Source: Desulfarculus sp.
GTDB lineage: Bacteria > Desulfobacterota > Desulfarculia > Desulfarculales > Desulfarculaceae
DNA length: 64,000 bases
Direction: 5' to 3'
Assembly (NCBI GenBank): GCA_003605055.1
Contig: QZKP01000006.1
Span: forward strand, 1 to 64,000
Shown here piece by piece: positions 1-64,000 of the stretch. Position 1 is the first letter of the stretch, and each line of letters starts with the position of its first letter. The notes below the pieces were generated by a model, which worked only from the letters and a program-made list of their open reading frames with translations, did no database searches and had not been told where the DNA came from. Position numbers and translations under genes: made by a program.

Positions 1-95
1 TTGCCCAAGGGAACCCTGGGGATTGCCCCCAGCATCCTCAGCCTACAAACTAAACAGGGTCTAACCCAAGAAGTGGTACATTGATCGGGGGCAGG

Positions 96-335
96 TCAGC
101 CCTGGTTGGTGCGCTCGGTGTTGTATTGCTCCATAAAGGCATCCAGGTCGGCCTGAATCTCCTCGATGGAATGATAGAGTTTCTTTCTGAAGGCCACCTG
201 GTAAAACTCGTCCTGGATGGTCTGGTGTAGCCTCTCCACCGCGCCGTTGGTCTGGGGGTGCCTGACCCTGGTGCGGGTGTGCTCGATGTCATTGAGGTGC
301 AGGAAAAGTTCGTAGGGGTGGCTATTGTTGTTTTT
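96..335 (-). pseudogene. IS481/IS3-like transposase C-terminal (rve) fragment
   Basis: Reverse strand, in a frame different from the supplied ORF, reads QFNQKNNNSHPYELFLHLNDIEHTRTRVRHPQTNGAVERLHQTIQDEFYQVAFRKKLYHSIEEIQADLDAFMEQYNTERTNQG* ; typical integrase-core C-terminus, preceded by TAA and followed by an early stop. Confidence 0.8.
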
Positions 336-530
336 CTGATTAAATTGCCATTATTTGTCTGATTATCCTGGACTGATTCCGCCTTTTTATCTTTGTTTAG
401 ATCAATTCGGTGGCTGCGATTCTGACGTGCTCCGGGGGACCTTCAAAGCAAATTGTGCCATTTCACAGATGCATTTTGTGCCAGTTTACAAATGCGTCCA
501 GGGGGTTTCTGCCGCTTACCCCACGCTTAC

Positions 531-570
531 CCAAAAAATGAAGGGTTAGGCCGCTAGGCCTAACCCCTTG
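531..570 (-). terminator. Intrinsic terminator downstream of tRNA-Asn
   Basis: Inverted repeat AAGGGTTAGGCC / GGCCTAACCCCTT followed on the minus strand by CATTTTTT. Confidence 0.7.
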
Positions 571-576
571 AAATCT

Positions 577-652
577 TGGCTCCCCGGGACGGACTCGAAC
601 CATCGGCCCGGTGGTTAACAGCCACCTGCTCTGCCAACTGAGCTACCGGGGA
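577..652 (-). tRNA. tRNA-Asn (anticodon GTT)
   Basis: Reverse complement TCCCCGGTAGCTCAGTTGGCAGAGCAGGTGGCTGTTAACCACCGGGCCGATGGTTCGAGTCCGTCCCGGGGAGCCA: cloverleaf, CTGTTAA anticodon loop, GGTTCGAGTCC T-arm, encoded CCA. Confidence 0.96.
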
Positions 653-833
653 AAATTGTAGTGCGGTATTTACCATAGCCGTGGTGGGCAGTCAATAAGT
701 CTGCGGGCTATTGGGGGGCGTTTTGGGCTTGCCGCCTCCGCCCGGGGCAGCTATATTTCCGGCTGTAGGTTATGTCTAGGCCGTCTCCGGCCATCCCGAT
801 CTGCTCGGGGTGGCCGTTTTTTATTGGGGAGAA

Positions 834-2441
834 ATGCTCATGCTCATCAAGGCGCTGGTCCTGGCGATCTACTTCGTGGTGCTCCTGCTGCTGGGGTTTC
901 TGGCCAAGAGCCGTTTGCAGGACAGCCCCAGCCAGTACTTTCTGGCTGGCCGCGGGCTCTCCAGCTTCGTATTGATCGGCACCATGGCCGCCACCAACTT
1001 CAGCGCCTTCACCGTGTTCGGGGCCTCGGGGGCGGGCTACCGCGATGGCCTGGCCTTTTTCCCCATCATGGCCTTTGGCACCGGCTTCATGGCCCTGACC
1101 TTCTGGCTGCTGGGCCGGCGCATCTGGCAGATGGGCCGGCGACACGAACTGGTCACCCCGGCCGAGCTGGTGGGACGCCTCTACGGCAGCCGGGCTCTGG
1201 CCGCCCTGTTCGTCCTGGTGATGGTGGTATTCACGGTGCCATACCTGGCCTTGCAGCCCCTGGCCGGGGCCAAGGTGCTGGGCCAGCTCTTCGGCCTGCC
1301 GCCCTGGGCCGGGGCCGGCCTGGTCACCCTGATCATCGCGGCCTACACCCTGCGCGGCGGCATGAAGGCCGTGGCCTGGACCGACGTGTTCCAGGGTCTT
1401 TTGATGCTGGCTCTGATGCTGCTGGCCCTGGGGCTGGTGGCGGCGCACCTGGGCGGCTGGCAGGCTGCCTTTGGGCAGGCCCTGGCCAGCAACCCCGAGC
1501 TGTTCAGCCGGCCCGGGCCCCGGGGGGTGTACACCCCTGCGGTGTGGTTCTCCTTCCTGGCCCTGTGGTTCTTCTGCGACCCCATGTTCCCCCAGCTCTT
1601 TCAACGCTTCTACTCGGCCAGGAGCGAGCGCGCCCTGGGGCGGACCATGCTCTGGTACCCGGCCATCTGCACGGTGGTCTTCGCCCTGCCCGTGGCCATG
1701 GGCCTGCTGGGCCGGCTGTACTTCCCGGGCCTGAGCGGCCCGGCGGCGGACAACATCCTGCCCCTGCTCATGACCCGGGTGGCCGGGGACTTCATGGGCT
1801 CCCTGGTGCTGGCCGCGGGCCTGGCCGCCCTGATGTCCACCATGGACTCCCAGCTCCTGACCCTGGCCTCCATCTTCAGCCGGGACCTGTTCCCCCTGCT
1901 CAGCGGCCGCCAGGCCAACGGCGGCCTGGTGGGGCGGGTCTTCGTGCTCTGCCTGGCCCTGGCCGGCCTGGTGGTAGCCTTGTGGTCCGACGCCACCATC
2001 CTGCAACTGGGCCTGAGCGCCTTCACCGGCCTGGCGGTGCTGTTTCCCACCGTGTTCTTCGGGCTGTACCTCACGCGGCCGCGGCCGGCGGCAGGCCTGG
2101 CCTCCATCCTGGCGGGCGAGGCCCTGGTGGTGGCCTATCACCTGAAGCTGCTGCCCACCTTCGGCTTCCTGCCGGCCATGCCGGTGATGGCCGCCTCCAC
2201 CCTGATCTATCTCTTGGTCCAGGCCCTGGCCGGCGGGCTCAGCCTGCCCCGCTTCAGCGGCCGGGGCCTGCTGGGCCTCCTCGCCTTTGGGGCGGTGTTC
2301 GCGGCGGCCCAGGATTACTGGAGCTGGGGGCGGGTGGGCGAGCTGGCCTGGGGCTGGCCCCTGTGGGCCTGGTACTTCGTGGCGCTCAGCGGGGCGCAGA
2401 CCCTGCTGACCATCTGGTGGCTGCGCACGGAGCGGGTTTAG
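834..2441 (+). CDS. Sodium:solute symporter family (SSS) protein
   Basis: Polytopic membrane protein; YFLAGRGLSSFVLIGTMAATNFSAFTVFGASGAGYRDG and AYTLRGGMKAVAWTDVFQG motifs typical of SSS. Confidence 0.9.
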   Translation: MLMLIKALVLAIYFVVLLLLGFLAKSRLQDSPSQYFLAGRGLSSFVLIGTMAATNFSAFTVFGASGAGYRDGLAFFPIMAFGTGFMALTFWLLGRRIWQMGRRHELVTPAELVGRLYGSRALAALFVLVMVVFTVPYLALQPLAGAKVLGQLFGLPPWAGAGLVTLIIAAYTLRGGMKAVAWTDVFQGLLMLALMLLALGLVAAHLGGWQAAFGQALASNPELFSRPGPRGVYTPAVWFSFLALWFFCDPMFPQLFQRFYSARSERALGRTMLWYPAICTVVFALPVAMGLLGRLYFPGLSGPAADNILPLLMTRVAGDFMGSLVLAAGLAALMSTMDSQLLTLASIFSRDLFPLLSGRQANGGLVGRVFVLCLALAGLVVALWSDATILQLGLSAFTGLAVLFPTVFFGLYLTRPRPAAGLASILAGEALVVAYHLKLLPTFGFLPAMPVMAASTLIYLLVQALAGGLSLPRFSGRGLLGLLAFGAVFAAAQDYWSWGRVGELAWGWPLWAWYFVALSGAQTLLTIWWLRTERV

Positions 2442-2745
2442 GCGGGGCAATAAGAAAGGGCGGGTGAGAGGGAAAGAGGGTGAGTAAGTTAAGAAGAAAA
2501 GAGGGGAGGGGAGCAATGGCGTCAGGAGATAATGGCGGCCGGTCAATAACGGGCGGCCCGTAACTAAAGAGGCGGCCCGCCGGCGCAGGTCGTCGTGCCG
2601 GGTCCACGCCTGATGCCTGATGCGATCCTCGCCCACCGCCCGGTCCTGTGGCCAGAGCGGCTGACGCCGCCGGCCTGACGCCCAGCCATCGAACGCTTCC
2701 CAAAACCACCTGCCCGCGCTAAGCTGCCCAGCGGAGGAGGTGGAC

Positions 2746-3498
2746 ATGCAAGCCCTCATCATCAACGGCAGCGCCCGCGGCAGCCGCGGGGTCACCCAGC
2801 GCCTGGCCCAGGCCCTGGGCCAGGGCCTGCAGGACGGCGGCGCCACAACGGAGCAGGTGCTGCTCAAGGACCTGGAGATCGCGCCCTGCCTGGCCTGCCT
2901 GTCCTGCATGCACAAGCACCCGGGCCGCTGCGCGCAGCGCGACGGCATGGATGAGATCTACCCCCGCCTGCAACAGGCCGACCTGCTGGTGCTGGGCGCG
3001 CCGGTGTACACGGACAACATGCCGGCCAAGCTCAAGGCGGTCATAGACCGCTGCATCTGCGCCATGCTGCCCTTCTGGGAGGAGGGCGAAGCGGGCCGCA
3101 TGCGCCACCCCCTGGCCTGGCCCCTGCCCGCCCAGTTTGTGCTGCTGTCCGTGGCCGGCTTCCCGGAGCCGGTGACCTTCGAGCCCCTGATCGCCACCTT
3201 CCGGGCCCAAGCCTACAACTTCCGCAGCACCCCCCTGGCCGAGTTCTGCATACCCGGGGCCATCGCCTTGCAGTTTGAGCCCGCGGCCTTGGAGGGGCAC
3301 CTGGCGTGGCTGCGCCAGGCCGGCCGCGAGATCGCCCAGGAGGGCCGGCCCAACCCGGTGACCGCGGCCCGCATCAACCGGCCGCCGCTGAGCAAGGACC
3401 GCTGCCGGGAGCTGAACCTGCGCTACGAGGACTGGTGCCGCAAGCAACAGGCCAAGGCCGGGAGCAAACAGGGCCGGGCGGGCTTTGGCCGGGAATAA
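2746..3498 (+). CDS. Flavodoxin-like NAD(P)H-dependent FMN oxidoreductase
   Basis: ALIINGSARGSRGVTQRLAQAL start, CLACLSCMHKHPGRC, GAPVYTDNMPAKLKAVIDR; GGAGGAGG RBS before ATG 2746. Confidence 0.85.
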   Translation: MQALIINGSARGSRGVTQRLAQALGQGLQDGGATTEQVLLKDLEIAPCLACLSCMHKHPGRCAQRDGMDEIYPRLQQADLLVLGAPVYTDNMPAKLKAVIDRCICAMLPFWEEGEAGRMRHPLAWPLPAQFVLLSVAGFPEPVTFEPLIATFRAQAYNFRSTPLAEFCIPGAIALQFEPAALEGHLAWLRQAGREIAQEGRPNPVTAARINRPPLSKDRCRELNLRYEDWCRKQQAKAGSKQGRAGFGRE

Positions 3499-3860
3499 GT
3501 AAAGAGGTTTTAAAAAAGGTTGGGCCGGCGGCGGCGCGAAGCCTGAGGGTCCGCGCTGACCATAGGCCCGCTACGGGCAAAAGGAGCGCGGCTGGGCCGG
3601 TCCTCTCATTTATATCGCAGCCGTGCCGCCGAGGCCACGGGCTCACGCAGATAAGCCCTGCCCTTCCTGCCGCAACTCTTCCCTGGCCAATCGTTGATTT
3701 TAAATCGCCTGGCCTGCTTCAGGCCGGGGGCCAGGAGCGGGCCCGGTCGCGGACCTGAGCCAACTCCAGGGCGCGCAGCAAAGGCCGCGTGAGGCCGGCG
3801 CTCACGCCCGGCGCACCCGGCGCCTCCTGGCCGCAGTCAGGCTGACTGTAGGGGAGGCGA

Positions 3861-4037
3861 CTAGGCTTGATCGGCCCGTTTGGCGGTCTGCTGATAGGAG
3901 GCCAGGAGGCTGTCCAGGTCGGCCTGGCGCACCATGACCTGACCGCACTGGTCGCAGATGACGGTGTGGTCGTCCAGACCGCCGATACGGAATTCCCTGG
4001 TTTCGCACTGACTGCAGATGTACTCGTATGCGGGCAT
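3861..4037 (-). CDS. FmdB-like small zinc-ribbon protein
   Basis: MPAYEYICSQCETREFRIGGLDDHTVICDQCGQVMVRQ: two CxxC pairs and MPxYEY start. Confidence 0.75.
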   Translation of the reverse strand: MPAYEYICSQCETREFRIGGLDDHTVICDQCGQVMVRQADLDSLLASYQQTAKRADQA

Positions 4038-4356
4038 CTTCCGTCTCCGTCGTCCGACCCGAGGCCGGAGGATCAGTTTATCTATGGCAATAAACAGCAA
4101 CATATGTGCCAGAGTTTGCTAACTGCCTGCTATTTGGCGCTTATATGGATTAACGTGCTATTTTGATTGATAAAATAAATAATAGCCGGTTAATGGGCTA
4201 TTTCATTATTAAATTTCACAAGTTAACTTCTGCGGCCAATTATGGAGCAGAATTGCCCATCCTGGGGAATTTAACCCCATGAGACCACAATGGCAAGCTT
4301 GCTAGTAGGCTAGAAAAGGTATTCCTAACAAGGAATTACTTATCGGCCAAGAGGAG

Positions 4357-5127
4357 CTACTCCTGGTTAAGCAGGTCCAGGCTGTGTTGGCGCAGGTCCT
4401 CCAGCAGCCGGTGCCGGGTCAGGTCCGGCCCCACCGGGGTGATGGTCACGTACCCCTGGCGCAGGGCCGGGTAGTCGGTCAGGTCGTCCCCCTCGCCGCC
4501 CATCTTCTCGCCGGCCTGCCAGTAGTACACGTGGCCGCGGGGATCGGTGCGGCGCAGGAACCGCTCCTCCAGCCGGGCGGTGGACTGCCGGCAGAAGCGC
4601 ACGCCCTGGATCTTCTCCGGCGGCAGGGCCGGCACGTTGACGTTGAGCGACACGCCCGGCGGCACCCCCAGGCCGGGAAAGGCGGCCACCAGCCGGGCGG
4701 CCAGGGAGGCGGCAAAGGAAAAGTCGAAGGGGGCGTGGCTGGCCAGAGAGATGGACAGGGCTGGCAGGCCCAGGATGGCGCCCTCGGTGGCCGCGCTCAC
4801 CGTGCCCGAGTACAGGAGGTTCACCCCCACGTTGGCCCCCAGGTTGATGCCGCTGAGCACCATCTGCGGCGGCTGGGGCAAGAGCTCGTGCACGCCCAGC
4901 TTGACGCAGTCGGCCGGGGTGCCCGCCACGGCCCAGCCCTGCATGCCCGATTCCGGGGTCAGGGGGTGCACCCGGATGGGGTCCGCCAGGGTGATGGCGT
5001 GCCCCACCGCCGACTGCTCGGTCTCCGGGGCCACCACCCAGACTTCGTGCTCCGGGGCCAGAGCGCGGTAAAGGGTCTTGATGCCCGGCGCATAGGCCCC
5101 GTCGTCGTTGGTGATCAACAGCCGCAT
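4357..5127 (-). CDS. surE: 5'/3'-nucleotidase SurE
   Basis: MRLLITNDDGAYAPGIKTLYRAL, APETEQSAVGHAITL, SGINLGANVGVNLLYSGTVSAATEG. Confidence 0.97.
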   Translation of the reverse strand: MRLLITNDDGAYAPGIKTLYRALAPEHEVWVVAPETEQSAVGHAITLADPIRVHPLTPESGMQGWAVAGTPADCVKLGVHELLPQPPQMVLSGINLGANVGVNLLYSGTVSAATEGAILGLPALSISLASHAPFDFSFAASLAARLVAAFPGLGVPPGVSLNVNVPALPPEKIQGVRFCRQSTARLEERFLRRTDPRGHVYYWQAGEKMGGEGDDLTDYPALRQGYVTITPVGPDLTRHRLLEDLRQHSLDLLNQE

Positions 5128-5161
5128 GACGCGGCGAAGTCTACCCCGCCTCCGGCGGGGG

Positions 5162-5184
5162 TGTCAACGCGGCCTCCGTTGACA
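5162..5184. promoter_or_regulatory. Divergent surE/protease promoter pair with inverted -35 boxes
   Basis: Perfect inverted repeat TGTCAACG-N7-CGTTGACA; plus TTGACA-N17-TAGTTT (5179..5207), minus TTGACA-N18-TAGACT (5167..5138). Confidence 0.6.
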
Positions 5185-5248
5185 AGCCAGGCCGCGCGGC
5201 ATAGTTTTTAAGGGCGTTTACTCTTAGCCTGCACGGTGAGGAGCTCTT

Positions 5249-6619
5249 TTGTCGCGTTGGTTATCCATCGGCCTGGCCTTGCTGCTGGCCTGCGGCCTGG
5301 CCCCGCCGGCCTGGGCGGACCAGGCCAAGGGCGCCGGTCGCGTCACGCCCGTGGTGCGGGTGGTGCGCCAGGCCGGCCCGGCGGTGGTGAACATCTCCAG
5401 CACCGGGCGGGTGCGGGTGAACCCCTTCCGCAGCGGCGACGAGATGCTGGACCGCTTCTTCCAGGAGTTCTTCCAGCCCCTGGAGCGCGAGCAGACCAAC
5501 CTGGGCTCCGGGCTCATCGTGGACGGCAAGCGCGGTCTGATCGTCACCAACAGCCACGTGGTGGCCGGCGGCAGCGAGATACGGGTGCAACTGGCCGACC
5601 GCCGGGTGTTCAAGGCCCGTTTGTTGGGCGCCGACCCCTCCAGCGACTTGGCCGTGTTGCAGATAAAGCCCCAGGGGACGCTGCCTCAGGTGAAGATGGG
5701 CGACTCCGCCGGCCTGATGATCGGCGAGAGCCTGATCGCCATCGGCAATCCCTTCGGCCTGCAACACACCGTCACCACCGGCGTGGTCAGCGCCCTCAAC
5801 CGCCGGGTGCCCACCGGCCGGGGCGAATGGATGGGCGGCCTGATCCAGACCGACGCCAGCATCAACCCGGGCAACTCCGGCGGGCCGCTCTTGAATCTGG
5901 ACGGCGAGGTGGTGGGCATCAACACCGCCATCTTCCAGCGGGCCCAGGGCATCGGCTTCGCCATCCCGGTCAACCGCCTGCGCCGGGTGGTGGAGGACCT
6001 GCTGGCCCACGGGCGGGTGCGGCCGGTCTGGCTGGGCCTGACCCTGCAGGACCTCAACCCCCGGCTGGCCTCCCACTTCGGACTCACCAGCGCCTTGGGG
6101 GTGCTGGTGCTGGGCGTGCGCCCCCAGAGCCCGGCGGCCAAGACCGGCCTGGGCCGCGGGGCGGTGATCCTCTCGCTGGACGGCCTGCCCCTGGAGGACG
6201 CGGCCGACTACCAGTCACGCCTGGAAAGCATCGCCCCGAGGGAAAGCGTGCGCCTGCTGGTGCTGAGCCAGGGTCGCCGCCGCGAGATCAGCCTCCGGGC
6301 CCAAGCCTATCCGCTGGAGTTGGGGCCCGAGTTGTCCTGGGAGCTTTTGGGCCTGACCCCGGCCGAGTTGGACGGGGACACCGCCCACCGGCACCAGGTG
6401 CCGCCCGGCTCGGCCTTGATGGTCGTCAAGCTGCGCGCCGGCTCCCGCGCCGCCCGCATGGGGCTGCAACCCGGCGACCTGATCCGGCGGGTGAACGGGG
6501 AGCCGGTGAAAAAGGTACAGGACTTCTACCTGCTCCTGGCCCGGGTGCGCCACCTGCCCCAGGTGGCCCTGACCCTGCAACGGGGGCACACCAGCCGGGT
6601 GTTCCGCTTCGGCCGCTGA
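5249..6619 (+). CDS. DegP/HtrA-like periplasmic serine protease with PDZ domains
   Basis: N-terminal signal peptide; VTNSHVV, SSDLAVLQI, INPGNSGGPLLN; two PDZ-like regions in the C-terminal half. Confidence 0.93.
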   Translation: MSRWLSIGLALLLACGLAPPAWADQAKGAGRVTPVVRVVRQAGPAVVNISSTGRVRVNPFRSGDEMLDRFFQEFFQPLEREQTNLGSGLIVDGKRGLIVTNSHVVAGGSEIRVQLADRRVFKARLLGADPSSDLAVLQIKPQGTLPQVKMGDSAGLMIGESLIAIGNPFGLQHTVTTGVVSALNRRVPTGRGEWMGGLIQTDASINPGNSGGPLLNLDGEVVGINTAIFQRAQGIGFAIPVNRLRRVVEDLLAHGRVRPVWLGLTLQDLNPRLASHFGLTSALGVLVLGVRPQSPAAKTGLGRGAVILSLDGLPLEDAADYQSRLESIAPRESVRLLVLSQGRRREISLRAQAYPLELGPELSWELLGLTPAELDGDTAHRHQVPPGSALMVVKLRAGSRAARMGLQPGDLIRRVNGEPVKKVQDFYLLLARVRHLPQVALTLQRGHTSRVFRFGR

Positions 6620-6709
6620 GGCCCGCCGGCCCGGGAGCCGCGACCCTTGCCAGCCCCGGCCCTGGGCGCTATGCTTGCCCAACGTCAAGGTTAAAAGGGA
6701 GCGGAGATC

Positions 6710-7261
6710 ATGGATATCGGACCCTTGCCCCCGGACCTGCAGGAAGTGGTCAGGTTCCACGGCCACCTCTGCCCCGGCCTGTTGATCGGCTACCGGGCAG
6801 CCAAGGCCGCCGCCCAGTATCTGGGCCTGGGCCCCAGCCGCGACGAGGAACTGGTGGCGGTGGTGGAGAACAACTCCTGCAGCGTGGACGCCTTCCAGTA
6901 CCTGCTCTCCACCACCTTCGGCAAGGGCAACCTGATCTGGCACGACCACGGCAAGCAGGTCTTCACGGTCATTGACCGCGACCACGGCCGGGCGGTGCGG
7001 GTGTCCTTCATCGGCGACCGGCTCAAGAGCAAGGGACCGGACGGCAAGGTGGACCGGGAGGCCTTTGCCCGCGCCCTGCTGGGCGCCCCCCAGGAGCAGG
7101 TGGTGGCGCTCTTGGAGGTGCCGCCCGAGCCGCCGGCCGAGGCGGTGATCGAGCCCAGCCTTTTCTGCGCCCGCTGCGGCGAGCCGGTGCAGGCCAGCCG
7201 CGCGGTGAAGATCGGCGAGCGCGTGCTGTGCAAGCCCTGCGCAGTGCAGGAGGCCTCGTGA
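6710..7261 (+). CDS. FmdE family protein (formylmethanofuran dehydrogenase subunit E-like) with C-terminal zinc ribbon
   Basis: VVRFHGHLCPGLLIGYRAAKAA, VENNSCSVDAFQYLLSTTFGKGNLIWHDHGK, C-terminal CARCGEP...CKPC. Confidence 0.92.
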   Translation: MDIGPLPPDLQEVVRFHGHLCPGLLIGYRAAKAAAQYLGLGPSRDEELVAVVENNSCSVDAFQYLLSTTFGKGNLIWHDHGKQVFTVIDRDHGRAVRVSFIGDRLKSKGPDGKVDREAFARALLGAPQEQVVALLEVPPEPPAEAVIEPSLFCARCGEPVQASRAVKIGERVLCKPCAVQEAS

Positions 7262-7839
7262 AGGGGCTGGCCAAGTTTCTCTTCGAGGCGGGCATGCTCA
7301 AGAAGATGCGCCGCACCGGCTACCCCTTCCTGGGCAGCGGCGGCGAGTCGGTGGCCGACCACTGCTTCCGGGCGGCCCTGATCGGCTATCTGCTGGCCCT
7401 GGAGCTGGAGGGGGTGGACGAGTCCCGGGTGGCGATGCTCTTGCTGCACCACGACCTGGCCGAGGCCCGCACCGGCGATCTGAACTACATGAACAAGCGC
7501 TACTGCACCCCCGACGAGGCCAAGGCGGTTCAGCACGCCACCCGCGAGCTGCCTCCGGCTCTGGCCGCGCGAGTGCAAGAGCTGACCGGCGAGTTCAACC
7601 AGGCCCAGACTATGGAGGCCAAACTGGCCCACGACGCGGACCAGTTGGACCTGATCGTGGAACTCAAGGAGCAGCAGGACCTGGGCAACCCCTATGCCAA
7701 GCACTGGCTGCACTACGCCCTCAAGCGCCTGGCCACCGAGCCGGGCCGGGAGCTGGCCCACACCATCCTCACCACCGACTGGACCGATTGGTGGTTCGAA
7801 AAGCGCGACGACCTGTGGGTGAAGAACAACAATCGTTAG
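7258..7839 (+). CDS. HD domain phosphohydrolase (YfbR/HDDC2-like)
   Basis: GTG start overlapping the upstream TGA; ESVADHCFRAALIGYLLA, LLLHHDLAEARTGDL. Confidence 0.85.
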   Translation: MKGLAKFLFEAGMLKKMRRTGYPFLGSGGESVADHCFRAALIGYLLALELEGVDESRVAMLLLHHDLAEARTGDLNYMNKRYCTPDEAKAVQHATRELPPALAARVQELTGEFNQAQTMEAKLAHDADQLDLIVELKEQQDLGNPYAKHWLHYALKRLATEPGRELAHTILTTDWTDWWFEKRDDLWVKNNNR

Positions 7840-7960
7840 TCAAGATGCAGCGCCGGCCCTCGATTTTAATGGTTTCCCCCGGCGGCGGCCGATGGCGGTA
7901 GCCTGATCCCAAGTGGCGCCCGGCGGCCGGGGCCCCGCGAAAACCCTACCGGGAGAGGTC

Positions 7961-9952
7961 ATGGCGGCGTACGCAAAGCTTTTCAGCCCCATTACGGTGG
8001 GCGGCCAAGAGCTGGCCAACCGGGTGCTCATGCCCTCTATGGGCACCAACCTGGCCGACGGCCAGGGGCGGGTGACCCAGGCCATGATCGATTATTACCG
8101 GGCCCGGGCCGCCGGCGGGCCGGGCCTGATCGTGGTGGAGGCGGCCTGCGTGCATCCCTCGGGCCGGGTCATTGACCGCAACTTCATGGCCCACGACGAC
8201 GAGTCCATGGAAGGCCTGTTCCGCCTGGCCGCGGCCATCCACGAGTACGAGGTGCCCGCGATCCTGCAGCTCATCCACGGCGGCCGCAACTCCCACCCCC
8301 GCCTGGTGGGCGAGGCCCTGGCCCCCAGCGCCCTGCGCGGCCCCACCAGCCACACCACCCCCCGGGCCATGACCGTGATCGAGATCGAGGCCATGGTGGA
8401 GGCCTTTGCCCGGGCCGCCCGGCGGGCCGTGGCCGCGGGCTTCGACGGCGTGGAGGTGCACGGCGCCCACGAATACCTGGTGCACGAGTTCCTGACCCCC
8501 TACAGCAACAAGCGCCAGGACGCCTACGGCGGCGACCAGGAGCGGCGCTGCCGCTTCGCCTGCGAGGTGGTGCAGTCGGTGCGCCGGGCGGTGGGCCGGG
8601 AGGCCCTGTTCTGCTTCCGGCTCTCGGGCGACGACCACGTGAGCGGCGGGCTGGACCCGGCCCAGGCCGCGGAGATCGCCCGGCTGTTGGAGTCCCACGG
8701 GGTGGATATGTTCTCCGTCACCGGCGGGGTGTACGAGACGCCGCACATGGTGGTGCCGCCCACGCCCATGCCCGCGGGCACCCATCTGGAGGCGGCCAAG
8801 GTGATCAAGCGGGCGGTGCGCGTGCCGGTGGCCGGCGTGGGGCGCATCCGCACGGCGGCCGAGGCCGAGGCGGCTTTGCAGGGGCTGGACCTGGTGGCGG
8901 CCGGCCGGGCCTTCCTGGCCGATCCCCAGTGGCTGCACAACGCGGCCACCGGGCGCGAGGCCTACACCCGGCCCTGCATCGGCTGCAACCAGGGCTGCAT
9001 TGACCGGGTGCTGCAGGGCGCGCCCGTGAGCTGCGTGGCCAACCCCTGGGTGGGGCTGGAGGGCCTGGCCGCCTCCCTGCGGCCGGCCCAGGAGCCGGCT
9101 TCGGTGGTGGTGGTGGGCGGCGGCCTGGCCGGGCTGGAGGCGGCGCGCACCCTGGGCTCCCTGGGGCACAAGGTGGTGCTGTTCGAGGCCGCGCCGGAGC
9201 TGGGCGGGCAGTTGCGCCTGGCTTCACTGCCGCCGGGCAAGGAGGAGTTCCGCCGGCTGATTGACTACTACGGCCTGGCCCTGGGCGAGCTGCCCGGCGT
9301 GGATCTGCGCCTGGGCATTGCGGCCACGGTGAGCGCCGTGTGTCAGATCAAGCCCCAGGCGGTGGTGATCGCCACCGGCAGCGAGCCCATGCTGCCGGAC
9401 CTGCCAGGGGTCAACCAGGCGCCCCTGGTCACCGCCCGGCAGGTGCTCTCCGGCGAGGCCAAGGTGGGGCCCAAGGTGGCGGTGCTCGGCGGCGGCAACC
9501 TGGGCAGCGAGGTGGCCCATTTCCTGGCCCAACGCGGCCACGAGGTGTGCATCATCGAGCTGGGCCTGGGCATCGGCAACGACCTGGGCCCGGCCCGGCG
9601 CTACTACCTGCGCCGCGAGCTGATGAAGTACAAGGTGCGCCGCTACGTGCGAGCCAAGGTGCGGCGGCTGTTCGCGGACAAGGTCAGCTTCCTGCACACC
9701 GCGCCCGACGGCACCCGCGAGCTTACCTACGTGGAGCCGGTGGACACCTTTGTCTCGGCCATGGGCGCCAAGCCCAACGAGAAGCTGTTCCTGGCCCTGG
9801 AGCCCAAGGTGAGCGCCATCTACCTGATCGGCGACGCCCTGAGCCCGGCGGGCATGGCCCAGGCCACCAGCGAGGGGGCCCGGGCGGCCCTGACCATCCA
9901 CGGCCTGGCCGAGAAGGGCGGCCTGCCCCGGCCCCAGGGCCAGACCTGCTAG
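7961..9952 (+). CDS. FAD/FMN/Fe-S NADH:flavin oxidoreductase (2,4-dienoyl-CoA / 2-enoate reductase family)
   Basis: OYE barrel LFSPITVGGQELANRVLMPSMGTN; Fe-S site RPCIGCNQGCIDRVLQGAPVSC; Rossmann VVVVGGGLAGLEAARTLG. Confidence 0.93.
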   Translation: MAAYAKLFSPITVGGQELANRVLMPSMGTNLADGQGRVTQAMIDYYRARAAGGPGLIVVEAACVHPSGRVIDRNFMAHDDESMEGLFRLAAAIHEYEVPAILQLIHGGRNSHPRLVGEALAPSALRGPTSHTTPRAMTVIEIEAMVEAFARAARRAVAAGFDGVEVHGAHEYLVHEFLTPYSNKRQDAYGGDQERRCRFACEVVQSVRRAVGREALFCFRLSGDDHVSGGLDPAQAAEIARLLESHGVDMFSVTGGVYETPHMVVPPTPMPAGTHLEAAKVIKRAVRVPVAGVGRIRTAAEAEAALQGLDLVAAGRAFLADPQWLHNAATGREAYTRPCIGCNQGCIDRVLQGAPVSCVANPWVGLEGLAASLRPAQEPASVVVVGGGLAGLEAARTLGSLGHKVVLFEAAPELGGQLRLASLPPGKEEFRRLIDYYGLALGELPGVDLRLGIAATVSAVCQIKPQAVVIATGSEPMLPDLPGVNQAPLVTARQVLSGEAKVGPKVAVLGGGNLGSEVAHFLAQRGHEVCIIELGLGIGNDLGPARRYYLRRELMKYKVRRYVRAKVRRLFADKVSFLHTAPDGTRELTYVEPVDTFVSAMGAKPNEKLFLALEPKVSAIYLIGDALSPAGMAQATSEGARAALTIHGLAEKGGLPRPQGQTC

Positions 9953-9954
9953 CC

Positions 9955-10827
9955 TTGGCCGGCGCGCCCGCCACCCTGGCGCTGCACCTGGGGGCCCTGG
10001 GCGACTTCGTGCTCTCCTGGCCGGCATTAGGGCTGTTGTCCGCCGGGCCGCCGTCTGCGGCGCTGCACCTGTGGGGCCGGCCGGAGTGGGCCCGCCTGGT
10101 TTTGCCGCCAGAGCGGGTGTACGACCGCGAGGCGGCCCGCTTCGCCGGCCTTTTCTGCGCACAACCCGACCCCGCCCTGGACCGCTGGCTGGCCGGCTTC
10201 GGCCGGGCGGTGGTGTTCGCCGCCGCGCCGCCGGCGGAGCTGCCGGCCCACCTGGAGCGGGTGGTGCCTCAGGTCTGGTGCCTGGACACCCGGCCGCCTG
10301 CGGGCCGTCGCGTGCACGCGTCCGATTGGCAGGTGGGCCAGTTGCGCCGGCGGGGTCTGGGCGGCCCGGCCCAGCCGCCGTTGGTCCGGCTGGACCTGGC
10401 GATTGAAAAAATAGGCGCGGTGCTGGCGCCGGGCAGCGGCGGCCGTCAAAAGCGTCTGTCGCCCGCGCTGGCCGCCACTCTGGCCCGACGCCTGCGGGCC
10501 GAGGGGCACGATCTGACCTTGCTGCTGGGCCCGGCCGAGGACCCCGCTTACGGCGCCGCGCTGCAAGAGGCCCTGCGCGGCGTGGCTTACACCCTTGTCC
10601 GCGAGCCTCCTATCACGGAGCTGGCCCGGCGGCTGGCCGGCGCGGTCCTGTACCTGGGGGCGGACAGCGGGGTGAGCCACCTGGCCGCGGCCCTGGGCGC
10701 GCCCAGCCTGGTGGTGTTCCAGGCCAGCGATCCCCGTGTGTGGGGCCCGCGCGGCCCCCGGGCGCGGGTGGTCATCTCCTGGGAGGCGGCCTACGTAAGC
10801 CTGGAGCCGCCCCAAACGCGGGTGTGA
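9955..10827 (+). CDS. Glycosyltransferase family 9 (heptosyltransferase-like)
   Basis: TTG start two bases after the upstream stop; LALHLGALGDFVLSWPAL and LYLGADSGVSHLAAALGAPSLVVFQASDPRVWGPRG. Confidence 0.8.
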   Translation: MAGAPATLALHLGALGDFVLSWPALGLLSAGPPSAALHLWGRPEWARLVLPPERVYDREAARFAGLFCAQPDPALDRWLAGFGRAVVFAAAPPAELPAHLERVVPQVWCLDTRPPAGRRVHASDWQVGQLRRRGLGGPAQPPLVRLDLAIEKIGAVLAPGSGGRQKRLSPALAATLARRLRAEGHDLTLLLGPAEDPAYGAALQEALRGVAYTLVREPPITELARRLAGAVLYLGADSGVSHLAAALGAPSLVVFQASDPRVWGPRGPRARVVISWEAAYVSLEPPQTRV

Positions 10828-10839
10828 TATTCTTTACTA

Positions 10840-11565
10840 ATGCGTCTGGCGGTGCTCAGCGACATACACGCCAACCTGGAGGCCTTCCAGGCGGTGCTGG
10901 CCGACCTGGAGCGGGCCGGCGCGGACAGGCTGGCCTTCCTGGGCGACGTGGTGGGCTACGGCCCGGACCCGGAGGAGTGCGTGCGCCTGGCCCGCGGCCT
11001 GGGCCTGGCCGGGGTCATGGGCAACCACGAGCTGGGCCTGGCCGAGGCCTCCAGCCTGGGCTGGTTCAACCCCATCGCCCGCCGTTCCCTGTTGCAGACC
11101 CGGGAGATGCTCAGCGCCGAGAGCCTGGACTACCTGATCGGGCTGCCGCTGTTCCTGGTGCAGGACGGGGTGCGCCTGGTGCACGGCGCGCCGCCGGATT
11201 CGGCCACCACCTACTACTTCGAGCTGGGCGACCAGGAAATCCGCGACCGTCTGGGGGACCTCCCAGAGGGCGTGTGCCTGGTGGGCCACACCCACGAGCT
11301 GCACCTGGCCCGCCTGTACACCGGAAAGGTGGAGCGCCTGCCCCTGGGTCAGGGCCTGCACCGGCTGGAGCCGGGCTGGCGCTACCTGATCAACGCGGGC
11401 GCGGTGGGCCAGCCCCGCGACGGCGACAACCGGGCCAAGTACGTGATCTACGACGAACCGGCGGCCACTCTGGAGGTGCGCTTGGTGGACTATGACATCC
11501 CCACCACCATGCGCAAGATACGTGAGCGCGGCCTGCCCGAATTCAACGCCACCCGCCTGCTCTAA
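10840..11565 (+). CDS. Metallophosphoesterase (YfcE/calcineurin-like)
   Basis: MRLAVLSDIHANLEAFQAVL, FLGDVVGYGPDP, VMGNHE, VGHTHELHLARL. Confidence 0.93.
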   Translation: MRLAVLSDIHANLEAFQAVLADLERAGADRLAFLGDVVGYGPDPEECVRLARGLGLAGVMGNHELGLAEASSLGWFNPIARRSLLQTREMLSAESLDYLIGLPLFLVQDGVRLVHGAPPDSATTYYFELGDQEIRDRLGDLPEGVCLVGHTHELHLARLYTGKVERLPLGQGLHRLEPGWRYLINAGAVGQPRDGDNRAKYVIYDEPAATLEVRLVDYDIPTTMRKIRERGLPEFNATRLL

Positions 11566-11575
11566 ACAAGACGCC

Positions 11576-12901
11576 TTGCGCAGTTTCGGCCAATACCGCG
11601 TGCTGGGGCTTCTGGGCCGGGGCGGCATGGCCTCGGTGTACCGGGTGCAGCGGGCGGGCCAGCCGGTGCGGGCCCTGAAGCTGCTGCGCCCCCGGCCCGA
11701 GCTGGCGGCCCTGCTGGGCGCGGAGGAGCTGCGCCGCCGCTTCCTGGCCGAGGCCCAGGCCCTGGCCGGCCTGCGCCACCCCCACCTGGTGCGGGTGCGC
11801 GAGGTGCAGCAAGACCCGCCCGTCTTCTACGTGATGGACTACTTCTGCCAGAGCCTGGACGGGCTCATAGGCCCCTGTCTGCGGCCCGAGGAGCCCACCC
11901 GGCCCCTGAGCCTGGACCTGGCCCTGGACTACGCGGCCCAGACCCTGAGCGGCCTCATGGCCCTGCACCAGGCGGGCATCGTGCACCGGGACCTCAAGCC
12001 GGCCAACCTGCTCCTAGGCGACGACGGCCGGGTGCAGATCGGCGACCTGGGGCTGTCGCGGCTGCGGGGCGAGGCCCGGCCCGCGCCGCCCAACCTGCTG
12101 GTGGGCTCGCCGGACTACGCCGCGCCCGAGCAGGTGGCCGACGCCGAGGCCGCGGACGGGCGGGCTGACCTCTATTCCCTGGGCGTGAGCCTGCACCGGA
12201 TGCTCTGCGGCCGCCTGCCCCAGCCAGGCATCCCGGCCTCGCAGTTGAACCCGGACCTGGGTCCGGCCTGGGATGAGTTTTTCGCCCGGGCCCTGGCGCA
12301 AAGGCCGGCCGGCCGCTTCGCCGAGGCCGGGGAGATGGCCGCGGCCCTGCAAGGGCTGGCCGCGGACTGGCATGAGCGCCGGCAGCGGGTCTGCGACCAG
12401 GCGCCGGTTCCGCCGGCCGGGCCTTTGGCCGCGCCTCTACCACGCAGCCAGCCGCGCCGGTTGCCCCTGGCCCAGGCGCAAGAGGCCCTGGGCCTGGACG
12501 GCCTCTGGCGGCCGCGGGCCTATTGGCCGCGCCAATTCCAAGCCCTGGGCGCGGGCACTGTGCGCGACCCGGACGCGGGGCTGCTCTGGCAGCAGGGCGG
12601 CTCGCCCCAGCCCCTGACCTGGGACCAGGCCCCGGCCTATGTGCGGGCCCTGAACCTGCGGGGCCTGGCCGGCCGCCGGGACTGGCGGCTGCCCACGGCA
12701 GAGGAGCTGCTCACCCTGCTGGGCCCGCCGGGCGCGCACGACTTCTGCGGCCACCAGGCCTTTGACCCCCTGCCGGATCGCCTGTGGTCCGCGGACCGGG
12801 CCACCTTCCGGGCGGCCTGGTACCTGAGCCTGACCGTGGGCTTCGTGGGGCGCATGGATTTTTCCTGCCACAACTCCGTGCGCGCGGTGTGCCGCGCCTG
12901 A
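11576..12901 (+). CDS. Serine/threonine protein kinase with C-terminal DUF1566-like domain
   Basis: GLLGRGGMASVYRVQRAGQPVRALKLLRP, GIVHRDLKPANLLLGDDGRVQIGDLGLSR, GSPDYAAPEQ; C-terminal GLLWQQ...WRLPTAEELLTLL...RLWSAD...SVRAVCRA. Start codon uncertain (TTG 11576 proposed). Confidence 0.85.
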   Translation: MRSFGQYRVLGLLGRGGMASVYRVQRAGQPVRALKLLRPRPELAALLGAEELRRRFLAEAQALAGLRHPHLVRVREVQQDPPVFYVMDYFCQSLDGLIGPCLRPEEPTRPLSLDLALDYAAQTLSGLMALHQAGIVHRDLKPANLLLGDDGRVQIGDLGLSRLRGEARPAPPNLLVGSPDYAAPEQVADAEAADGRADLYSLGVSLHRMLCGRLPQPGIPASQLNPDLGPAWDEFFARALAQRPAGRFAEAGEMAAALQGLAADWHERRQRVCDQAPVPPAGPLAAPLPRSQPRRLPLAQAQEALGLDGLWRPRAYWPRQFQALGAGTVRDPDAGLLWQQGGSPQPLTWDQAPAYVRALNLRGLAGRRDWRLPTAEELLTLLGPPGAHDFCGHQAFDPLPDRLWSADRATFRAAWYLSLTVGFVGRMDFSCHNSVRAVCRA

Positions 12902-13103
12902 GCCGGTTTCTGGTCCGCGGCCGGGGCTGGCGCGCCGGCTGGTCAGGTTGCATAATCTAAAAATAAGAAGTGCGTTTTTTACGCCGGGCCACCTGCTCGT
13001 AAGCAGGATTGGCGTCGCCCTTGAAACCACGTTCTTTGTAACGCTGGGCGTTGGCCGCCGGGTCTTTTATTAACGACCCTGGCTGCAAGCGGAAGGAGCC
13101 GCT

Positions 13104-13691
13104 ATGAAGCGCTGCATTGTCGCCCTGGCCCTGTTGGCCGCGCTGGCCGCCGCCCCGGCAGCGGCCGCGCCCCAGTGGAAGCTGGACCCGCCCCACTGCC
13201 AGGTGGTGTTCACCGTGCGTCACATCTTCGCGCCGGTGAGCGGCCGCTTCCGCCAGTTCAGCGGCGCGGTGTCCTTCGACCCTAAGGACCTGGCCCACAG
13301 CCGGGCCGAGTTGGTGATTCAGACCGCCAGCATAGACACCGACGTCAAGGCCCGCGACGAGCATTTGCGGAGCGAGGAGTTCTTTGACGTCAAGCGCTAT
13401 CCCCAGATGCGCTTCGTCAGCCAGCGCATGGTGCACAAGGGCGGCAACCAGTACGCGGCCATCGGCACCCTGACCATGCGGGACGTGAGCCGGCGGGTGG
13501 AGCTGCCCTTCACCCACCTGGGCACCCGGGTGCACCCCCAGGACCCCAAGCTGCTGGTGGCCGGCTTCGAGGCCAACTTCACCCTGGACCGGCTCCAGTA
13601 CCACGTGGGCAACGGCCGCTTCTTCAAGTCCGGCATGCTGGACAAGGACGTGCGGGTGAGCATCCACCTGGAGCTGCTGCGGCCCCGTTAG
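13104..13691 (+). CDS. YceI family periplasmic protein
   Basis: Signal peptide, then WKLDPPHCQVVFTVRHIFAPVSGRFRQFSGAVSFDP. Confidence 0.93.
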   Translation: MKRCIVALALLAALAAAPAAAAPQWKLDPPHCQVVFTVRHIFAPVSGRFRQFSGAVSFDPKDLAHSRAELVIQTASIDTDVKARDEHLRSEEFFDVKRYPQMRFVSQRMVHKGGNQYAAIGTLTMRDVSRRVELPFTHLGTRVHPQDPKLLVAGFEANFTLDRLQYHVGNGRFFKSGMLDKDVRVSIHLELLRPR

Positions 13692-13733
13692 GGGCGCGCA
13701 GGCAGCTAGCGGCCGGATCAGACCCGGCCTGGC

Positions 13734-13991
13734 TCAATCCCGGGGCAGCCTCAGGCGCAGCAGGGCCGGGTCCTGGGGGTCGCCCAACCCCTCCACGGCG
13801 TTGAAGGCGCGCCGCAGGTCCCTGTGTTGCAGCCACAGGTTCAGGCGGCGGGCATGATCTGTCGCGATGAAGTCCTGCACCAACTCGTCGGTCCGGCGCG
13901 CCAAAGGCGCCGCGCCCCAAGGCCCCTCCACCAGCTCGCCACGCGGGCCTTGGCAGCATCTGCCCCATGCCTTCTTGAGTGCCTGTCGCAT
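13734..13991 (-). CDS. Hypothetical protein (85 aa)
   Basis: ORF MRQALKKAWGRCCQGPRGELVEGPWGAAPL...; no recognised domain. Confidence 0.45.
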   Translation of the reverse strand: MRQALKKAWGRCCQGPRGELVEGPWGAAPLARRTDELVQDFIATDHARRLNLWLQHRDLRRAFNAVEGLGDPQDPALLRLRLPRD

Positions 13992-14025
13992 AGCGTGTAT
14001 CTACACCTTTCTGTTTAAAAAAAAA

Positions 14026-14469
14026 TTACTTGGCGCCCGCCGCCAGGGCCCGCAGGTCCTGCTGCATGGCGGCCCATTTCTCGTCGCCCAGCGTGCTGAT
14101 GACCTTCTGCTGGGCCTGCTCCCAATAGGGCACGGCCTGCTCAAAGGCCTGGGCCCCCTTCTGGGTCACCTTAACCCGCTGCTCCCGCCGGTCCTCGGCC
14201 GGCTCCAGGGTGATCAGCCCCTTTTGGGCCAGGAGCTTAAGGTTGCGGCTGAGGGTGGTGCGGTCCATGCCCAGGCCACGAGACATCTTGCTGATGCCCA
14301 GGTCTCCGGACATATGGTAGGCCGAGAGCACCGAGAACTGGGTGATGCGCAGGCCAGAGGGCTTCAGCGCCCGGTCAAAGGCCTGGCTCACCAGGCGGGA
14401 GGCCCGCCGCAGGCTGAAGCAGGCGCAGGTCCGGGCCATGAGCAGGCATTTTTGCTGGTCAATGACCAT
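14026..14469 (-). CDS. MarR family transcriptional regulator
   Basis: LRITQFSVLSAYHMSGDLGISKMSRGLGMDRTTLSRNLKLLAQKGLITLEPAEDRREQRVKVTQKG: winged helix and DxR wing. Confidence 0.92.
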   Translation of the reverse strand: MVIDQQKCLLMARTCACFSLRRASRLVSQAFDRALKPSGLRITQFSVLSAYHMSGDLGISKMSRGLGMDRTTLSRNLKLLAQKGLITLEPAEDRREQRVKVTQKGAQAFEQAVPYWEQAQQKVISTLGDEKWAAMQQDLRALAAGAK

Positions 14470-14516
14470 GAGCCTTCCTGGTCCGCAAGGGGCCGTCAGA
14501 TCGGCCCTGGATGATA

Positions 14517-14532
14517 TGAGTATATACACTCA
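14517..14532. promoter_or_regulatory. Candidate MarR operator
   Basis: Near-palindrome TGAGTATATACACTCA about 50 bp upstream of the marR start. Confidence 0.4.
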
Positions 14533-14568
14533 ATTTAGGGGCTGTCAAGAAAAAGAGGGTGGGGGCGC

Positions 14569-15282
14569 TCAGCAGAGCTTTTCCAGCTCCGCGATCTGGG
14601 CGGCCAAGGCCTGGGCCTGGCGCCTGAGCTCCTGCACCAGCTCCCGGGGGCGGCCGGCCGCGGCCTGACCCTCCGGCCGGGCCAGCAAGCCCTGCTCCAG
14701 GAGGGTGATGAAGTGCTCGCTGATGACCTGGGGGTCAAAGCCTTTAGCTCCGGGCCGGTACCACTTGTACACCCAGTTGCACATGCCGATGAGGGCGAAG
14801 GCCGTGAGCCGGGGGTCGCTGGGCCGGAAATGACCCTGCGCCATGCCCTGGGCCAGGATGCCCTCCACCACCTGGGTGTACTTGGCCTTTTCGCGGCGGA
14901 TCTGGCGGCGGTCGGCTTCGGGCAGTTGGTTCTCCTCGGCAAAGAACACGGCGAACATGGCCAGGTTGTCTATGATCACCTGCTGGATGTGGTGACGGAT
15001 GAAGCGGCGCAGCTTGGCGGGCGGGGCCAGGTCCAGCCGGCCGATCTCATAGGCGCTGGCAAAGAAAGCCTCCAGGGCCTGCAAGTAGATGTGGGAGAGC
15101 AGGTCCTCCTTGGAGGACACGTAGTGGTACAGGGCGGCCTTGCTCAGGCCCAGCTCGGCGGCCACGTCCTCCAGAGTGGCGGAGTGGTAGCCCTTCTGGT
15201 GAAAGACCCGGGTGGCCGCGTCTATCACCTGTTGCTTGCGCAGGCTCTTGTCCAGGGCCTTGAACTCGCTGGGCTGGCTCAT
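14569..15282 (-). CDS. TetR/AcrR family transcriptional regulator
   Basis: VIDAATRVFHQKGYHSATLEDVAAELGLSKAALYHYVSSKEDLLSHIYLQAL. Confidence 0.95.
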   Translation of the reverse strand: MSQPSEFKALDKSLRKQQVIDAATRVFHQKGYHSATLEDVAAELGLSKAALYHYVSSKEDLLSHIYLQALEAFFASAYEIGRLDLAPPAKLRRFIRHHIQQVIIDNLAMFAVFFAEENQLPEADRRQIRREKAKYTQVVEGILAQGMAQGHFRPSDPRLTAFALIGMCNWVYKWYRPGAKGFDPQVISEHFITLLEQGLLARPEGQAAAGRPRELVQELRRQAQALAAQIAELEKLC

Positions 15283-15388
15283 GTTCCCCCTGTCTTGGCG
15301 GCGATTGATTCCATTTCACGGTTACTTAACAGAACGGCCCTTGTCCAGCAAATATTTGGTTGACAGGCGGAGCTGGCTGGGTCAAATT

Positions 15389-15423
15389 ACTAACCAGTCG
15401 GTAACATCATCTGACTGGTTAGT
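15389..15423. promoter_or_regulatory. Candidate TetR operator
   Basis: Perfect 11-bp inverted repeat ACTAACCAGTC-N13-GACTGGTTAGT in the divergent intergenic region, immediately after a TTGACA(15360)-N16-TCAAAT(15382) promoter-like pair. Confidence 0.75.
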
Positions 15424-15473
15424 AACATAGTGCGGTCCGCCTGTCAAGGCGCGGCCCGCGGGAGGATCGGCCC

Positions 15474-17117
<1,644 letters not shown>

Positions 17118-17128
17118 GAGGGCGAGTC

Positions 17129-17515
17129 ATGCGCAAGATCAGGGTGGTGCTGGCCCGGCTGGGCCTGGACGCCCACTGGCGGGGCAGCATCGTGGTGGCC
17201 CGGGCCCTGCGCGACGCGGGCATGGAGGTGATCTACCTGGGCAACCAGATGCCCGAGGCCATCGCGGCCACGGCCATTGACGAGGACGCGGACGTGGTGG
17301 GCCTGAGCACCCTCTCGGGCAACCACCTGGAGCTGGCCCCGCGGGTCAAGGAGCTGCTGCGCCGGGCCGGCGCGGGCGATATCTGCGTGGTGGTGGGCGG
17401 CACCGTGCCGCCGGCCGACGCGGCCCGGCTCAAGGCCGCGGGCGTGGCCCAGGTGTTCGGGCCAGGGTCGTCGCTCAAGGACATCGTGGCGTTTGTCAGT
17501 CAGGCGGCGGCGTGA
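17129..17515 (+). CDS. Cobalamin-binding (small) subunit of an acyl-CoA mutase
   Basis: MRKIRVVLARLGLDAHWRGSIVVARAL with the DxHxxG B12 motif; VGLSTLSGNH; VVGGTVPPAD. Confidence 0.93.
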   Translation: MRKIRVVLARLGLDAHWRGSIVVARALRDAGMEVIYLGNQMPEAIAATAIDEDADVVGLSTLSGNHLELAPRVKELLRRAGAGDICVVVGGTVPPADAARLKAAGVAQVFGPGSSLKDIVAFVSQAAA

Positions 17516-17849
17516 GGGGGCGCAAGATAAGAGGCCGGCGTCAAAAATCAGCGGTTTTGAAAAATAAGTTAGGTCGCCCTTCTAAGCGGGCATTGCAGGT
17601 TGCGATTTATATAGAAGGCCAAAATATCGTGGCGACGGTTATCCCCCGCCGACCGCCGCCCCGAAAAACCAGCCCCGGTCCGCGCCAGTACAGGCGGTCG
17701 TTACTCTCCCAATCTAGAATGGCCGTCACCGCGAAGAGCGCCGCAGCAGGCAGGCGGGCCAGGCACCGGGGCCAGTCGCGGCGCGATGTGGCGATCCTCC
17801 CTTTCCCCCAAACCTTTGGGCGCAGTAAATCTTTGAAAAGCGCGGCTCG

Positions 17850-17885
17850 CCAAAAAACCGCCGGCCCCCAAAGCGGGGGCCGGCG
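17850..17885 (-). terminator. Intrinsic terminator downstream of hsp20
   Basis: 11-bp perfect stem CGCCGGCCCCC-AAAGC-GGGGGCCGGCG followed on the minus strand by GGTTTTTTGG. Confidence 0.75.
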
Positions 17886-17908
17886 TCTGTTCTAGGTCAA
17901 GCTAGCAC

Positions 17909-18358
17909 TTAGCCTTTCTTCACCTCGATCTCCTTGGGGACGGGCTTCTCACACTTGGGCAGGGTCACCCGCAGCACGCCGTCCTTGTGCACGGCCTCCA
18001 GCTTCTCGGAGTCCACCTCCTCGGGCAGGCGGAAGCTGCGATAGAAGCTGCCGTAGGTGCGCTCCTCCAGGTGGTAGCCCTCCTTGTCCTCAATGCGCTC
18101 GTTCTTTTTCTCGCCCGTAATCACCAGCACGTCGCCGTGCAGGCTCACCTCGATCTCCTCGGGCTTAAGGCCCGGAACCTCGGCGCTCAGCTCGTAGCCC
18201 TTATCGGTCTCCTTGAGGTCCACCGCGGGCACGAACTCCTTGCCCTCCCACACGGTGGGGAGTTCAACCTCACCGAACACGCGGGAGATTAGGTCGTCAA
18301 AGTCCCGATACACACGGCCCAGGGAGGTCTCTCTCGCAAATGGAATCAGGCCGTACAT
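17909..18358 (-). CDS. Hsp20/alpha-crystallin small heat shock protein
   Basis: VPAVDLKETDKGYELSAEVPGLKPEEIEVSLHGDVLVITGEKK...SFYRSFRLPEEVDSEKLEAVHKDGVLRVTLPK. Confidence 0.95.
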   Translation of the reverse strand: MYGLIPFARETSLGRVYRDFDDLISRVFGEVELPTVWEGKEFVPAVDLKETDKGYELSAEVPGLKPEEIEVSLHGDVLVITGEKKNERIEDKEGYHLEERTYGSFYRSFRLPEEVDSEKLEAVHKDGVLRVTLPKCEKPVPKEIEVKKG

Positions 18359-18422
18359 AGCACCCTCCTTTTTTCCCTGATAGTATCAGGCTCCATTTTT
18401 AAAATAAGATCGCCGGGGCTTA

Positions 18423-18443
18423 AGTCAAGGGCTGCCCTTGACC
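18423..18443. promoter_or_regulatory. Palindromic divergent hsp20/ftsH promoter core
   Basis: Perfect palindrome GTCAAGGGC-T-GCCCTTGAC (18424..18442) holding oppositely oriented TTGAC(T/C) -35-like boxes. Confidence 0.5.
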
Positions 18444-18549
18444 CAGTGGTGCGGCGATAGTAACCTTTAATCAGATATTTGGTAATGCATCCCATGAGGG
18501 CGGCTACTGGCCCCGGTGGCCGCTTCCCCGAGGGAGGGGGTGATATAGC

Positions 18550-20415
18550 GTGGAAAAACACCACAAATTTTCCATCTGGTACGTGCTGCTGGGCATCTGG
18601 GCCGTACTGATACTCAACAACATCATCGCCGGCCAGATCGGCCCCAAGCAGATTCCCTACAGCGAGTTCCTGAGCCAACTGCACGACGACAAGATCAAGG
18701 AGATCGCCATCGGCAAGGACACCATCACCGGCAAGATGGTGGGCAAGGACGGCGCCGAGGTGAACTTTACCACGGTGCGGGTCACCCCTGACCTGGCCAA
18801 GGATCTGGAGGGGCACAAGATCGAGTTCCGGGGCGAGGTGGAGTCCACCTTCCTGCGCAGCCTGTTCTCCTGGATGGTGCCCATCTTCCTGTTCATGGGC
18901 GTGTGGTACTTCATGATGAAGCGCATGGGGCCGGGCGCCGGGGTGATGAACTTCGGAGCCAACAAGGCCAAGATCTACGCCGAGGAGGAGATACCCACCC
19001 GCTTCGAGGACGTGGCCGGCGTGGACGAGGCCAAGGCGGAGTTGGAGGAGATAGTTCAGTTCCTCAAGACCCCGGAGCGCTTCACCCGCCTGGGCGGGCG
19101 CATGCCCAAGGGGGTGCTGCTGGTGGGGCCTCCGGGCACGGGCAAGACCCTGCTTTCGCGCGCGGTGGCCGGCGAGGCCGGGGTGCCTTTCTTTTCCATC
19201 TCCGGCTCGGAGTTCGTGGAGCTGTTCGTGGGCATGGGCGCGGCCCGGGTGCGCGACCTGTTCAAGCAAGCCAAGGAAAAGGCGCCCTGCATCGTGTTCA
19301 TTGACGAACTGGACGCCCTGGGCAAGGTGCGCGGGGTGGGCAACCTGGGCGGCCACGATGAGCGCGAGCAGACCCTGCAACAGCTTTTGGTGGAGATGGA
19401 CGGCTTCGACCCCCGGGTGGGGGTGATCATCATGGCCGCCACCAACCGGCCCGAGATACTGGACCCGGCCCTCTTACGGGCCGGCCGCTTCGACCGTCAG
19501 GTGCTCCTGGACAAGCCGGACCTCAACGGCCGTCTGGCCATCCTCAAGGTTCACGCCCGGCGCATCTCCCTGGCCGATGACGTGAACCTGAAGGTGCTGG
19601 CCCAGCGCACGCCGGGGCTATCGGGCGCGGACCTGGAGAACATCCTCAACGAGGGGGCGCTCCTGGCCGCGCGGGCCGACCGCAACGAGGTGACCATGGC
19701 CGACCTGGAGGAGGCGGTGGACCGCATCATGGGCGGCCTGGAGAAAAAGAACCGGGTCATCAACGAGCAGGAGAAGCAGCGGGTGGCCTTCCATGAGACC
19801 GGCCACGCCCTGGTGGCGGCCTTCACGCCCCTGACCGACAAGGTACACAAGATCAGCATCATCCCCCGGGGCATCGCGGCCCTGGGCTACACCGAGCAGC
19901 GCCCCACCGAGGACCGCTATTTGATGAGCCAGAGCGAGCTGGAGGGCCGGGTGGACGTGCTGTTGGGCGGCCGGGTGGCCGAGCGCCTGCACTTCGGCGA
20001 GGTCTCCACCGGCGCGGCCAACGACCTGCAGCGGGCCACGGACATGGTGCGGGCCATGCTCACCCAGTACGGCATGGGCCAGACCCTGGGGGCGGTGACC
20101 TACAACCGCCGCAACCAGCCGGTGTTCCTGCCCCAAGACTCCCTCTTGGCCCCGCCGGCCCAGGAGTATTCCGAGGCCACGGCCGCGGCCCTGGACAAGG
20201 AGCTGCGGCAGTATATGGATGGCCGCGAGAAGCGGGTGCAGGAGCTGCTCCAGGAACACACGGACCTGCTCCAGGCGGTGGCCGAGCGTCTGCTCAAGGA
20301 TGAGGTGCTCGCCGGCGCGGATTTCATGGCCATGGTGAACAAGGACAGCGCCGGAGCCCAGAAGGCCGCGGCCGCCGGACACCACCGCACCAGCCACAAG
20401 AAGAAGGAAGAATAG
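18550..20415 (+). CDS. ftsH: ATP-dependent zinc metalloprotease FtsH
   Basis: [60 protein letters not shown] zinc site; GTG start. Confidence 0.97.
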
Positions 20416-20460
20416 GGAGCAGGGAAGGGGGCTGGCTGCTCGGGCCTCGTCGTTAGGCTT

Positions 20461-20814
20461 CTACTGATTATTTGGAGAAGCCCCACGCAGAATCTCACGA
20501 CAGGCGGCTTCTAAGGGCGCAAGCTTGTTCTGCACTACGTCCCAGAGCACAGGAAGGCTGACGCCGAAGTACTCATGGATGAGTATGTTTCACAGACCTA
20601 TGATCTTACGCCACTCGATCTGAGGCGCTGCCGCGCGAAGGGGCTCTGGCAAACGCCCGGCGGCCTCACCAATGACCCCCAGATTGCGCACCACGGCGTC
20701 TTGCGTTTTTTTGTCTCGCTGGAATGTCTCGTAAACCAGGCCCGCAGTGTAATCGCGGATACGTCCCGCGGCCTCCAGAATGTCGTCCAGGTGCAGCCGG
20801 GCATCCCTAGGCAT
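20461..20814 (-). pseudogene. HepT-like (DUF86) toxin interrupted by an in-frame TGA
   Basis: Frame reads MPRDARLHLDDILEAAGRIRDYTAGLVYETFQRDKKTQDAVVRNLGVIGEAAGRLPEPLRAAAPQIEWRKIIGL*NILIHEYFGVSLPVLWDVVQNKLAPLEAACREILRGASPNNQ*; TGA at 20592..20590. Confidence 0.9.
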
Positions 20815-21118
20815 ACACGGCCTCTTGTTCGATCCGCGGCCTCAGCCGGGGCTTGATCGTATCGGCCATCACCAGATCCACGGGCCGTTGCAGAACCTCC
20901 TCCAGGTAAAATTTGAGGTCCATGTAGTGGTCAAAGGTGGGTTCTGCCAGCTCCACGATGATATCCACGTCGCTGGCTGGGCCGGCTGTTTGCCTGGCCA
21001 AAGAGCCGAACACGCCGATGCGTTGCACGCTGAACCGTTGCGTCAACTCAGGGCGCAGCGCGGCAAGAGTACGTAACACAGAGGAACCGTCATTGGCGGT
21101 CTTACCTTTACCTTCCAT
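20807..21118 (-). CDS. MntA-like nucleotidyltransferase antitoxin (MNT domain)
   Basis: RIGVFGSLARQTAGPASDVDIIVEL (GSx10DxD motif); overlaps the HepT ORF start by 8 nt. Confidence 0.9.
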   Translation of the reverse strand: MEGKGKTANDGSSVLRTLAALRPELTQRFSVQRIGVFGSLARQTAGPASDVDIIVELAEPTFDHYMDLKFYLEEVLQRPVDLVMADTIKPRLRPRIEQEAVYA

Positions 21119-21305
21119 GTCCTCCACCCTTTTCTGGCCTGCCGCCGAGGTTGGGAAGCATAACGTGAAATCCAATGCCCTGCGCAACGCCGGGTTTCAA
21201 GGACCCTTATCCAAACCTACCTAAAGCCCAACGGGTTTTTCAAGGAGCCAGTTCCGGCCAGACCTGCATAGGCTTGGCTTGACCAACACGATACCCCGCC
21301 TCCCC

Positions 21306-22739
21306 CTACAGCTCCAGCACCTTGAGCAGGTTGGTGGTGCCCGGGGTGCCCACCGGCACCCCGCCGGTGAGGATGATGTGCTCGCCGGCTTTGGCCAGGC
21401 CCCGGGCCAGCACCCACTGCCGGGCCCGCTGGGCCATCTCTTCGATGTCGCCGAAGGGCGCCACCAACGCCGGCTCCACGCCCCAGGAGATGGCCAACTG
21501 GCGGCAGGTGGAGGCGTCGGGCGTGAGGCCCACCACCGGCGTGTCCAGGCGGAAGCGGGCCACCAGCCGGGCGGTGGAGCCGCTGGTGGTGGAGGCCACG
21601 ATGGCCGCGGGCCGCAGGTCCTTGGCCAGCCAGCCAGCCGCCCGGCTCAGGGCCGCGGCCACGGCCGGCAGCAGGGGGCTGAGGTCTTGTTTCAGGAGCG
21701 CCTCGCTGTTCACCTGGCCCTCGCTGGCCCGGCACAGGCGGTCCATCATGGCCACCGACTCCACGGGATAGCGGCCCACCGCGGTTTCGTCGGAGAGCAT
21801 GACCGCGTCGGTGCCGTCCAGGACCGCGTTGGCCACGTCGGCCGCCTCGGCCCGGGTGGGGCGGGGGTTGTCCAGCATGGAGCGCAGCATCTGGGTGGCG
21901 GTAACCACCACCTTGCCCGCCCGGCGGGCCTCGGCGATGATGCGCTTCTGGATCAGGGGCACCTGCTCCAGGGGCATCTCCACCCCCAGGTCGCCCCGGG
22001 CCACCATCACCCCGTCCACCGCGGCCAATAGCTGAGGCAGGCGCTCCACGGCCTGGGGCTTTTCGATCTTGGCCACCAGCAGGGGCGGGTTGTCGGCGTG
22101 GTTTAGCCGCTCGCGCACCGGCTCCAGGTCCCTTTCGTGGCGCACGAAGGAAAGCGCCACCAAGTCCACGCCCGCGGCCAGGCCGGCCTCCAGGTCCTCC
22201 TGGTCCTTGGGCGTGAAGGAGCCGACCCGCAAATGGCTGGCGGGCAGGTTAACCCCCTTCCGGGAGCTGACCTGCCCGCCCACCTTGACCCGGCAGCGCA
22301 CCTGGCCGTGGGCCACCGCCAGCACCTCCAGCTCCACCAGCCCGTCGGCCAGGAGTATGGCCTGGCCCGCCTTTACGTCCTCCAGCAGATAGGGGTAATC
22401 CACGGGCAGGGCCTGGCCCGGGGCCTGGGAGCCCGGCGCCAGGGCCACCTCTTGGCCGGCCGCCAGGAGCCGCGGCTGAGGCAGCGTGCCCAGGCGTATC
22501 TTGGGCCCGGCCAGGTCCTGCAGGATGGCGATCTGGCGGCCCTGGCTTCCGGCCAGGGCGCGCAGGCGCTCCACAATGGCCCGGTGGCTGGCGTGGTCGC
22601 CGTGAGAGTAGTTGAGCCGGGCCACGTCCAGGCCGGCGGCCAGCAGGCCGGCCAGCACCTCTTCGCCGGCGCTGGCCGGGCCGATGGTGGCCACGATCTT
22701 GGTCTTGCGGACGGGGTGGGGCCTGGGGTCGAGGTTCAT
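21306..22739 (-). CDS. pyk: Pyruvate kinase
   Basis: RKTKIVATIGPASAG, VARGDLGVEMPLEQVPLIQKRIIAEARRAGKVVVTATQMLRSM, SGSTARLVARFR. Start at MNLDPRP 22739, not the 23267 start of the supplied ORF. Confidence 0.97.
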   Translation of the reverse strand: MNLDPRPHPVRKTKIVATIGPASAGEEVLAGLLAAGLDVARLNYSHGDHASHRAIVERLRALAGSQGRQIAILQDLAGPKIRLGTLPQPRLLAAGQEVALAPGSQAPGQALPVDYPYLLEDVKAGQAILLADGLVELEVLAVAHGQVRCRVKVGGQVSSRKGVNLPASHLRVGSFTPKDQEDLEAGLAAGVDLVALSFVRHERDLEPVRERLNHADNPPLLVAKIEKPQAVERLPQLLAAVDGVMVARGDLGVEMPLEQVPLIQKRIIAEARRAGKVVVTATQMLRSMLDNPRPTRAEAADVANAVLDGTDAVMLSDETAVGRYPVESVAMMDRLCRASEGQVNSEALLKQDLSPLLPAVAAALSRAAGWLAKDLRPAAIVASTTSGSTARLVARFRLDTPVVGLTPDASTCRQLAISWGVEPALVAPFGDIEEMAQRARQWVLARGLAKAGEHIILTGGVPVGTPGTTNLLKVLEL

Positions 22740-22829
22740 GAGTAACCGCCTTGGTTTGCCAGCCACGGGGGCCAGCGGGTAGACTCTAATTACTATGAAT
22801 ACACCGGCCGCTTTGAAAAGAAAGATAGC

Positions 22830-23327
22830 ATGGAAAAAAAGCGCGTCAGTGACAGCAAGGTGACAACTGCGGTGCTCATGGAGCCCGCCGACGCCAACGT
22901 GGCCGGCAACGTGCACGGCGGCGTCATAATGAAGAACATTGACAACACGGCCGCGGTGGTGGCCCTGCGCCACGCGGGCAGCAACGTGGTCACCGCCAGC
23001 ATAGACCGCCTGGACTTTCACAACCCGGTGTACGTGGGCGAATTGGTCTTTCTCAAGGCCAGCCTGAACCGGGTGGGGCGCAGCTCCATGGAGGTGGGAG
23101 TGCGGGTGGAGGCGGAAAACCCCCGCCGGGGCCAGGTGCGCCACGTGGCCAGCGCCTATCTGACCTTCGTGGCCCTGGGCCAGGACGGGCGGCCCACGGA
23201 GGTAGCGGGCCTGACCCTGCAGGATGACCAGGAGCGGCGGCGCAACGCCGAGGCCGCCGACCGCCAAAAGACGCGCCTGGCCGAAAAACAGAGGGAGCAG
23301 GCCGGCCGGGAGGAGGCGCGGCGGTGA
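22830..23327 (+). CDS. Acyl-CoA thioesterase (hotdog fold)
   Basis: TTAVLMEPADANVAGNVHGGVIMKNIDNTAAVVALRHAGSNVVTASIDRLDFHNPVYVGELV. Confidence 0.92.
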   Translation: MEKKRVSDSKVTTAVLMEPADANVAGNVHGGVIMKNIDNTAAVVALRHAGSNVVTASIDRLDFHNPVYVGELVFLKASLNRVGRSSMEVGVRVEAENPRRGQVRHVASAYLTFVALGQDGRPTEVAGLTLQDDQERRRNAEAADRQKTRLAEKQREQAGREEARR

Positions 23328-23734
23328 AGCTCTTAATGTTCTACACCCCCAGCTTTTGGTTCAAGACCTTCCAGCGGGTGCTGGCCGAGGCGCCCGAGGC
23401 CGACCAGGAGCAGGAAATAGAGCAGGCGGTGGTGGTGTTCTACCAGGCCGAGGCCGGCGACGAGGAGCGCCGGGCCAAGGTGCTGGCCAAGCTGATCAAG
23501 AACGTCAAGTGGCTGGCCGGCAAGTTCGGCGCCAGCAATGTGGTGCTGCACTCGTTCAACCACCTCTCGGCCAGCAAGGCCCCGCCGGAGCTGGCCGCGG
23601 GCCTGGCTGAGGAGGCGGCCCAGCGCTTGGCCGCGGCCGGCTTTGCGGTGACGGCCACGCCCTTTGGCTACCTCAACGAGTGGAAGATGCACGTGGCCGG
23701 CGAGTCCCTGGCCAAGGTCTTCAAGGAAATCTGA
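23324..23734 (+). CDS. Free-standing archaeal-type threonyl-tRNA synthetase editing domain protein
   Basis: MKLLMFYTPSFWFKTF...AVVVFYQAEAGDE...NVVLHSFNHLSASKAPPELAAGLAEEAAQRLAAAGFAVTATPFGYLNEWKMHVAGESLAKVFKEI resembles the archaeal ThrRS N-terminal editing domain pattern. Confidence 0.75.
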   Translation: MKLLMFYTPSFWFKTFQRVLAEAPEADQEQEIEQAVVVFYQAEAGDEERRAKVLAKLIKNVKWLAGKFGASNVVLHSFNHLSASKAPPELAAGLAEEAAQRLAAAGFAVTATPFGYLNEWKMHVAGESLAKVFKEI

Positions 23735-23747
23735 GGCGGGAGGCTGC

Positions 23748-24251
23748 GTGAGCGAGGATTTATCAGACCGCCTGGCCCAGGCTCTGAGCCAGGTGACCCT
23801 GGCCGCGGCCCGGCTGGAGGTGTTCGCCAAGAAGGCCCAGGCTCAGGGCCGGCCGGCCGAGGCGGCGCTGTTCACGGCCCTGGCCGCCTCGCAGCGGGTG
23901 CAGGCCCGCCGCCTGACCATGCTGCTCCGGGGCAAGGTGGGCGAGACAAAGGACAACCTCGGCCAACTGCGCCAGGACGTGCTGCCCGGCCTTATCAGCA
24001 GCCTGGCCCAGGGGGTGCACCAGGCCGACCAGGCCGGCCAGGACATCCTGGGCACGGCCCTGGACCAGGCCGTGCAGGTGGACAGCGGCCAGGCCGAGCT
24101 GGCCCGCGACCTGGCCGCGAGGGGCGCCGGCCTGGACTACTACCTCTGTCCGGTCTGCGGCTGGCTGGATACCGGGCGGACGCCGGGAAAATGCCCAGTG
24201 TGCGGGGCCCTGGGCAGCAAGTTCGAGCTGGTGCAGGCGGGGCTGATCTAG
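23748..24251 (+). CDS. Rubrerythrin-like protein with C-terminal rubredoxin-type domain
   Basis: Helical N-terminal region, C-terminal YYLCPVCGWLDTGRTPGKCPVCGALGSKFELV. Confidence 0.75.
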   Translation: MSEDLSDRLAQALSQVTLAAARLEVFAKKAQAQGRPAEAALFTALAASQRVQARRLTMLLRGKVGETKDNLGQLRQDVLPGLISSLAQGVHQADQAGQDILGTALDQAVQVDSGQAELARDLAARGAGLDYYLCPVCGWLDTGRTPGKCPVCGALGSKFELVQAGLI

Positions 24252-25414
24252 GCCGGGCCCGCGGCCTCGCCGCCGGCCAGGGGCAGGTTGAGCAGGCAGC
24301 GCACCCCGCCCGGGGCCGCCTCCAGGCTCAGGGAGCCCAGGCCGCGGCGGGCGGCCAGGCCGGCGATGGGCAGGCCCATGCCCGTGCCCATGGGCTTGGA
24401 GGAGCTGAAGGGGCTGAGCAGCTCCTGGACCTGCTCCGGCCCGGGCGCGGGCCCGGTGTTGAATATCTCCACTTCCACGAACCCCGGCGCCCGGCCCGGC
24501 CGCGAGCGCACCTCCACCCGCGGGTCGGCCTTGTCGGCCGCCTCGGCGGCGTTCTCCAGCAGTTGCGCGAAGATGATCTCCAGGTCCTTGGGGTCCAGGT
24601 TGACCGGGGGCAGGGCCGGGTCCAGCTCCAGGCGCAGGCGCACGCCCTCCAGCCGGCCGGCTTCCCGAAGGTGCTGAACGGCGCGGTCCAGGGCCTGGAC
24701 CAGGGAGCAGGGCTGGGGGCGGGGCTCGCCCTGGAACATCTCGGTGTACAGGGCGATGTCGGCCACCATGCGCTCCAGGCGCTGGTTCTCGGCCAGCACC
24801 GTTTCATAGGCCTGGCGGTTGGGGTTGTCCGGCGGAATCTTTTTGAGCAGGCGCATTATGTTGCCCCCGATCACGGTCACCGGGTTGCGCACCTGATGGG
24901 CGATGCCCTGGATCATCTCCCGGTCGCAGCGGGAGGTCATGGAGATGAAGGAGTCGGTGGCCGCGAGCACGCAGAAGTCCAGCATGCGGTCCACCAGGGC
25001 GGTCAGGGCCTCGCGCTCCGGGGCCGGCACCTGCTCCTGTATCAGGCGCTGGCAGAACTGGCGGGTGACGGCGTAGCCCAGGTTCACGAAGCGCTGGTCC
25101 AGGCTGAGCTGCACGTGCCGGACCCCGCTGTTCCACAGATAGGTGAGGAAGCGGCGGTCCAGGTCTTGGCTGAACAGGGCCCCGAACCAGTGGGACAGGG
25201 CCTTTTTGTGCCGCTGGGCGGCGTGGTTCTGCTCCAGGATCAGCCTGGTGCGGGGGATGCCCAGAAAGTAGTCCAGAAAGAACTGGCCGAACGCCTCCTG
25301 ACGGCTGGTGAACACCTCGCGGTGGGGCTCCAGCACGGCCAGGGCCTGTTGGGTGAGCCCCAGCTTTTCCAAAAAGGACTCCAGGCGTTCGAAGGGGACG
25401 GGTTCCTGCTGCAT
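24248..25414 (-). CDS. Globin-coupled (protoglobin domain) sensor histidine kinase
   Basis: FFLDYFLGIPRTRLILEQNHAAQRHKKALSHWFGALFSQDLDRRFLTYLWNSGVRHVQLSLDQRFVNLGYAVTRQF; H-box MIQGIAHQVRNPVTVIGG; N-box QLLENAAEAAD; G-box GTGMGLPI. Confidence 0.8.
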   Translation of the reverse strand: MQQEPVPFERLESFLEKLGLTQQALAVLEPHREVFTSRQEAFGQFFLDYFLGIPRTRLILEQNHAAQRHKKALSHWFGALFSQDLDRRFLTYLWNSGVRHVQLSLDQRFVNLGYAVTRQFCQRLIQEQVPAPEREALTALVDRMLDFCVLAATDSFISMTSRCDREMIQGIAHQVRNPVTVIGGNIMRLLKKIPPDNPNRQAYETVLAENQRLERMVADIALYTEMFQGEPRPQPCSLVQALDRAVQHLREAGRLEGVRLRLELDPALPPVNLDPKDLEIIFAQLLENAAEAADKADPRVEVRSRPGRAPGFVEVEIFNTGPAPGPEQVQELLSPFSSSKPMGTGMGLPIAGLAARRGLGSLSLEAAPGGVRCLLNLPLAGGEAAGPA

Positions 25415-25593
25415 GGACAAAACCTTTCCGCCCGGGGCCCAAGACCCGGGAACGCCGGGATTGAGTATCCATTCCTAGGATAAACCGCCGGCGGGGGCCA
25501 GGCAAGCGGCCGAGGCCGGCTTGCCTGCCAGGGCCGCGGCCCTTAAACTAAAATGCAGAGCGTTGAATCCACCCCCAGCAGGAGAGGGCGTTC

Positions 25594-26016
25594 ATGGAAG
25601 ACAAGAGGAACCTGCACCTGAAGGTCCAGGAGCACATTGACTGCCTGGCCACCACCGACTACCTGGAGGAGATGAGCAAGCTGGCCGCGGACCCGGACAA
25701 GCCGGACGCGGCCCTGCGCTGGCTGGCCCTGGCCGCCCTGCACGCGGTCAACGCCGGGGCCAAGAAGATCAGCCTGTGGCAGGCCCCGGACGGCAAGGTG
25801 AGCGTGCAGGCCAAGTACCGCGCCGCCAGCCTGCCCACCCCGGGCGAGGAGGTGGGCGCCCAGGTGCTGGCCGCGCTGCGGGGCATCACCCACCTGGAGG
25901 GGGACAAGGTCAAGGGCCCCCTGGCCCTGGGCCTGCGCAACGACAGCCTGACCGTGCAGGTGGAGTTCGAAAAGGACAAGGGCGGCCAGCTGGTCACCCT
26001 CAAGTTCCCGGAGTAG
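25594..26016 (+). CDS. Conserved hypothetical protein
   Basis: RBS AGGAGA upstream, 140 aa ORF MEDKRNLHLKVQEHIDCLATTDYLEEMSKLAADPDKPDAALRWLALAALHAVN...; no recognised family. Confidence 0.7.
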   Translation: MEDKRNLHLKVQEHIDCLATTDYLEEMSKLAADPDKPDAALRWLALAALHAVNAGAKKISLWQAPDGKVSVQAKYRAASLPTPGEEVGAQVLAALRGITHLEGDKVKGPLALGLRNDSLTVQVEFEKDKGGQLVTLKFPE

Positions 26017-26021
26017 GGGCC

Positions 26022-26402
26022 ATGACCCGCGCCCGCCTGCTCCTGCTGGCCGCGCTGCTGGGCCTGGCCCTGGCCGCGCCGGCCGGGGCCTCGCTGACCA
26101 AGGAGCCCGTGCAGACCCTTGTGCTGGCCAAGGGCCAGGTGCTCAAGATCACCGTGGCCAGCAACCCCACCACCGGCTTTCGCTGGATGCTGGCCGTGCA
26201 GCCCGACCCCAAGGTGATCAAGCTGCTCAGCCAGAATTACAAGGCCTTTGATCCGAAGCGCATGGGCGGAGGGGGAACCGAGACCTGGGCCTTCCAGGCC
26301 GTGGGGCGGGGCCGGGTGAAGATCAACCTGGTCTATCTGCGGCCCTGGGAAAAGAACAAGCCGCCGGCGCGCAGCCGCCAGGTGGAGGTGGAGGTGCGAT
26401 GA
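26022..26402 (+). CDS. Chagasin-like (I42 family) protease inhibitor
   Basis: Signal peptide; loop motifs NPTTGFRW, GGGGTETWAFQA and LRPWE in order. Confidence 0.88.
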   Translation: MTRARLLLLAALLGLALAAPAGASLTKEPVQTLVLAKGQVLKITVASNPTTGFRWMLAVQPDPKVIKLLSQNYKAFDPKRMGGGGTETWAFQAVGRGRVKINLVYLRPWEKNKPPARSRQVEVEVR

Positions 26403-26989
26403 GCGTCCTGAGCCGCCTGGGCCTGCCCATCTTCCGGGCCGGCGGCCCGCCGGAGCTGGCGGATCAGGACTGGCGCCTGGCCGTGGACGGCCTGGTGGCC
26501 GCGCCCCGGAGCCTGTCCCTGGCCGAGATAGCGACCCTGCCCCAGAGCGAGGTCAGCGCCCGCCTGACCTCGGTGTCGGGCTTTTCGGTGCGCGCCCTGT
26601 GGCAAGGCGTGCTCTGGCGCGACTTCCTGGCCGCGATCCAGCCCCAGGCCCAGGCCACCCACGCCACCTTCACCAGCCAGGGCGCTGTCTACCAGACCAC
26701 CCTGGCCCTGAACGACCTGGACCACCCGCGGGTCATGCTGGTGACGGCCGTGGAGGGCGAGCCCCTGGAGCGGGAGTACGGCGGGCCGTTGCGCATGCTC
26801 ATCCCCCATCGCTGGGGATACAAGAGCGCCAAGTGGCTGGCCGGGGTGAGCCTGGGCCGTGGCATGCGCGGCGGCTACTGGGAGGACCGGGGCTACACCC
26901 GCGAGGGGCTCATCGAGCCGGGCTACACCCTGGACGTGAACACCCGCACCCGGCGGCAGATCAAGGGCGGGGAGGTGACGGAGTTTTAG
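26399..26989 (+). CDS. Sulfite oxidase/YedY-like molybdopterin-dependent oxidoreductase family protein
   Basis: WRLAVDGLVAAPRSLSLAEIATLPQ, LTSVSGFSVRALWQGVLWRDFL, YGGPLRMLIPHRWGYKSAKWL. Confidence 0.85.
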   Translation: MSVLSRLGLPIFRAGGPPELADQDWRLAVDGLVAAPRSLSLAEIATLPQSEVSARLTSVSGFSVRALWQGVLWRDFLAAIQPQAQATHATFTSQGAVYQTTLALNDLDHPRVMLVTAVEGEPLEREYGGPLRMLIPHRWGYKSAKWLAGVSLGRGMRGGYWEDRGYTREGLIEPGYTLDVNTRTRRQIKGGEVTEF

Positions 26990-27016
26990 GGGCGAAGATT
27001 AAGAGGGCAGGGAAGG

Positions 27017-27050
27017 GGCGGCCGGCGCGCAGGCGGGCCGCCTGTTTTTT
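27017..27050 (+). terminator. Intrinsic terminator after the sulfite-oxidase-like gene
   Basis: GGCGGCC-N12-GGCCGCC-TG-TTTTTT. Confidence 0.75.
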
Positions 27051-27078
27051 GGGCTGCGGCCAGGCGGTCGGCCATGGG

Positions 27079-27123
27079 CCGAGATTGCTTCGTCGCGCCC
27101 GGGCGGGCGCTCCTGGCAACCGC
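27079..27123. repeat. Degenerate dispersed intergenic repeat (GCAATCTC/GAGATTGC type)
   Basis: Contains CCGAGATTGCTTCGTCGCGCCCGGGCGGGCGCTCCTGGCAACCGC, resembling the widespread ATTGCGAGGAGC...GCGACGAAGCAATCTC element. Confidence 0.5.
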
Positions 27124-27302
27124 ATCCCTTAGCCAGGCCAGACAGAGGGACAATCGAAAAATATTTTTTGAATTTATTATCATTAAAGACTTTTCTTAAC
27201 AAAAGCCTTTAACTTTACCGCAGCCCTTTTCAGGCCCCAGCCAGACCCACAAGAACCGCGGCCAGCCAGCCGGCGCGGAACCCGGAGGCCGCCGCGCAGG
27301 GG

Positions 27303-27644
27303 CTAGCTCCGGGGCTGGTAGCGCCGGGGGTCCTCGAACACGTCTATGGCCCGGCAGTAGGTGAGCACCTTGATGCTGTGCTCCACCCCCCGGCCGATGG
27401 AGTAGGAGTCGCCCGGGCCCAGGCGGTGCACCACCCCGCCGATGGTCAGCTCCACTTGGCCCTCCACGATGATGCCCCACTGGGCGTCGTGGCTGTGGGG
27501 CGGGTACTCGGCGCCGGCGGCGATCTCAAAGAAGGCCACCTGGCTCTGGGGCGAGGTGATCAGATAGGCGGCCACGCCGGGCAGGCGCAGCTCCGCCTGG
27601 GGCAGGGCCTTGATGAACTCAGGATAGGGCTGCTGGGAAGGCAC
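27303..27644 (-). CDS. Cupin domain protein
   Basis: VAFFEIAAGAEYPPHSHDAQWGIIVEGQVELTIGGVVHRLGPGDSYSIGRGVEHSIKV. Confidence 0.9.
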   Translation of the reverse strand: MPSQQPYPEFIKALPQAELRLPGVAAYLITSPQSQVAFFEIAAGAEYPPHSHDAQWGIIVEGQVELTIGGVVHRLGPGDSYSIGRGVEHSIKVLTYCRAIDVFEDPRRYQPRS

Positions 27645-27647
27645 GGC

Positions 27648-27848
27648 TCACTCTCCGGTATGGTTGTGCCGCTTGGATTCCTTGTAGTTGTAATGGATCA
27701 CGCACTGGGGACGGAATTTGCAGTATATCTCCGGGTCCGAGCAGTGGGGGTCCTCCTCCAGGCACTGGGCGCAGAGGCCGTAGCCGTACTTCTGGCACAA
27801 GGCCGCGCTGGGCCGGTCCGGGTGATAACGGCAGGTTTCGCTGTCCAA
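27648..27848 (-). CDS. Small Cys/His-rich conserved protein
   Basis: MDSETCRYHPDRPSAALCQKYGYGLCAQCLEEDPHCSDPEIYCKFRPQCVIHY: regular Cys spacing suggesting metal binding. Confidence 0.7.
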   Translation of the reverse strand: MDSETCRYHPDRPSAALCQKYGYGLCAQCLEEDPHCSDPEIYCKFRPQCVIHYNYKESKRHNHTGE

Positions 27849-28025
27849 TTCCCTAACGTCCCGCGCTCCGGTGATAATAGGGCCTGGGGATCAGGGACTT
27901 AAATAACACGCGGGGCCGGGCCGGGCAAGGCCCCAGCCTTGACTTGCCCTGGGGGCTCGTTGATAATGCACAGTGTGCCGGCTAGTTATGCCCCGGTGCG
28001 GCAAGGGTCCAAGGAGGGCGGTGAA

Positions 28026-28964
<939 letters not shown>

Positions 28965-28968
28965 GGCC

Positions 28969-29406
28969 GTGGGACGGCGGTATCCCGAGCGCCCGGTGGT
29001 GGGCGTGGGCGGCATTGTGCTGGCCCAGGACCAGGTGCTGCTGGTCAAGCGCGGCGCCCCGCCCAGCCAGGGGCTGTGGTCCCTGCCCGGCGGGGCCGTG
29101 AAGGCTGGCGAGAGGCTGCAAGATGCCTGCGCCCGGGAGGTGGCCGAGGAGACCGGCATTGCCGTGACCGTGGGCCCTCTGGTGGAGGTCTTCGAGCGCA
29201 TCCTGCGCGACCCCCAGGGGAGGGTGGAGTACCACTACGTGCTGCACGACTACCTCTGCACCGCCTCCCTGGAACCGCCCATGGCCGGCGACGACGCGGC
29301 CGACGCCCGCTGGGCGCCCTTGTCCGGGTTGGGGCAGGCCCAGCTAACACCCGACACGCAGCGGGTGATTCTGAAGGCCGCCAGGCTTTTAAGGGACGGT
29401 AAATAA
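28969..29406 (+). CDS. NUDIX hydrolase
   Basis: Nudix box GGAVKAGERLQDACAREVAEETGI. Confidence 0.94.
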   Translation: MGRRYPERPVVGVGGIVLAQDQVLLVKRGAPPSQGLWSLPGGAVKAGERLQDACAREVAEETGIAVTVGPLVEVFERILRDPQGRVEYHYVLHDYLCTASLEPPMAGDDAADARWAPLSGLGQAQLTPDTQRVILKAARLLRDGK

Positions 29407-29634
29407 GGCCCCGGCCGGGGTGGGATGAATGTTGACAGCCGCCGCGTAAAGCTGCTATTTTGCTCCCGTCCGTGACCGCCCCTTGCCGCGCAGTGCATCT
29501 GTGCAAAATATCACAGGCCAGGCTGCCGGGTTTAAGAGGGTGGGTTCCATACACAATTGGGGCCGCGGCCAATGCATAGCGCCGGGGCCCGGGCCAGAAG
29601 CATTTATTCAGGTCCTTTTTGCTTGAACAAAGGC

Positions 29635-30258
29635 ATGGGTCACATGGCAACGCACCAGCAAGGTAAGAAGCAACGGTCGCGTGCGGACTGGCTCCTGTTG
29701 GTCGTGGGCCTAATTTTAGGCTCCGCCTTCGGGTTCTGGATCACGCCTACCATCCTATACGCGGAAAAGCCGCAGCCTTTGCAGTTCAACCACAAGCTGC
29801 ACATGGAGCAGGTGGACAACGGCTGCAAGAGCTGCCACAAGTTCCGCGAGGACGGGTCCTTCAGCGGCATACCCGGCATCAAGTCCTGCAAGAACTGCCA
29901 CAGCGGCGACGAGCCTTTGGGCAACACCCCGGCCGAGAAGGAGTTCATGAAATTCCTCAAGGCCGACAAGCCCATCCCCTGGCAGGTGTACGCCCGCCAA
30001 GCGGACAACGTTTTCTTCTCCCATGCGGCCCACGCGGAGAATGCCGGCCTGGAGTGCACCCGCTGCCACGGCAAGCACGGCGAGAGCGACAAGCTGCGGC
30101 CCTATGAATACAACCGGCTCACCGGCTACAGCCGCGACATCTGGGGCCGGGGCCCCATCGGCCTGGCCGGCCCGCCCGATCGCATGAAGATGGACGACTG
30201 CGCCAAGTGCCATCGCGACAACGGCGTAAACCAGGCCTGTTTCGTGTGCCACAAGTAG
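29635..30258 (+). CDS. qrcA: Menaquinone reductase multiheme cytochrome c subunit QrcA
   Basis: N-terminal TM anchor; CxxCH motifs CKSCH, CKNCH, CTRCH, CAKCH, CFVCH; upstream of qrcBCD-like genes. Confidence 0.9.
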   Translation: MGHMATHQQGKKQRSRADWLLLVVGLILGSAFGFWITPTILYAEKPQPLQFNHKLHMEQVDNGCKSCHKFREDGSFSGIPGIKSCKNCHSGDEPLGNTPAEKEFMKFLKADKPIPWQVYARQADNVFFSHAAHAENAGLECTRCHGKHGESDKLRPYEYNRLTGYSRDIWGRGPIGLAGPPDRMKMDDCAKCHRDNGVNQACFVCHK

Positions 30259-30289
30259 GCGGCCGCCGGATGCTAAGGAGTTAACCCCT

Positions 30290-32608
30290 ATGGATTGGGA
30301 CAGAAGAACCTTCGTCAAGTTCGCGGTGGGTGCGGTGCTCGGCGTCCATGCCAGCCCCCTGATCCCCAAGTTCATGGACGACACGGCCATCTGGACCCAG
30401 AACTGGAACTGGGTGCCAGTGCCCGAGGACGGTGCGGTGGCCTACGCCAAGACGGTCAACCCCCACACCGGCACCGGCGCCATGGCCAAGCTCATCGACG
30501 GCCGCGTGGAGGGGCTGCGGGCCATCCGGGTGGAGGGCAACCCGGACCACCCCCTGAGCCGGGGCGGCGTGGTCCCTGCCGACGCCTCGGCCCTGCAGCT
30601 GCTCTACAACAACGAGACTCGGGTGGCCAAGCCCCTGCTGCGCAACCGCGCCACGGGCGTCATGACCCAGATCACCTGGCCCCAGGCCCTGGATCTGGTC
30701 GGCGGAAACCTGGCCGAGCTGGCCCAGAAGGGTCAGGCCCACCAGGCGGCGGCCCTGGGCACCGACCCCAGCAGCACCACCGGCCAGATGCTCATGCGCC
30801 TGATGCAGGCCCTGGGCTCGCCCAACGTGGCCTTCACCCCCACCCCGCGCGAGACCATGGCCCTGGCCGGCCTGTTCATGACGGGCCAGCCCTTCCTGGG
30901 CTTTGACCTGGCCAACGCCAACTTCATCGTCTCCTTCGGCACCCCCCTGCTGGAGGGCTTCGGCGCGCCGGTGGCGGTGCGCAAGGCCTTTGCCGGCTGG
31001 CGGGGCTACCCCAAGAACCAGGCCTACCTGGTGCAGATCGAGCCCCGGGCCAGCGTCACCGCCAGCCAGGCCGACCAGTGGATCGCCTGCAAGCCGGGCA
31101 GCGAGGGCGCCGTGGCCCTGGCCATGTGCCGCATCATGATCGAGGAGGGAGTCTACGACCGCGCCGTCGAGTCGGCCTACGGCTGGAACGACGTGGACGG
31201 CATGATGGGCTTCAAGTCCTATCTGATGAAGAGTATTGACCGGGCCAAGGTGGCCAGCCTGGCCGGGGTCTCCCTGCCCAAGCTGGTCAAGATGACCCTG
31301 GCCTTTGCCAAGGCCGACCGGGCGGTGGCGGTCTGCGGGCCGGGCAACTCCGGCGACCCGGGCCGGCTGTACGACTTCATGTCCGTGCTGGCCCTGAACG
31401 CCCTCAAGGGCAACCTGGGCAAACCCGGCGGCGTGGTGGCCCAGCAGCCGCTGCCCCTCAAGTCCCTGGGCGGGGCCCTGCCCGAACCCAAGCAGCCGCC
31501 CCTGGCCGGCAGCGACCGGCCCTTCAGCGTCAACAACGTGCACGACCTGGCCGAGGCCGCCCTGGCCGGCAAGCCCTACGGGCTCAAGACCCTGATCCTC
31601 TGCGGCGGCAACTTCGTCTTCAACGGCCCCCAGGCCAACCTGATGCACGACCTGGCCCGCAAGACGCCTTTTGTAGTGGCCATCACGCCCTACATGGACG
31701 AATCGGCGGCCATGGCCGACCTGGTGCTGCCGTCCACCCACTGGCTGGAGGGCTGGGGCGACAGCACCACCTCCTTTGGCAGCCCAGTGGCCTGCTACGG
31801 CCTGCACCGGCCCCTGGTCAAGGCCGTGGCCGAGGCCAAGGACGCGGGCGACACCCTGCTGGCCCTGGCCCAGCGCCTGGGCGGCCCGGCGGCCGCGGCC
31901 CTGCCCTACAAGAACCTGGCCGAGGCCCTGGCCAAGCGAAGCCAGGCCATGGGCGACTTCAAGAAGCTGGCCGAGACCAGCTACTGGGCCCAGAAGCGGC
32001 CGGCCTACGGCCAGATGCGCTTCAACACCCCCAGCGGCCGCCTGGAGCTGTTCAGCCGCACCCTGCGGCAGCTGGTGAGCAAGGGAGCCGGCGGAGGCCA
32101 GGACCTGGACAAGGCGGTGCGCGCCCTGGGCGTCAAGGGCGGGGCCCAGGCGGCCTTTCTGCCCCACTGGGAAGAGCCGGCGGCCTACGCCGAGGGGGCG
32201 GCCTACCCCCTGATCATGCAGGCGGCGCCCTCCCTGCGCACCACCTGGGGCGACGAGGCCATCACGCCCTACATGGTCAAGATACTGCCCGACACGGTGC
32301 TGGCCAACGCGGACAAGCTGGTGGTGGAGATGAACCCGGCCACCGCCCGCGACCTGCACCTGTACGCGGGAGACATGGTGCTGGTGGAGTCCAGCGCGGG
32401 CAGCCTGACCGCCAAGCTGACCCTGTACGCCGGCGCCGCGCCGGGCATGGTCTTCGTGCCGCTGGGGCTGGGCCACCAGGCCTTCGGCTTCCAGGTGGCC
32501 AAAAAGGGAATGAACTTCAACCGCGCCGTTAAGGTCACCTCTGATCCCATGAGCGGCATGCCCATCTGGGAGCTCACCGGCGTGAGCGTCAAGAAGGTGC
32601 GGGGGTAA
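30290..32608 (+). CDS. qrcB: Menaquinone reductase molybdopterin-oxidoreductase-like subunit QrcB
   Basis: RRTFVKFAVGAVLG twin-Arg leader; RVEGNPDHPLSRG; TWPQALDLVGG; DESAAMADLVLPSTHWLEGWGD; no N-terminal Fe-S cysteine motif. Confidence 0.9.
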   Translation: MDWDRRTFVKFAVGAVLGVHASPLIPKFMDDTAIWTQNWNWVPVPEDGAVAYAKTVNPHTGTGAMAKLIDGRVEGLRAIRVEGNPDHPLSRGGVVPADASALQLLYNNETRVAKPLLRNRATGVMTQITWPQALDLVGGNLAELAQKGQAHQAAALGTDPSSTTGQMLMRLMQALGSPNVAFTPTPRETMALAGLFMTGQPFLGFDLANANFIVSFGTPLLEGFGAPVAVRKAFAGWRGYPKNQAYLVQIEPRASVTASQADQWIACKPGSEGAVALAMCRIMIEEGVYDRAVESAYGWNDVDGMMGFKSYLMKSIDRAKVASLAGVSLPKLVKMTLAFAKADRAVAVCGPGNSGDPGRLYDFMSVLALNALKGNLGKPGGVVAQQPLPLKSLGGALPEPKQPPLAGSDRPFSVNNVHDLAEAALAGKPYGLKTLILCGGNFVFNGPQANLMHDLARKTPFVVAITPYMDESAAMADLVLPSTHWLEGWGDSTTSFGSPVACYGLHRPLVKAVAEAKDAGDTLLALAQRLGGPAAAALPYKNLAEALAKRSQAMGDFKKLAETSYWAQKRPAYGQMRFNTPSGRLELFSRTLRQLVSKGAGGGQDLDKAVRALGVKGGAQAAFLPHWEEPAAYAEGAAYPLIMQAAPSLRTTWGDEAITPYMVKILPDTVLANADKLVVEMNPATARDLHLYAGDMVLVESSAGSLTAKLTLYAGAAPGMVFVPLGLGHQAFGFQVAKKGMNFNRAVKVTSDPMSGMPIWELTGVSVKKVRG

Positions 32609-32611
32609 GCC

Positions 32612-33451
32612 ATGTGGAGAAAAAATCAAGTAAGGTACGGCATGGTCATCGACGTGGACAAGTGCACCGGCTGCGGTGCCTGCTCGGTGGCCTGCATGTC
32701 CGAGAACAACGTCGGGGTGCTGGAGGACGAAACCGAAAAGATCCGCTCCATCACCTGGCTGCGGGTCTATCAGATTGACAACGGCAAGGCCTTCCCGGAA
32801 ACGGAGGTGGCCTTTTTCCCGCGGCCCTGCATGCACTGCCAGGGCGGCGCCTCCGGCTCGCCGGGGCAGGCCTTCTTCCAGGAGGACACCGACCCCCAAG
32901 AGGCGCACACGCCCTGCGTGTCGGTCTGCCCGGCTATCGCCACCGACTACGACGACGCCACCGGCATCGTCAGTCAGATAACCTCCCGCTGTATCGGCTG
33001 CCGGTACTGCGTGGCGGCCTGTCCTTATCACGCCCGCTACTTCAATTGGTACGACGTGCCCTGGCCCCAGGGCACCCCGCGGGGCCTAAGCCCCTTTGTC
33101 TCGCCCCGCATGCGCGGCGTGGTGGAGAAGTGCACCTTCTGCTACCCCCGGCTGCAGCGGGCCAAGAACAAGGCCTTCCTGGGAGGCGGCAAGGTGGGCG
33201 AGATGGACTACCAGACCGCCTGCACCGAGGCCTGCCCCTCCGGGGCCATCACCTTCGGTCAGTTGCAAAACCCGGCCCACAAGGTGCATAAGCTGATCCA
33301 GAGCGAGTTCGCCTTCCGCCTGCTGGAAAAGATGGGCACCAACCCCAAAGTCTATTACATGTCCAAACGCAAGTGGGTCCGGATGATGGCGGATAACCAC
33401 CTCTCTCAGGCCAAGGCCACCCAAGCGGCGGCCTCCGGCGGTCACAAGTAG
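32612..33451 (+). CDS. qrcC: Menaquinone reductase iron-sulfur subunit QrcC
   Basis: DVDKCTGCGACSVACMSENN, CIGCRYCVAACPYHARYFNW, CTEACPSGAI. Confidence 0.92.
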   Translation: MWRKNQVRYGMVIDVDKCTGCGACSVACMSENNVGVLEDETEKIRSITWLRVYQIDNGKAFPETEVAFFPRPCMHCQGGASGSPGQAFFQEDTDPQEAHTPCVSVCPAIATDYDDATGIVSQITSRCIGCRYCVAACPYHARYFNWYDVPWPQGTPRGLSPFVSPRMRGVVEKCTFCYPRLQRAKNKAFLGGGKVGEMDYQTACTEACPSGAITFGQLQNPAHKVHKLIQSEFAFRLLEKMGTNPKVYYMSKRKWVRMMADNHLSQAKATQAAASGGHK

Positions 33452-33463
33452 GCGAGGTCAGCG

Positions 33464-34729
33464 ATGAGAAGATGGTTTGACGATTTACCCAAGTACGCCG
33501 ACGATTCCAGTTGGTGGCCCAATGGTACCACCCGCTGCCGGCCGGAGGTTTTCCTGTTCTGGCTGGGGCTGCCCCTGACCATCATGGCCTACTTCGGCCT
33601 GTCGGCCTTCCTGGTGCTGTTCAAGGGGCTCAACCAGACCAACATGAACGACTACTTCGCCTTCGGCGTGTGGATCGTGGTGGATCTGGCGGTGATCGCC
33701 CTGGGGGCCGGCGCTTTCTTCACCAGCTTCCTGAACTACATCATCGGCAAGACCGAGCTCAAGCCCATCGTCAACGCAGCGGTGCTGATCGGCTTCATTT
33801 GCTACACCGGCGCCATCCTGATGCTGGGCATAGACATCGGCCAGCCCATCCGCGGGTGGTTCGGCTTCTGGCACGCCAACGTACACTCCATGCTCACCGA
33901 GGTGATGTTCTGCATCACCACCTACGCCATCGTGTTGTGCATCGAGCTCTTGCCCTCGGTGCTGGACAACCGCCGCATCGGCAAGGTGCCCGAATTCGGC
34001 ACCTTCAGCCACAATCTGCACACCATCATGATCGTCTTCGCCGCGGCCGGCACCTTCCTGTCCTTCTTCCACCAGGGCTCCCTGGGCGGCATGTTCGGCG
34101 TGCTCTACGCGCGGCCCTTCGCCTACCGCGGACACCTGGGCATCTGGCCCATGACCTTTTTCCTGTTCGTCATGAGCGCCATCGCCGCCGGCCCCTCTTT
34201 CACCACCATGGTCGTGATGATCACCGAAAAGATCACCGGCAAGCGCCTGACCAGCCACAAGGTCAAGATGCTCATGGGCAAGATCAGCGGCTGGCTGCTG
34301 TTGGTGTACATGGTGTGCAAGTCCGTGGACACCCTGTACTGGGCCTTCATCTACCTGCCCAGCAAGGGCCTGAGCGTGGGCCAGATGTACCAGGCGCCCT
34401 ACGGCTCCTGGCTGGTGTGGGCCGAGTTGGGTCTGTTCGGCTGGCTGCCGGCGATCCTACTGCTCACCCCCCGGGTGCGCGAGAGCTACGGCCTGCTGTT
34501 CCTGGCCATGCTGCTCAACTGCATCGGCGTCACCCTCAACCGCTTCATCTTCACCATCCAGAGCCTGGCCCTGCCGGTGATGCCCTTTGAGAAGTTCTTC
34601 TCTTATCTGCCCACCTGGCAGGAGTGGGGCGTGGCCTCCCTGGTGCTGGGCCACGGGCTGTTGATCTTTATGCTGGCCTACCGCTACCTGCCCATCTTCC
34701 CGCAGGAGCCGGAGCTGAACCAGCGCTAA
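33464..34729 (+). CDS. qrcD: Menaquinone reductase integral membrane subunit QrcD (NrfD family)
   Basis: Multi-TM NrfD/PsrC-like protein directly after QrcC. Confidence 0.92.
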   Translation: MRRWFDDLPKYADDSSWWPNGTTRCRPEVFLFWLGLPLTIMAYFGLSAFLVLFKGLNQTNMNDYFAFGVWIVVDLAVIALGAGAFFTSFLNYIIGKTELKPIVNAAVLIGFICYTGAILMLGIDIGQPIRGWFGFWHANVHSMLTEVMFCITTYAIVLCIELLPSVLDNRRIGKVPEFGTFSHNLHTIMIVFAAAGTFLSFFHQGSLGGMFGVLYARPFAYRGHLGIWPMTFFLFVMSAIAAGPSFTTMVVMITEKITGKRLTSHKVKMLMGKISGWLLLVYMVCKSVDTLYWAFIYLPSKGLSVGQMYQAPYGSWLVWAELGLFGWLPAILLLTPRVRESYGLLFLAMLLNCIGVTLNRFIFTIQSLALPVMPFEKFFSYLPTWQEWGVASLVLGHGLLIFMLAYRYLPIFPQEPELNQR

Positions 34730-34742
34730 GGAGGTATCGGCG

Positions 34743-34904
34743 ATGCTGCCCTTTGTGTTTGAGTGGCATTGGGACATAGGCCATATCGTCTTCTTCGGCC
34801 TGTTCTACGGCGTGGTCTCGGTGGTCTTCGGCGTCCTGGGCCTGACCATCCTCAAGACCATCCTGGACCTCTGGGCGGGGAAGATACATTCGGCTGACCA
34901 CTAA
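34743..34904 (+). CDS. 53-aa single-TM protein at the end of the qrc operon
   Basis: AAGGAGG RBS right after the qrcD stop; MLPFVFEWHWDIGHIVFFGLFYGVVSVVFGVLGLTILKTILDLWAGKIHSADH. Absent from the supplied ORF track. Confidence 0.8.
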   Translation: MLPFVFEWHWDIGHIVFFGLFYGVVSVVFGVLGLTILKTILDLWAGKIHSADH

Positions 34905-34995
34905 GGGCCGCCGGGGCAGGCCCCTCGGCCTGCGGAGCCAGCCTTAACTGAGACCATTGGCGGGGCCCCTCGGCCCCGCCTGGCTTTGGAGCCAC

Positions 34996-35634
34996 ATGCA
35001 GCAGCGGCCGCCCACAGACCTCCAGGGGGTGATCTTCGACCTGGACGGGGTCCTGTTCGACTCCTTGGACAGCAACATAGCCTTCTACAACCACGTGCTG
35101 CGGGCCCTGGGCCTGCCGCCGCGGGCCCACGAGAAGGCCCACATCATCCACCGCGAGGCGGTGCAGGGCTCCCTGCGGGCCCTGGTGGGCGAGGGCGAGC
35201 TCTACGACCGGGCCCTGGAATACTGCCGCACCATGGACTTGGCGCCGTTCATCAAGGACCTGAAGCTCTACCCCGGGGTGATGGACACCGTGCAGGCCCT
35301 GCGCCGGGCGGTGCGCATGGCGGTGGCCACCAACCGCATCATCACCGCCCGCCAGAGCCTGGCCCACTTCGGCCTGCTGGAGCTTTTCGACGAAGTGGTC
35401 ACCCCCAGGGAGGCCGGCGGCGCGCCCAAGCCGGACCCGGCCATGATGTATGAGGTGCTCAAGCGCCTGGGGCTGAGGGCCGAGCAGGTGGTGTACGTGG
35501 GCGACTCCAGCGTGGACCAGGGGCTGTGCCAGGCGGCCGGGGTGCGCCTGGTGGCCTTCCGCAATTCTGAGCTCGCGGCCTGGGCCCACCTGGAGCACCT
35601 CACGGACCTGCCGGCCCTGTTGGGCCTGGCCTAG
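34996..35634 (+). CDS. HAD family hydrolase (phosphoglycolate phosphatase-like)
   Basis: GVIFDLDGVLFDSLDSN, GGAPKPDPAMMYEVL, VVYVGDSSVD. Confidence 0.92.
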   Translation: MQQRPPTDLQGVIFDLDGVLFDSLDSNIAFYNHVLRALGLPPRAHEKAHIIHREAVQGSLRALVGEGELYDRALEYCRTMDLAPFIKDLKLYPGVMDTVQALRRAVRMAVATNRIITARQSLAHFGLLELFDEVVTPREAGGAPKPDPAMMYEVLKRLGLRAEQVVYVGDSSVDQGLCQAAGVRLVAFRNSELAAWAHLEHLTDLPALLGLA

Positions 35635-35707
35635 GCGCCGGGAAAGCCCTTGCCAGGCCCCGGGCCCGGGGATATGCTTGCCGCTAAAATGCCTCAGGGA
35701 GAAGCCA

Positions 35708-36334
35708 GTGTTCATCCGCCACCGCGAGGACAAGAAAAAGAAATCCCTGGTCCGGGAATACCTGGAGGCCCTTATCTGGGCCGTGGTGCTGGCCCTGGTC
35801 ATCCGCACCTGGGGCGTGCAGGCCTTCAAGATCCCCTCCGGCTCCATGAAGCCCACCCTGCTCATCGGCGACCACCTGCTGGTGAGCAAGTCCTCCTACG
35901 GCATCAAGCTGCCCTTCACTGACCAGGTGATCGTGCCCATCGGCGACCCCCAGCGGGGCGACATAGTCGTCTTCCGCTTCCCGGAGGACAAGGACAAGGA
36001 CTTCATCAAGCGCATCATCGGGCTGCCCGGGGAGACGGTGCAGGGCAAGGGGAAGTCCATATTCATCAACGGGCAGCGTCTGGATGAGCACTGGGGGCAG
36101 TACTTGGACGGAAAGCCGCACGCGGACTTCGGGCCGGTCAAGGTGCCCGCCGGCCAGTACTTCGCCATGGGCGACAACCGTGACGAGTCCTATGACTCCC
36201 GTTTCTGGTTCAATAACCGCGGCGGCTTCGTGCCCCGGCAGGACATCCTGGGCAAGGCCTTCATCATCTACTGGTCCTGGGTGGACAACAGATTTGCCGT
36301 GGACTGGAAGCGTATCGGCAGCCTGATCCGCTAG
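35708..36334 (+). CDS. lepB: Signal peptidase I
   Basis: FKIPSGSMKPTLLIGDHLLVSK, RGDIVVFRFPED...DFIKRIIGLPGE, YFAMGDNRDESYDSRFW. Confidence 0.96.
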   Translation: MFIRHREDKKKKSLVREYLEALIWAVVLALVIRTWGVQAFKIPSGSMKPTLLIGDHLLVSKSSYGIKLPFTDQVIVPIGDPQRGDIVVFRFPEDKDKDFIKRIIGLPGETVQGKGKSIFINGQRLDEHWGQYLDGKPHADFGPVKVPAGQYFAMGDNRDESYDSRFWFNNRGGFVPRQDILGKAFIIYWSWVDNRFAVDWKRIGSLIR

Positions 36335-36368
36335 GGCCGGTTCACTCCCCTTACATCCGTCTGAATGG

Positions 36369-36395
36369 CAGCCGCCCCCAGGGGCGGCTGTTTTA
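36369..36395 (+). terminator. Intrinsic terminator after lepB
   Basis: CAGCCGCCCC-CA-GGGGCGGCTG-TTTTA. Confidence 0.8.
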
Positions 36396-36427
36396 TCTGG
36401 GATTCAGCAAGAGGCCAAGCCGCCGGA

Positions 36428-37624
36428 TCAACCCCGGCCCAGGCTGCGCGGGGGGCCTGCGTGCCGGCCCTGCACCGCCGCGGCCAGCATCTGCTCCGGG
36501 GGCAGGGGCGCCAGAGGCGCGAAGGCCAGGGGCCCGGCCGCGCCGGACCGGATGGCCCCGAAGCGCCCGGCCAGGCCCAGGGCCCGGGCCCCGCCCGCAG
36601 TGGCCATGGCCAGGATGGTCTCGGGGTCCAGGCCGGGCCGGGCCGCGGCCAGGGCGGCCATCTCCCGCCAGAGAGACAGGTCCGGGGCCGAGGCCAGGGA
36701 ATCGGTGCCCAGGGCCAGGTTCACGCCCGCGGCCAGCATCGCCTCCACCGGCGCCAGGTTGCCGGTGAGCCCCAGGTTGGAGCGCGGGCACAGGCACAGC
36801 GAGGTTCCCGCCGCGGCCAGGGTCCGTGCGTCCTCGGGGCGGAGTTGCACCCCGTGCACGGCCAGGGTGTGCTGGTCCAGCAGGCCCAGGGACTGCACCT
36901 GGCCCAGGGGCGTGGCCGCCCGCAGGTCCAACTGGCTGCGCTGCAGGCCCCGCGCGGCCAGGAAGGCCTCCAGCCGCCGGCCCTGCTCGCCCGCGCCGGC
37001 CATGAACTCCATCTCGGCCCGGGACTCGGCCAGGTGCAGGCAGAAGGGCAGGTCTCCGGCCTGGCGCTTGAGGGCCTGCAGCCGGCCGGCCGGCACCGAG
37101 TAGGGCGCGTGGGCGGCCACGGCCGCGCCGCTGAGCAGGGGCCCCTGCCACTCATAGCCGGGCGGGGGAGGGGGCGCCTTGCTGGGGCCCAGGGCCTCGA
37201 AGAAGGACACGGCCGAGACCCCGGCCTGAGCCAAGGCGGCCCGCGCCTGGCCGGTGTTGGTGATGTCGCCCACCAGGGCCGTGCCGTCCGCGGCCAGGGC
37301 CGCGGCCGCGGCGCGGGTGGCCGCGGCGCCGTTCACGCGCAGGGTGTCCGGCCGCAGGGCCACCAACTGCTCCAGCCAGGCCACGAAGTCCCCGGCCGGC
37401 GGCGCCAGGCTGGTCAGGCCCGACAGCTCCAGGTGGGTGTGGGCGTTGACCAGGCCCGGCAGGAGCAGGCCCTGGCCCAGCTCCACCCGCTCCGCGCCGG
37501 CCGGCGGCCGCTCCTGCACGCCCCGCACCCAGCCGCCGGCCATGAGCACCCAGGCGTTCTCACGCAGGTCGCCCGGGCCGCACCAGACCCAGCGGGCGGT
37601 GTATGCCACAGCCGCGGGGTTCAT
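36428..37624 (-). CDS. Amidohydrolase, probable aminodeoxyfutalosine deaminase (MqnX-like)
   Basis: LLLPGLVNAHTHLELSGL, AHAPYSVPAGRL, CPRSNLGLTGNLAPVEAMLAAGVNLALGTDSLAS; adjacent to mqnC/mqnE. Confidence 0.8.
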   Translation of the reverse strand: MNPAAVAYTARWVWCGPGDLRENAWVLMAGGWVRGVQERPPAGAERVELGQGLLLPGLVNAHTHLELSGLTSLAPPAGDFVAWLEQLVALRPDTLRVNGAAATRAAAAALAADGTALVGDITNTGQARAALAQAGVSAVSFFEALGPSKAPPPPPGYEWQGPLLSGAAVAAHAPYSVPAGRLQALKRQAGDLPFCLHLAESRAEMEFMAGAGEQGRRLEAFLAARGLQRSQLDLRAATPLGQVQSLGLLDQHTLAVHGVQLRPEDARTLAAAGTSLCLCPRSNLGLTGNLAPVEAMLAAGVNLALGTDSLASAPDLSLWREMAALAAARPGLDPETILAMATAGGARALGLAGRFGAIRSGAAGPLAFAPLAPLPPEQMLAAAVQGRHAGPPRSLGRG

Positions 37625-37711
37625 GCCCGCCACCTCGCAGGTCGTTCCCGCGCTGCCCATGGGCAAAGAAAGAGAGGTTTGGAAAAGGGAACGCACTGGC
37701 GGCGAGGTGCA

Positions 37712-37735
37712 GCGGCGGGGTTTACCCCCGCCCGT
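37712..37735. repeat. REP-like palindrome, copy 1
   Basis: GCGGCGGGGTTTACCCCCGCCCGT in the mqnC-mqnX gap; similar to 37825..37848. Confidence 0.6.
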
Positions 37736-37824
37736 CCTGGCCCTGCTCCGCAGGGTAGGCAGCGAACTGAAAAATCGGACCACCGCGCCGGGAGGGAGGC
37801 TCCACTTTTTCCAGACCAAGATGC

Positions 37825-37848
37825 GGGGGCGGGGTTTATCCCCGCCCA
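37825..37848. repeat. REP-like palindrome, copy 2
   Basis: GGGGGCGGGGTTTATCCCCGCCCA. Confidence 0.6.
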
Positions 37849-37891
37849 CGTCGGCTCTGATCCGCGGCCAGGCATGCGGCTATGCCCGGGC

Positions 37892-39019
37892 CTAGGCCTG
37901 CCCGGCCTGGCCCCGGGCCGCCGCCACCGGCCGGTAAAAGGTGTCGCGCTGCAGGGCCGCAAAGCCCATGTCCTGGGCCAGGCGCACCAGCTCCTCCCGG
38001 GGCAGGCGGAAGCAGACTCCGGCCGCGGCCACCACGTTCTCCTCGATCATGGTGGAGCCCAGGTCGTCGGCCCCGAAGTTTAGGGCCACCTGGGCGATCT
38101 TGGCGCCCTGGGTCACCCAACTGGCCTGCAGGTGCGCGAAGTTGTCCAGGAACAGCCGGCTGATGGCCAGCAGGCGCAGATAGTCCACGGCCGTGGCCGG
38201 CGGGGTGCCGGCCAGGGCGGTGTGGTCCGGCTGGAAGCTCCAGGGGATGAAGGCGGTGAAGCGACCCCGGCCCTGGGCCAGGCTCTCATCCTGCAAGGCG
38301 CGCAGCCGCGCCAGGTGCTCTATGCGCTCGGCCGGCGTCTCCACGCTGCCGAACATCATGGTGGCCGTGGTCATGAGGCCCTTGGCGTGGGCCAGGCGCA
38401 TCACCTCCAGCCACTCATCGGCCGTGCACTTGCCCGGCGCCACCAGCCACCGCACCCGCTCCACCAGTATCTCGGCTCCGCCGCCGGGTATGGAGCCCAG
38501 GCCGGCTTCCAGGAGCCGGTCCAAGGCCTCGCCCAGGCTCAGGCCGTCCAGGCGGGCCATGTGCACCACCTCGGGCGGGGACAGGCCGTGGATGTGGATG
38601 GGGAAGTTCTCTTTGATGAAGCGGAAGGTGTCGCAGATGGCCGTTATGCCTATCTCCGGGTGCAGGCCGCCCTGGATCAGGATGTGGGTGCCGCCCAGGT
38701 CCAGGGTCTCCTGTATCTTGCGGGTCAGCTCATCGCGCCCCAGCACGTAGCCCTGGGCGTGGCCCGGCGGCCGGAAAAAGGCGCAGAAGCGGCAGCCCGA
38801 GATGCAGACGTTGGTGAAATTGATGTTGCGGTCCACCGCGTAGGTGACTGTCGGCGCCGGGTTGTGGCGCAGGCGGGCCGCAAAGGCCAGGCGGCCCAGG
38901 GTCAGTAGCTCGGCCCGGGTCAGCAGGGCCTCGGCCTGGGCCGGGCTCAGGCGCCGGCCCTCCTCGGCCGCGGTCAGGGCGCCCTCCAGCGGGCCGCGTG
39001 GGGCCCGGGCCGGCTGCAT
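37892..39019 (-). CDS. mqnC: Cyclic dehypoxanthinyl futalosine synthase MqnC (radical SAM)
   Basis: NINFTNVCISGCRFCAFFRPPGHAQGYVL (CxxxCxxC), GGLHPEIGI, FGADDLGSTMIEENVV. Confidence 0.93.
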   Translation of the reverse strand: MQPARAPRGPLEGALTAAEEGRRLSPAQAEALLTRAELLTLGRLAFAARLRHNPAPTVTYAVDRNINFTNVCISGCRFCAFFRPPGHAQGYVLGRDELTRKIQETLDLGGTHILIQGGLHPEIGITAICDTFRFIKENFPIHIHGLSPPEVVHMARLDGLSLGEALDRLLEAGLGSIPGGGAEILVERVRWLVAPGKCTADEWLEVMRLAHAKGLMTTATMMFGSVETPAERIEHLARLRALQDESLAQGRGRFTAFIPWSFQPDHTALAGTPPATAVDYLRLLAISRLFLDNFAHLQASWVTQGAKIAQVALNFGADDLGSTMIEENVVAAAGVCFRLPREELVRLAQDMGFAALQRDTFYRPVAAARGQAGQA

Positions 39020-40191
39020 TATTCCCGTTCCAGGGAGTTGTAAAAGGCGTCGCGCCGGACCGGCGTGAAACCGGCCGCGCTGATCATGCCCCGCAGCTCG
39101 GCCTCGGTCTGGCCCTTGGCCGTGGTGGCCCCGGCCTCGTGGGTGATGCGCTCCTCGATGATGGTGCCGTCCAGGTCGTCGGCCCCGAAGTTCAGGGCCA
39201 CCTGGGCCAGCTTGGGCCCCAGCATCACCCAGTAGGCCTTGATGTGGCTGAAGTTGTCCAGGAGCAGGCGAGCGGTGGCGATGACCCGCAGGTCGTCCAG
39301 GCCGGTGGTGTGGCCCGCGCCCCCCAGCTTGGTGTTGTGCGGGTGGTAGGCCAGGGGGATGAAGGCCGAGAAGCCGTGGGATTGGTCCTGCTGGTCGCGC
39401 AGGGCCAGGAGATGCTCCACCCGCTCGGCCGGGGTCTCGATGTGGCCGTAGAGCATGGTGGCGTTGGTGGGGATGCCCCGCTCATGGGCCAGGCCGGAGA
39501 TGGCCAGCCAACGGCTGCCGCTGGTTTTCTCCGGGCAGAGGCGGGCGCGCACCCGGGGGGAGAACACCTCGGCCCCGCCGCCGGGCATGGCCCCCAGGCC
39601 CGCCGCCTGGAGCTGGTCCAGCACCTGGGCCGGGCTCAGGCCGGCCTTGGCGGCCAGGTGGTCTATCTCCACCGGCGTGAAGGCCTTGAGCGCCGCCTGG
39701 GGCCGGGCCCGGCCCAGGACGGTCAAGAGCTCCAGGTAGTAGCTCAGCGGCGCGTCGGGGTGGCAGGAGCCCACGATGTGCAGCTCGGCGATGGGCAGGG
39801 CCGGCTCCTGGGCGGCCAGCTCCGCGGCCTGCCCCGGACTGAGCAGGTAGGCCCTGGCGTCGTCCTCCTGCCGCCAGAAGGCGCAGAAGGCGCACTGGTT
39901 GCTGCATACGTTGGAGTAGTTGACGTGGCGGTTGACCACGTAATAGGCCCGGCGCCCGTTTTTGGCCAGGCGGGCGGCGTGGGCCAGGGCACCCAGGCCC
40001 AGCAGGTCGCGGCTGTTCATCAAGGCCAGGCCGTCGGCCAGGTCCAGGCGCTGGCCCGCGGCCAGCTTGGCCGCCACGGGCCTGAGGGCCGGGTCGCTGA
40101 TCAGGCGCGGGTCCAGCTCCAGGGGCGGCAGGGCCGCGGGCCGGGCAAAGCCCGGGCAATCTAGCCTGGCCTGAGGGGCCACGGGAGGCAT
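39019..40191 (-). CDS. mqnE: Aminofutalosine synthase MqnE (radical SAM)
   Basis: VNYSNVCSNQCAFCAFWRQEDDARAYLL, HIVGSCHPDAPLSYY, FGADDLDGTIIEERI; TAATG overlap with mqnC. Confidence 0.93.
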   Translation of the reverse strand: MPPVAPQARLDCPGFARPAALPPLELDPRLISDPALRPVAAKLAAGQRLDLADGLALMNSRDLLGLGALAHAARLAKNGRRAYYVVNRHVNYSNVCSNQCAFCAFWRQEDDARAYLLSPGQAAELAAQEPALPIAELHIVGSCHPDAPLSYYLELLTVLGRARPQAALKAFTPVEIDHLAAKAGLSPAQVLDQLQAAGLGAMPGGGAEVFSPRVRARLCPEKTSGSRWLAISGLAHERGIPTNATMLYGHIETPAERVEHLLALRDQQDQSHGFSAFIPLAYHPHNTKLGGAGHTTGLDDLRVIATARLLLDNFSHIKAYWVMLGPKLAQVALNFGADDLDGTIIEERITHEAGATTAKGQTEAELRGMISAAGFTPVRRDAFYNSLERE

Positions 40192-40327
40192 GATCGGGTT
40201 CTCCTGAGGGGTTAACGGTGCAGTGACCACCTGGTCATGCGGCTAACCAAAAAAATGCACCCGGCTGGGCGCAGCCGTCTTAATAATATGCCCACCGGCT
40301 TGGACTGGCAAGGGGTTTGCCGGCCGT

Positions 40328-41095
40328 TCAGCCTTGGGGGGAGGAGGGCAGGTGGCGGAAGGGGCGGGGCTTTTTCAGTCCCAGGCTCAGGGCCAGGGTG
40401 GCGGCCATCTTGGCCATCCCGTCCTTGAGCTTGGCCCAGCCCGAGGCCGGCGGGTGCTGGTGCACCAGGTGCTCCAGGTGGCCGCGGCCCAGGGGCTCGA
40501 TCCAGGCCCGGCAAGGCACCTGGCCGATCTCCGGGTAGTTCTCCACGGTGGGGATCGTCTGGATGTCCGCGGGCAGGGCCAGGTCCTGCCAGGCCGGATC
40601 GCTGAACAGGATGTACTCATCGGCCTGCACAGAGTTCTTGAGCAGGCGGTGCACCACGATCACGTCCGGGCCGTGCGCGGACTTGAAGCCGGCCACTTGG
40701 CCCAAAACCACCTGGCCGCTATGTACGATGATCTTGAGCTTGAGCGCGGCCATGTGCTCGCAGGCCTCACAGTGGCAGGTGTTGGCGGCGATGAGTTCGG
40801 CCAGCTTGGCGCTGAAGGCTTCCAGGAAGGCCAGCAGCTTGGCGCCGATCTCTTGGCGGATGCGGTCCCAACTCAGGCTCCGGCTTTGTTTGGGGGTGCA
40901 GAGGAACACCGCGTCGCCCTCCACCTCCATCACCTGCATGGGGATCTCCACCTGGGCGATCACCGCCTCCAACAGTTGGGTGATGATGTACTGGCTGTGC
41001 AGCAGGGTCATCTTGCGGGCCGCCACCAGACGGGTGAAGCCGCTGATGTCGGCGATGATGAGCACCACCGGGGTTTCGGGCGGGTTCTGAGCCAA
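40328..41095 (-). CDS. DUF2652-type class III cyclase-like protein
   Basis: VVLIIADISGFTRLVAARK, MQVMEVEGDAVFLCTPK, LKIIVHSGQVVLGQVAGFK. Confidence 0.75.
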   Translation of the reverse strand: MAQNPPETPVVLIIADISGFTRLVAARKMTLLHSQYIITQLLEAVIAQVEIPMQVMEVEGDAVFLCTPKQSRSLSWDRIRQEIGAKLLAFLEAFSAKLAELIAANTCHCEACEHMAALKLKIIVHSGQVVLGQVAGFKSAHGPDVIVVHRLLKNSVQADEYILFSDPAWQDLALPADIQTIPTVENYPEIGQVPCRAWIEPLGRGHLEHLVHQHPPASGWAKLKDGMAKMAATLALSLGLKKPRPFRHLPSSPQG

Positions 41096-41223
41096 GACCG
41101 GCCTCCCTTCGGGCCAGGGCCGCGGGGCCCCGTGCGCCCTTTGCTACTATTCTAGCAGGCCGGGCCGCCCCCGGAGCACCTGCCGAGGCACGTGCTAAGC
41201 TGGGCGTGTTGCCGGCCGCGGCC

Positions 41224-42225
41224 ATGGCCGGTATATCTAAGGGCACGCTAGCGGAAGGGTTGCGCATATTGGCCCCCGAGGACATCCAGAGCTATTCCCA
41301 CAGTCACGACTTTCTGGGCCCGGCCCAGGCCCGCCACGAGCGCCGCACGCGCCTGGTGGTGGCCCTGACCGCCGTGATGATGGTGGTGGAGGTGACCGCC
41401 GGCTTCATCTTCGGCTCCATGGCCCTGCTGGCCGACGGCTGGCACATGGCCAGCCACGCCGCGGCCCTGTCTCTCTCCGCCCTGGGCTATTACCTGGCCC
41501 GCCGCCATGCGGGCGATCCGCGCTTCTGCTTCGGCACCGGCAAGGTGGGCGACCTGGCCGGCTTTGTCAGCGCCCTGCTTTTGGCCTTCATCGCCGCCCT
41601 GATGGCCTACGAGTCCCTGCTGCGAATCTTCGCGCCGGTGGCCATCGCCTTTAACCAGGCCATTCTGGTGGCCGTGGTGGGCCTGGTGGTGAACTTGGTC
41701 AGCGCCCTGATGCTCAGGTACCAGCCCCACGGCCGCGAACATGGGCCGCATGGGCACGAGCACGGGGAGGATCACCACAACGCAGACCACAACCTGAAGT
41801 CGGCCTATCTGCACGTGTTGGCCGATGCCCTGACCTCGGTGCTGGCCATCGTAGCCCTGAGCACGGGCAAGTACCTGGGCTGGGTCTGGATGGACCCGGC
41901 GATGGGCATCGTGGGCTCGCTGGTGATCGCGCGCTGGTCCTGGGGCCTCTTGCGGGACACCGGCCTGACACTCTTGGACGTGAACCCCTACCCTGAGCTG
42001 GCCGAGCGCATCCAGCGCCTGGTGGAGGCGGACCACGGCGGCCAGGTGGCGGACTTGCATCTGTGGCGGCTGGGGCCGGGACATCTGGGGGCCATCGTCT
42101 CCATCGTCACCGCCGACCCCCAGCCGGCCGAGCACTACAAGGCCCGGCTGGCCGGGCTCAGCGAGATATCCCACCTCACCGTGGAGGTGCACCCCCTGGG
42201 CCCGGCCGCGCACCAGCCGGCCTGA
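41224..42225 (+). CDS. Cation diffusion facilitator transporter (DmeF-like)
   Basis: ALLADGWHMASHAAALSLSALGYYLARR, His-rich loop GREHGPHGHEHGEDHHNADHN, SAYLHVLADALTSVLAI. Confidence 0.93.
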   Translation: MAGISKGTLAEGLRILAPEDIQSYSHSHDFLGPAQARHERRTRLVVALTAVMMVVEVTAGFIFGSMALLADGWHMASHAAALSLSALGYYLARRHAGDPRFCFGTGKVGDLAGFVSALLLAFIAALMAYESLLRIFAPVAIAFNQAILVAVVGLVVNLVSALMLRYQPHGREHGPHGHEHGEDHHNADHNLKSAYLHVLADALTSVLAIVALSTGKYLGWVWMDPAMGIVGSLVIARWSWGLLRDTGLTLLDVNPYPELAERIQRLVEADHGGQVADLHLWRLGPGHLGAIVSIVTADPQPAEHYKARLAGLSEISHLTVEVHPLGPAAHQPA

Positions 42226-42250
42226 CCCCCCGCGGGCGCGGACGCAACAA

Positions 42251-42280
42251 AGGCCCCCGTCTGGCGGCGGGGGCCTGTTT
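42251..42280 (+). terminator. Intrinsic terminator after the CDF gene
   Basis: AGGCCCCCG...CGGGGGCCT followed by GTTTGC. Confidence 0.65.
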
Positions 42281-42308
42281 GCGTCTGTGGCCGGGGCCTT
42301 GGTTCGGC

Positions 42309-44225
42309 CTACAGGTGCTCCCGGATGTAGTTGAGCATCCCGCCGGCGGCCAGTATCTCCCGCTCCCGCGGGCTGGCCAGGAGCCGCAGCCCCAGCGGCC
42401 GGCCCTCCAGCTTGGCGGCCAGGTCCTCCCGCCCAGCCAGGATGGCCTCCCGCAGGCCGGGCAGCTCGATGATCTGGCCCTCGTCCAGGCGGCCGTAGTC
42501 GGCCGGGTCGGCCAGCACCAGGGGCACCACCCCGAAGTTGATCAGGTTGGCCCGGTGGATGCGGGCGAAGGATTTAGCGATCTTGACCTGCACCCCCAGG
42601 TAGCGCGGGGCCAGAGCCGCGTGCTCGCGTGAGGAGCCCTGGCCGTAGTTCTCGCCACCCACCACCGCCGCCGGCGCCGCGGCCTGGGTCTTGGCCGCGA
42701 ACTGCGGGTCCACGCCGGCGAAGACGAAGCGGCTGATGGCCGGGATGTTGGAGCGCAGGGGCAATATCTGGCTGCCGGCGGGCATGATGTGGTCGGTGGT
42801 GATGTTGTCGCCCACCTTGAGGGTCACGGTGCAGGCCAGGTCCGCGGGCAGGGCGTCTAGCCTGGGGAAGGGCGCGATGTTGGGCCCGCGCAGGATCTCC
42901 AGGCCGGCGCCCTGGGCCGGCGGCGGCACCAGGGAGTCCAGGCGCAGGGCCGGCTCCGGCGGCACGGCCGGGTAGGGGCCCAAGGCGCGGGGGTCGGCGA
43001 TGTGTCCGGCCAGGGCCGTGGCCGCGGCCACCTGAGCCCCGCTCAGGTACACCTGATCGTCCGTAGTGCCCGAGCGGCCCGGGAAGTTGCGCGGGAAGGT
43101 GCGCAGGCTGGCCGTGCCCGTGGCCGGGGCCTGGCTCATGCCGATGCAGCCCAGGCAGCCGGCCTGGTGCAGCCTAACCCCGGCGGCCAGGAGGTCGGCC
43201 AGGGCGCCGTTGGAGGCGATCTGGGCCAGGGCCTGGCGCGAGCCGGGGTTGATGGACAGCTCCACCCCCGGGGCCAGGTGGCGGCCCTTCAGGGCCAGGG
43301 CCAGGATCATCAGGTCGCGGTAGGAGCCGCCGCCGCAGGAGCCCAGGATCACCTGCTCCACGGCCACCCCAGAAAGCTCGGCCGCCGGCCGCACCGCGTC
43401 CGGGCTGGAAGGGCAGGCCACCAGGGGCTCCAGGGCGCTGAGGTCCACCTCCTCCACCCGGTCATAGGTGCAGCCCGCTTCCGCGGCCAGGGGCCGGTAG
43501 TCGGAGCCGCGGCCCTGGGCCTCCAGGAAGGCCCGGGCCTGCTGGTCGCTGGGGAAGATGCTGGCCGTGGCCCCCAGCTCGGCGCCCATGTTGGTGATGG
43601 CCGAACGCTGGTACACGTCCAGGCCGGCCACGCCCGGGCCGAAGTACTCCAGGATGCAGCCCACCCCGCCCTTGACCGTCAGGCGCCGGAGCATCTCCAA
43701 AATCACATCCTTGGCCCCCACCCAGGGCGGCAGGGCGCCGACCAGGCGCACCCCCAGCACCTGCGGGCAGGCCAGATAAAAGGGCTGGCCGGCCATGGCC
43801 GCGGCCACATCCAGGCCGCCGGCGCCCATGGCCAGCATGCCCAGGCCGCCGCCGTGGGGGGTGTGGGAGTCCGAGCCCAGCAGGGTGGCCCCGGGCCGGC
43901 CGAAGCGCAGCATGTGCAGTTGGTGGCAGATGCCGTTGCCCGGCGGGGAGAACCACAGGCCGTAGCGGGCGGCGAAGGAGCGCAGGAAGCGGTGGTCGTC
44001 GGCGTTCTTGAAGTCGTTCTGCAGGATGTTGTGGTCCACGTAGGACACGCTGACCTGGGTGCGCACCCGGTCCAGGTCCAGGGCCTCAAACTCCAGGGCG
44101 GCCAGGGTGCCGGTGGCGTCCTGGGTGAGGGTCTGGTCGATGGCCAAGCCTATTTCCTGGCTCGGCTGGCAGCGGCCCTCCCGCAGGTGTGCGTCCATGA
44201 TCTGCTGCGCCAGTGACTTGGCCAT
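42309..44225 (-). CDS. Aconitate hydratase
   Basis: GSDSHTPHGGGLGMLAMGAGGLDVAAAMAG, AITNMGAELGATASIFPSD, GCIGMSQAPATG, DHIMPAGSQILPLRSNIPAIS, GGENYGQGSSREHAALAPRYLG. Confidence 0.95.
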   Translation of the reverse strand: MAKSLAQQIMDAHLREGRCQPSQEIGLAIDQTLTQDATGTLAALEFEALDLDRVRTQVSVSYVDHNILQNDFKNADDHRFLRSFAARYGLWFSPPGNGICHQLHMLRFGRPGATLLGSDSHTPHGGGLGMLAMGAGGLDVAAAMAGQPFYLACPQVLGVRLVGALPPWVGAKDVILEMLRRLTVKGGVGCILEYFGPGVAGLDVYQRSAITNMGAELGATASIFPSDQQARAFLEAQGRGSDYRPLAAEAGCTYDRVEEVDLSALEPLVACPSSPDAVRPAAELSGVAVEQVILGSCGGGSYRDLMILALALKGRHLAPGVELSINPGSRQALAQIASNGALADLLAAGVRLHQAGCLGCIGMSQAPATGTASLRTFPRNFPGRSGTTDDQVYLSGAQVAAATALAGHIADPRALGPYPAVPPEPALRLDSLVPPPAQGAGLEILRGPNIAPFPRLDALPADLACTVTLKVGDNITTDHIMPAGSQILPLRSNIPAISRFVFAGVDPQFAAKTQAAAPAAVVGGENYGQGSSREHAALAPRYLGVQVKIAKSFARIHRANLINFGVVPLVLADPADYGRLDEGQIIELPGLREAILAGREDLAAKLEGRPLGLRLLASPREREILAAGGMLNYIREHL

Positions 44226-44311
44226 AGAATACTTTCCGTCCCCCAGCGAGGAATTAATAAGCCCCGCCATTTTAGATGCTGACCGCCTACTGTGCAAGCC
44301 CGGGCGGAGGC

Positions 44312-44346
44312 AAAAAAAAGGGCCCGCGCCTTGCAGCGCGGGCCCC
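44312..44346 (-). terminator. Intrinsic terminator of the small gene 44392..44685
   Basis: Perfect 10-bp stem GGGCCCGCGC-CTTGCA-GCGCGGGCCC followed on the minus strand by TTTTTTTT. Confidence 0.85.
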
Positions 44347-44391
44347 GGGGGCCGGAGGGGGTATTCCGGCCGGTGCAGTGGAGGAGAGAGC

Positions 44392-44685
44392 TTAGGCTGC
44401 CTTGATCTTGGCCTCCCGGGCCAGAGAGGCGCCCAGTTCGCACTTGCGGCAGGGCACCAAGTTCATCTTGAATACAAAGATGTGAAACGGCTCGGCGCCG
44501 ATGTTGGCCCAGCGGGGCTCGTTGGCGGTGGCGTGCCTCTTGGCGCAGGCGTCGCGGGTTATGCGCAGGTTGCCCGGCTGGTGGGGGCAGTCAATTAGGA
44601 AATCAGGATGGTCGGCCAGCCACTGGTCCACGTCTATGTTGGGAAGGAAGCGACCACTCTTCAGGGACCTTCTACCACGCCTCAT
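44392..44685 (-). CDS. Small conserved hypothetical with possible metal-binding Cys/His
   Basis: MRRGRRSLKSGRFLPNIDVDQWLADHPDFLIDCPHQPGNLRITRDACAKRHATAN...PCRKCELG; own terminator. Confidence 0.7.
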   Translation of the reverse strand: MRRGRRSLKSGRFLPNIDVDQWLADHPDFLIDCPHQPGNLRITRDACAKRHATANEPRWANIGAEPFHIFVFKMNLVPCRKCELGASLAREAKIKAA

Positions 44686-44763
44686 CTTGCACCCCCTGGC
44701 TAATATCAGCTTTGGGTCGTTTAGCGTTATGACTAAGCAAAAGAGGTGCCAGACAAATGGAAT

Positions 44764-44780
44764 TATTTCCCTGGGAAATA
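44764..44780. promoter_or_regulatory. Palindromic candidate operator
   Basis: Perfect palindrome TATTTCCC-T-GGGAAATA upstream of 44392..44685. Confidence 0.45.
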
Positions 44781-44894
44781 GCCTCAACATTAATAATTAA
44801 TGATTATCAATTGTTATAAGAAAATTTTTTGGCGGACTCGTCGACAAGCTCAAAGACGGGCAGCCCGCGGCCAATAGGACCTAACCCTAATGTA

Positions 44895-44910
44895 TGTCTA
44901 ATTTAAGACA
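44895..44910. promoter_or_regulatory. TGTCT-N6-AGACA palindrome, copy 1
   Basis: TGTCTAATTTAAGACA. Confidence 0.5.
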
Positions 44911-44993
44911 TATGTCGTAATTAGTACGGTTAGTCCTGTTAGGCCTTGCCACTGCAATAAATTCCTAACAACGGCCATGCGGGGCTCTTGATA

Positions 44994-45009
44994 TGTCTAA
45001 ATCAAGACA
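44994..45009. promoter_or_regulatory. TGTCT-N6-AGACA palindrome, copy 2
   Basis: TGTCTAAATCAAGACA; same architecture as copy 1, offset 99 bp. Confidence 0.5.
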
Positions 45010-45144
45010 AAAATTACCCGGCAGGGCCGAGCTAAGGCCTTGAAAACTGGCCAGCGGTAGCTGGCGCTGAATTTGCAATATTAAAAAAAAAGGAAATTTC
45101 GATCTGTCCGGATTGCGACGGAGGAGGTAAACGAGGGGGCCGGT

Positions 45145-45516
45145 ATGATGAGGGTCATGATAATAGAGGGCAACCCCTCCCTGGCCAGATTGTACCGCGA
45201 GGAGTTGGAAGAGGCGGGGTTCGGGGTGTGGGTGAGCCGCGATCTGCGGGGGGCGTTGGAGACCCTGCGCCGGTCGCCGGTGGATGTGCTGGTCACGGAC
45301 CTGGACACTGTGCCCGGCCGGCCGGAAAGCTGGGTCGCCGCTTTGCGCCAGATTCACGACGGCGAGGTGCTGCTGCTGGGGCGGGGGACCCGTGGGCTGG
45401 GCCGCATCAAGGAACTGCGGGTCATGGAAAAGAGTTCGGACCTCAGCAGCCTGGTAACCACCCTGCGAGGCATGGCCAGCAGCCTGCTCTGGAGCCGGGC
45501 CGCGGGTTCTTGTTGA
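45145..45516 (+). CDS. Single-domain response-regulator-receiver-like protein
   Basis: MRVMIIEGNPSLARLYREELEEAGFGVWVSRDLRGALETLRRSPVDVLVTDLDTVPG. Confidence 0.75.
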   Translation: MMRVMIIEGNPSLARLYREELEEAGFGVWVSRDLRGALETLRRSPVDVLVTDLDTVPGRPESWVAALRQIHDGEVLLLGRGTRGLGRIKELRVMEKSSDLSSLVTTLRGMASSLLWSRAAGSC

Positions 45517-45616
45517 GCGCCCACCACGCAGCGGGTGTCAAGTCTTAGCCCGCTGTGCTATTCTTTTTTCTCAGTAAAAAACCTTTTTGTTCCCAGCCCA
45601 TCCTCAGGAGACAGGC

Positions 45617-48025
45617 ATGCCTTCGCAACTCCCTCCTCCTTCCCTGTCGCCGGAAACGCTGCGCCGCCGCTTTGACCCCGCGGAGGTCCCCTTTGAAACC
45701 AGCGATACCGCCCCGGACTGCCTGGAGTCGGTGTTGGGTCAGACCCGGGCCAAGGAGGCCCTGGAGTTCGGCCTGACCATGGCCGATATGGACTACCACG
45801 TATTCGTGGCCGGTCCCCAGCGCACCGGCAAGACCCACCTGGTGCGCACCTTCCTGCAAAAGCTCGCCGCCGAGCAGGCCCCGCCGCCGGACTGGTTGTA
45901 TGTGTACAACTTCCAAAACCCCGACGAGCCGTTGGCCCTGCGCCTGCCCTCGGGCCAGGGCAAGCTCTTCGCCCGCCAGATGGCCGACCTCCTGGCCGGC
46001 TTCAAGCAGAAGATTCCCTCCATATTTGAAAGCGAGGACTACGCCCGCCGCAAGGAGTCCCTGGCCAACGCCTTCAAGCACAAGCGCAGCGAGATATTCT
46101 CCGAGCTGGACGCCCAGGCCCGGGAGCAGGGCTACGTCCTGCGCTTCGAGCCCACCGGCATCATGGTGGCCCCGGCCGGCGAGGACGGCGAGCCCCTGCC
46201 CGAGGCCCAGCTCAGGGAGATGAAAGACGAGCAGCGCGAGGACCTGCGCAAGCGCAGCGACGTGATCCAGGGCAAGGTCACCGAGAGCCTGCGGGCGGTG
46301 ACCGTCCTGGAAAAGGAGCTGAACAATTCCTTGCAGGAGCTGGATCACGAGCTGGTGCGCGAGGCGGTGAGCCAGTTCGTGCGCGAGGTGGCCGAAAAGT
46401 ACACCGAGCACAAGGACGTGCTGGCCTACCTGGAGCAGGTTCAGCAGGACGTGGTGGCGCGCTATCAGCGCTTCAAGAAAAAAGAGGCCCCCCAACTTCC
46501 CTTCCCCATGCCCATGGAGGAGCCGGACTTCAAGGAGTACCAGGTCAACGTCCTGGTGGATAACTCCGAGACCAAGGGCGCGCCGGTGGTGGTGGAGAGC
46601 AACCCCACCTTCCCCAACCTCTTCGGGCGCATCGAGCGCCAGGCCCAGTTCGGGGCCCTGGTTACGGACTTCACCCTGCTCAAGCCCGGCGCCCTGCACC
46701 GGGCCAACGGCGGCTATCTGGTGCTGCCCGTGATGGAGCTGCTGCGCCTGTGGCTGCCCTGGGAGGCGCTCAAGCGGGCGCTCAAGAACCGCAAGCTGCT
46801 CATGGAGGACGCCATGGAGCAGATGGGGTTCATGATCACCCGCACCCTGCGGCCCCAGCCCATCCCCCTGGAGCTGAAGGTGGTGCTGGTGGGCGAGACC
46901 CACCTCTACCACCTGCTCTATGAGTACGACCACCAGTTCCCCAAGCTGTTCAAGGTGCGGGCCCAGATGTCCGAGCACATGGACTGGGGCCAGCAGGAGG
47001 TGACTGACTTCATCAGCCACCTGTGCAACCTGGACCGCAAGCACAAGCTGCTGCCCCTGCACCGCACCTGCGTGGCCCGGCTCATCGAGCGGGCGGCGGA
47101 GATCGCCGGCGACCGCGAGCGCCTCACCCTGCGCCTGGCCGACCTGGAGGACCTGGTCAAGGAGAGCAGCTTCGTGGCCAAGCGCCGGGGCGCGGACCAG
47201 ATCAGCGGCCAGGACGTGCAGCAGGCCATCGAGCAGCGCCGGCGCCGCTGTTCCATGATCGAGGAGCGCATGCGCGAGGCCATAACCCGCGGCTTCATCA
47301 ACGTGGCCAGCGAGGGCAGCCAGGTGGGCCAGGTCAACGGCCTGGCCGTGTACGACCTGGGCGACTACGCCTTTGGCAAGGCCAGCCGCATCTCCGCCAG
47401 CGCGGGCCTGGGCAAGGACGGGGTGACCACCATAGACCGCGAGGCGGACCTCTCCGGCCCTTTCCACAACAAGGGCGTGCTGATCATCGCCGGCTTTCTG
47501 CGCGACCGCTTCGCGCACAAGGGGCCCCTGACCCTCACCGCCAGCCTGGTCTTTGAGCAGAGCTACGGCATGATAGACGGCGACTCGGCCAGCCTGGCCG
47601 AGGTGCTGGTCCTGATGTCGCGGCTGTCGGGCCTGGCCCTTCGGCAAGACCTGGCCATCACCGGCAGCATGGACCAGCAGGGCCGGGCCCAGGCCATCGG
47701 CGGGGTGAACCTGAAGATCGAGGGCTTTTTCCGCCTCTGCGCCGAGCGCGGCCTGACCGGCGGCCAGGGCGTGGTCATACCCCAGGCCAACATCAAGAAC
47801 CTGATGCTGCACCCGGACGTGGTGGCCGCGGCGGCCGAGGGCAAGTTCAGCGTGCGGGCGGTGGAGACCGTGGACCAGGCCCTGGAGATATTCACCGGCC
47901 TGCCGGCCGGCGCGCGCAACAAGCAGGGCAACTTCCCGCGGGGCTCGGTGAACTATCTGGCCGAGCAGGAGCTGGAGCGGCTGCGGGAGATCGCCAAGGC
48001 CATGGCGAAGGATGAGGAGAAATAA
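45617..48025 (+). CDS. Lon-like ATP-dependent protease (LonB / AAA_32 type)
   Basis: LGQTRAKEALEFGLTMADMDYHVFVAGPQRTGKTHLV; NGLAVYDLGDYAFGKASRISASAGLGKDG; S16 Ser/Lys region SYGMIDGDSASLAEVLVLMSRLSGLALRQDLAITGSMDQQGRAQAIGGVNLKIEGFF. Confidence 0.93.
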   Translation: MPSQLPPPSLSPETLRRRFDPAEVPFETSDTAPDCLESVLGQTRAKEALEFGLTMADMDYHVFVAGPQRTGKTHLVRTFLQKLAAEQAPPPDWLYVYNFQNPDEPLALRLPSGQGKLFARQMADLLAGFKQKIPSIFESEDYARRKESLANAFKHKRSEIFSELDAQAREQGYVLRFEPTGIMVAPAGEDGEPLPEAQLREMKDEQREDLRKRSDVIQGKVTESLRAVTVLEKELNNSLQELDHELVREAVSQFVREVAEKYTEHKDVLAYLEQVQQDVVARYQRFKKKEAPQLPFPMPMEEPDFKEYQVNVLVDNSETKGAPVVVESNPTFPNLFGRIERQAQFGALVTDFTLLKPGALHRANGGYLVLPVMELLRLWLPWEALKRALKNRKLLMEDAMEQMGFMITRTLRPQPIPLELKVVLVGETHLYHLLYEYDHQFPKLFKVRAQMSEHMDWGQQEVTDFISHLCNLDRKHKLLPLHRTCVARLIERAAEIAGDRERLTLRLADLEDLVKESSFVAKRRGADQISGQDVQQAIEQRRRRCSMIEERMREAITRGFINVASEGSQVGQVNGLAVYDLGDYAFGKASRISASAGLGKDGVTTIDREADLSGPFHNKGVLIIAGFLRDRFAHKGPLTLTASLVFEQSYGMIDGDSASLAEVLVLMSRLSGLALRQDLAITGSMDQQGRAQAIGGVNLKIEGFFRLCAERGLTGGQGVVIPQANIKNLMLHPDVVAAAAEGKFSVRAVETVDQALEIFTGLPAGARNKQGNFPRGSVNYLAEQELERLREIAKAMAKDEEK

Positions 48026-48059
48026 CCGCGGCGCGCCTCAGAATCGTGGTTTGAAAGAC

Positions 48060-48143
48060 GTGTAGATGTGTAGGTTGGATTGAGGGGCCTTGCCCCGAAA
48101 TCCAACAATTCCTTTTGAGTCGGGTTTTGTTTCGCCCAACCCA
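48060..48143. repeat. Dispersed GTAGGTTGG-type intergenic repeat
   Basis: GTGTAGGTTGGATTGAGGGGCCTTGCCCCGAAATCCAACA...GAGTCGGGTTTTGTTTCGCCCAACCC: two hairpin-forming halves similar to the widespread GTAGGTTGGGTTGAG...AACCCAACA element. Confidence 0.55.
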
Positions 48144-48171
48144 AACAAGAAAGTGCTGTTAAGGACCGGTC

Positions 48172-48834
48172 ATGGGGACGTTGCCTAAAATTTGTGATGA
48201 GATACTTAAAGAAATCACGTCAGACGATGTGGAGGTTCGCGCGAAGTTTCTAAAAGAATTCAGCAGCCGCGCGTACGAATTTTCAGACGTGATGGGAAAG
48301 TCATTACTTGCGTGGCGGAAGTTCGACGCAAATATCGTAGACAACGAAAAGCTTGCTCATATCTCTGCGCTAATGTTCACGGCGATCTCTCTGCACATCC
48401 AGTCGATGAAGCTGTTTCTGTCCGGACTGCCTATACCAGCAGGAAATGCATTTCGGCAGGTCTTGGAAATAATCAGTCTTGCACTTTTATGTTCCAGCAA
48501 CCAACTCGATGTTCTCGATCGCTTCATGCAAGATAAGTATTCCACGCAGAAGGCCGTTAGGGATGTGCTGCGACATTCTGAAGGGTTAGGTCTGTTGAAA
48601 GAGGGGGTTGCCGTCCTTCAGAAGCAGCAAAAATTTTATGATAAATATAGCCACCCAACGAAGATGACCATTGCGTCTATGATTTCCTTCACAGAGGAAG
48701 GCATTTTTGTTGGCGCATCGTTCGACGACGGCAAGCTGGTCGCCTATACGAAGGAAATCAGGAGACGAGTAGAACTCGCGAAGGTTTTCGTGAGCCTTAT
48801 TGAGACAGTCAAAACTAATGTTGGCAAATGGTAG
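48172..48834 (+). CDS. Hypothetical protein, AT-richer than surroundings
   Basis: 220 aa ORF MGTLPKICDEILKEITSDDVEVRAKFLKEFSSRAYEFSDVMGKSLLAWRKF...; atypical codon usage (many AAA/ATA/TTA). Confidence 0.7.
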   Translation: MGTLPKICDEILKEITSDDVEVRAKFLKEFSSRAYEFSDVMGKSLLAWRKFDANIVDNEKLAHISALMFTAISLHIQSMKLFLSGLPIPAGNAFRQVLEIISLALLCSSNQLDVLDRFMQDKYSTQKAVRDVLRHSEGLGLLKEGVAVLQKQQKFYDKYSHPTKMTIASMISFTEEGIFVGASFDDGKLVAYTKEIRRRVELAKVFVSLIETVKTNVGKW

Positions 48835-48993
48835 ATAAAGGGTGATTAACCCGAAATTAACTGGCGGGTGGCCCAGACAGCTACGCTGTCTGGGTGCCGC
48901 AGACACAAGAGGTCCGCACCGGAGCCGCGCCGCATACCGCCAGGCCGCGATAAAAATGTCTTGGCATAAGGAAGGGGACATCCCCTCCCTTTT

Positions 48994-50429
<1,436 letters not shown>

Positions 50430-50433
<4 letters not shown>

Positions 50434-50624
50434 GCCTGCTCCCTCTCTTGGGGCTTCAAATTGCATCCCTGGCAGGCCAGGCCCAGTTGCTGCAGGGCCA
50501 GGTCCTGGTTCAACTCCGGACGGCGCGGGCTTTCCCCGCCCAGGGCCAAGCCCAGGCGGGCCAGCTCGGGGCAGGTGCCGGCCGGCAGGTGCAGGCAGCG
50601 GGTCCAGAGGGGATCATCGGACAT
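50430..50624 (-). CDS. Small Cys-containing protein translationally coupled to the sigma-54 regulator
   Basis: MSDDPLWTRCLHLPAGTCPELARLGLALGGESPRRPELNQDLALQQLGLACQGCNLKPQEREQA; stop overlaps the next start (TTGA). Confidence 0.6.
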
Positions 50625-50771
50625 GTCTTGGCTCCTGGTGCGGCCGCCGCATAAGCGGGGATGTGCGGACCTTGCTGGCCAAATACTAGCATCCGGGCGT
50701 CCGGGTCACAAGGGGGACGCCGTCATCCTGGCTCTTGCCTTGCGCTGGCCGAAGGGTTAGTTTGTAAGGCC

Positions 50772-53615
50772 ATGATCATCGCGGATCTGCACATCCACTC
50801 CCGCTACTCCCGGGCCACGGCCAGGAGCCTGTCCCCGGAGCAGCTCTGGCTGGCCGCCCAGCTCAAGGGCCTGGACCTGGTGGGCAGCGGCGACTGCACC
50901 CACCCGGCCTGGCTGGCCGAGCTGGACGAGAAGCTGCGGCCCAACCGCGAAGGGGCCTACGAACTAAAGCCGGTCCTGGCCGCTTCCATTGCCGAGCAGG
51001 TGCCCGGCCCTTGCCGCCGGCCGGTGCGCTTTTTGCTCTCGGCCGAGATCAGCACCATTTACAAGCGCGACGGCAAGACCCGCAAGGTGCACAGCCTGAT
51101 CCTGCTGCCGGACTTCGCCGCGGCCTACCGCCTTAACCAGCGCCTGGGCAGGCTGGGCAACATCACCAGCGACGGCCGGCCCATCCTGGGCCTGGACACC
51201 CGCGACCTGCTGGAGCTGTGCCTGGAGGTGGAGCCCAGCGTGGTCTTCATCCCGGCCCACGTCTGGACCCCCTGGTTCAGCCTGTTCGGCTCCAAGAGCG
51301 GGTTTGACTCCATAGAAGAGTGCTTCGAGGATCTCAGCGGCCACGTGCACGCCCTGGAGACCGGGCTGTCCTCGGACCCGGCCATGAACTGGCGGCTGTC
51401 TGCCCTGGACCGATTTCTGTTGGTGAGCAACTCCGACGCCCACAGCCCGGCCAAGCTGGCCCGGGAGGCCAACCTGTTCGCCTGCGCCCCGGACTATCCC
51501 TCCATCGCCCAGGCCCTGAGCGGGCCGGAGCAGCCCGGCCTGCTGGGCACCCTGGAGTTCTTCCCGGACGAGGGCAAGTATCACCTGGACGGCCACCGCA
51601 AGTGCGGGGTGCGCCTGACCCCGGCCGAGACCGCGGCCCTGGGCGGACTCTGCCCCCGCTGCGGCAAGCCGCTGACCGTGGGGGTGCTGAACCGGGTGGA
51701 AGAGTTGGCCGACCGCCCGCCCGGCTTCCGGCCGCCGGACGCGCGCGGCTATGAGTCCCTGGTGCCCTTGGATGAGGTCCTGGCCGAGGTCATGCAGCAG
51801 GGCGCGGGCAGCAAGGGCGTGCAGGAGGTCTTGGCCGAGCTGCGCCGCCGCCTGGGCCCGGAGCTCTACGTCCTGCGCGAGGCGCCGCCGGAGGATCTGG
51901 CCAAGGTCGGCGGCCCTCTGTTGGCCGAGGCCGTGCGGCGCACGCGCGCCGGCCAGGTGCGCCTGGAGGGCGGCTTCGACGGGCAGTTCGGGGCGGTGCG
52001 CCTGTTCGAGGCCAGCGAGCGCCGCCAGATCAAGGGCCAGGGGCTTTTCTGGGAGCTAAAGCCCCAGCGCCCGGCCAAGAAAAAGGCCGCGGCCCAGGAT
52101 CGCAAAAAAAAGATCGCCGCCGAGCCGCTGCTAACGCCCCTGGACCCGGCCACGGACGGGCTCAACGAGCAGCAGCGGGCCGCGGTGGCCCACCGGGGCG
52201 CGCCGCTTTTGTTGCGGGCCGGGCCGGGCGCGGGCAAGACCCGCCTGTTGGTGCAGCGGGCGGTGGGCCTGGTGGAGGAGGGCGCGGCGCCGGAGCGGGT
52301 GCTGCTCATCACTTTCACCCGCAAGGCCGCCGCGGAGCTGGCCCAGCGCCTGGCCGAGCAGAAGACGGGCGCGGCTCAGGTTAAGGTGGCCACCTTCCAC
52401 GCCCTGGGGCGGGAGGTGCTGAGCCAGGCCCTGGGCGAGGCCCCGCTGCTCCTGGAGCCGGCCGAGCGCGAGGCCATCATCGCCCGCCTGGCCAAGGAAG
52501 CCGGCTGGCGGGCCGGCGAGCTGGACTTGGCCCTGACCCGGCTCAAGCAGCGGGTGGAGGCCGAGCCTGGGCTGGAGCTGGCCCCTCTGTGGCGGGACTA
52601 TCAAAAGGCCCTGCAGAAGCAGGCGGCCTGGGACCTGGACGACTTGGTGCGGGGCGCGGTGCTGGCCCTGGCCCAGAACCCGGCCCTGGCCGCGGACTGG
52701 GCGGGCCGCTTCAGTCATGTGCTGGTGGACGAGTACCAGGACAGCAACCCGGCCCAGGTGGCGCTCTTAAAGGCCCTGGTGGCCGGCGGGGCCTCGCTTA
52801 TTGCCATCGGCGACCCGGACCAGGCCATCTACGGCTTCCGGGGCGCGGACCGGGCCGGGTTCGCAAGCTTCGCCCAGGACTTCCCCGGCGCCGCGGAGAT
52901 GGCCCTGACCCGCAACTACCGCAACAGCGCCCCGGTGCTGGCCGCGGCCCAAGGGCTCATGGCCGGCCAGCCGGACCCGGGCCGGCCGCGCCTGTCGGCC
53001 CAACGGCCCGAGGGCCCCACGCCGGTGATAGTGGAGCTGGGCTCGCCCCAGGCCGAGGCGGCCTGGGTGGCCCGCCGGATCGTGGAGCTGACCGGCGGCC
53101 TGGACTCGCGTCAGGTGGAGCAGGGGGGCCAGGGCGGGGAGTTGGGACCGCGGGACATCGCCGTGCTCTATCGCCTGCACCTGCAGGCCCCGCCCCTGGT
53201 CGAGGCCCTGGCCCGGTTGGGCGTGCCCTATCAGGTGGCGGCCAAGGAGCCCCTGTCCGAAACCGACCCCCTGGATTTCCGGGCCCAGCGGGTGAGCCTG
53301 CTCTCCCTGCACGCGGCCAAGGGCCTGGAGTTCGAGGCGGTGTTCATCGTGGGGGTGGAGGAGGGGCTCTTGCCCTACCGGCCGCCCCAGGGCCAGCCGG
53401 CCGACCCGGAGGAGGAGAAGCGCCTGCTCTACGTGGGCATGACCCGGGCCCGCCGCCTGCTGTACCTGAGCCGCTGCAGCCGGCGCACCCTGTTCGGCAA
53501 ATACCGCCGGCCGGCCCCTTCGCCGTTCTTGGCTGAGATCACCACCCAGTGGCTGGAGAAGGAGCAGGCCCCGCCGCCGCGGGCCCGCGTCCATCAGATG
53601 GACCTGTTCGGCTGA
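50772..53615 (+). CDS. EndoQ-like PHP endonuclease domain fused to a UvrD/PcrA-type helicase
   Basis: N-term MIIADLHIHSRYSRATARSLSPEQLWLAAQLKGLDLVGSGDCTHPAW...LLSAEISTIYKRDGKTRKVHSL...FIPAHVWTPWFSLFGSKSGFDSIEECF...SNSDAHSPAKLAREANLF and KCGVR..CPRCGKPLTVGVLNRVEELADRP; C-term SF1 motifs AGPGAGKTRLLVQRA, VDEYQDSNPAQ, GDPDQAIYGFRGAD, LTRNYRN, LHAAKGLEFEAVFIVGVEEGLLP, RLLYVGMTRAR. Confidence 0.93.
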   Translation: MIIADLHIHSRYSRATARSLSPEQLWLAAQLKGLDLVGSGDCTHPAWLAELDEKLRPNREGAYELKPVLAASIAEQVPGPCRRPVRFLLSAEISTIYKRDGKTRKVHSLILLPDFAAAYRLNQRLGRLGNITSDGRPILGLDTRDLLELCLEVEPSVVFIPAHVWTPWFSLFGSKSGFDSIEECFEDLSGHVHALETGLSSDPAMNWRLSALDRFLLVSNSDAHSPAKLAREANLFACAPDYPSIAQALSGPEQPGLLGTLEFFPDEGKYHLDGHRKCGVRLTPAETAALGGLCPRCGKPLTVGVLNRVEELADRPPGFRPPDARGYESLVPLDEVLAEVMQQGAGSKGVQEVLAELRRRLGPELYVLREAPPEDLAKVGGPLLAEAVRRTRAGQVRLEGGFDGQFGAVRLFEASERRQIKGQGLFWELKPQRPAKKKAAAQDRKKKIAAEPLLTPLDPATDGLNEQQRAAVAHRGAPLLLRAGPGAGKTRLLVQRAVGLVEEGAAPERVLLITFTRKAAAELAQRLAEQKTGAAQVKVATFHALGREVLSQALGEAPLLLEPAEREAIIARLAKEAGWRAGELDLALTRLKQRVEAEPGLELAPLWRDYQKALQKQAAWDLDDLVRGAVLALAQNPALAADWAGRFSHVLVDEYQDSNPAQVALLKALVAGGASLIAIGDPDQAIYGFRGADRAGFASFAQDFPGAAEMALTRNYRNSAPVLAAAQGLMAGQPDPGRPRLSAQRPEGPTPVIVELGSPQAEAAWVARRIVELTGGLDSRQVEQGGQGGELGPRDIAVLYRLHLQAPPLVEALARLGVPYQVAAKEPLSETDPLDFRAQRVSLLSLHAAKGLEFEAVFIVGVEEGLLPYRPPQGQPADPEEEKRLLYVGMTRARRLLYLSRCSRRTLFGKYRRPAPSPFLAEITTQWLEKEQAPPPRARVHQMDLFG

Positions 53616-53637
53616 GCGCTGGCTGGCCGCCGCGGCC

Positions 53638-55740
53638 TTACTCGCCCGCCGTCTGGGACTCGCCGCTGTAGCGTTTGCGGGCGCGCTCCACCGCGTCGGA
53701 CAGCTCGCTCATCTTCACCGGCTTTTCCAGGAAATCAGAGGCGCCGGTGCGCATGGCCGCCACCATCGCGGCCTTGTCGCCGTGGCCCGAGACCACGATC
53801 ACCTCGGTTTCGGGGTGGCGGGCCTTGACCGCCTTGAGCACCTCCAGGCCGCTCAGGCCCGGCATCTTCAGGTCGGTCAGCACCACCGGCGTGGGCTTCT
53901 TCTGGAAGGCGGCCACGGCCTGGGCCGGGTCGCTGAAGCCTTCGGCCTGCAGCCCCTGCCGCTCCAGATAGGCGATCAGGGCGCTGAGCACCCCGGGATC
54001 GTCGTCCACCACCAACAGCCGCCGGTGGTCCAGGCCCAGCACGCTGATGACCGCCTTGACTATGCCCGGGTCGAACAGCTTGCCGGCGCCGTCCTGGATG
54101 GTCCGGAAGGCCTCCTGCATGGTCCGGGTGGGGCGGTAGGGGCGGTGGCTGGTCATGGCCTCCACCACGTCGCACACGGCCAGGATCTTGGCCCAGGGGT
54201 GAAGCTGGGGCTCCTTGAGGCCGCGGGGGTAGCCCGAACCGTCCAGGCGCTCATGGTGCTGCCAGACCACCTCGGCCACCGGCCAGGGGAAGGAGATGTT
54301 CTTGAGGATGTGATAGGCCGTGGCCGGGTGCTCGCGGATGATGCCCATCTCGTGTACGCTGAGCTTGCCGGGCTTGTTGAGGATGTCCAGAGGGATGGAT
54401 CCCTTGCCGATGTCGTGCAGCAGGGCGCAGACCCTCAGCCCCTGGAGGTCGTCCTCTTGCAAATTGAGGGCCCGGCCCACGTGGCCGCACAGCTCGGCCA
54501 CGCCCTGGGTGTGGCCGGAGGTGTAGGGGTCGCGGCTCTCCACCATGCTGGTCAGGGCCAGGGTGGTGGCCTGGAAGCTCTCCACCAGGGCCTTGGTCAG
54601 GCGCAGGGTCTCCTGCTCCTGGGAGCGTTTTTCGCTTATGTCCCGGACGATGTGCACCGTGGCGGTCACCTGGCCCTGGGAGTCCTTGATGGGCGAGATG
54701 GAGATGGACGCCGTGCGGTTCAGGTGGGGCAGATCGGTCTCTATCTCGGCCGGCCGGCCGGTCTGTATAACTTGCGGGTGGGGGCAGCCTACGCAGGGCT
54801 CATCCGAACCCCGCAGTATTTTATAGCAGTATTGCCCCACGATCTTTTTGAAAGGCAGGCCAATGGTCTTAACCACGGTGAGGTTGCAGCGCCGCACGCG
54901 CATGTCCGGCGCCAGGACCAGCATCATCTCGTCAATGGCGTCAAAGCTCTGCCGCCATTCCTCGGCCGCCTTGCGCATGCCCTCCTGGGTCCGGCGCAGG
55001 TCGGTGAGGTCGGTGAAGACCGCGTTGGCGCCCTGGTAGCGGCCCTTCTGGTCCATCATGGGCACCGCGGAGACCAGCGCCACCCGCTCCTGGCCGTCCC
55101 TGGACAAAAGGCGCAGCTCATAGGTGGAGGACTTGCCCTGGCGCCGCTGTTTTATCTCAGATTTGAGCTTTTCCTTTTCCCCGGGCATCACCAGATCGCA
55201 GACGTTGCGGCCCAGCAAGGCCTCGGCGGGATAGCCGACCAGGCGGCAGAGGGCCGGGTTGATAAAGGTGATGACCTCGTCCTTGTCCAAGGTAAGCACG
55301 CCTTCGTTCATGCTCTCCACTAGGGTGCGGTAGCGCTCCTGGCTGTCGGCCAGCATGCCCTGCCTGGCCTGGCCCAGGTTAAGGGCGCTGGCCACCGCCG
55401 AACCCAGGCGCGGGAGCTGCTCCCGGCTCAGGTAGTCCAGGGCCCCTTCGCGCAGGCATTCGGCCTCCTCCTCCTGGCTGGGTTCGGCCGTGAGCACGAT
55501 CAGGGGCAGAAACAGGCCACGGCTGTGCAGGAACCGCAGGACGTCCTGGGCCCCGAAGCCGTGGTCTTTCTGCTCGCTGATTATCAGTTCAGGGGGTTGT
55601 TGCAGACGTTTGAGAAGCCGTTGCTCATCAGAGGCGGTCTGTACCAGCGGCTCGTAGTCGGCCTGGCGCAACGCACCCCGAACCTGGCGGCTCAGGGCCG
55701 CAGACAGGCCGATGAACAGCACGCGCAGAGGTGTGGCCAT
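53638..55740 (-). CDS. REC-PAS-PAS-HD-GYP-REC regulator
   Basis: PAS regions; ALLHDIGKGSIPLDILNKPGKL and WQHHERLDGSGYPRGLK (HD-GYP); C-terminal REC RLLVVDDDPGVLSAL...VVLTDLKMPGLSGLEVL. Confidence 0.92.
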   Translation of the reverse strand: MATPLRVLFIGLSAALSRQVRGALRQADYEPLVQTASDEQRLLKRLQQPPELIISEQKDHGFGAQDVLRFLHSRGLFLPLIVLTAEPSQEEEAECLREGALDYLSREQLPRLGSAVASALNLGQARQGMLADSQERYRTLVESMNEGVLTLDKDEVITFINPALCRLVGYPAEALLGRNVCDLVMPGEKEKLKSEIKQRRQGKSSTYELRLLSRDGQERVALVSAVPMMDQKGRYQGANAVFTDLTDLRRTQEGMRKAAEEWRQSFDAIDEMMLVLAPDMRVRRCNLTVVKTIGLPFKKIVGQYCYKILRGSDEPCVGCPHPQVIQTGRPAEIETDLPHLNRTASISISPIKDSQGQVTATVHIVRDISEKRSQEQETLRLTKALVESFQATTLALTSMVESRDPYTSGHTQGVAELCGHVGRALNLQEDDLQGLRVCALLHDIGKGSIPLDILNKPGKLSVHEMGIIREHPATAYHILKNISFPWPVAEVVWQHHERLDGSGYPRGLKEPQLHPWAKILAVCDVVEAMTSHRPYRPTRTMQEAFRTIQDGAGKLFDPGIVKAVISVLGLDHRRLLVVDDDPGVLSALIAYLERQGLQAEGFSDPAQAVAAFQKKPTPVVLTDLKMPGLSGLEVLKAVKARHPETEVIVVSGHGDKAAMVAAMRTGASDFLEKPVKMSELSDAVERARKRYSGESQTAGE

Positions 55741-55862
55741 AGTATTCCCCCGGATGACCAGCAGCCATCACACTCCTCAGGGTGCCGTGCTGAAAGCGGA
55801 CCAAACAGCGCGGTTAAAATTTATTATATACAAACCTACGGGAAAATAGCAACTTACCCATC

Positions 55863-57221
55863 TCAGGCGGGGGGCAGGCCGTATTCTTTGATCTTGTTCT
55901 GCAGGGTCTTGCGAGTGATGCCCAACAATTCGGCGGCCCGGGTGCGGTTGCCGCCGGTGGCCTCCAGGGTCTTGGAAATGAGCAGGTGCTCGGCCTGGCG
56001 GATGGTCATGCCCGCGCGCAGGGCCTCCTCCTCGGCCGGGGCCAGGGCCGTCAGGCCCAAGGGCAGGTCCTCGGCCTCCAGGCGCGGTCCGCTGGCCAGG
56101 ATCACCGCCCGCTCCACGGCGTTGATCAACTCGCGCACGTTGCCCGGCCAGGAGTAGGCCAGCAACTGGCCGCGGGCCTCGGGGCTGAAGCCCTTTAGCT
56201 CGCGTTGGTTGTCCCGGTTGAACTTGATCAGGAAGTGCTCGGCTAAAAGCAGGATGTCCTCCCCCCGCTCGCGCAGGGCGGGCATGCGCAGGTTCACCAC
56301 GTTCAGGCGGTAGTACAGGTCCTCGCGGAACTCGCCTCCCGACACGGCCTGGGCCAGGTCCCGGTTGGTGGCGGCGATGACCCGCACGTCGCTGTGGAAG
56401 GTGCGGTCCGAGCCCACCGGGGAGTATTCGCCCTCCTGCAGGGCCCGCAGCAGCTTGGCCTGGGTGGAGGGGGTCATCTCGGCTACCTCGTCCAGGAACA
56501 GGGTGCCGCCGTTGGCCGCGGCCAGGCGCCCCTCGCGGCGGTTGGTGGCTCCGGTGAAGGCCCCCTTTTCGTGACCGAACAGCTCGCTCTCCAGCAGGCT
56601 CTCGGGCAGGGCCGCGCAGTTGACCTTGATCAGGGGGCCGGCAGAGCGCGGCGAGTGCTGGTGGATGATCTGGGCGGCCACCTCCTTGCCGGTGCCGCTC
56701 TCGCCGGTGATCAAGACCGTGGCCTGGGTGGGGGACACCAGGGCCAGAGTCTCCTTCAGGCGCCGCATGGGCGGGCTGTCGCCGATCAGGGCCGAGAAGT
56801 CGAAGCGCTCGCCCAGGCGCTCGGCCTGGGCCTCCACCTTGCGGGCCAGGCGGGCGGTGTCCAATTGCCGCCGGATCTTGATGAGCACCTCATCCATTTC
56901 CAGCGGCTTGGTCAGGTAGTCCTCGGCCCCGGCCTGCAGGGCCTTGACCGCGCTGTCTATGCTGCCGTAGGCGGTCATTATCAGTACCGGCAGGTGGGGG
57001 CTGTCGGCCTTGAGGCGCACCAGCGCCTCGTGGCCGCCCAGGCGGGGCATCACCAAATCCATCAGCACCAGGTCCACCGGCTCGGACTGCACCAGCTCCA
57101 GGGCGGCCTGGCCGTCGCCGGCCTCCAGCACCGAATAACCGGCGTCCTCCAGGTGGGCCCGCAGCATCAGGCGATGCGCCGCCTCGTCGTCCACCACCAT
57201 GATTACTGGCCGCTGCTGCAT
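55863..57221 (-). CDS. Sigma-54-dependent response regulator (ZraR-like)
   Basis: VIMVVDDEAAHRLMLRAHLEDAGY; LITGESGTGKEVAAQIIHQHSPRSAGPLIKVNCAALPESLLESELFGHEKGAFTGA; Fis HTH TRAAELLGITRKTLQNKIKEYGL. Confidence 0.94.
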   Translation of the reverse strand: MQQRPVIMVVDDEAAHRLMLRAHLEDAGYSVLEAGDGQAALELVQSEPVDLVLMDLVMPRLGGHEALVRLKADSPHLPVLIMTAYGSIDSAVKALQAGAEDYLTKPLEMDEVLIKIRRQLDTARLARKVEAQAERLGERFDFSALIGDSPPMRRLKETLALVSPTQATVLITGESGTGKEVAAQIIHQHSPRSAGPLIKVNCAALPESLLESELFGHEKGAFTGATNRREGRLAAANGGTLFLDEVAEMTPSTQAKLLRALQEGEYSPVGSDRTFHSDVRVIAATNRDLAQAVSGGEFREDLYYRLNVVNLRMPALRERGEDILLLAEHFLIKFNRDNQRELKGFSPEARGQLLAYSWPGNVRELINAVERAVILASGPRLEAEDLPLGLTALAPAEEEALRAGMTIRQAEHLLISKTLEATGGNRTRAAELLGITRKTLQNKIKEYGLPPA

Positions 57222-57223
57222 AA

Positions 57224-58699
57224 CTAGGCCTCGCTTAGGGGCAGGCTGAGGGTGAACACGGCGCCGCCCGCGGGCCCGTTGGCCGCGCTGAGTTCGCCGC
57301 CCAGGCCGCGGGCCAGGCGGCGGGCGATGGCCAGGCCCAGGCCAGTGCCGCGGTCCTTGGTGCTGAAGAAGGGGTCAAAGAGCTGCTCCGGGTCGCCGGG
57401 GGGGAGCCCCGGCCCCTGGTCGGCCATTTCCAGCAGCACCCGCCCCCCCTGGCCCAAGGTGCGCAGCCCGATGCGGCCCTGACCGTTGTTGGCCTCCAGG
57501 GCGTTGAGCAAGAGGTTCATCACGATCTGGCGCACCTGGTCCGGGTCGGCCAGCACCGGGGGCAGCCCCGGGGGCAGTTGGACGTCCAACTCCACGCCTT
57601 GGGCGCGGGGCTCGTCGGCCAGCAGGGCCAGGGTGGCCTTGAGGCTCTCGCCCAGGTCCATGGGCACCAGGCGGGGCTCCCGGTTGCGGGTGTAGTCCAA
57701 AAGGTCCGACACCACCCGCTCCAAACGGTCCACCTCGCTGACCGCGGTGCGGGCGCACTCCTCCTGACGGGAGCCGGGCTGGGCGCCCTTGCCCAGGTAT
57801 TGCACCAGGCCGCGCAGGGCCGACAGGGGGTTGCGCACCTCGTGGGCCACCGAGCCGGCCAGGCGGCCCAAGGCGGCCAAGTGCCGGCTTTGGTCCACCT
57901 CCCGGCGCAGGCGCAGCAGCTCGCTCTGGCGCCGCCGGGCGTAGAAGAACATGACCCCGGCGGCCAGGGCCGCGGCCAGGAACACCAGGAACGCCAGCAG
58001 CAGCGAGTTGCCGATGACCCGGGCCTGGGCCTTGCGGAAGGAGGCGGTGGACAGCCGCACCAGCACATAACCGGGCGGCGCGTCCTTGTCCAGCCAGCCC
58101 ATCATTTCCATGTGGTGCCGTTCCATGTCCCGCCCCATGCCCCGGCCCATGCCGCGCTCGGGCGGGGGCGGCTGGCCAGGCTCCGGCGGGCGGGCCCAGG
58201 AGGGCAGGGGCCGCGTGTCGCGGCGAACGGCGGCCAGCGGCTCAAAGGGCCGCCCCACCACCACCTCTTTTTCCAGGAACTCGGTGACCGGCAGGCGGCG
58301 CTGCACCTGCGCCAGGACCCCCGGGGGCAGACCTCCCAAAGCCGCCTTTTCCACCTCGGACACGTTGGGCTCGGCCACGCCGGCGGCCAGCACTTCGCCC
58401 TTGGGGTCCATCACGGCCAGGGAGCGCAGGTGGGGCTGCCGGAGCGTTTCCTCCACCAGGCTCTGCATGCGCAGCAGGCCCCAGAGCTGGTGGCGCAGGC
58501 CGGCCCGGGTGACGCCCTCCAGGGTGCGCACCACCAACTCCCCCTGGGTGGTGAGGGCGCTCAGCATGAGCTGGCGGGTGCTCTGCACGCTGCGCACGGT
58601 GGTCACCGCCAGCACGCCCAGGATCAGCAGCAACACGCCCACCAGCAAAACGCTGGTCAGGGCGGTGCGGGACTCGGGGGATTTGTGGTCTTTTTTCAT
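57224..58699 (-). CDS. Sensor histidine kinase (ZraS-like)
   Basis: Two TM regions flanking a periplasmic domain; H-box AALGRLAGSVAHEVRNPLSALRGLVQYLG; LFDPFFSTKDRGTGLGLAIARRLA. Confidence 0.93.
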   Translation of the reverse strand: MKKDHKSPESRTALTSVLLVGVLLLILGVLAVTTVRSVQSTRQLMLSALTTQGELVVRTLEGVTRAGLRHQLWGLLRMQSLVEETLRQPHLRSLAVMDPKGEVLAAGVAEPNVSEVEKAALGGLPPGVLAQVQRRLPVTEFLEKEVVVGRPFEPLAAVRRDTRPLPSWARPPEPGQPPPPERGMGRGMGRDMERHHMEMMGWLDKDAPPGYVLVRLSTASFRKAQARVIGNSLLLAFLVFLAAALAAGVMFFYARRRQSELLRLRREVDQSRHLAALGRLAGSVAHEVRNPLSALRGLVQYLGKGAQPGSRQEECARTAVSEVDRLERVVSDLLDYTRNREPRLVPMDLGESLKATLALLADEPRAQGVELDVQLPPGLPPVLADPDQVRQIVMNLLLNALEANNGQGRIGLRTLGQGGRVLLEMADQGPGLPPGDPEQLFDPFFSTKDRGTGLGLAIARRLARGLGGELSAANGPAGGAVFTLSLPLSEA

Positions 58700-58711
58700 G
58701 CGCTCACTGGT

Positions 58712-58758
58712 TAAAAACAATCAGGGCCCGGGAGGCTAGGCCCAGACCCTGATTGTAA
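58712..58758 (-). terminator. Hairpin/terminator between the zraP-like and zraSR-like genes
   Basis: Minus strand ACAATCAGGG...CCCTGATTGT (perfect 10-bp outer stem) followed by TTTTTAAC. Confidence 0.75.
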
Positions 58759-58772
58759 CCGAGGCCGTGGGG

Positions 58773-59279
58773 TTAGCGCCAGCAGGCGCCCGCGCCGTAG
58801 CCGCCGCCAGGGCCATAGCCCATGTGGTAGCCGGGGCCGTAGCCGCCGCCGGGGCCGTAGCCCATGTGGTAGCCGGGGCCGTAGCCGCCGCCACGGGGGC
58901 CGAAGTCCATGCCGCGGCCGAAGCCGCGGCCGCCCCCGTAGCCGGGCAGGCCGGCGTCGTTGGCCTTCTTGGCCAACTGGGCGCGCAGCTCGATTACCTC
59001 GTTGTTCAGGGCCTGGACCTTGGCCTGGTCCGGGTTAGGCTGGGCCCACAGGGTCTTCAGCTCGATGCCCTTGGCCGCCAACTGCTGGCGCAGGGGCAGG
59101 GTCTCCTTCAAGAAGGTTGCCCGCTTCTCGGCCAGCTTGGCGTAGTCTTCCTTGCTCAACTGCTGGCCTTGATAGCCGGGACCATAGCCCCAGCCAGGGC
59201 CGCCGCCGCGGGCCCAGGCCCCACCGGCCAGCACGCCCATCAGGGCCAGGCTCGCCAGAATCACCGTAATCTTTTTCAT
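58773..59279 (-). CDS. ZraP-like periplasmic heavy-metal sensor protein
   Basis: Signal peptide; ATFLKETLPLRQQLAAKGIELKTLWAQPNPDQAKVQALNNEVIELRAQLAKKAND; Gly/Tyr/His-rich C-terminal repeats; upstream of a ZraSR-like pair. Confidence 0.88.
   Translation of the reverse strand: MKKITVILASLALMGVLAGGAWARGGGPGWGYGPGYQGQQLSKEDYAKLAEKRATFLKETLPLRQQLAAKGIELKTLWAQPNPDQAKVQALNNEVIELRAQLAKKANDAGLPGYGGGRGFGRGMDFGPRGGGYGPGYHMGYGPGGGYGPGYHMGYGPGGGYGAGACWR
58801..58884. repeat. 42-bp in-frame tandem repeat (2 copies plus a partial) in the zraP-like gene
   Basis: CCGCCGCC(A/G)GGGCC(A/G)TAGCCCATGTGGTAGCCGGGGCCGTAG twice, encoding YGPGYHMGYGPGGG. Confidence 0.9.
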
Positions 59280-59363
59280 GGTCACGCTCCTCGTCTTCCT
59301 TAGGTATGGTTTGCTTAGGGTCTCTCTTTTCGGAAAGGTGCGTCTCCGAACGCCCCCAGATAG

Positions 59364-59380
59364 AGCAGGGAGCGTGCCAA
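59364..59380 (-). promoter_or_regulatory. Sigma-54 (-24/-12) promoter of the zraP-like gene
   Basis: Minus strand TTGGCACGCTCCCTGCT matches YTGGCACGnnnnTTGCW closely, about 85 bp upstream of the start. Confidence 0.75.
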
Positions 59381-59735
59381 CCTGCAGACGACGTATTCCA
59401 AAACATTAAAATATAAATAAAACAGCTAGTTAAAATAAAAAGCTTGGCCTGGCTGGTCACAAACTCCTGTCCCGGGCAGTGAAAAAAGTAAGCAGCTTCC
59501 AGCGGTGCTGGGAAAAATTTATGCACTTGGAGCCATAGCTTTTTTTCTTGGTCTTTATGGGCCTCGGGGTAATCCCTGGGGCCGTATATTTAACCAAAAA
59601 ACCTTACCTTACCCAGGGCGGGCAGCTTGACCGCGGGCCGGAGAATTATCTTGACAGGTCTATAAATATTGACCTATAGCAAATATTAACCAAGCACTAG
59701 TTTTTTCCGTCCGCCCCAGCGAGAGGCCCGTAGGC

Positions 59736-60278
59736 GTGAACCTGGGAACCCTGCTGCGTCGCATTCGCAAGGAGAAAAAGCTCACCCTCAAGGCGGTGGC
59801 CGAGAAGGCCGGCGTGTCCGAGGGTTTTCTGAGCCAGGTGGAAAACAGCGTCAAGTCCCCCTCCCTGGCCAGCCTGAAAAACATCTCCGCGGCCCTGGGC
59901 CTGGACACCGGCGAACTGCTGAACCAGCTAAAGAACTCCGAAGGCCTGTTTCTGATCCAGAAGAGCGAGTGGGACGAGGTGGACCTGCCCCACACCGGTT
60001 TCGCCACCCGCCGCTTTTGTCCGCCCGACGAGCGCACGGCTATTGACAGCGCCCTGCTTTTCATCGAGCCGGGCAAGGCCATACCGGTGCGCAAGGGCCT
60101 CAAGAACGTGCAAGAGGTGCTGTGCCTGTTGCAGGGCTCCCTGGAGCTGGTGCACGGCGAAAAGGTCATAAGAATGGTTCCGGGCGACGCCGCCCACTTC
60201 TGGTCCGACCCCGAGCGCCAACTGGTCAGCAACCCTGGCGAGGAGTTGGCCGTGGTGCTCTGGGTGGGCACTATGTGA
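59736..60278 (+). CDS. XRE family regulator with C-terminal cupin
   Basis: LGTLLRRIRKEKKLTLKAVAEKAGVSEGFLSQVENSVKSPSLASLKNISAALG; cupin-like VLCLLQGSLELVHGEKVIRMVPGDAAHF. Confidence 0.93.
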   Translation: MNLGTLLRRIRKEKKLTLKAVAEKAGVSEGFLSQVENSVKSPSLASLKNISAALGLDTGELLNQLKNSEGLFLIQKSEWDEVDLPHTGFATRRFCPPDERTAIDSALLFIEPGKAIPVRKGLKNVQEVLCLLQGSLELVHGEKVIRMVPGDAAHFWSDPERQLVSNPGEELAVVLWVGTM

Positions 60279-60323
60279 GGCGGGGCTGGCCCGGTTTAAC
60301 CCAAGCGTTGGAGGGAAGAGCCT

Positions 60324-61691
60324 ATGATTACGTTCGGCAAGGGAAACCTGCGCGTGCCCAAGTGGTCCAAGCGCGTGTTCATGGTGGCCGGCGGCTGCAC
60401 CCCCTTCCGCAAGTACTTCCCGGAGTACAAGCTGGAGGAGTTGGTGATGATCGCCTACAAGATGATGCTGGAGGATAATGCCCTCAAGCTGTCTCCCAAG
60501 GAGATCAAGGACTCCATCCAGTATTGCGCCTACGGCGAGTTCGCCGACCACTTCCAGGACCAACTGCTCTGCGAGGCCAAGATTCACGACTACCTGGGCC
60601 TGGAACCCATGTGGAACAACGGCATCAAGACCGGCGGGGCCACCGGCGGCGCGGCGGTCCTAAACGGCGCCATGGCCATTGCCAGCGGCTACGCCAACTG
60701 CGTGCTGGTGGCCGGCTGGGAGCGCATGGACGAGGTGGACACCCGCACCGGCAATTTCTACATCGCCACCGCCGCCTGCAAGGACTTCGAGACCCGCATG
60801 GGCCGCATCTACTCCTCCTACTATGCGCCCATGGCCAACCGCTTCGCCGAGCAGTACAACCTCAGCGAGGTCACCCGGGCCAAGATCGCCGTGAAAAACC
60901 GCGGCTACGCGGTCAGTAACCCCAACGCCCAGCAGCCCGGCCGCCACACCGTGGAGGAGGTGCTGGCCTCGCGCATGAGCGCCTATCCCCTGCGCTTCCT
61001 GGAGTGCTGCGCCATGACCGCCGGCGCGGCCTCGGTGCTCTTGTGCGACGAGGAGATGGCCTACAAGCTCAGCGACACGCCCTGTGAGCTGTTCATGGCC
61101 GGCGGCACCCACACCCTGCGCGTGGCCGACCGCCGTCCCATGGAGATACCCCTGCTGCCCAACGAGGAGCCGGGGCAGTACGACAAGCTGCTGGCCGAGT
61201 CCGGCCGCTGGCCCGGCTTCGAGTCCTTCCTGGCCGCGCGCTTCGCGGCCTACATGGCCTACCGCATGGCCGGCATCAAGGACCCCCTGGAGGAGCTGGA
61301 CCTGGTGGAGCTGCACGACGCCTTCACCATCAGCGACATCCAGACCTACGGCGACATCGGCCTGCGGCCCTACGGCCAGGAGCCGGACTACATCGAGAGC
61401 GGCGACGCCTACTTCGGCGGCAAGTGCCCCAGCAACCTCTCCGGCGGCCTGCTGGGCACCATGCACGCGGTCGGCGCCACCGGCATCTGGCAGGCGGCCG
61501 AGGTCCTCTGGCAGGTGCAGGGCAAGTACGACCACTTCCACGGGCTCGATAGGTGGTGGAAGCGGGCCGGCAAACAAAAGCCCGCCGACTACGAGAACCT
61601 GCAAGTGCCCAATGCCAAGCAGGGCCTGTGGATCAGTCACGCCGGCGTGGGCTCCCACGTCACCTGCGGCATCCTGCGCAAGGCCTGGTAG
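60324..61691 (+). CDS. Thiolase family protein (acetyl-CoA acetyltransferase / SCP-x type)
   Basis: GIKTGGATGGAAVLNGAMAIASGYANCVLVAGWERMDE, LDLVELHDAFTISDIQTYGDIGL, CPSNLSGGLLGTMHAVGATGIWQAAEVLWQ. Confidence 0.92.
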   Translation: MITFGKGNLRVPKWSKRVFMVAGGCTPFRKYFPEYKLEELVMIAYKMMLEDNALKLSPKEIKDSIQYCAYGEFADHFQDQLLCEAKIHDYLGLEPMWNNGIKTGGATGGAAVLNGAMAIASGYANCVLVAGWERMDEVDTRTGNFYIATAACKDFETRMGRIYSSYYAPMANRFAEQYNLSEVTRAKIAVKNRGYAVSNPNAQQPGRHTVEEVLASRMSAYPLRFLECCAMTAGAASVLLCDEEMAYKLSDTPCELFMAGGTHTLRVADRRPMEIPLLPNEEPGQYDKLLAESGRWPGFESFLAARFAAYMAYRMAGIKDPLEELDLVELHDAFTISDIQTYGDIGLRPYGQEPDYIESGDAYFGGKCPSNLSGGLLGTMHAVGATGIWQAAEVLWQVQGKYDHFHGLDRWWKRAGKQKPADYENLQVPNAKQGLWISHAGVGSHVTCGILRKAW

Positions 61692-61708
61692 GAAAGGAGG
61701 ACAGAATC

Positions 61709-62215
61709 ATGGCACAACCATTTGAGGGTCCCCTGAGCACCGAATATATCGGCACTCCCCTGGACCTCTTCGACGACGAGAAGGCCTGGGTGGTCAAATG
61801 GCCCCGCTCGATGGAGCACCACCACACCTACGGCATGCTCACTCCCTTCTTCAAGGGCCTGACCGAGGGCAAGCTCCTGGCCACCAAATGCGTCAATCCC
61901 AAGTGCCCCCACAAGTCCACCTGGCTGCCGCCCCGGGCCGACTGCCCGGACTGCTACGCGCGCACCGAGTGGGTCCAGGTGCCCAGCGAGGGCAAGATCT
62001 ACGCCTACACCATGCTGGACTACACCGGCATCGGCATAGAGATGAAGGCCCCCTACTGGCAGATAGACGTGGAGATAAAGGGCGTGGACACCATCTTCAA
62101 GGGCTTTCTGCTGCGCGGCAAGCCGGTGACCGGCCTGCCGGTCAAGGCGATGTTCCGCACCAAGAATCCCACCCACACCATCCTGGACATCTGCTGGGTG
62201 CCCAAGGAAGACTAG
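61709..62215 (+). CDS. Zn-ribbon / OB-fold (DUF35) acyl-CoA-associated protein
   Basis: GLTEGKLLATKCVNPKCPHKSTWLPPRADCPDCYARTEWVQVPSEGKIYAYT; follows the thiolase. Confidence 0.92.
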   Translation: MAQPFEGPLSTEYIGTPLDLFDDEKAWVVKWPRSMEHHHTYGMLTPFFKGLTEGKLLATKCVNPKCPHKSTWLPPRADCPDCYARTEWVQVPSEGKIYAYTMLDYTGIGIEMKAPYWQIDVEIKGVDTIFKGFLLRGKPVTGLPVKAMFRTKNPTHTILDICWVPKED

Positions 62216-62344
62216 TCGCTCGGGCGGGGGCCCCGGGGCCCCCGCCCAAGTATTTCACCCCGGCGCGGTCCGGAGCCCGCTTGACGCTCCGGGCCGCGAT
62301 TATCTAGATTGGGGTTGCCTTAACCAGCCAGCGGGGAGGCGGGG

Positions 62345-63496
62345 ATGGACTTCGAACTATCTATGGAGCAGGAAATCCTGCGCAAGACGGTGCGCGACTT
62401 CGCCGAGAAGGAGATCGCGCCGGTTGCCCGGGAGCTGGACGAAAAGGAAGAATTCTCCCTGGACACCTGCCGGGCCATGGGCGAGCTGGGCCTGTTCGGC
62501 ATGGTGGTGGACGAGGCCTACGGCGGCCAGGGCATGGACTACGTGTCCTACATCATCGCCGTGGAGGAGCTGGCCCGCGTGGACGGCTCCCACGCCGCCA
62601 CCATCGCCGCGGGCAACTCCCTGGGCATCGCCCCCCTGTACTACTACGGCAGCGAGGCGCAGAAGAAGAAGTACCTGCCCAAGCTCTGCACCGGCGAGAG
62701 GCTCTGGGGCTTCGGGCTCACCGAGCCGGGCGCCGGCAGCGACGCCGGCAACAGCGCCACCACCGCCGTGCTGGATGGCAACGAGTGGGTGCTGAGCGGA
62801 TCCAAAATATTCATCACCAACGCCAGCGCCCCCAACAGCCTGGGCGTGACCGTCATGTGCAAGAGCGGCAAGCGGGGCGACGGCCGCGACGAGCTGTCCT
62901 GCGTCCTGGTGGAGCACGGCACCCGCGGCTTCGAGGCCCGACCCATGCACGGCAAGCTCATGTGGCGGGCCTCCAACACCAGCGAGCTATACTTCGACGA
63001 CTGCCGGGTGCCCAAGGACAACATCCTGGGCGATCGGGGCAAGGGCTTCCGCCAGATGCTGGAGACCCTGGACGCCGGCCGGCTGTCCATCGGGTCCATG
63101 GGCGTGGGCGGCGCGCAGGGGGCCTATGAGCTGGCCCTGCGCTATGCCAAGGAGCGGGTGCAGTTCGGCCGGCCCATCAGTCAGTTCCAGATCAACGCCT
63201 TCAAGCTGGCGGACATGGCCCTGGAGATCGAGGCCGCGCGCCTGCTGCTCTACAAGGCCTGCTGGCTGCGGGACAAGCACCAGAATTATTCCAAGCTGGC
63301 GGCCATGGCCAAGCTCTACGCCTCGGAGGTCATGGGGCGGGTGGTCAGCGAGGCGGTGCAGCTCCACGGCGGCTACGGCCTGATGAAGGAGTACAACGTG
63401 GAGCGCTTCTACCGCGACCAGAAGCTACTGACCATCGGCGAGGGCACCAGCGAGATCCAGAGGCTAGTGATCGCCAGGCTGATCGGGGCGATCTAG
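62345..63496 (+). CDS. Acyl-CoA dehydrogenase
   Basis: GFGLTEPGAGSDAGNSATTAVLDGNEWVLSGSKIFITNA, RVQFGRPISQFQ, EAVQLHGGYGLMKEYNVERFYRDQKLLTIGEGTSEIQRLVIARLI. Confidence 0.97.
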   Translation: MDFELSMEQEILRKTVRDFAEKEIAPVARELDEKEEFSLDTCRAMGELGLFGMVVDEAYGGQGMDYVSYIIAVEELARVDGSHAATIAAGNSLGIAPLYYYGSEAQKKKYLPKLCTGERLWGFGLTEPGAGSDAGNSATTAVLDGNEWVLSGSKIFITNASAPNSLGVTVMCKSGKRGDGRDELSCVLVEHGTRGFEARPMHGKLMWRASNTSELYFDDCRVPKDNILGDRGKGFRQMLETLDAGRLSIGSMGVGGAQGAYELALRYAKERVQFGRPISQFQINAFKLADMALEIEAARLLLYKACWLRDKHQNYSKLAAMAKLYASEVMGRVVSEAVQLHGGYGLMKEYNVERFYRDQKLLTIGEGTSEIQRLVIARLIGAI

Positions 63497-63515
63497 AAGA
63501 GAAGAGCCAAGAGGG

Positions 63516-63555
63516 AAGAAAAGGGCGCCTCCGTCAGGGGGTGCCTTTTATTCTT
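63516..63555. terminator. Probable bidirectional terminator
   Basis: AAAAGGGCGCCTCCGTCAGGGGGTGCCTTTTATT between convergent genes. Confidence 0.65.
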
Positions 63556-63559
63556 CCGG

Positions 63560-63955
63560 CTAGACCCTGGACGGACGCCCTCTGCCCCGGCCGCTCTTGT
63601 GCATGGTGGCCTCGGTCTTGTCCGGGTTCTTGTCCAGGTGCTTGTAGCGGTGCCTGGCCAGCTCGGCCAGGTCCTGCAAGACCCGGGGCAGATCGGACGA
63701 CTTCCACAGCGCCTGGAACCTGCCCTGGCGGTGCAGCTCCGGGCTCAGCCGGTAGTACGGTGGAGCGGCCGGGTCGAAGACGATGTCCTCGGTGTAAATT
63801 GTCAGGTCCCCGCCCGCCGCGGCCAGAATCAGGTCCTTGGCCGAGTGGTGGAATTCCTTTCTTACGTCCTCGGTGGACTCCGCGGCGTTGATCTTGTTGC
63901 GGAAGGCCGGGAGAATCTGGCGCTCGTACTTGGTCACGGATTTCAAGGCGGACAT
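63560..63955 (-). CDS. Hypothetical protein with basic C-terminal tail
   Basis: 131 aa ORF ending KSGRGRGRPSRV; no recognised family. Confidence 0.65.
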   Translation of the reverse strand: MSALKSVTKYERQILPAFRNKINAAESTEDVRKEFHHSAKDLILAAAGGDLTIYTEDIVFDPAAPPYYRLSPELHRQGRFQALWKSSDLPRVLQDLAELARHRYKHLDKNPDKTEATMHKSGRGRGRPSRV

Positions 63956-64000
63956 ATGCTTTCTCTCTGGGCTGGGAACCGCGTGCAGGCGATGGTTCCC

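Follow-up and report, generated by a model that had tools for sequence, protein, structure and literature searches.

AddAB, AdnAB and RecB combine an SF1A motor and a nuclease in one polypeptide; they act at double-strand ends, and their nuclease is C-terminal and belongs to the RecB family. The motors of PcrA, UvrD and Rep translocate 3'-5'. A natural PcrA without subdomain 2B, the PcrAs of Mycoplasma pneumoniae (MPN340), is an active helicase and formed no stable DNA complexes (PMC3720892); Rep-delta-2B, as cited in the same paper, is faster than the wild type. For the endonuclease EndoQ, Ala mutants of E76, H84 and H139 abolish the activity of PfuEndoQ, and the residues of its pocket have also been named (PMC8307549). 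The C-terminal PIP tail of archaeal EndoQ binds PCNA and is required for PCNA stimulation, and clamp motifs were noted earlier in EndoQ of B. subtilis and Desulfovibrio (PMC4858679). As for the steps after the EndoQ nick, a helicase or strand displacement was proposed in 2015 by Shiraishi and colleagues, in whose model, as given in the legend of Fig. 10, the next actor is either a flap nuclease or a helicase that is not named (PMC4357722). EndoQ in bacteria, EndoQ clamp motifs and an SF1A helicase without 2B have each been described before; the papers searched contain no recurrent fused or paired EndoQ-helicase system that has a helicase subfamily of its own, and full-text searches of the literature outside subscription returned no description of an EndoQ-helicase fusion.

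Here we describe such a fusion from Desulfarculus sp. (assembly GCA_003605055.1), encoded in the window, that is, the whole stretch of 64,000 nucleotides that was analysed (positions 1 to 64,000 of contig QZKP01000006.1). A preliminary description, made from the sequence alone, had reported one continuous reading frame joining the two halves, and its coordinates and quoted motifs are all as described there, as is the Lys-rich linker, which is disordered in the model (Table 1). In several orthologues from the genus the open frame starts at, or just before, the same Met. Two genomes assembled as a single contig (G005, G010) also contain the fusion, and selection on each half is purifying (dN/dS ~0.30 for the EndoQ half and ~0.33 for the helicase half, in a comparison with L007), which together rule out an assembly or frame artefact. 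The neighbours of the fusion in the window encode a LonB-like protease, ordinary regulators and signalling proteins, so that a conserved repair neighbourhood was rejected here. A 220-aa ORF without a Pfam match lies between the LonB-like protease and a sigma-54 response regulator (48172-48834, + strand).

Table 1. Features of the EndoQ-helicase fusion gene and their positions in the window
Feature	Position	Strand	Remarks
EndoQ-helicase fusion, whole gene	50772..53615	+	947 aa; ATG at 50772; end coordinate includes stop codon
EndoQ domain, aa 1-415 (PHP catalytic core, zinc-binding domain, C-terminal helical domain)	50772..52016	+	Alignment, model, Foldseek TM 0.89 to 5zb8
Zinc site H275, C278, C294, C297	51594..51662	+	His where PfuEndoQ has first Cys
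Junction QGLFW (Q423-W427)	52038..52052	+	Probably left over from the C-terminal clamp motif of an unfused EndoQ
Lys-rich disordered linker, aa 428-461	52053..52154	+	pLDDT < 50 over 424-461; least conserved part
Helicase 1A, 1B and first half of 2A, aa 462-822	52155..53237	+	Motifs I, Ia, II, III, IV, IVa; subfamily GG-loop ~aa 773-795
18-residue connector, aa 823-840, at the expected place of subdomain 2B	53238..53291	+	Interval counts, model
Second half of 2A, aa 841-930	53292..53561	+	Motifs V (LHAAKGLEF) and VI (YVGMTRAR)
C-terminal QMDLF (Q942-F946), predicted beta sliding-clamp binding motif	53595..53609	+	Sequence motif

The N-terminal half resembles described EndoQ proteins (PfuEndoQ PF1551, TkoEndoQ, B. 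pumilus EndoQ and MacEndoQ) in fold, PHP ligands, zinc site and pocket residues. Residues 3-416 match PfuEndoQ (5zb8) with an E value of 3e-48, and the AF2 model of this half has the three-domain fold, superposing on PfuEndoQ in Foldseek with a TM of 0.89 and an rmsd of 2.3 over 417 columns. The SDAH motif is present, and the PHP metal ligands H7, H9, E92, H107, H163, E196, D222 and H224 align with H8, H10, E76, H84, H139, E167, D193 and H195 of PfuEndoQ; none has been lost, and all are invariant in 59 of 59 aligned relatives. The same holds for the U/Hx pocket, in which H139, G169 and S171 of PfuEndoQ correspond to H163, G198 and S200, conserved in 59/59. These ligands and pocket residues, together with the structural match, bear out the EndoQ-type PHP domain of the preliminary description. 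Its zinc ribbon is also present as a zinc site, but consists of three Cys and His275 where PfuEndoQ has four Cys, the His standing in for the first of them; since H275 occurs in 58 of 59 members, these bacterial proteins typically have a His-Cys3 site. The fusion further differs from EndoQ in that the helicase is inserted between the EndoQ core and the protein end, and in its NCBIfam TIGR00375 score of 161 bits, which is under the cut-off of 326.6. As none of the 148 genomes of the phylum reaches this cut-off, it excludes the whole sampled bacterial branch, and the assignment here is limited to 'EndoQ-type'. From the conserved active site and the modelled fold, the EndoQ half would be expected to nick at lesions.

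The C-terminal half shares subdomains 1A, 1B and 2A with PcrA, UvrD and Rep, and the complete set of SF1A motifs I-VI reported for it at first is indeed present and conserved. Unlike those helicases it has neither 2B nor the C-terminal Tudor-type region. Pfam places UvrD-helicase at residues 464-705 and only the end of UvrD_C, near motif V, at 835-903; the match to PcrA falls into two pieces (464-823 and 837-930) separated by 13 residues here versus 173 in PcrA. From V822, the end of the 2A strand, to V841, the start of motif V, there are 18 residues, whereas the genome's own PcrA has 159 and the PcrA-like comparison proteins from the phylum have 153-188 in 60 of 61 cases, the sole exception (interval 11) probably being L290, a 389-aa fragment at a contig end. 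The interval of about 20 residues first given for this protein is thus close, whereas that of PcrA-type proteins is ~155-190 and not ~200. Subdomain 1B is mildly short (109 versus a median of 129). The AF2 model, built with 59 sequences (mean pLDDT 89.7), shows nothing but a loop at 823-840 and has no additional domain, which rules out a 2B relocated elsewhere in the protein; absence of 2B is therefore confirmed by the interval counts and the predicted structure alike. Residues 424-461 and 940-947 are disordered in this model, and at a pTM of 0.58 the mutual arrangement of the two halves is not fixed by it.

Foldseek matches of the helicase half are to PcrA, UvrD and Rep, with a TM by target of mostly 0.6-0.66, and those to AddAB, AdnAB and RecB are weaker. 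These last resemble the fusion in joining an SF1A motor and a nuclease in one polypeptide; here, however, the nuclease is an N-terminal PHP nickase, expected to be lesion-specific. All PcrA, UvrD and Rep equivalog cut-offs are missed by the helicase half, and by these cut-offs and by the tree given below it is an SF1A helicase not filed as any of the three. As a natural SF1A helicase without 2B it is comparable to PcrAs (PMC3720892), which differs in being a single-species paralogue unfused to a nuclease, whereas the 2B loss of the fusion is common to a lineage and forms one end of a graded series. The constitutively active motor of the preliminary description is an analogy with Rep-delta-2B and PcrAs, and the fused helicase may by that analogy behave likewise.

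In a helicase tree, the fusions, the operonic helicases and some solo helicases form one clade apart from PcrA, UvrD and Rep (SH-aLRT 99; 87 for the same clade in a second tree). Members of this clade have a GG-loop of 17-28 residues before motif IVa, as compared with 5-17 in PcrA-like proteins, and the GG itself is found in 29/32 versus 4/61. The 2B interval across 78 full-length fusions, the window's included, is 18 in the window's lineage; two Treponema and one Desulfovibrio have intervals of 12, 14 and 30, and all others have 78-166. The series begins with a full 2B (~165), passes through a small one (74-118) and ends with none; the 78-residue interval of an actinomycete fusion (L046) is predicted to form four short helices, a mini-2B. 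A tree computed without the 2B columns implies about six present/absent changes of 2B, at least four of which are forced by well-supported branches. Unfused members of the subfamily also have a reduced 2B of 74-111 residues (74-88 in L256, L283 and L285). As many fusions retain 78-166 residues and some unfused members are reduced, fusion was rejected as the general cause of 2B loss; by these sequence intervals, 2B loss is not part of the logic of the fusion, and its reduction is a tendency of the subfamily that is complete in the window's lineage. The graded loss in fused and unfused members provides a natural series for probing the role of 2B. In three clade members (L285 and L286, from G168 and G084, and L081) motif V ends in KGLEA or KGLGA rather than KGLEF, and L285 and L286 are very short helicases of ~500 aa; altered function or sequence errors may account for these three.

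The fusion is present in all eight genomes of the same genus and in nearly all genomes of the same family. Elsewhere in the genome collection it was found in Desulfobacterota, Treponema and other spirochaetes, planctomycetes, Latescibacterota, Fibrobacteres, Opitutaceae and Bacteroidales, and in actinomycetes including Frankia, Saccharothrix and Kutzneria. A survey across Desulfobacterota, which the preliminary description had proposed, gave a TIGR00375-type match in 105 of the 148 genomes, in frames of at least 850 aa in 42 of these and in frames of ~415-500 aa in most others. EndoQ-type domains are thus common in the phylum, the literature greatly understates how common EndoQ is in bacteria, and bacterial EndoQ may be under-annotated. 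In one further case, L168 (G161), EndoQ and helicase occupy two adjacent frames while other members of its family have fusion-length frames; a frameshift or recent split is possible there.

Where the two proteins are encoded separately, their genes abut at 4 of 58 standalone-EndoQ loci, with the helicase always downstream and on the same strand. In these loci, from four families (L164-L167), the genes are co-directional and overlap or abut, with one gap of ~200 bp; the EndoQ proteins end in QLSLF, QLKLF, QLGLF and QMRLL and the helicases in QMKLF, QLSLF, QLTLF and QMELF. In another genome, of the same class (G022, loci L120 and L121), EndoQ and the clade helicase are unlinked and each has its own tail, the helicase of G022 being a 648-aa protein with a full 2B and the tail QRQKTLW. 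By profile search and inspection of tails, solo clade helicases with clamp-like tails were found in 19 of 59 standalone-EndoQ genomes versus 0 of 43 EndoQ-less genomes (Fisher p 1e-5, a value that ignores kinship, with ~12 families involved); in the EndoQ-less set nearly every helicase match at E 1e-80 was inspected, a few of the sequences being incomplete. Because of the operons and the co-occurrence, the functional link no longer rests on fusion alone, and genomes now name the partner of EndoQ in three ways, by fusion, operon and co-occurrence. The pattern suggests that EndoQ and its partner helicase form a widespread two-step repair system. No partner helicase was found in 40 of the 59 standalone-EndoQ genomes, so EndoQ can work without the helicase.

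Clamp tails, a feature absent from the preliminary description of the system, occur in fusions and in unfused proteins. The fusion in the window terminates in HQMDLFG, of which QMDLF lies in the disordered tail of the AF2 model and is predicted from its sequence to be a beta-clamp-binding motif; a clamp-type C-terminal tail is shared with archaeal EndoQ (PIP) and with other bacterial EndoQs. The pattern Q-[LMIVFAT]-x-[LM]-[FLI] within the last 25 residues was found in 45 of 78 fusions versus 1.0 in shuffles, and its strict form in 29 of 78 versus 0.03, the corresponding background frames giving 15/1534 and 2/1534. Some relatives have tails that fit the clamp consensus poorly (GRLF, PTLFD, HLSLF). 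With a slightly looser pattern, 35 of 58 unfused EndoQs have a clamp-like ending, for example QLSLF. A Q..LF is also found at the junction of EndoQ and helicase in 21 of 76 fusions versus 1.1 in shuffles, and the window reads GQGLFW at this place. With a clamp motif both at the C terminus and at the junction, the fusion resembles an end-to-end joining of two clamp-tailed proteins.

The best reading of these data, and one we consider probable, is a nick-and-unwind module, tethered to the clamp, that serves the excision repair of deaminated bases. In the first step the EndoQ half, to judge from its active site and fold, would flip out dU, dI, dX or an AP site and cut the strand immediately 5' of it, with a 3'-OH and a 5'-P as the ends. 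After such a nick the lesion is at the 5' terminus of the downstream strand, which a 3'-5' motor displaces only if it runs on the intact strand; in the second step the SF1A motor would load on that intact strand at the nick and move downstream. The lesion-bearing 5' end would thereby be peeled off as a flap, to be removed by a 5' nuclease such as Pol I, and the 3'-OH would meanwhile be extended by a polymerase. In the third step, QMDLF on the beta clamp would place the enzyme with polymerase and ligase, so that the intermediate could be passed on at the clamp to the polymerase and the 5' nuclease. The nick-and-unwind machine proposed at the outset from the architecture and 2B loss is retained with this choice of strand added to it, and its linkage is now also drawn from operons and co-occurrence. 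As a single protein, the fusion allows nicking and unwinding to be assayed jointly.

It is unlikely that the protein is instead a lesion-scanning translocase, whose motor would travel on single-stranded DNA near the fork with EndoQ as its sensor, nicking ahead of or behind replication with no unwinding after the nick. U and Hx in single-stranded DNA are also EndoQ substrates (PMC11354406), the clamp tail is present, and loss of 2B removes a duplex-binding subdomain, which would suit a translocase; PcrAs formed no stable DNA complexes (PMC3720892). A nick in the single-stranded template at a fork would, however, break the fork, and a full 2B is retained in several of the operonic and unfused forms, which resemble ordinary helicases.

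Phage or plasmid defence, in which EndoQ would nick foreign DNA with uracil or modified bases and the motor would destroy it, appears very unlikely. Nuclease-helicase pairs are common in defence systems, and a review has raised an antiviral role for bacterial EndoQ as something that may exist (PMC8307549). Against this, the fusion is conserved on the chromosomes of nearly all members of the genus and family, its neighbours are those given above, and the clamp tail fits repair better. A phage or plasmid origin was rejected, the EndoQ half having no match in 72,556 plasmids and no phage record spanning both halves.

It is scarcely more than conceivable that the fused helicase removes a patch after two nicks, the one 5' of the lesion by EndoQ and the other 3' of it by EndoV. 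UvrD removes a short patch in a parallel manner after UvrABC, and EndoV is encoded in the window's own genome; helicase removal after EndoQ and EndoV was also proposed for the archaeal enzymes (PMC4357722). Only 6 of 31 relatives have EndoV above the cut-off, whereas most have the fusion, and EndoV was therefore rejected as a required partner. Equally remote is a motor half that is no working helicase and serves as an ATP-driven clamp, loader or relic on EndoQ, for which the missing 2B, the shortened 1B and the motif V variants of L081, L285 and L286 (KGLGA or KGLEA) could speak, but all SF1A motifs are intact here, the dN/dS is ~0.33, and the natural 2B-less PcrAs unwinds DNA (PMC3720892).

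For the nick-and-unwind module, the ancestral state was probably a separate clamp-tailed EndoQ and a UvrD-like partner helicase that were later fused. The 2B of the partner shrank repeatedly, perhaps because EndoQ took over a duplex-holding or regulatory role. It is possible, though on balance doubtful, that these proteins constitute a glycosylase-free pathway of deaminated-base excision in bacteria, in which EndoQ and its own clamp-bound SF1A subfamily, as separate genes, operon or fusion in many phyla, would act together, with EndoQ replacing 2B both as duplex anchor and as regulator of the motor. UDG is present in 29 of 31 relatives, so the EndoQ pathway is not the only route of uracil repair, and the fusion as a replacement of UDG was rejected on the same count. 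The EndoV gene of the window's own genome is located at G000:C10:80276-80857; most relatives are without one.
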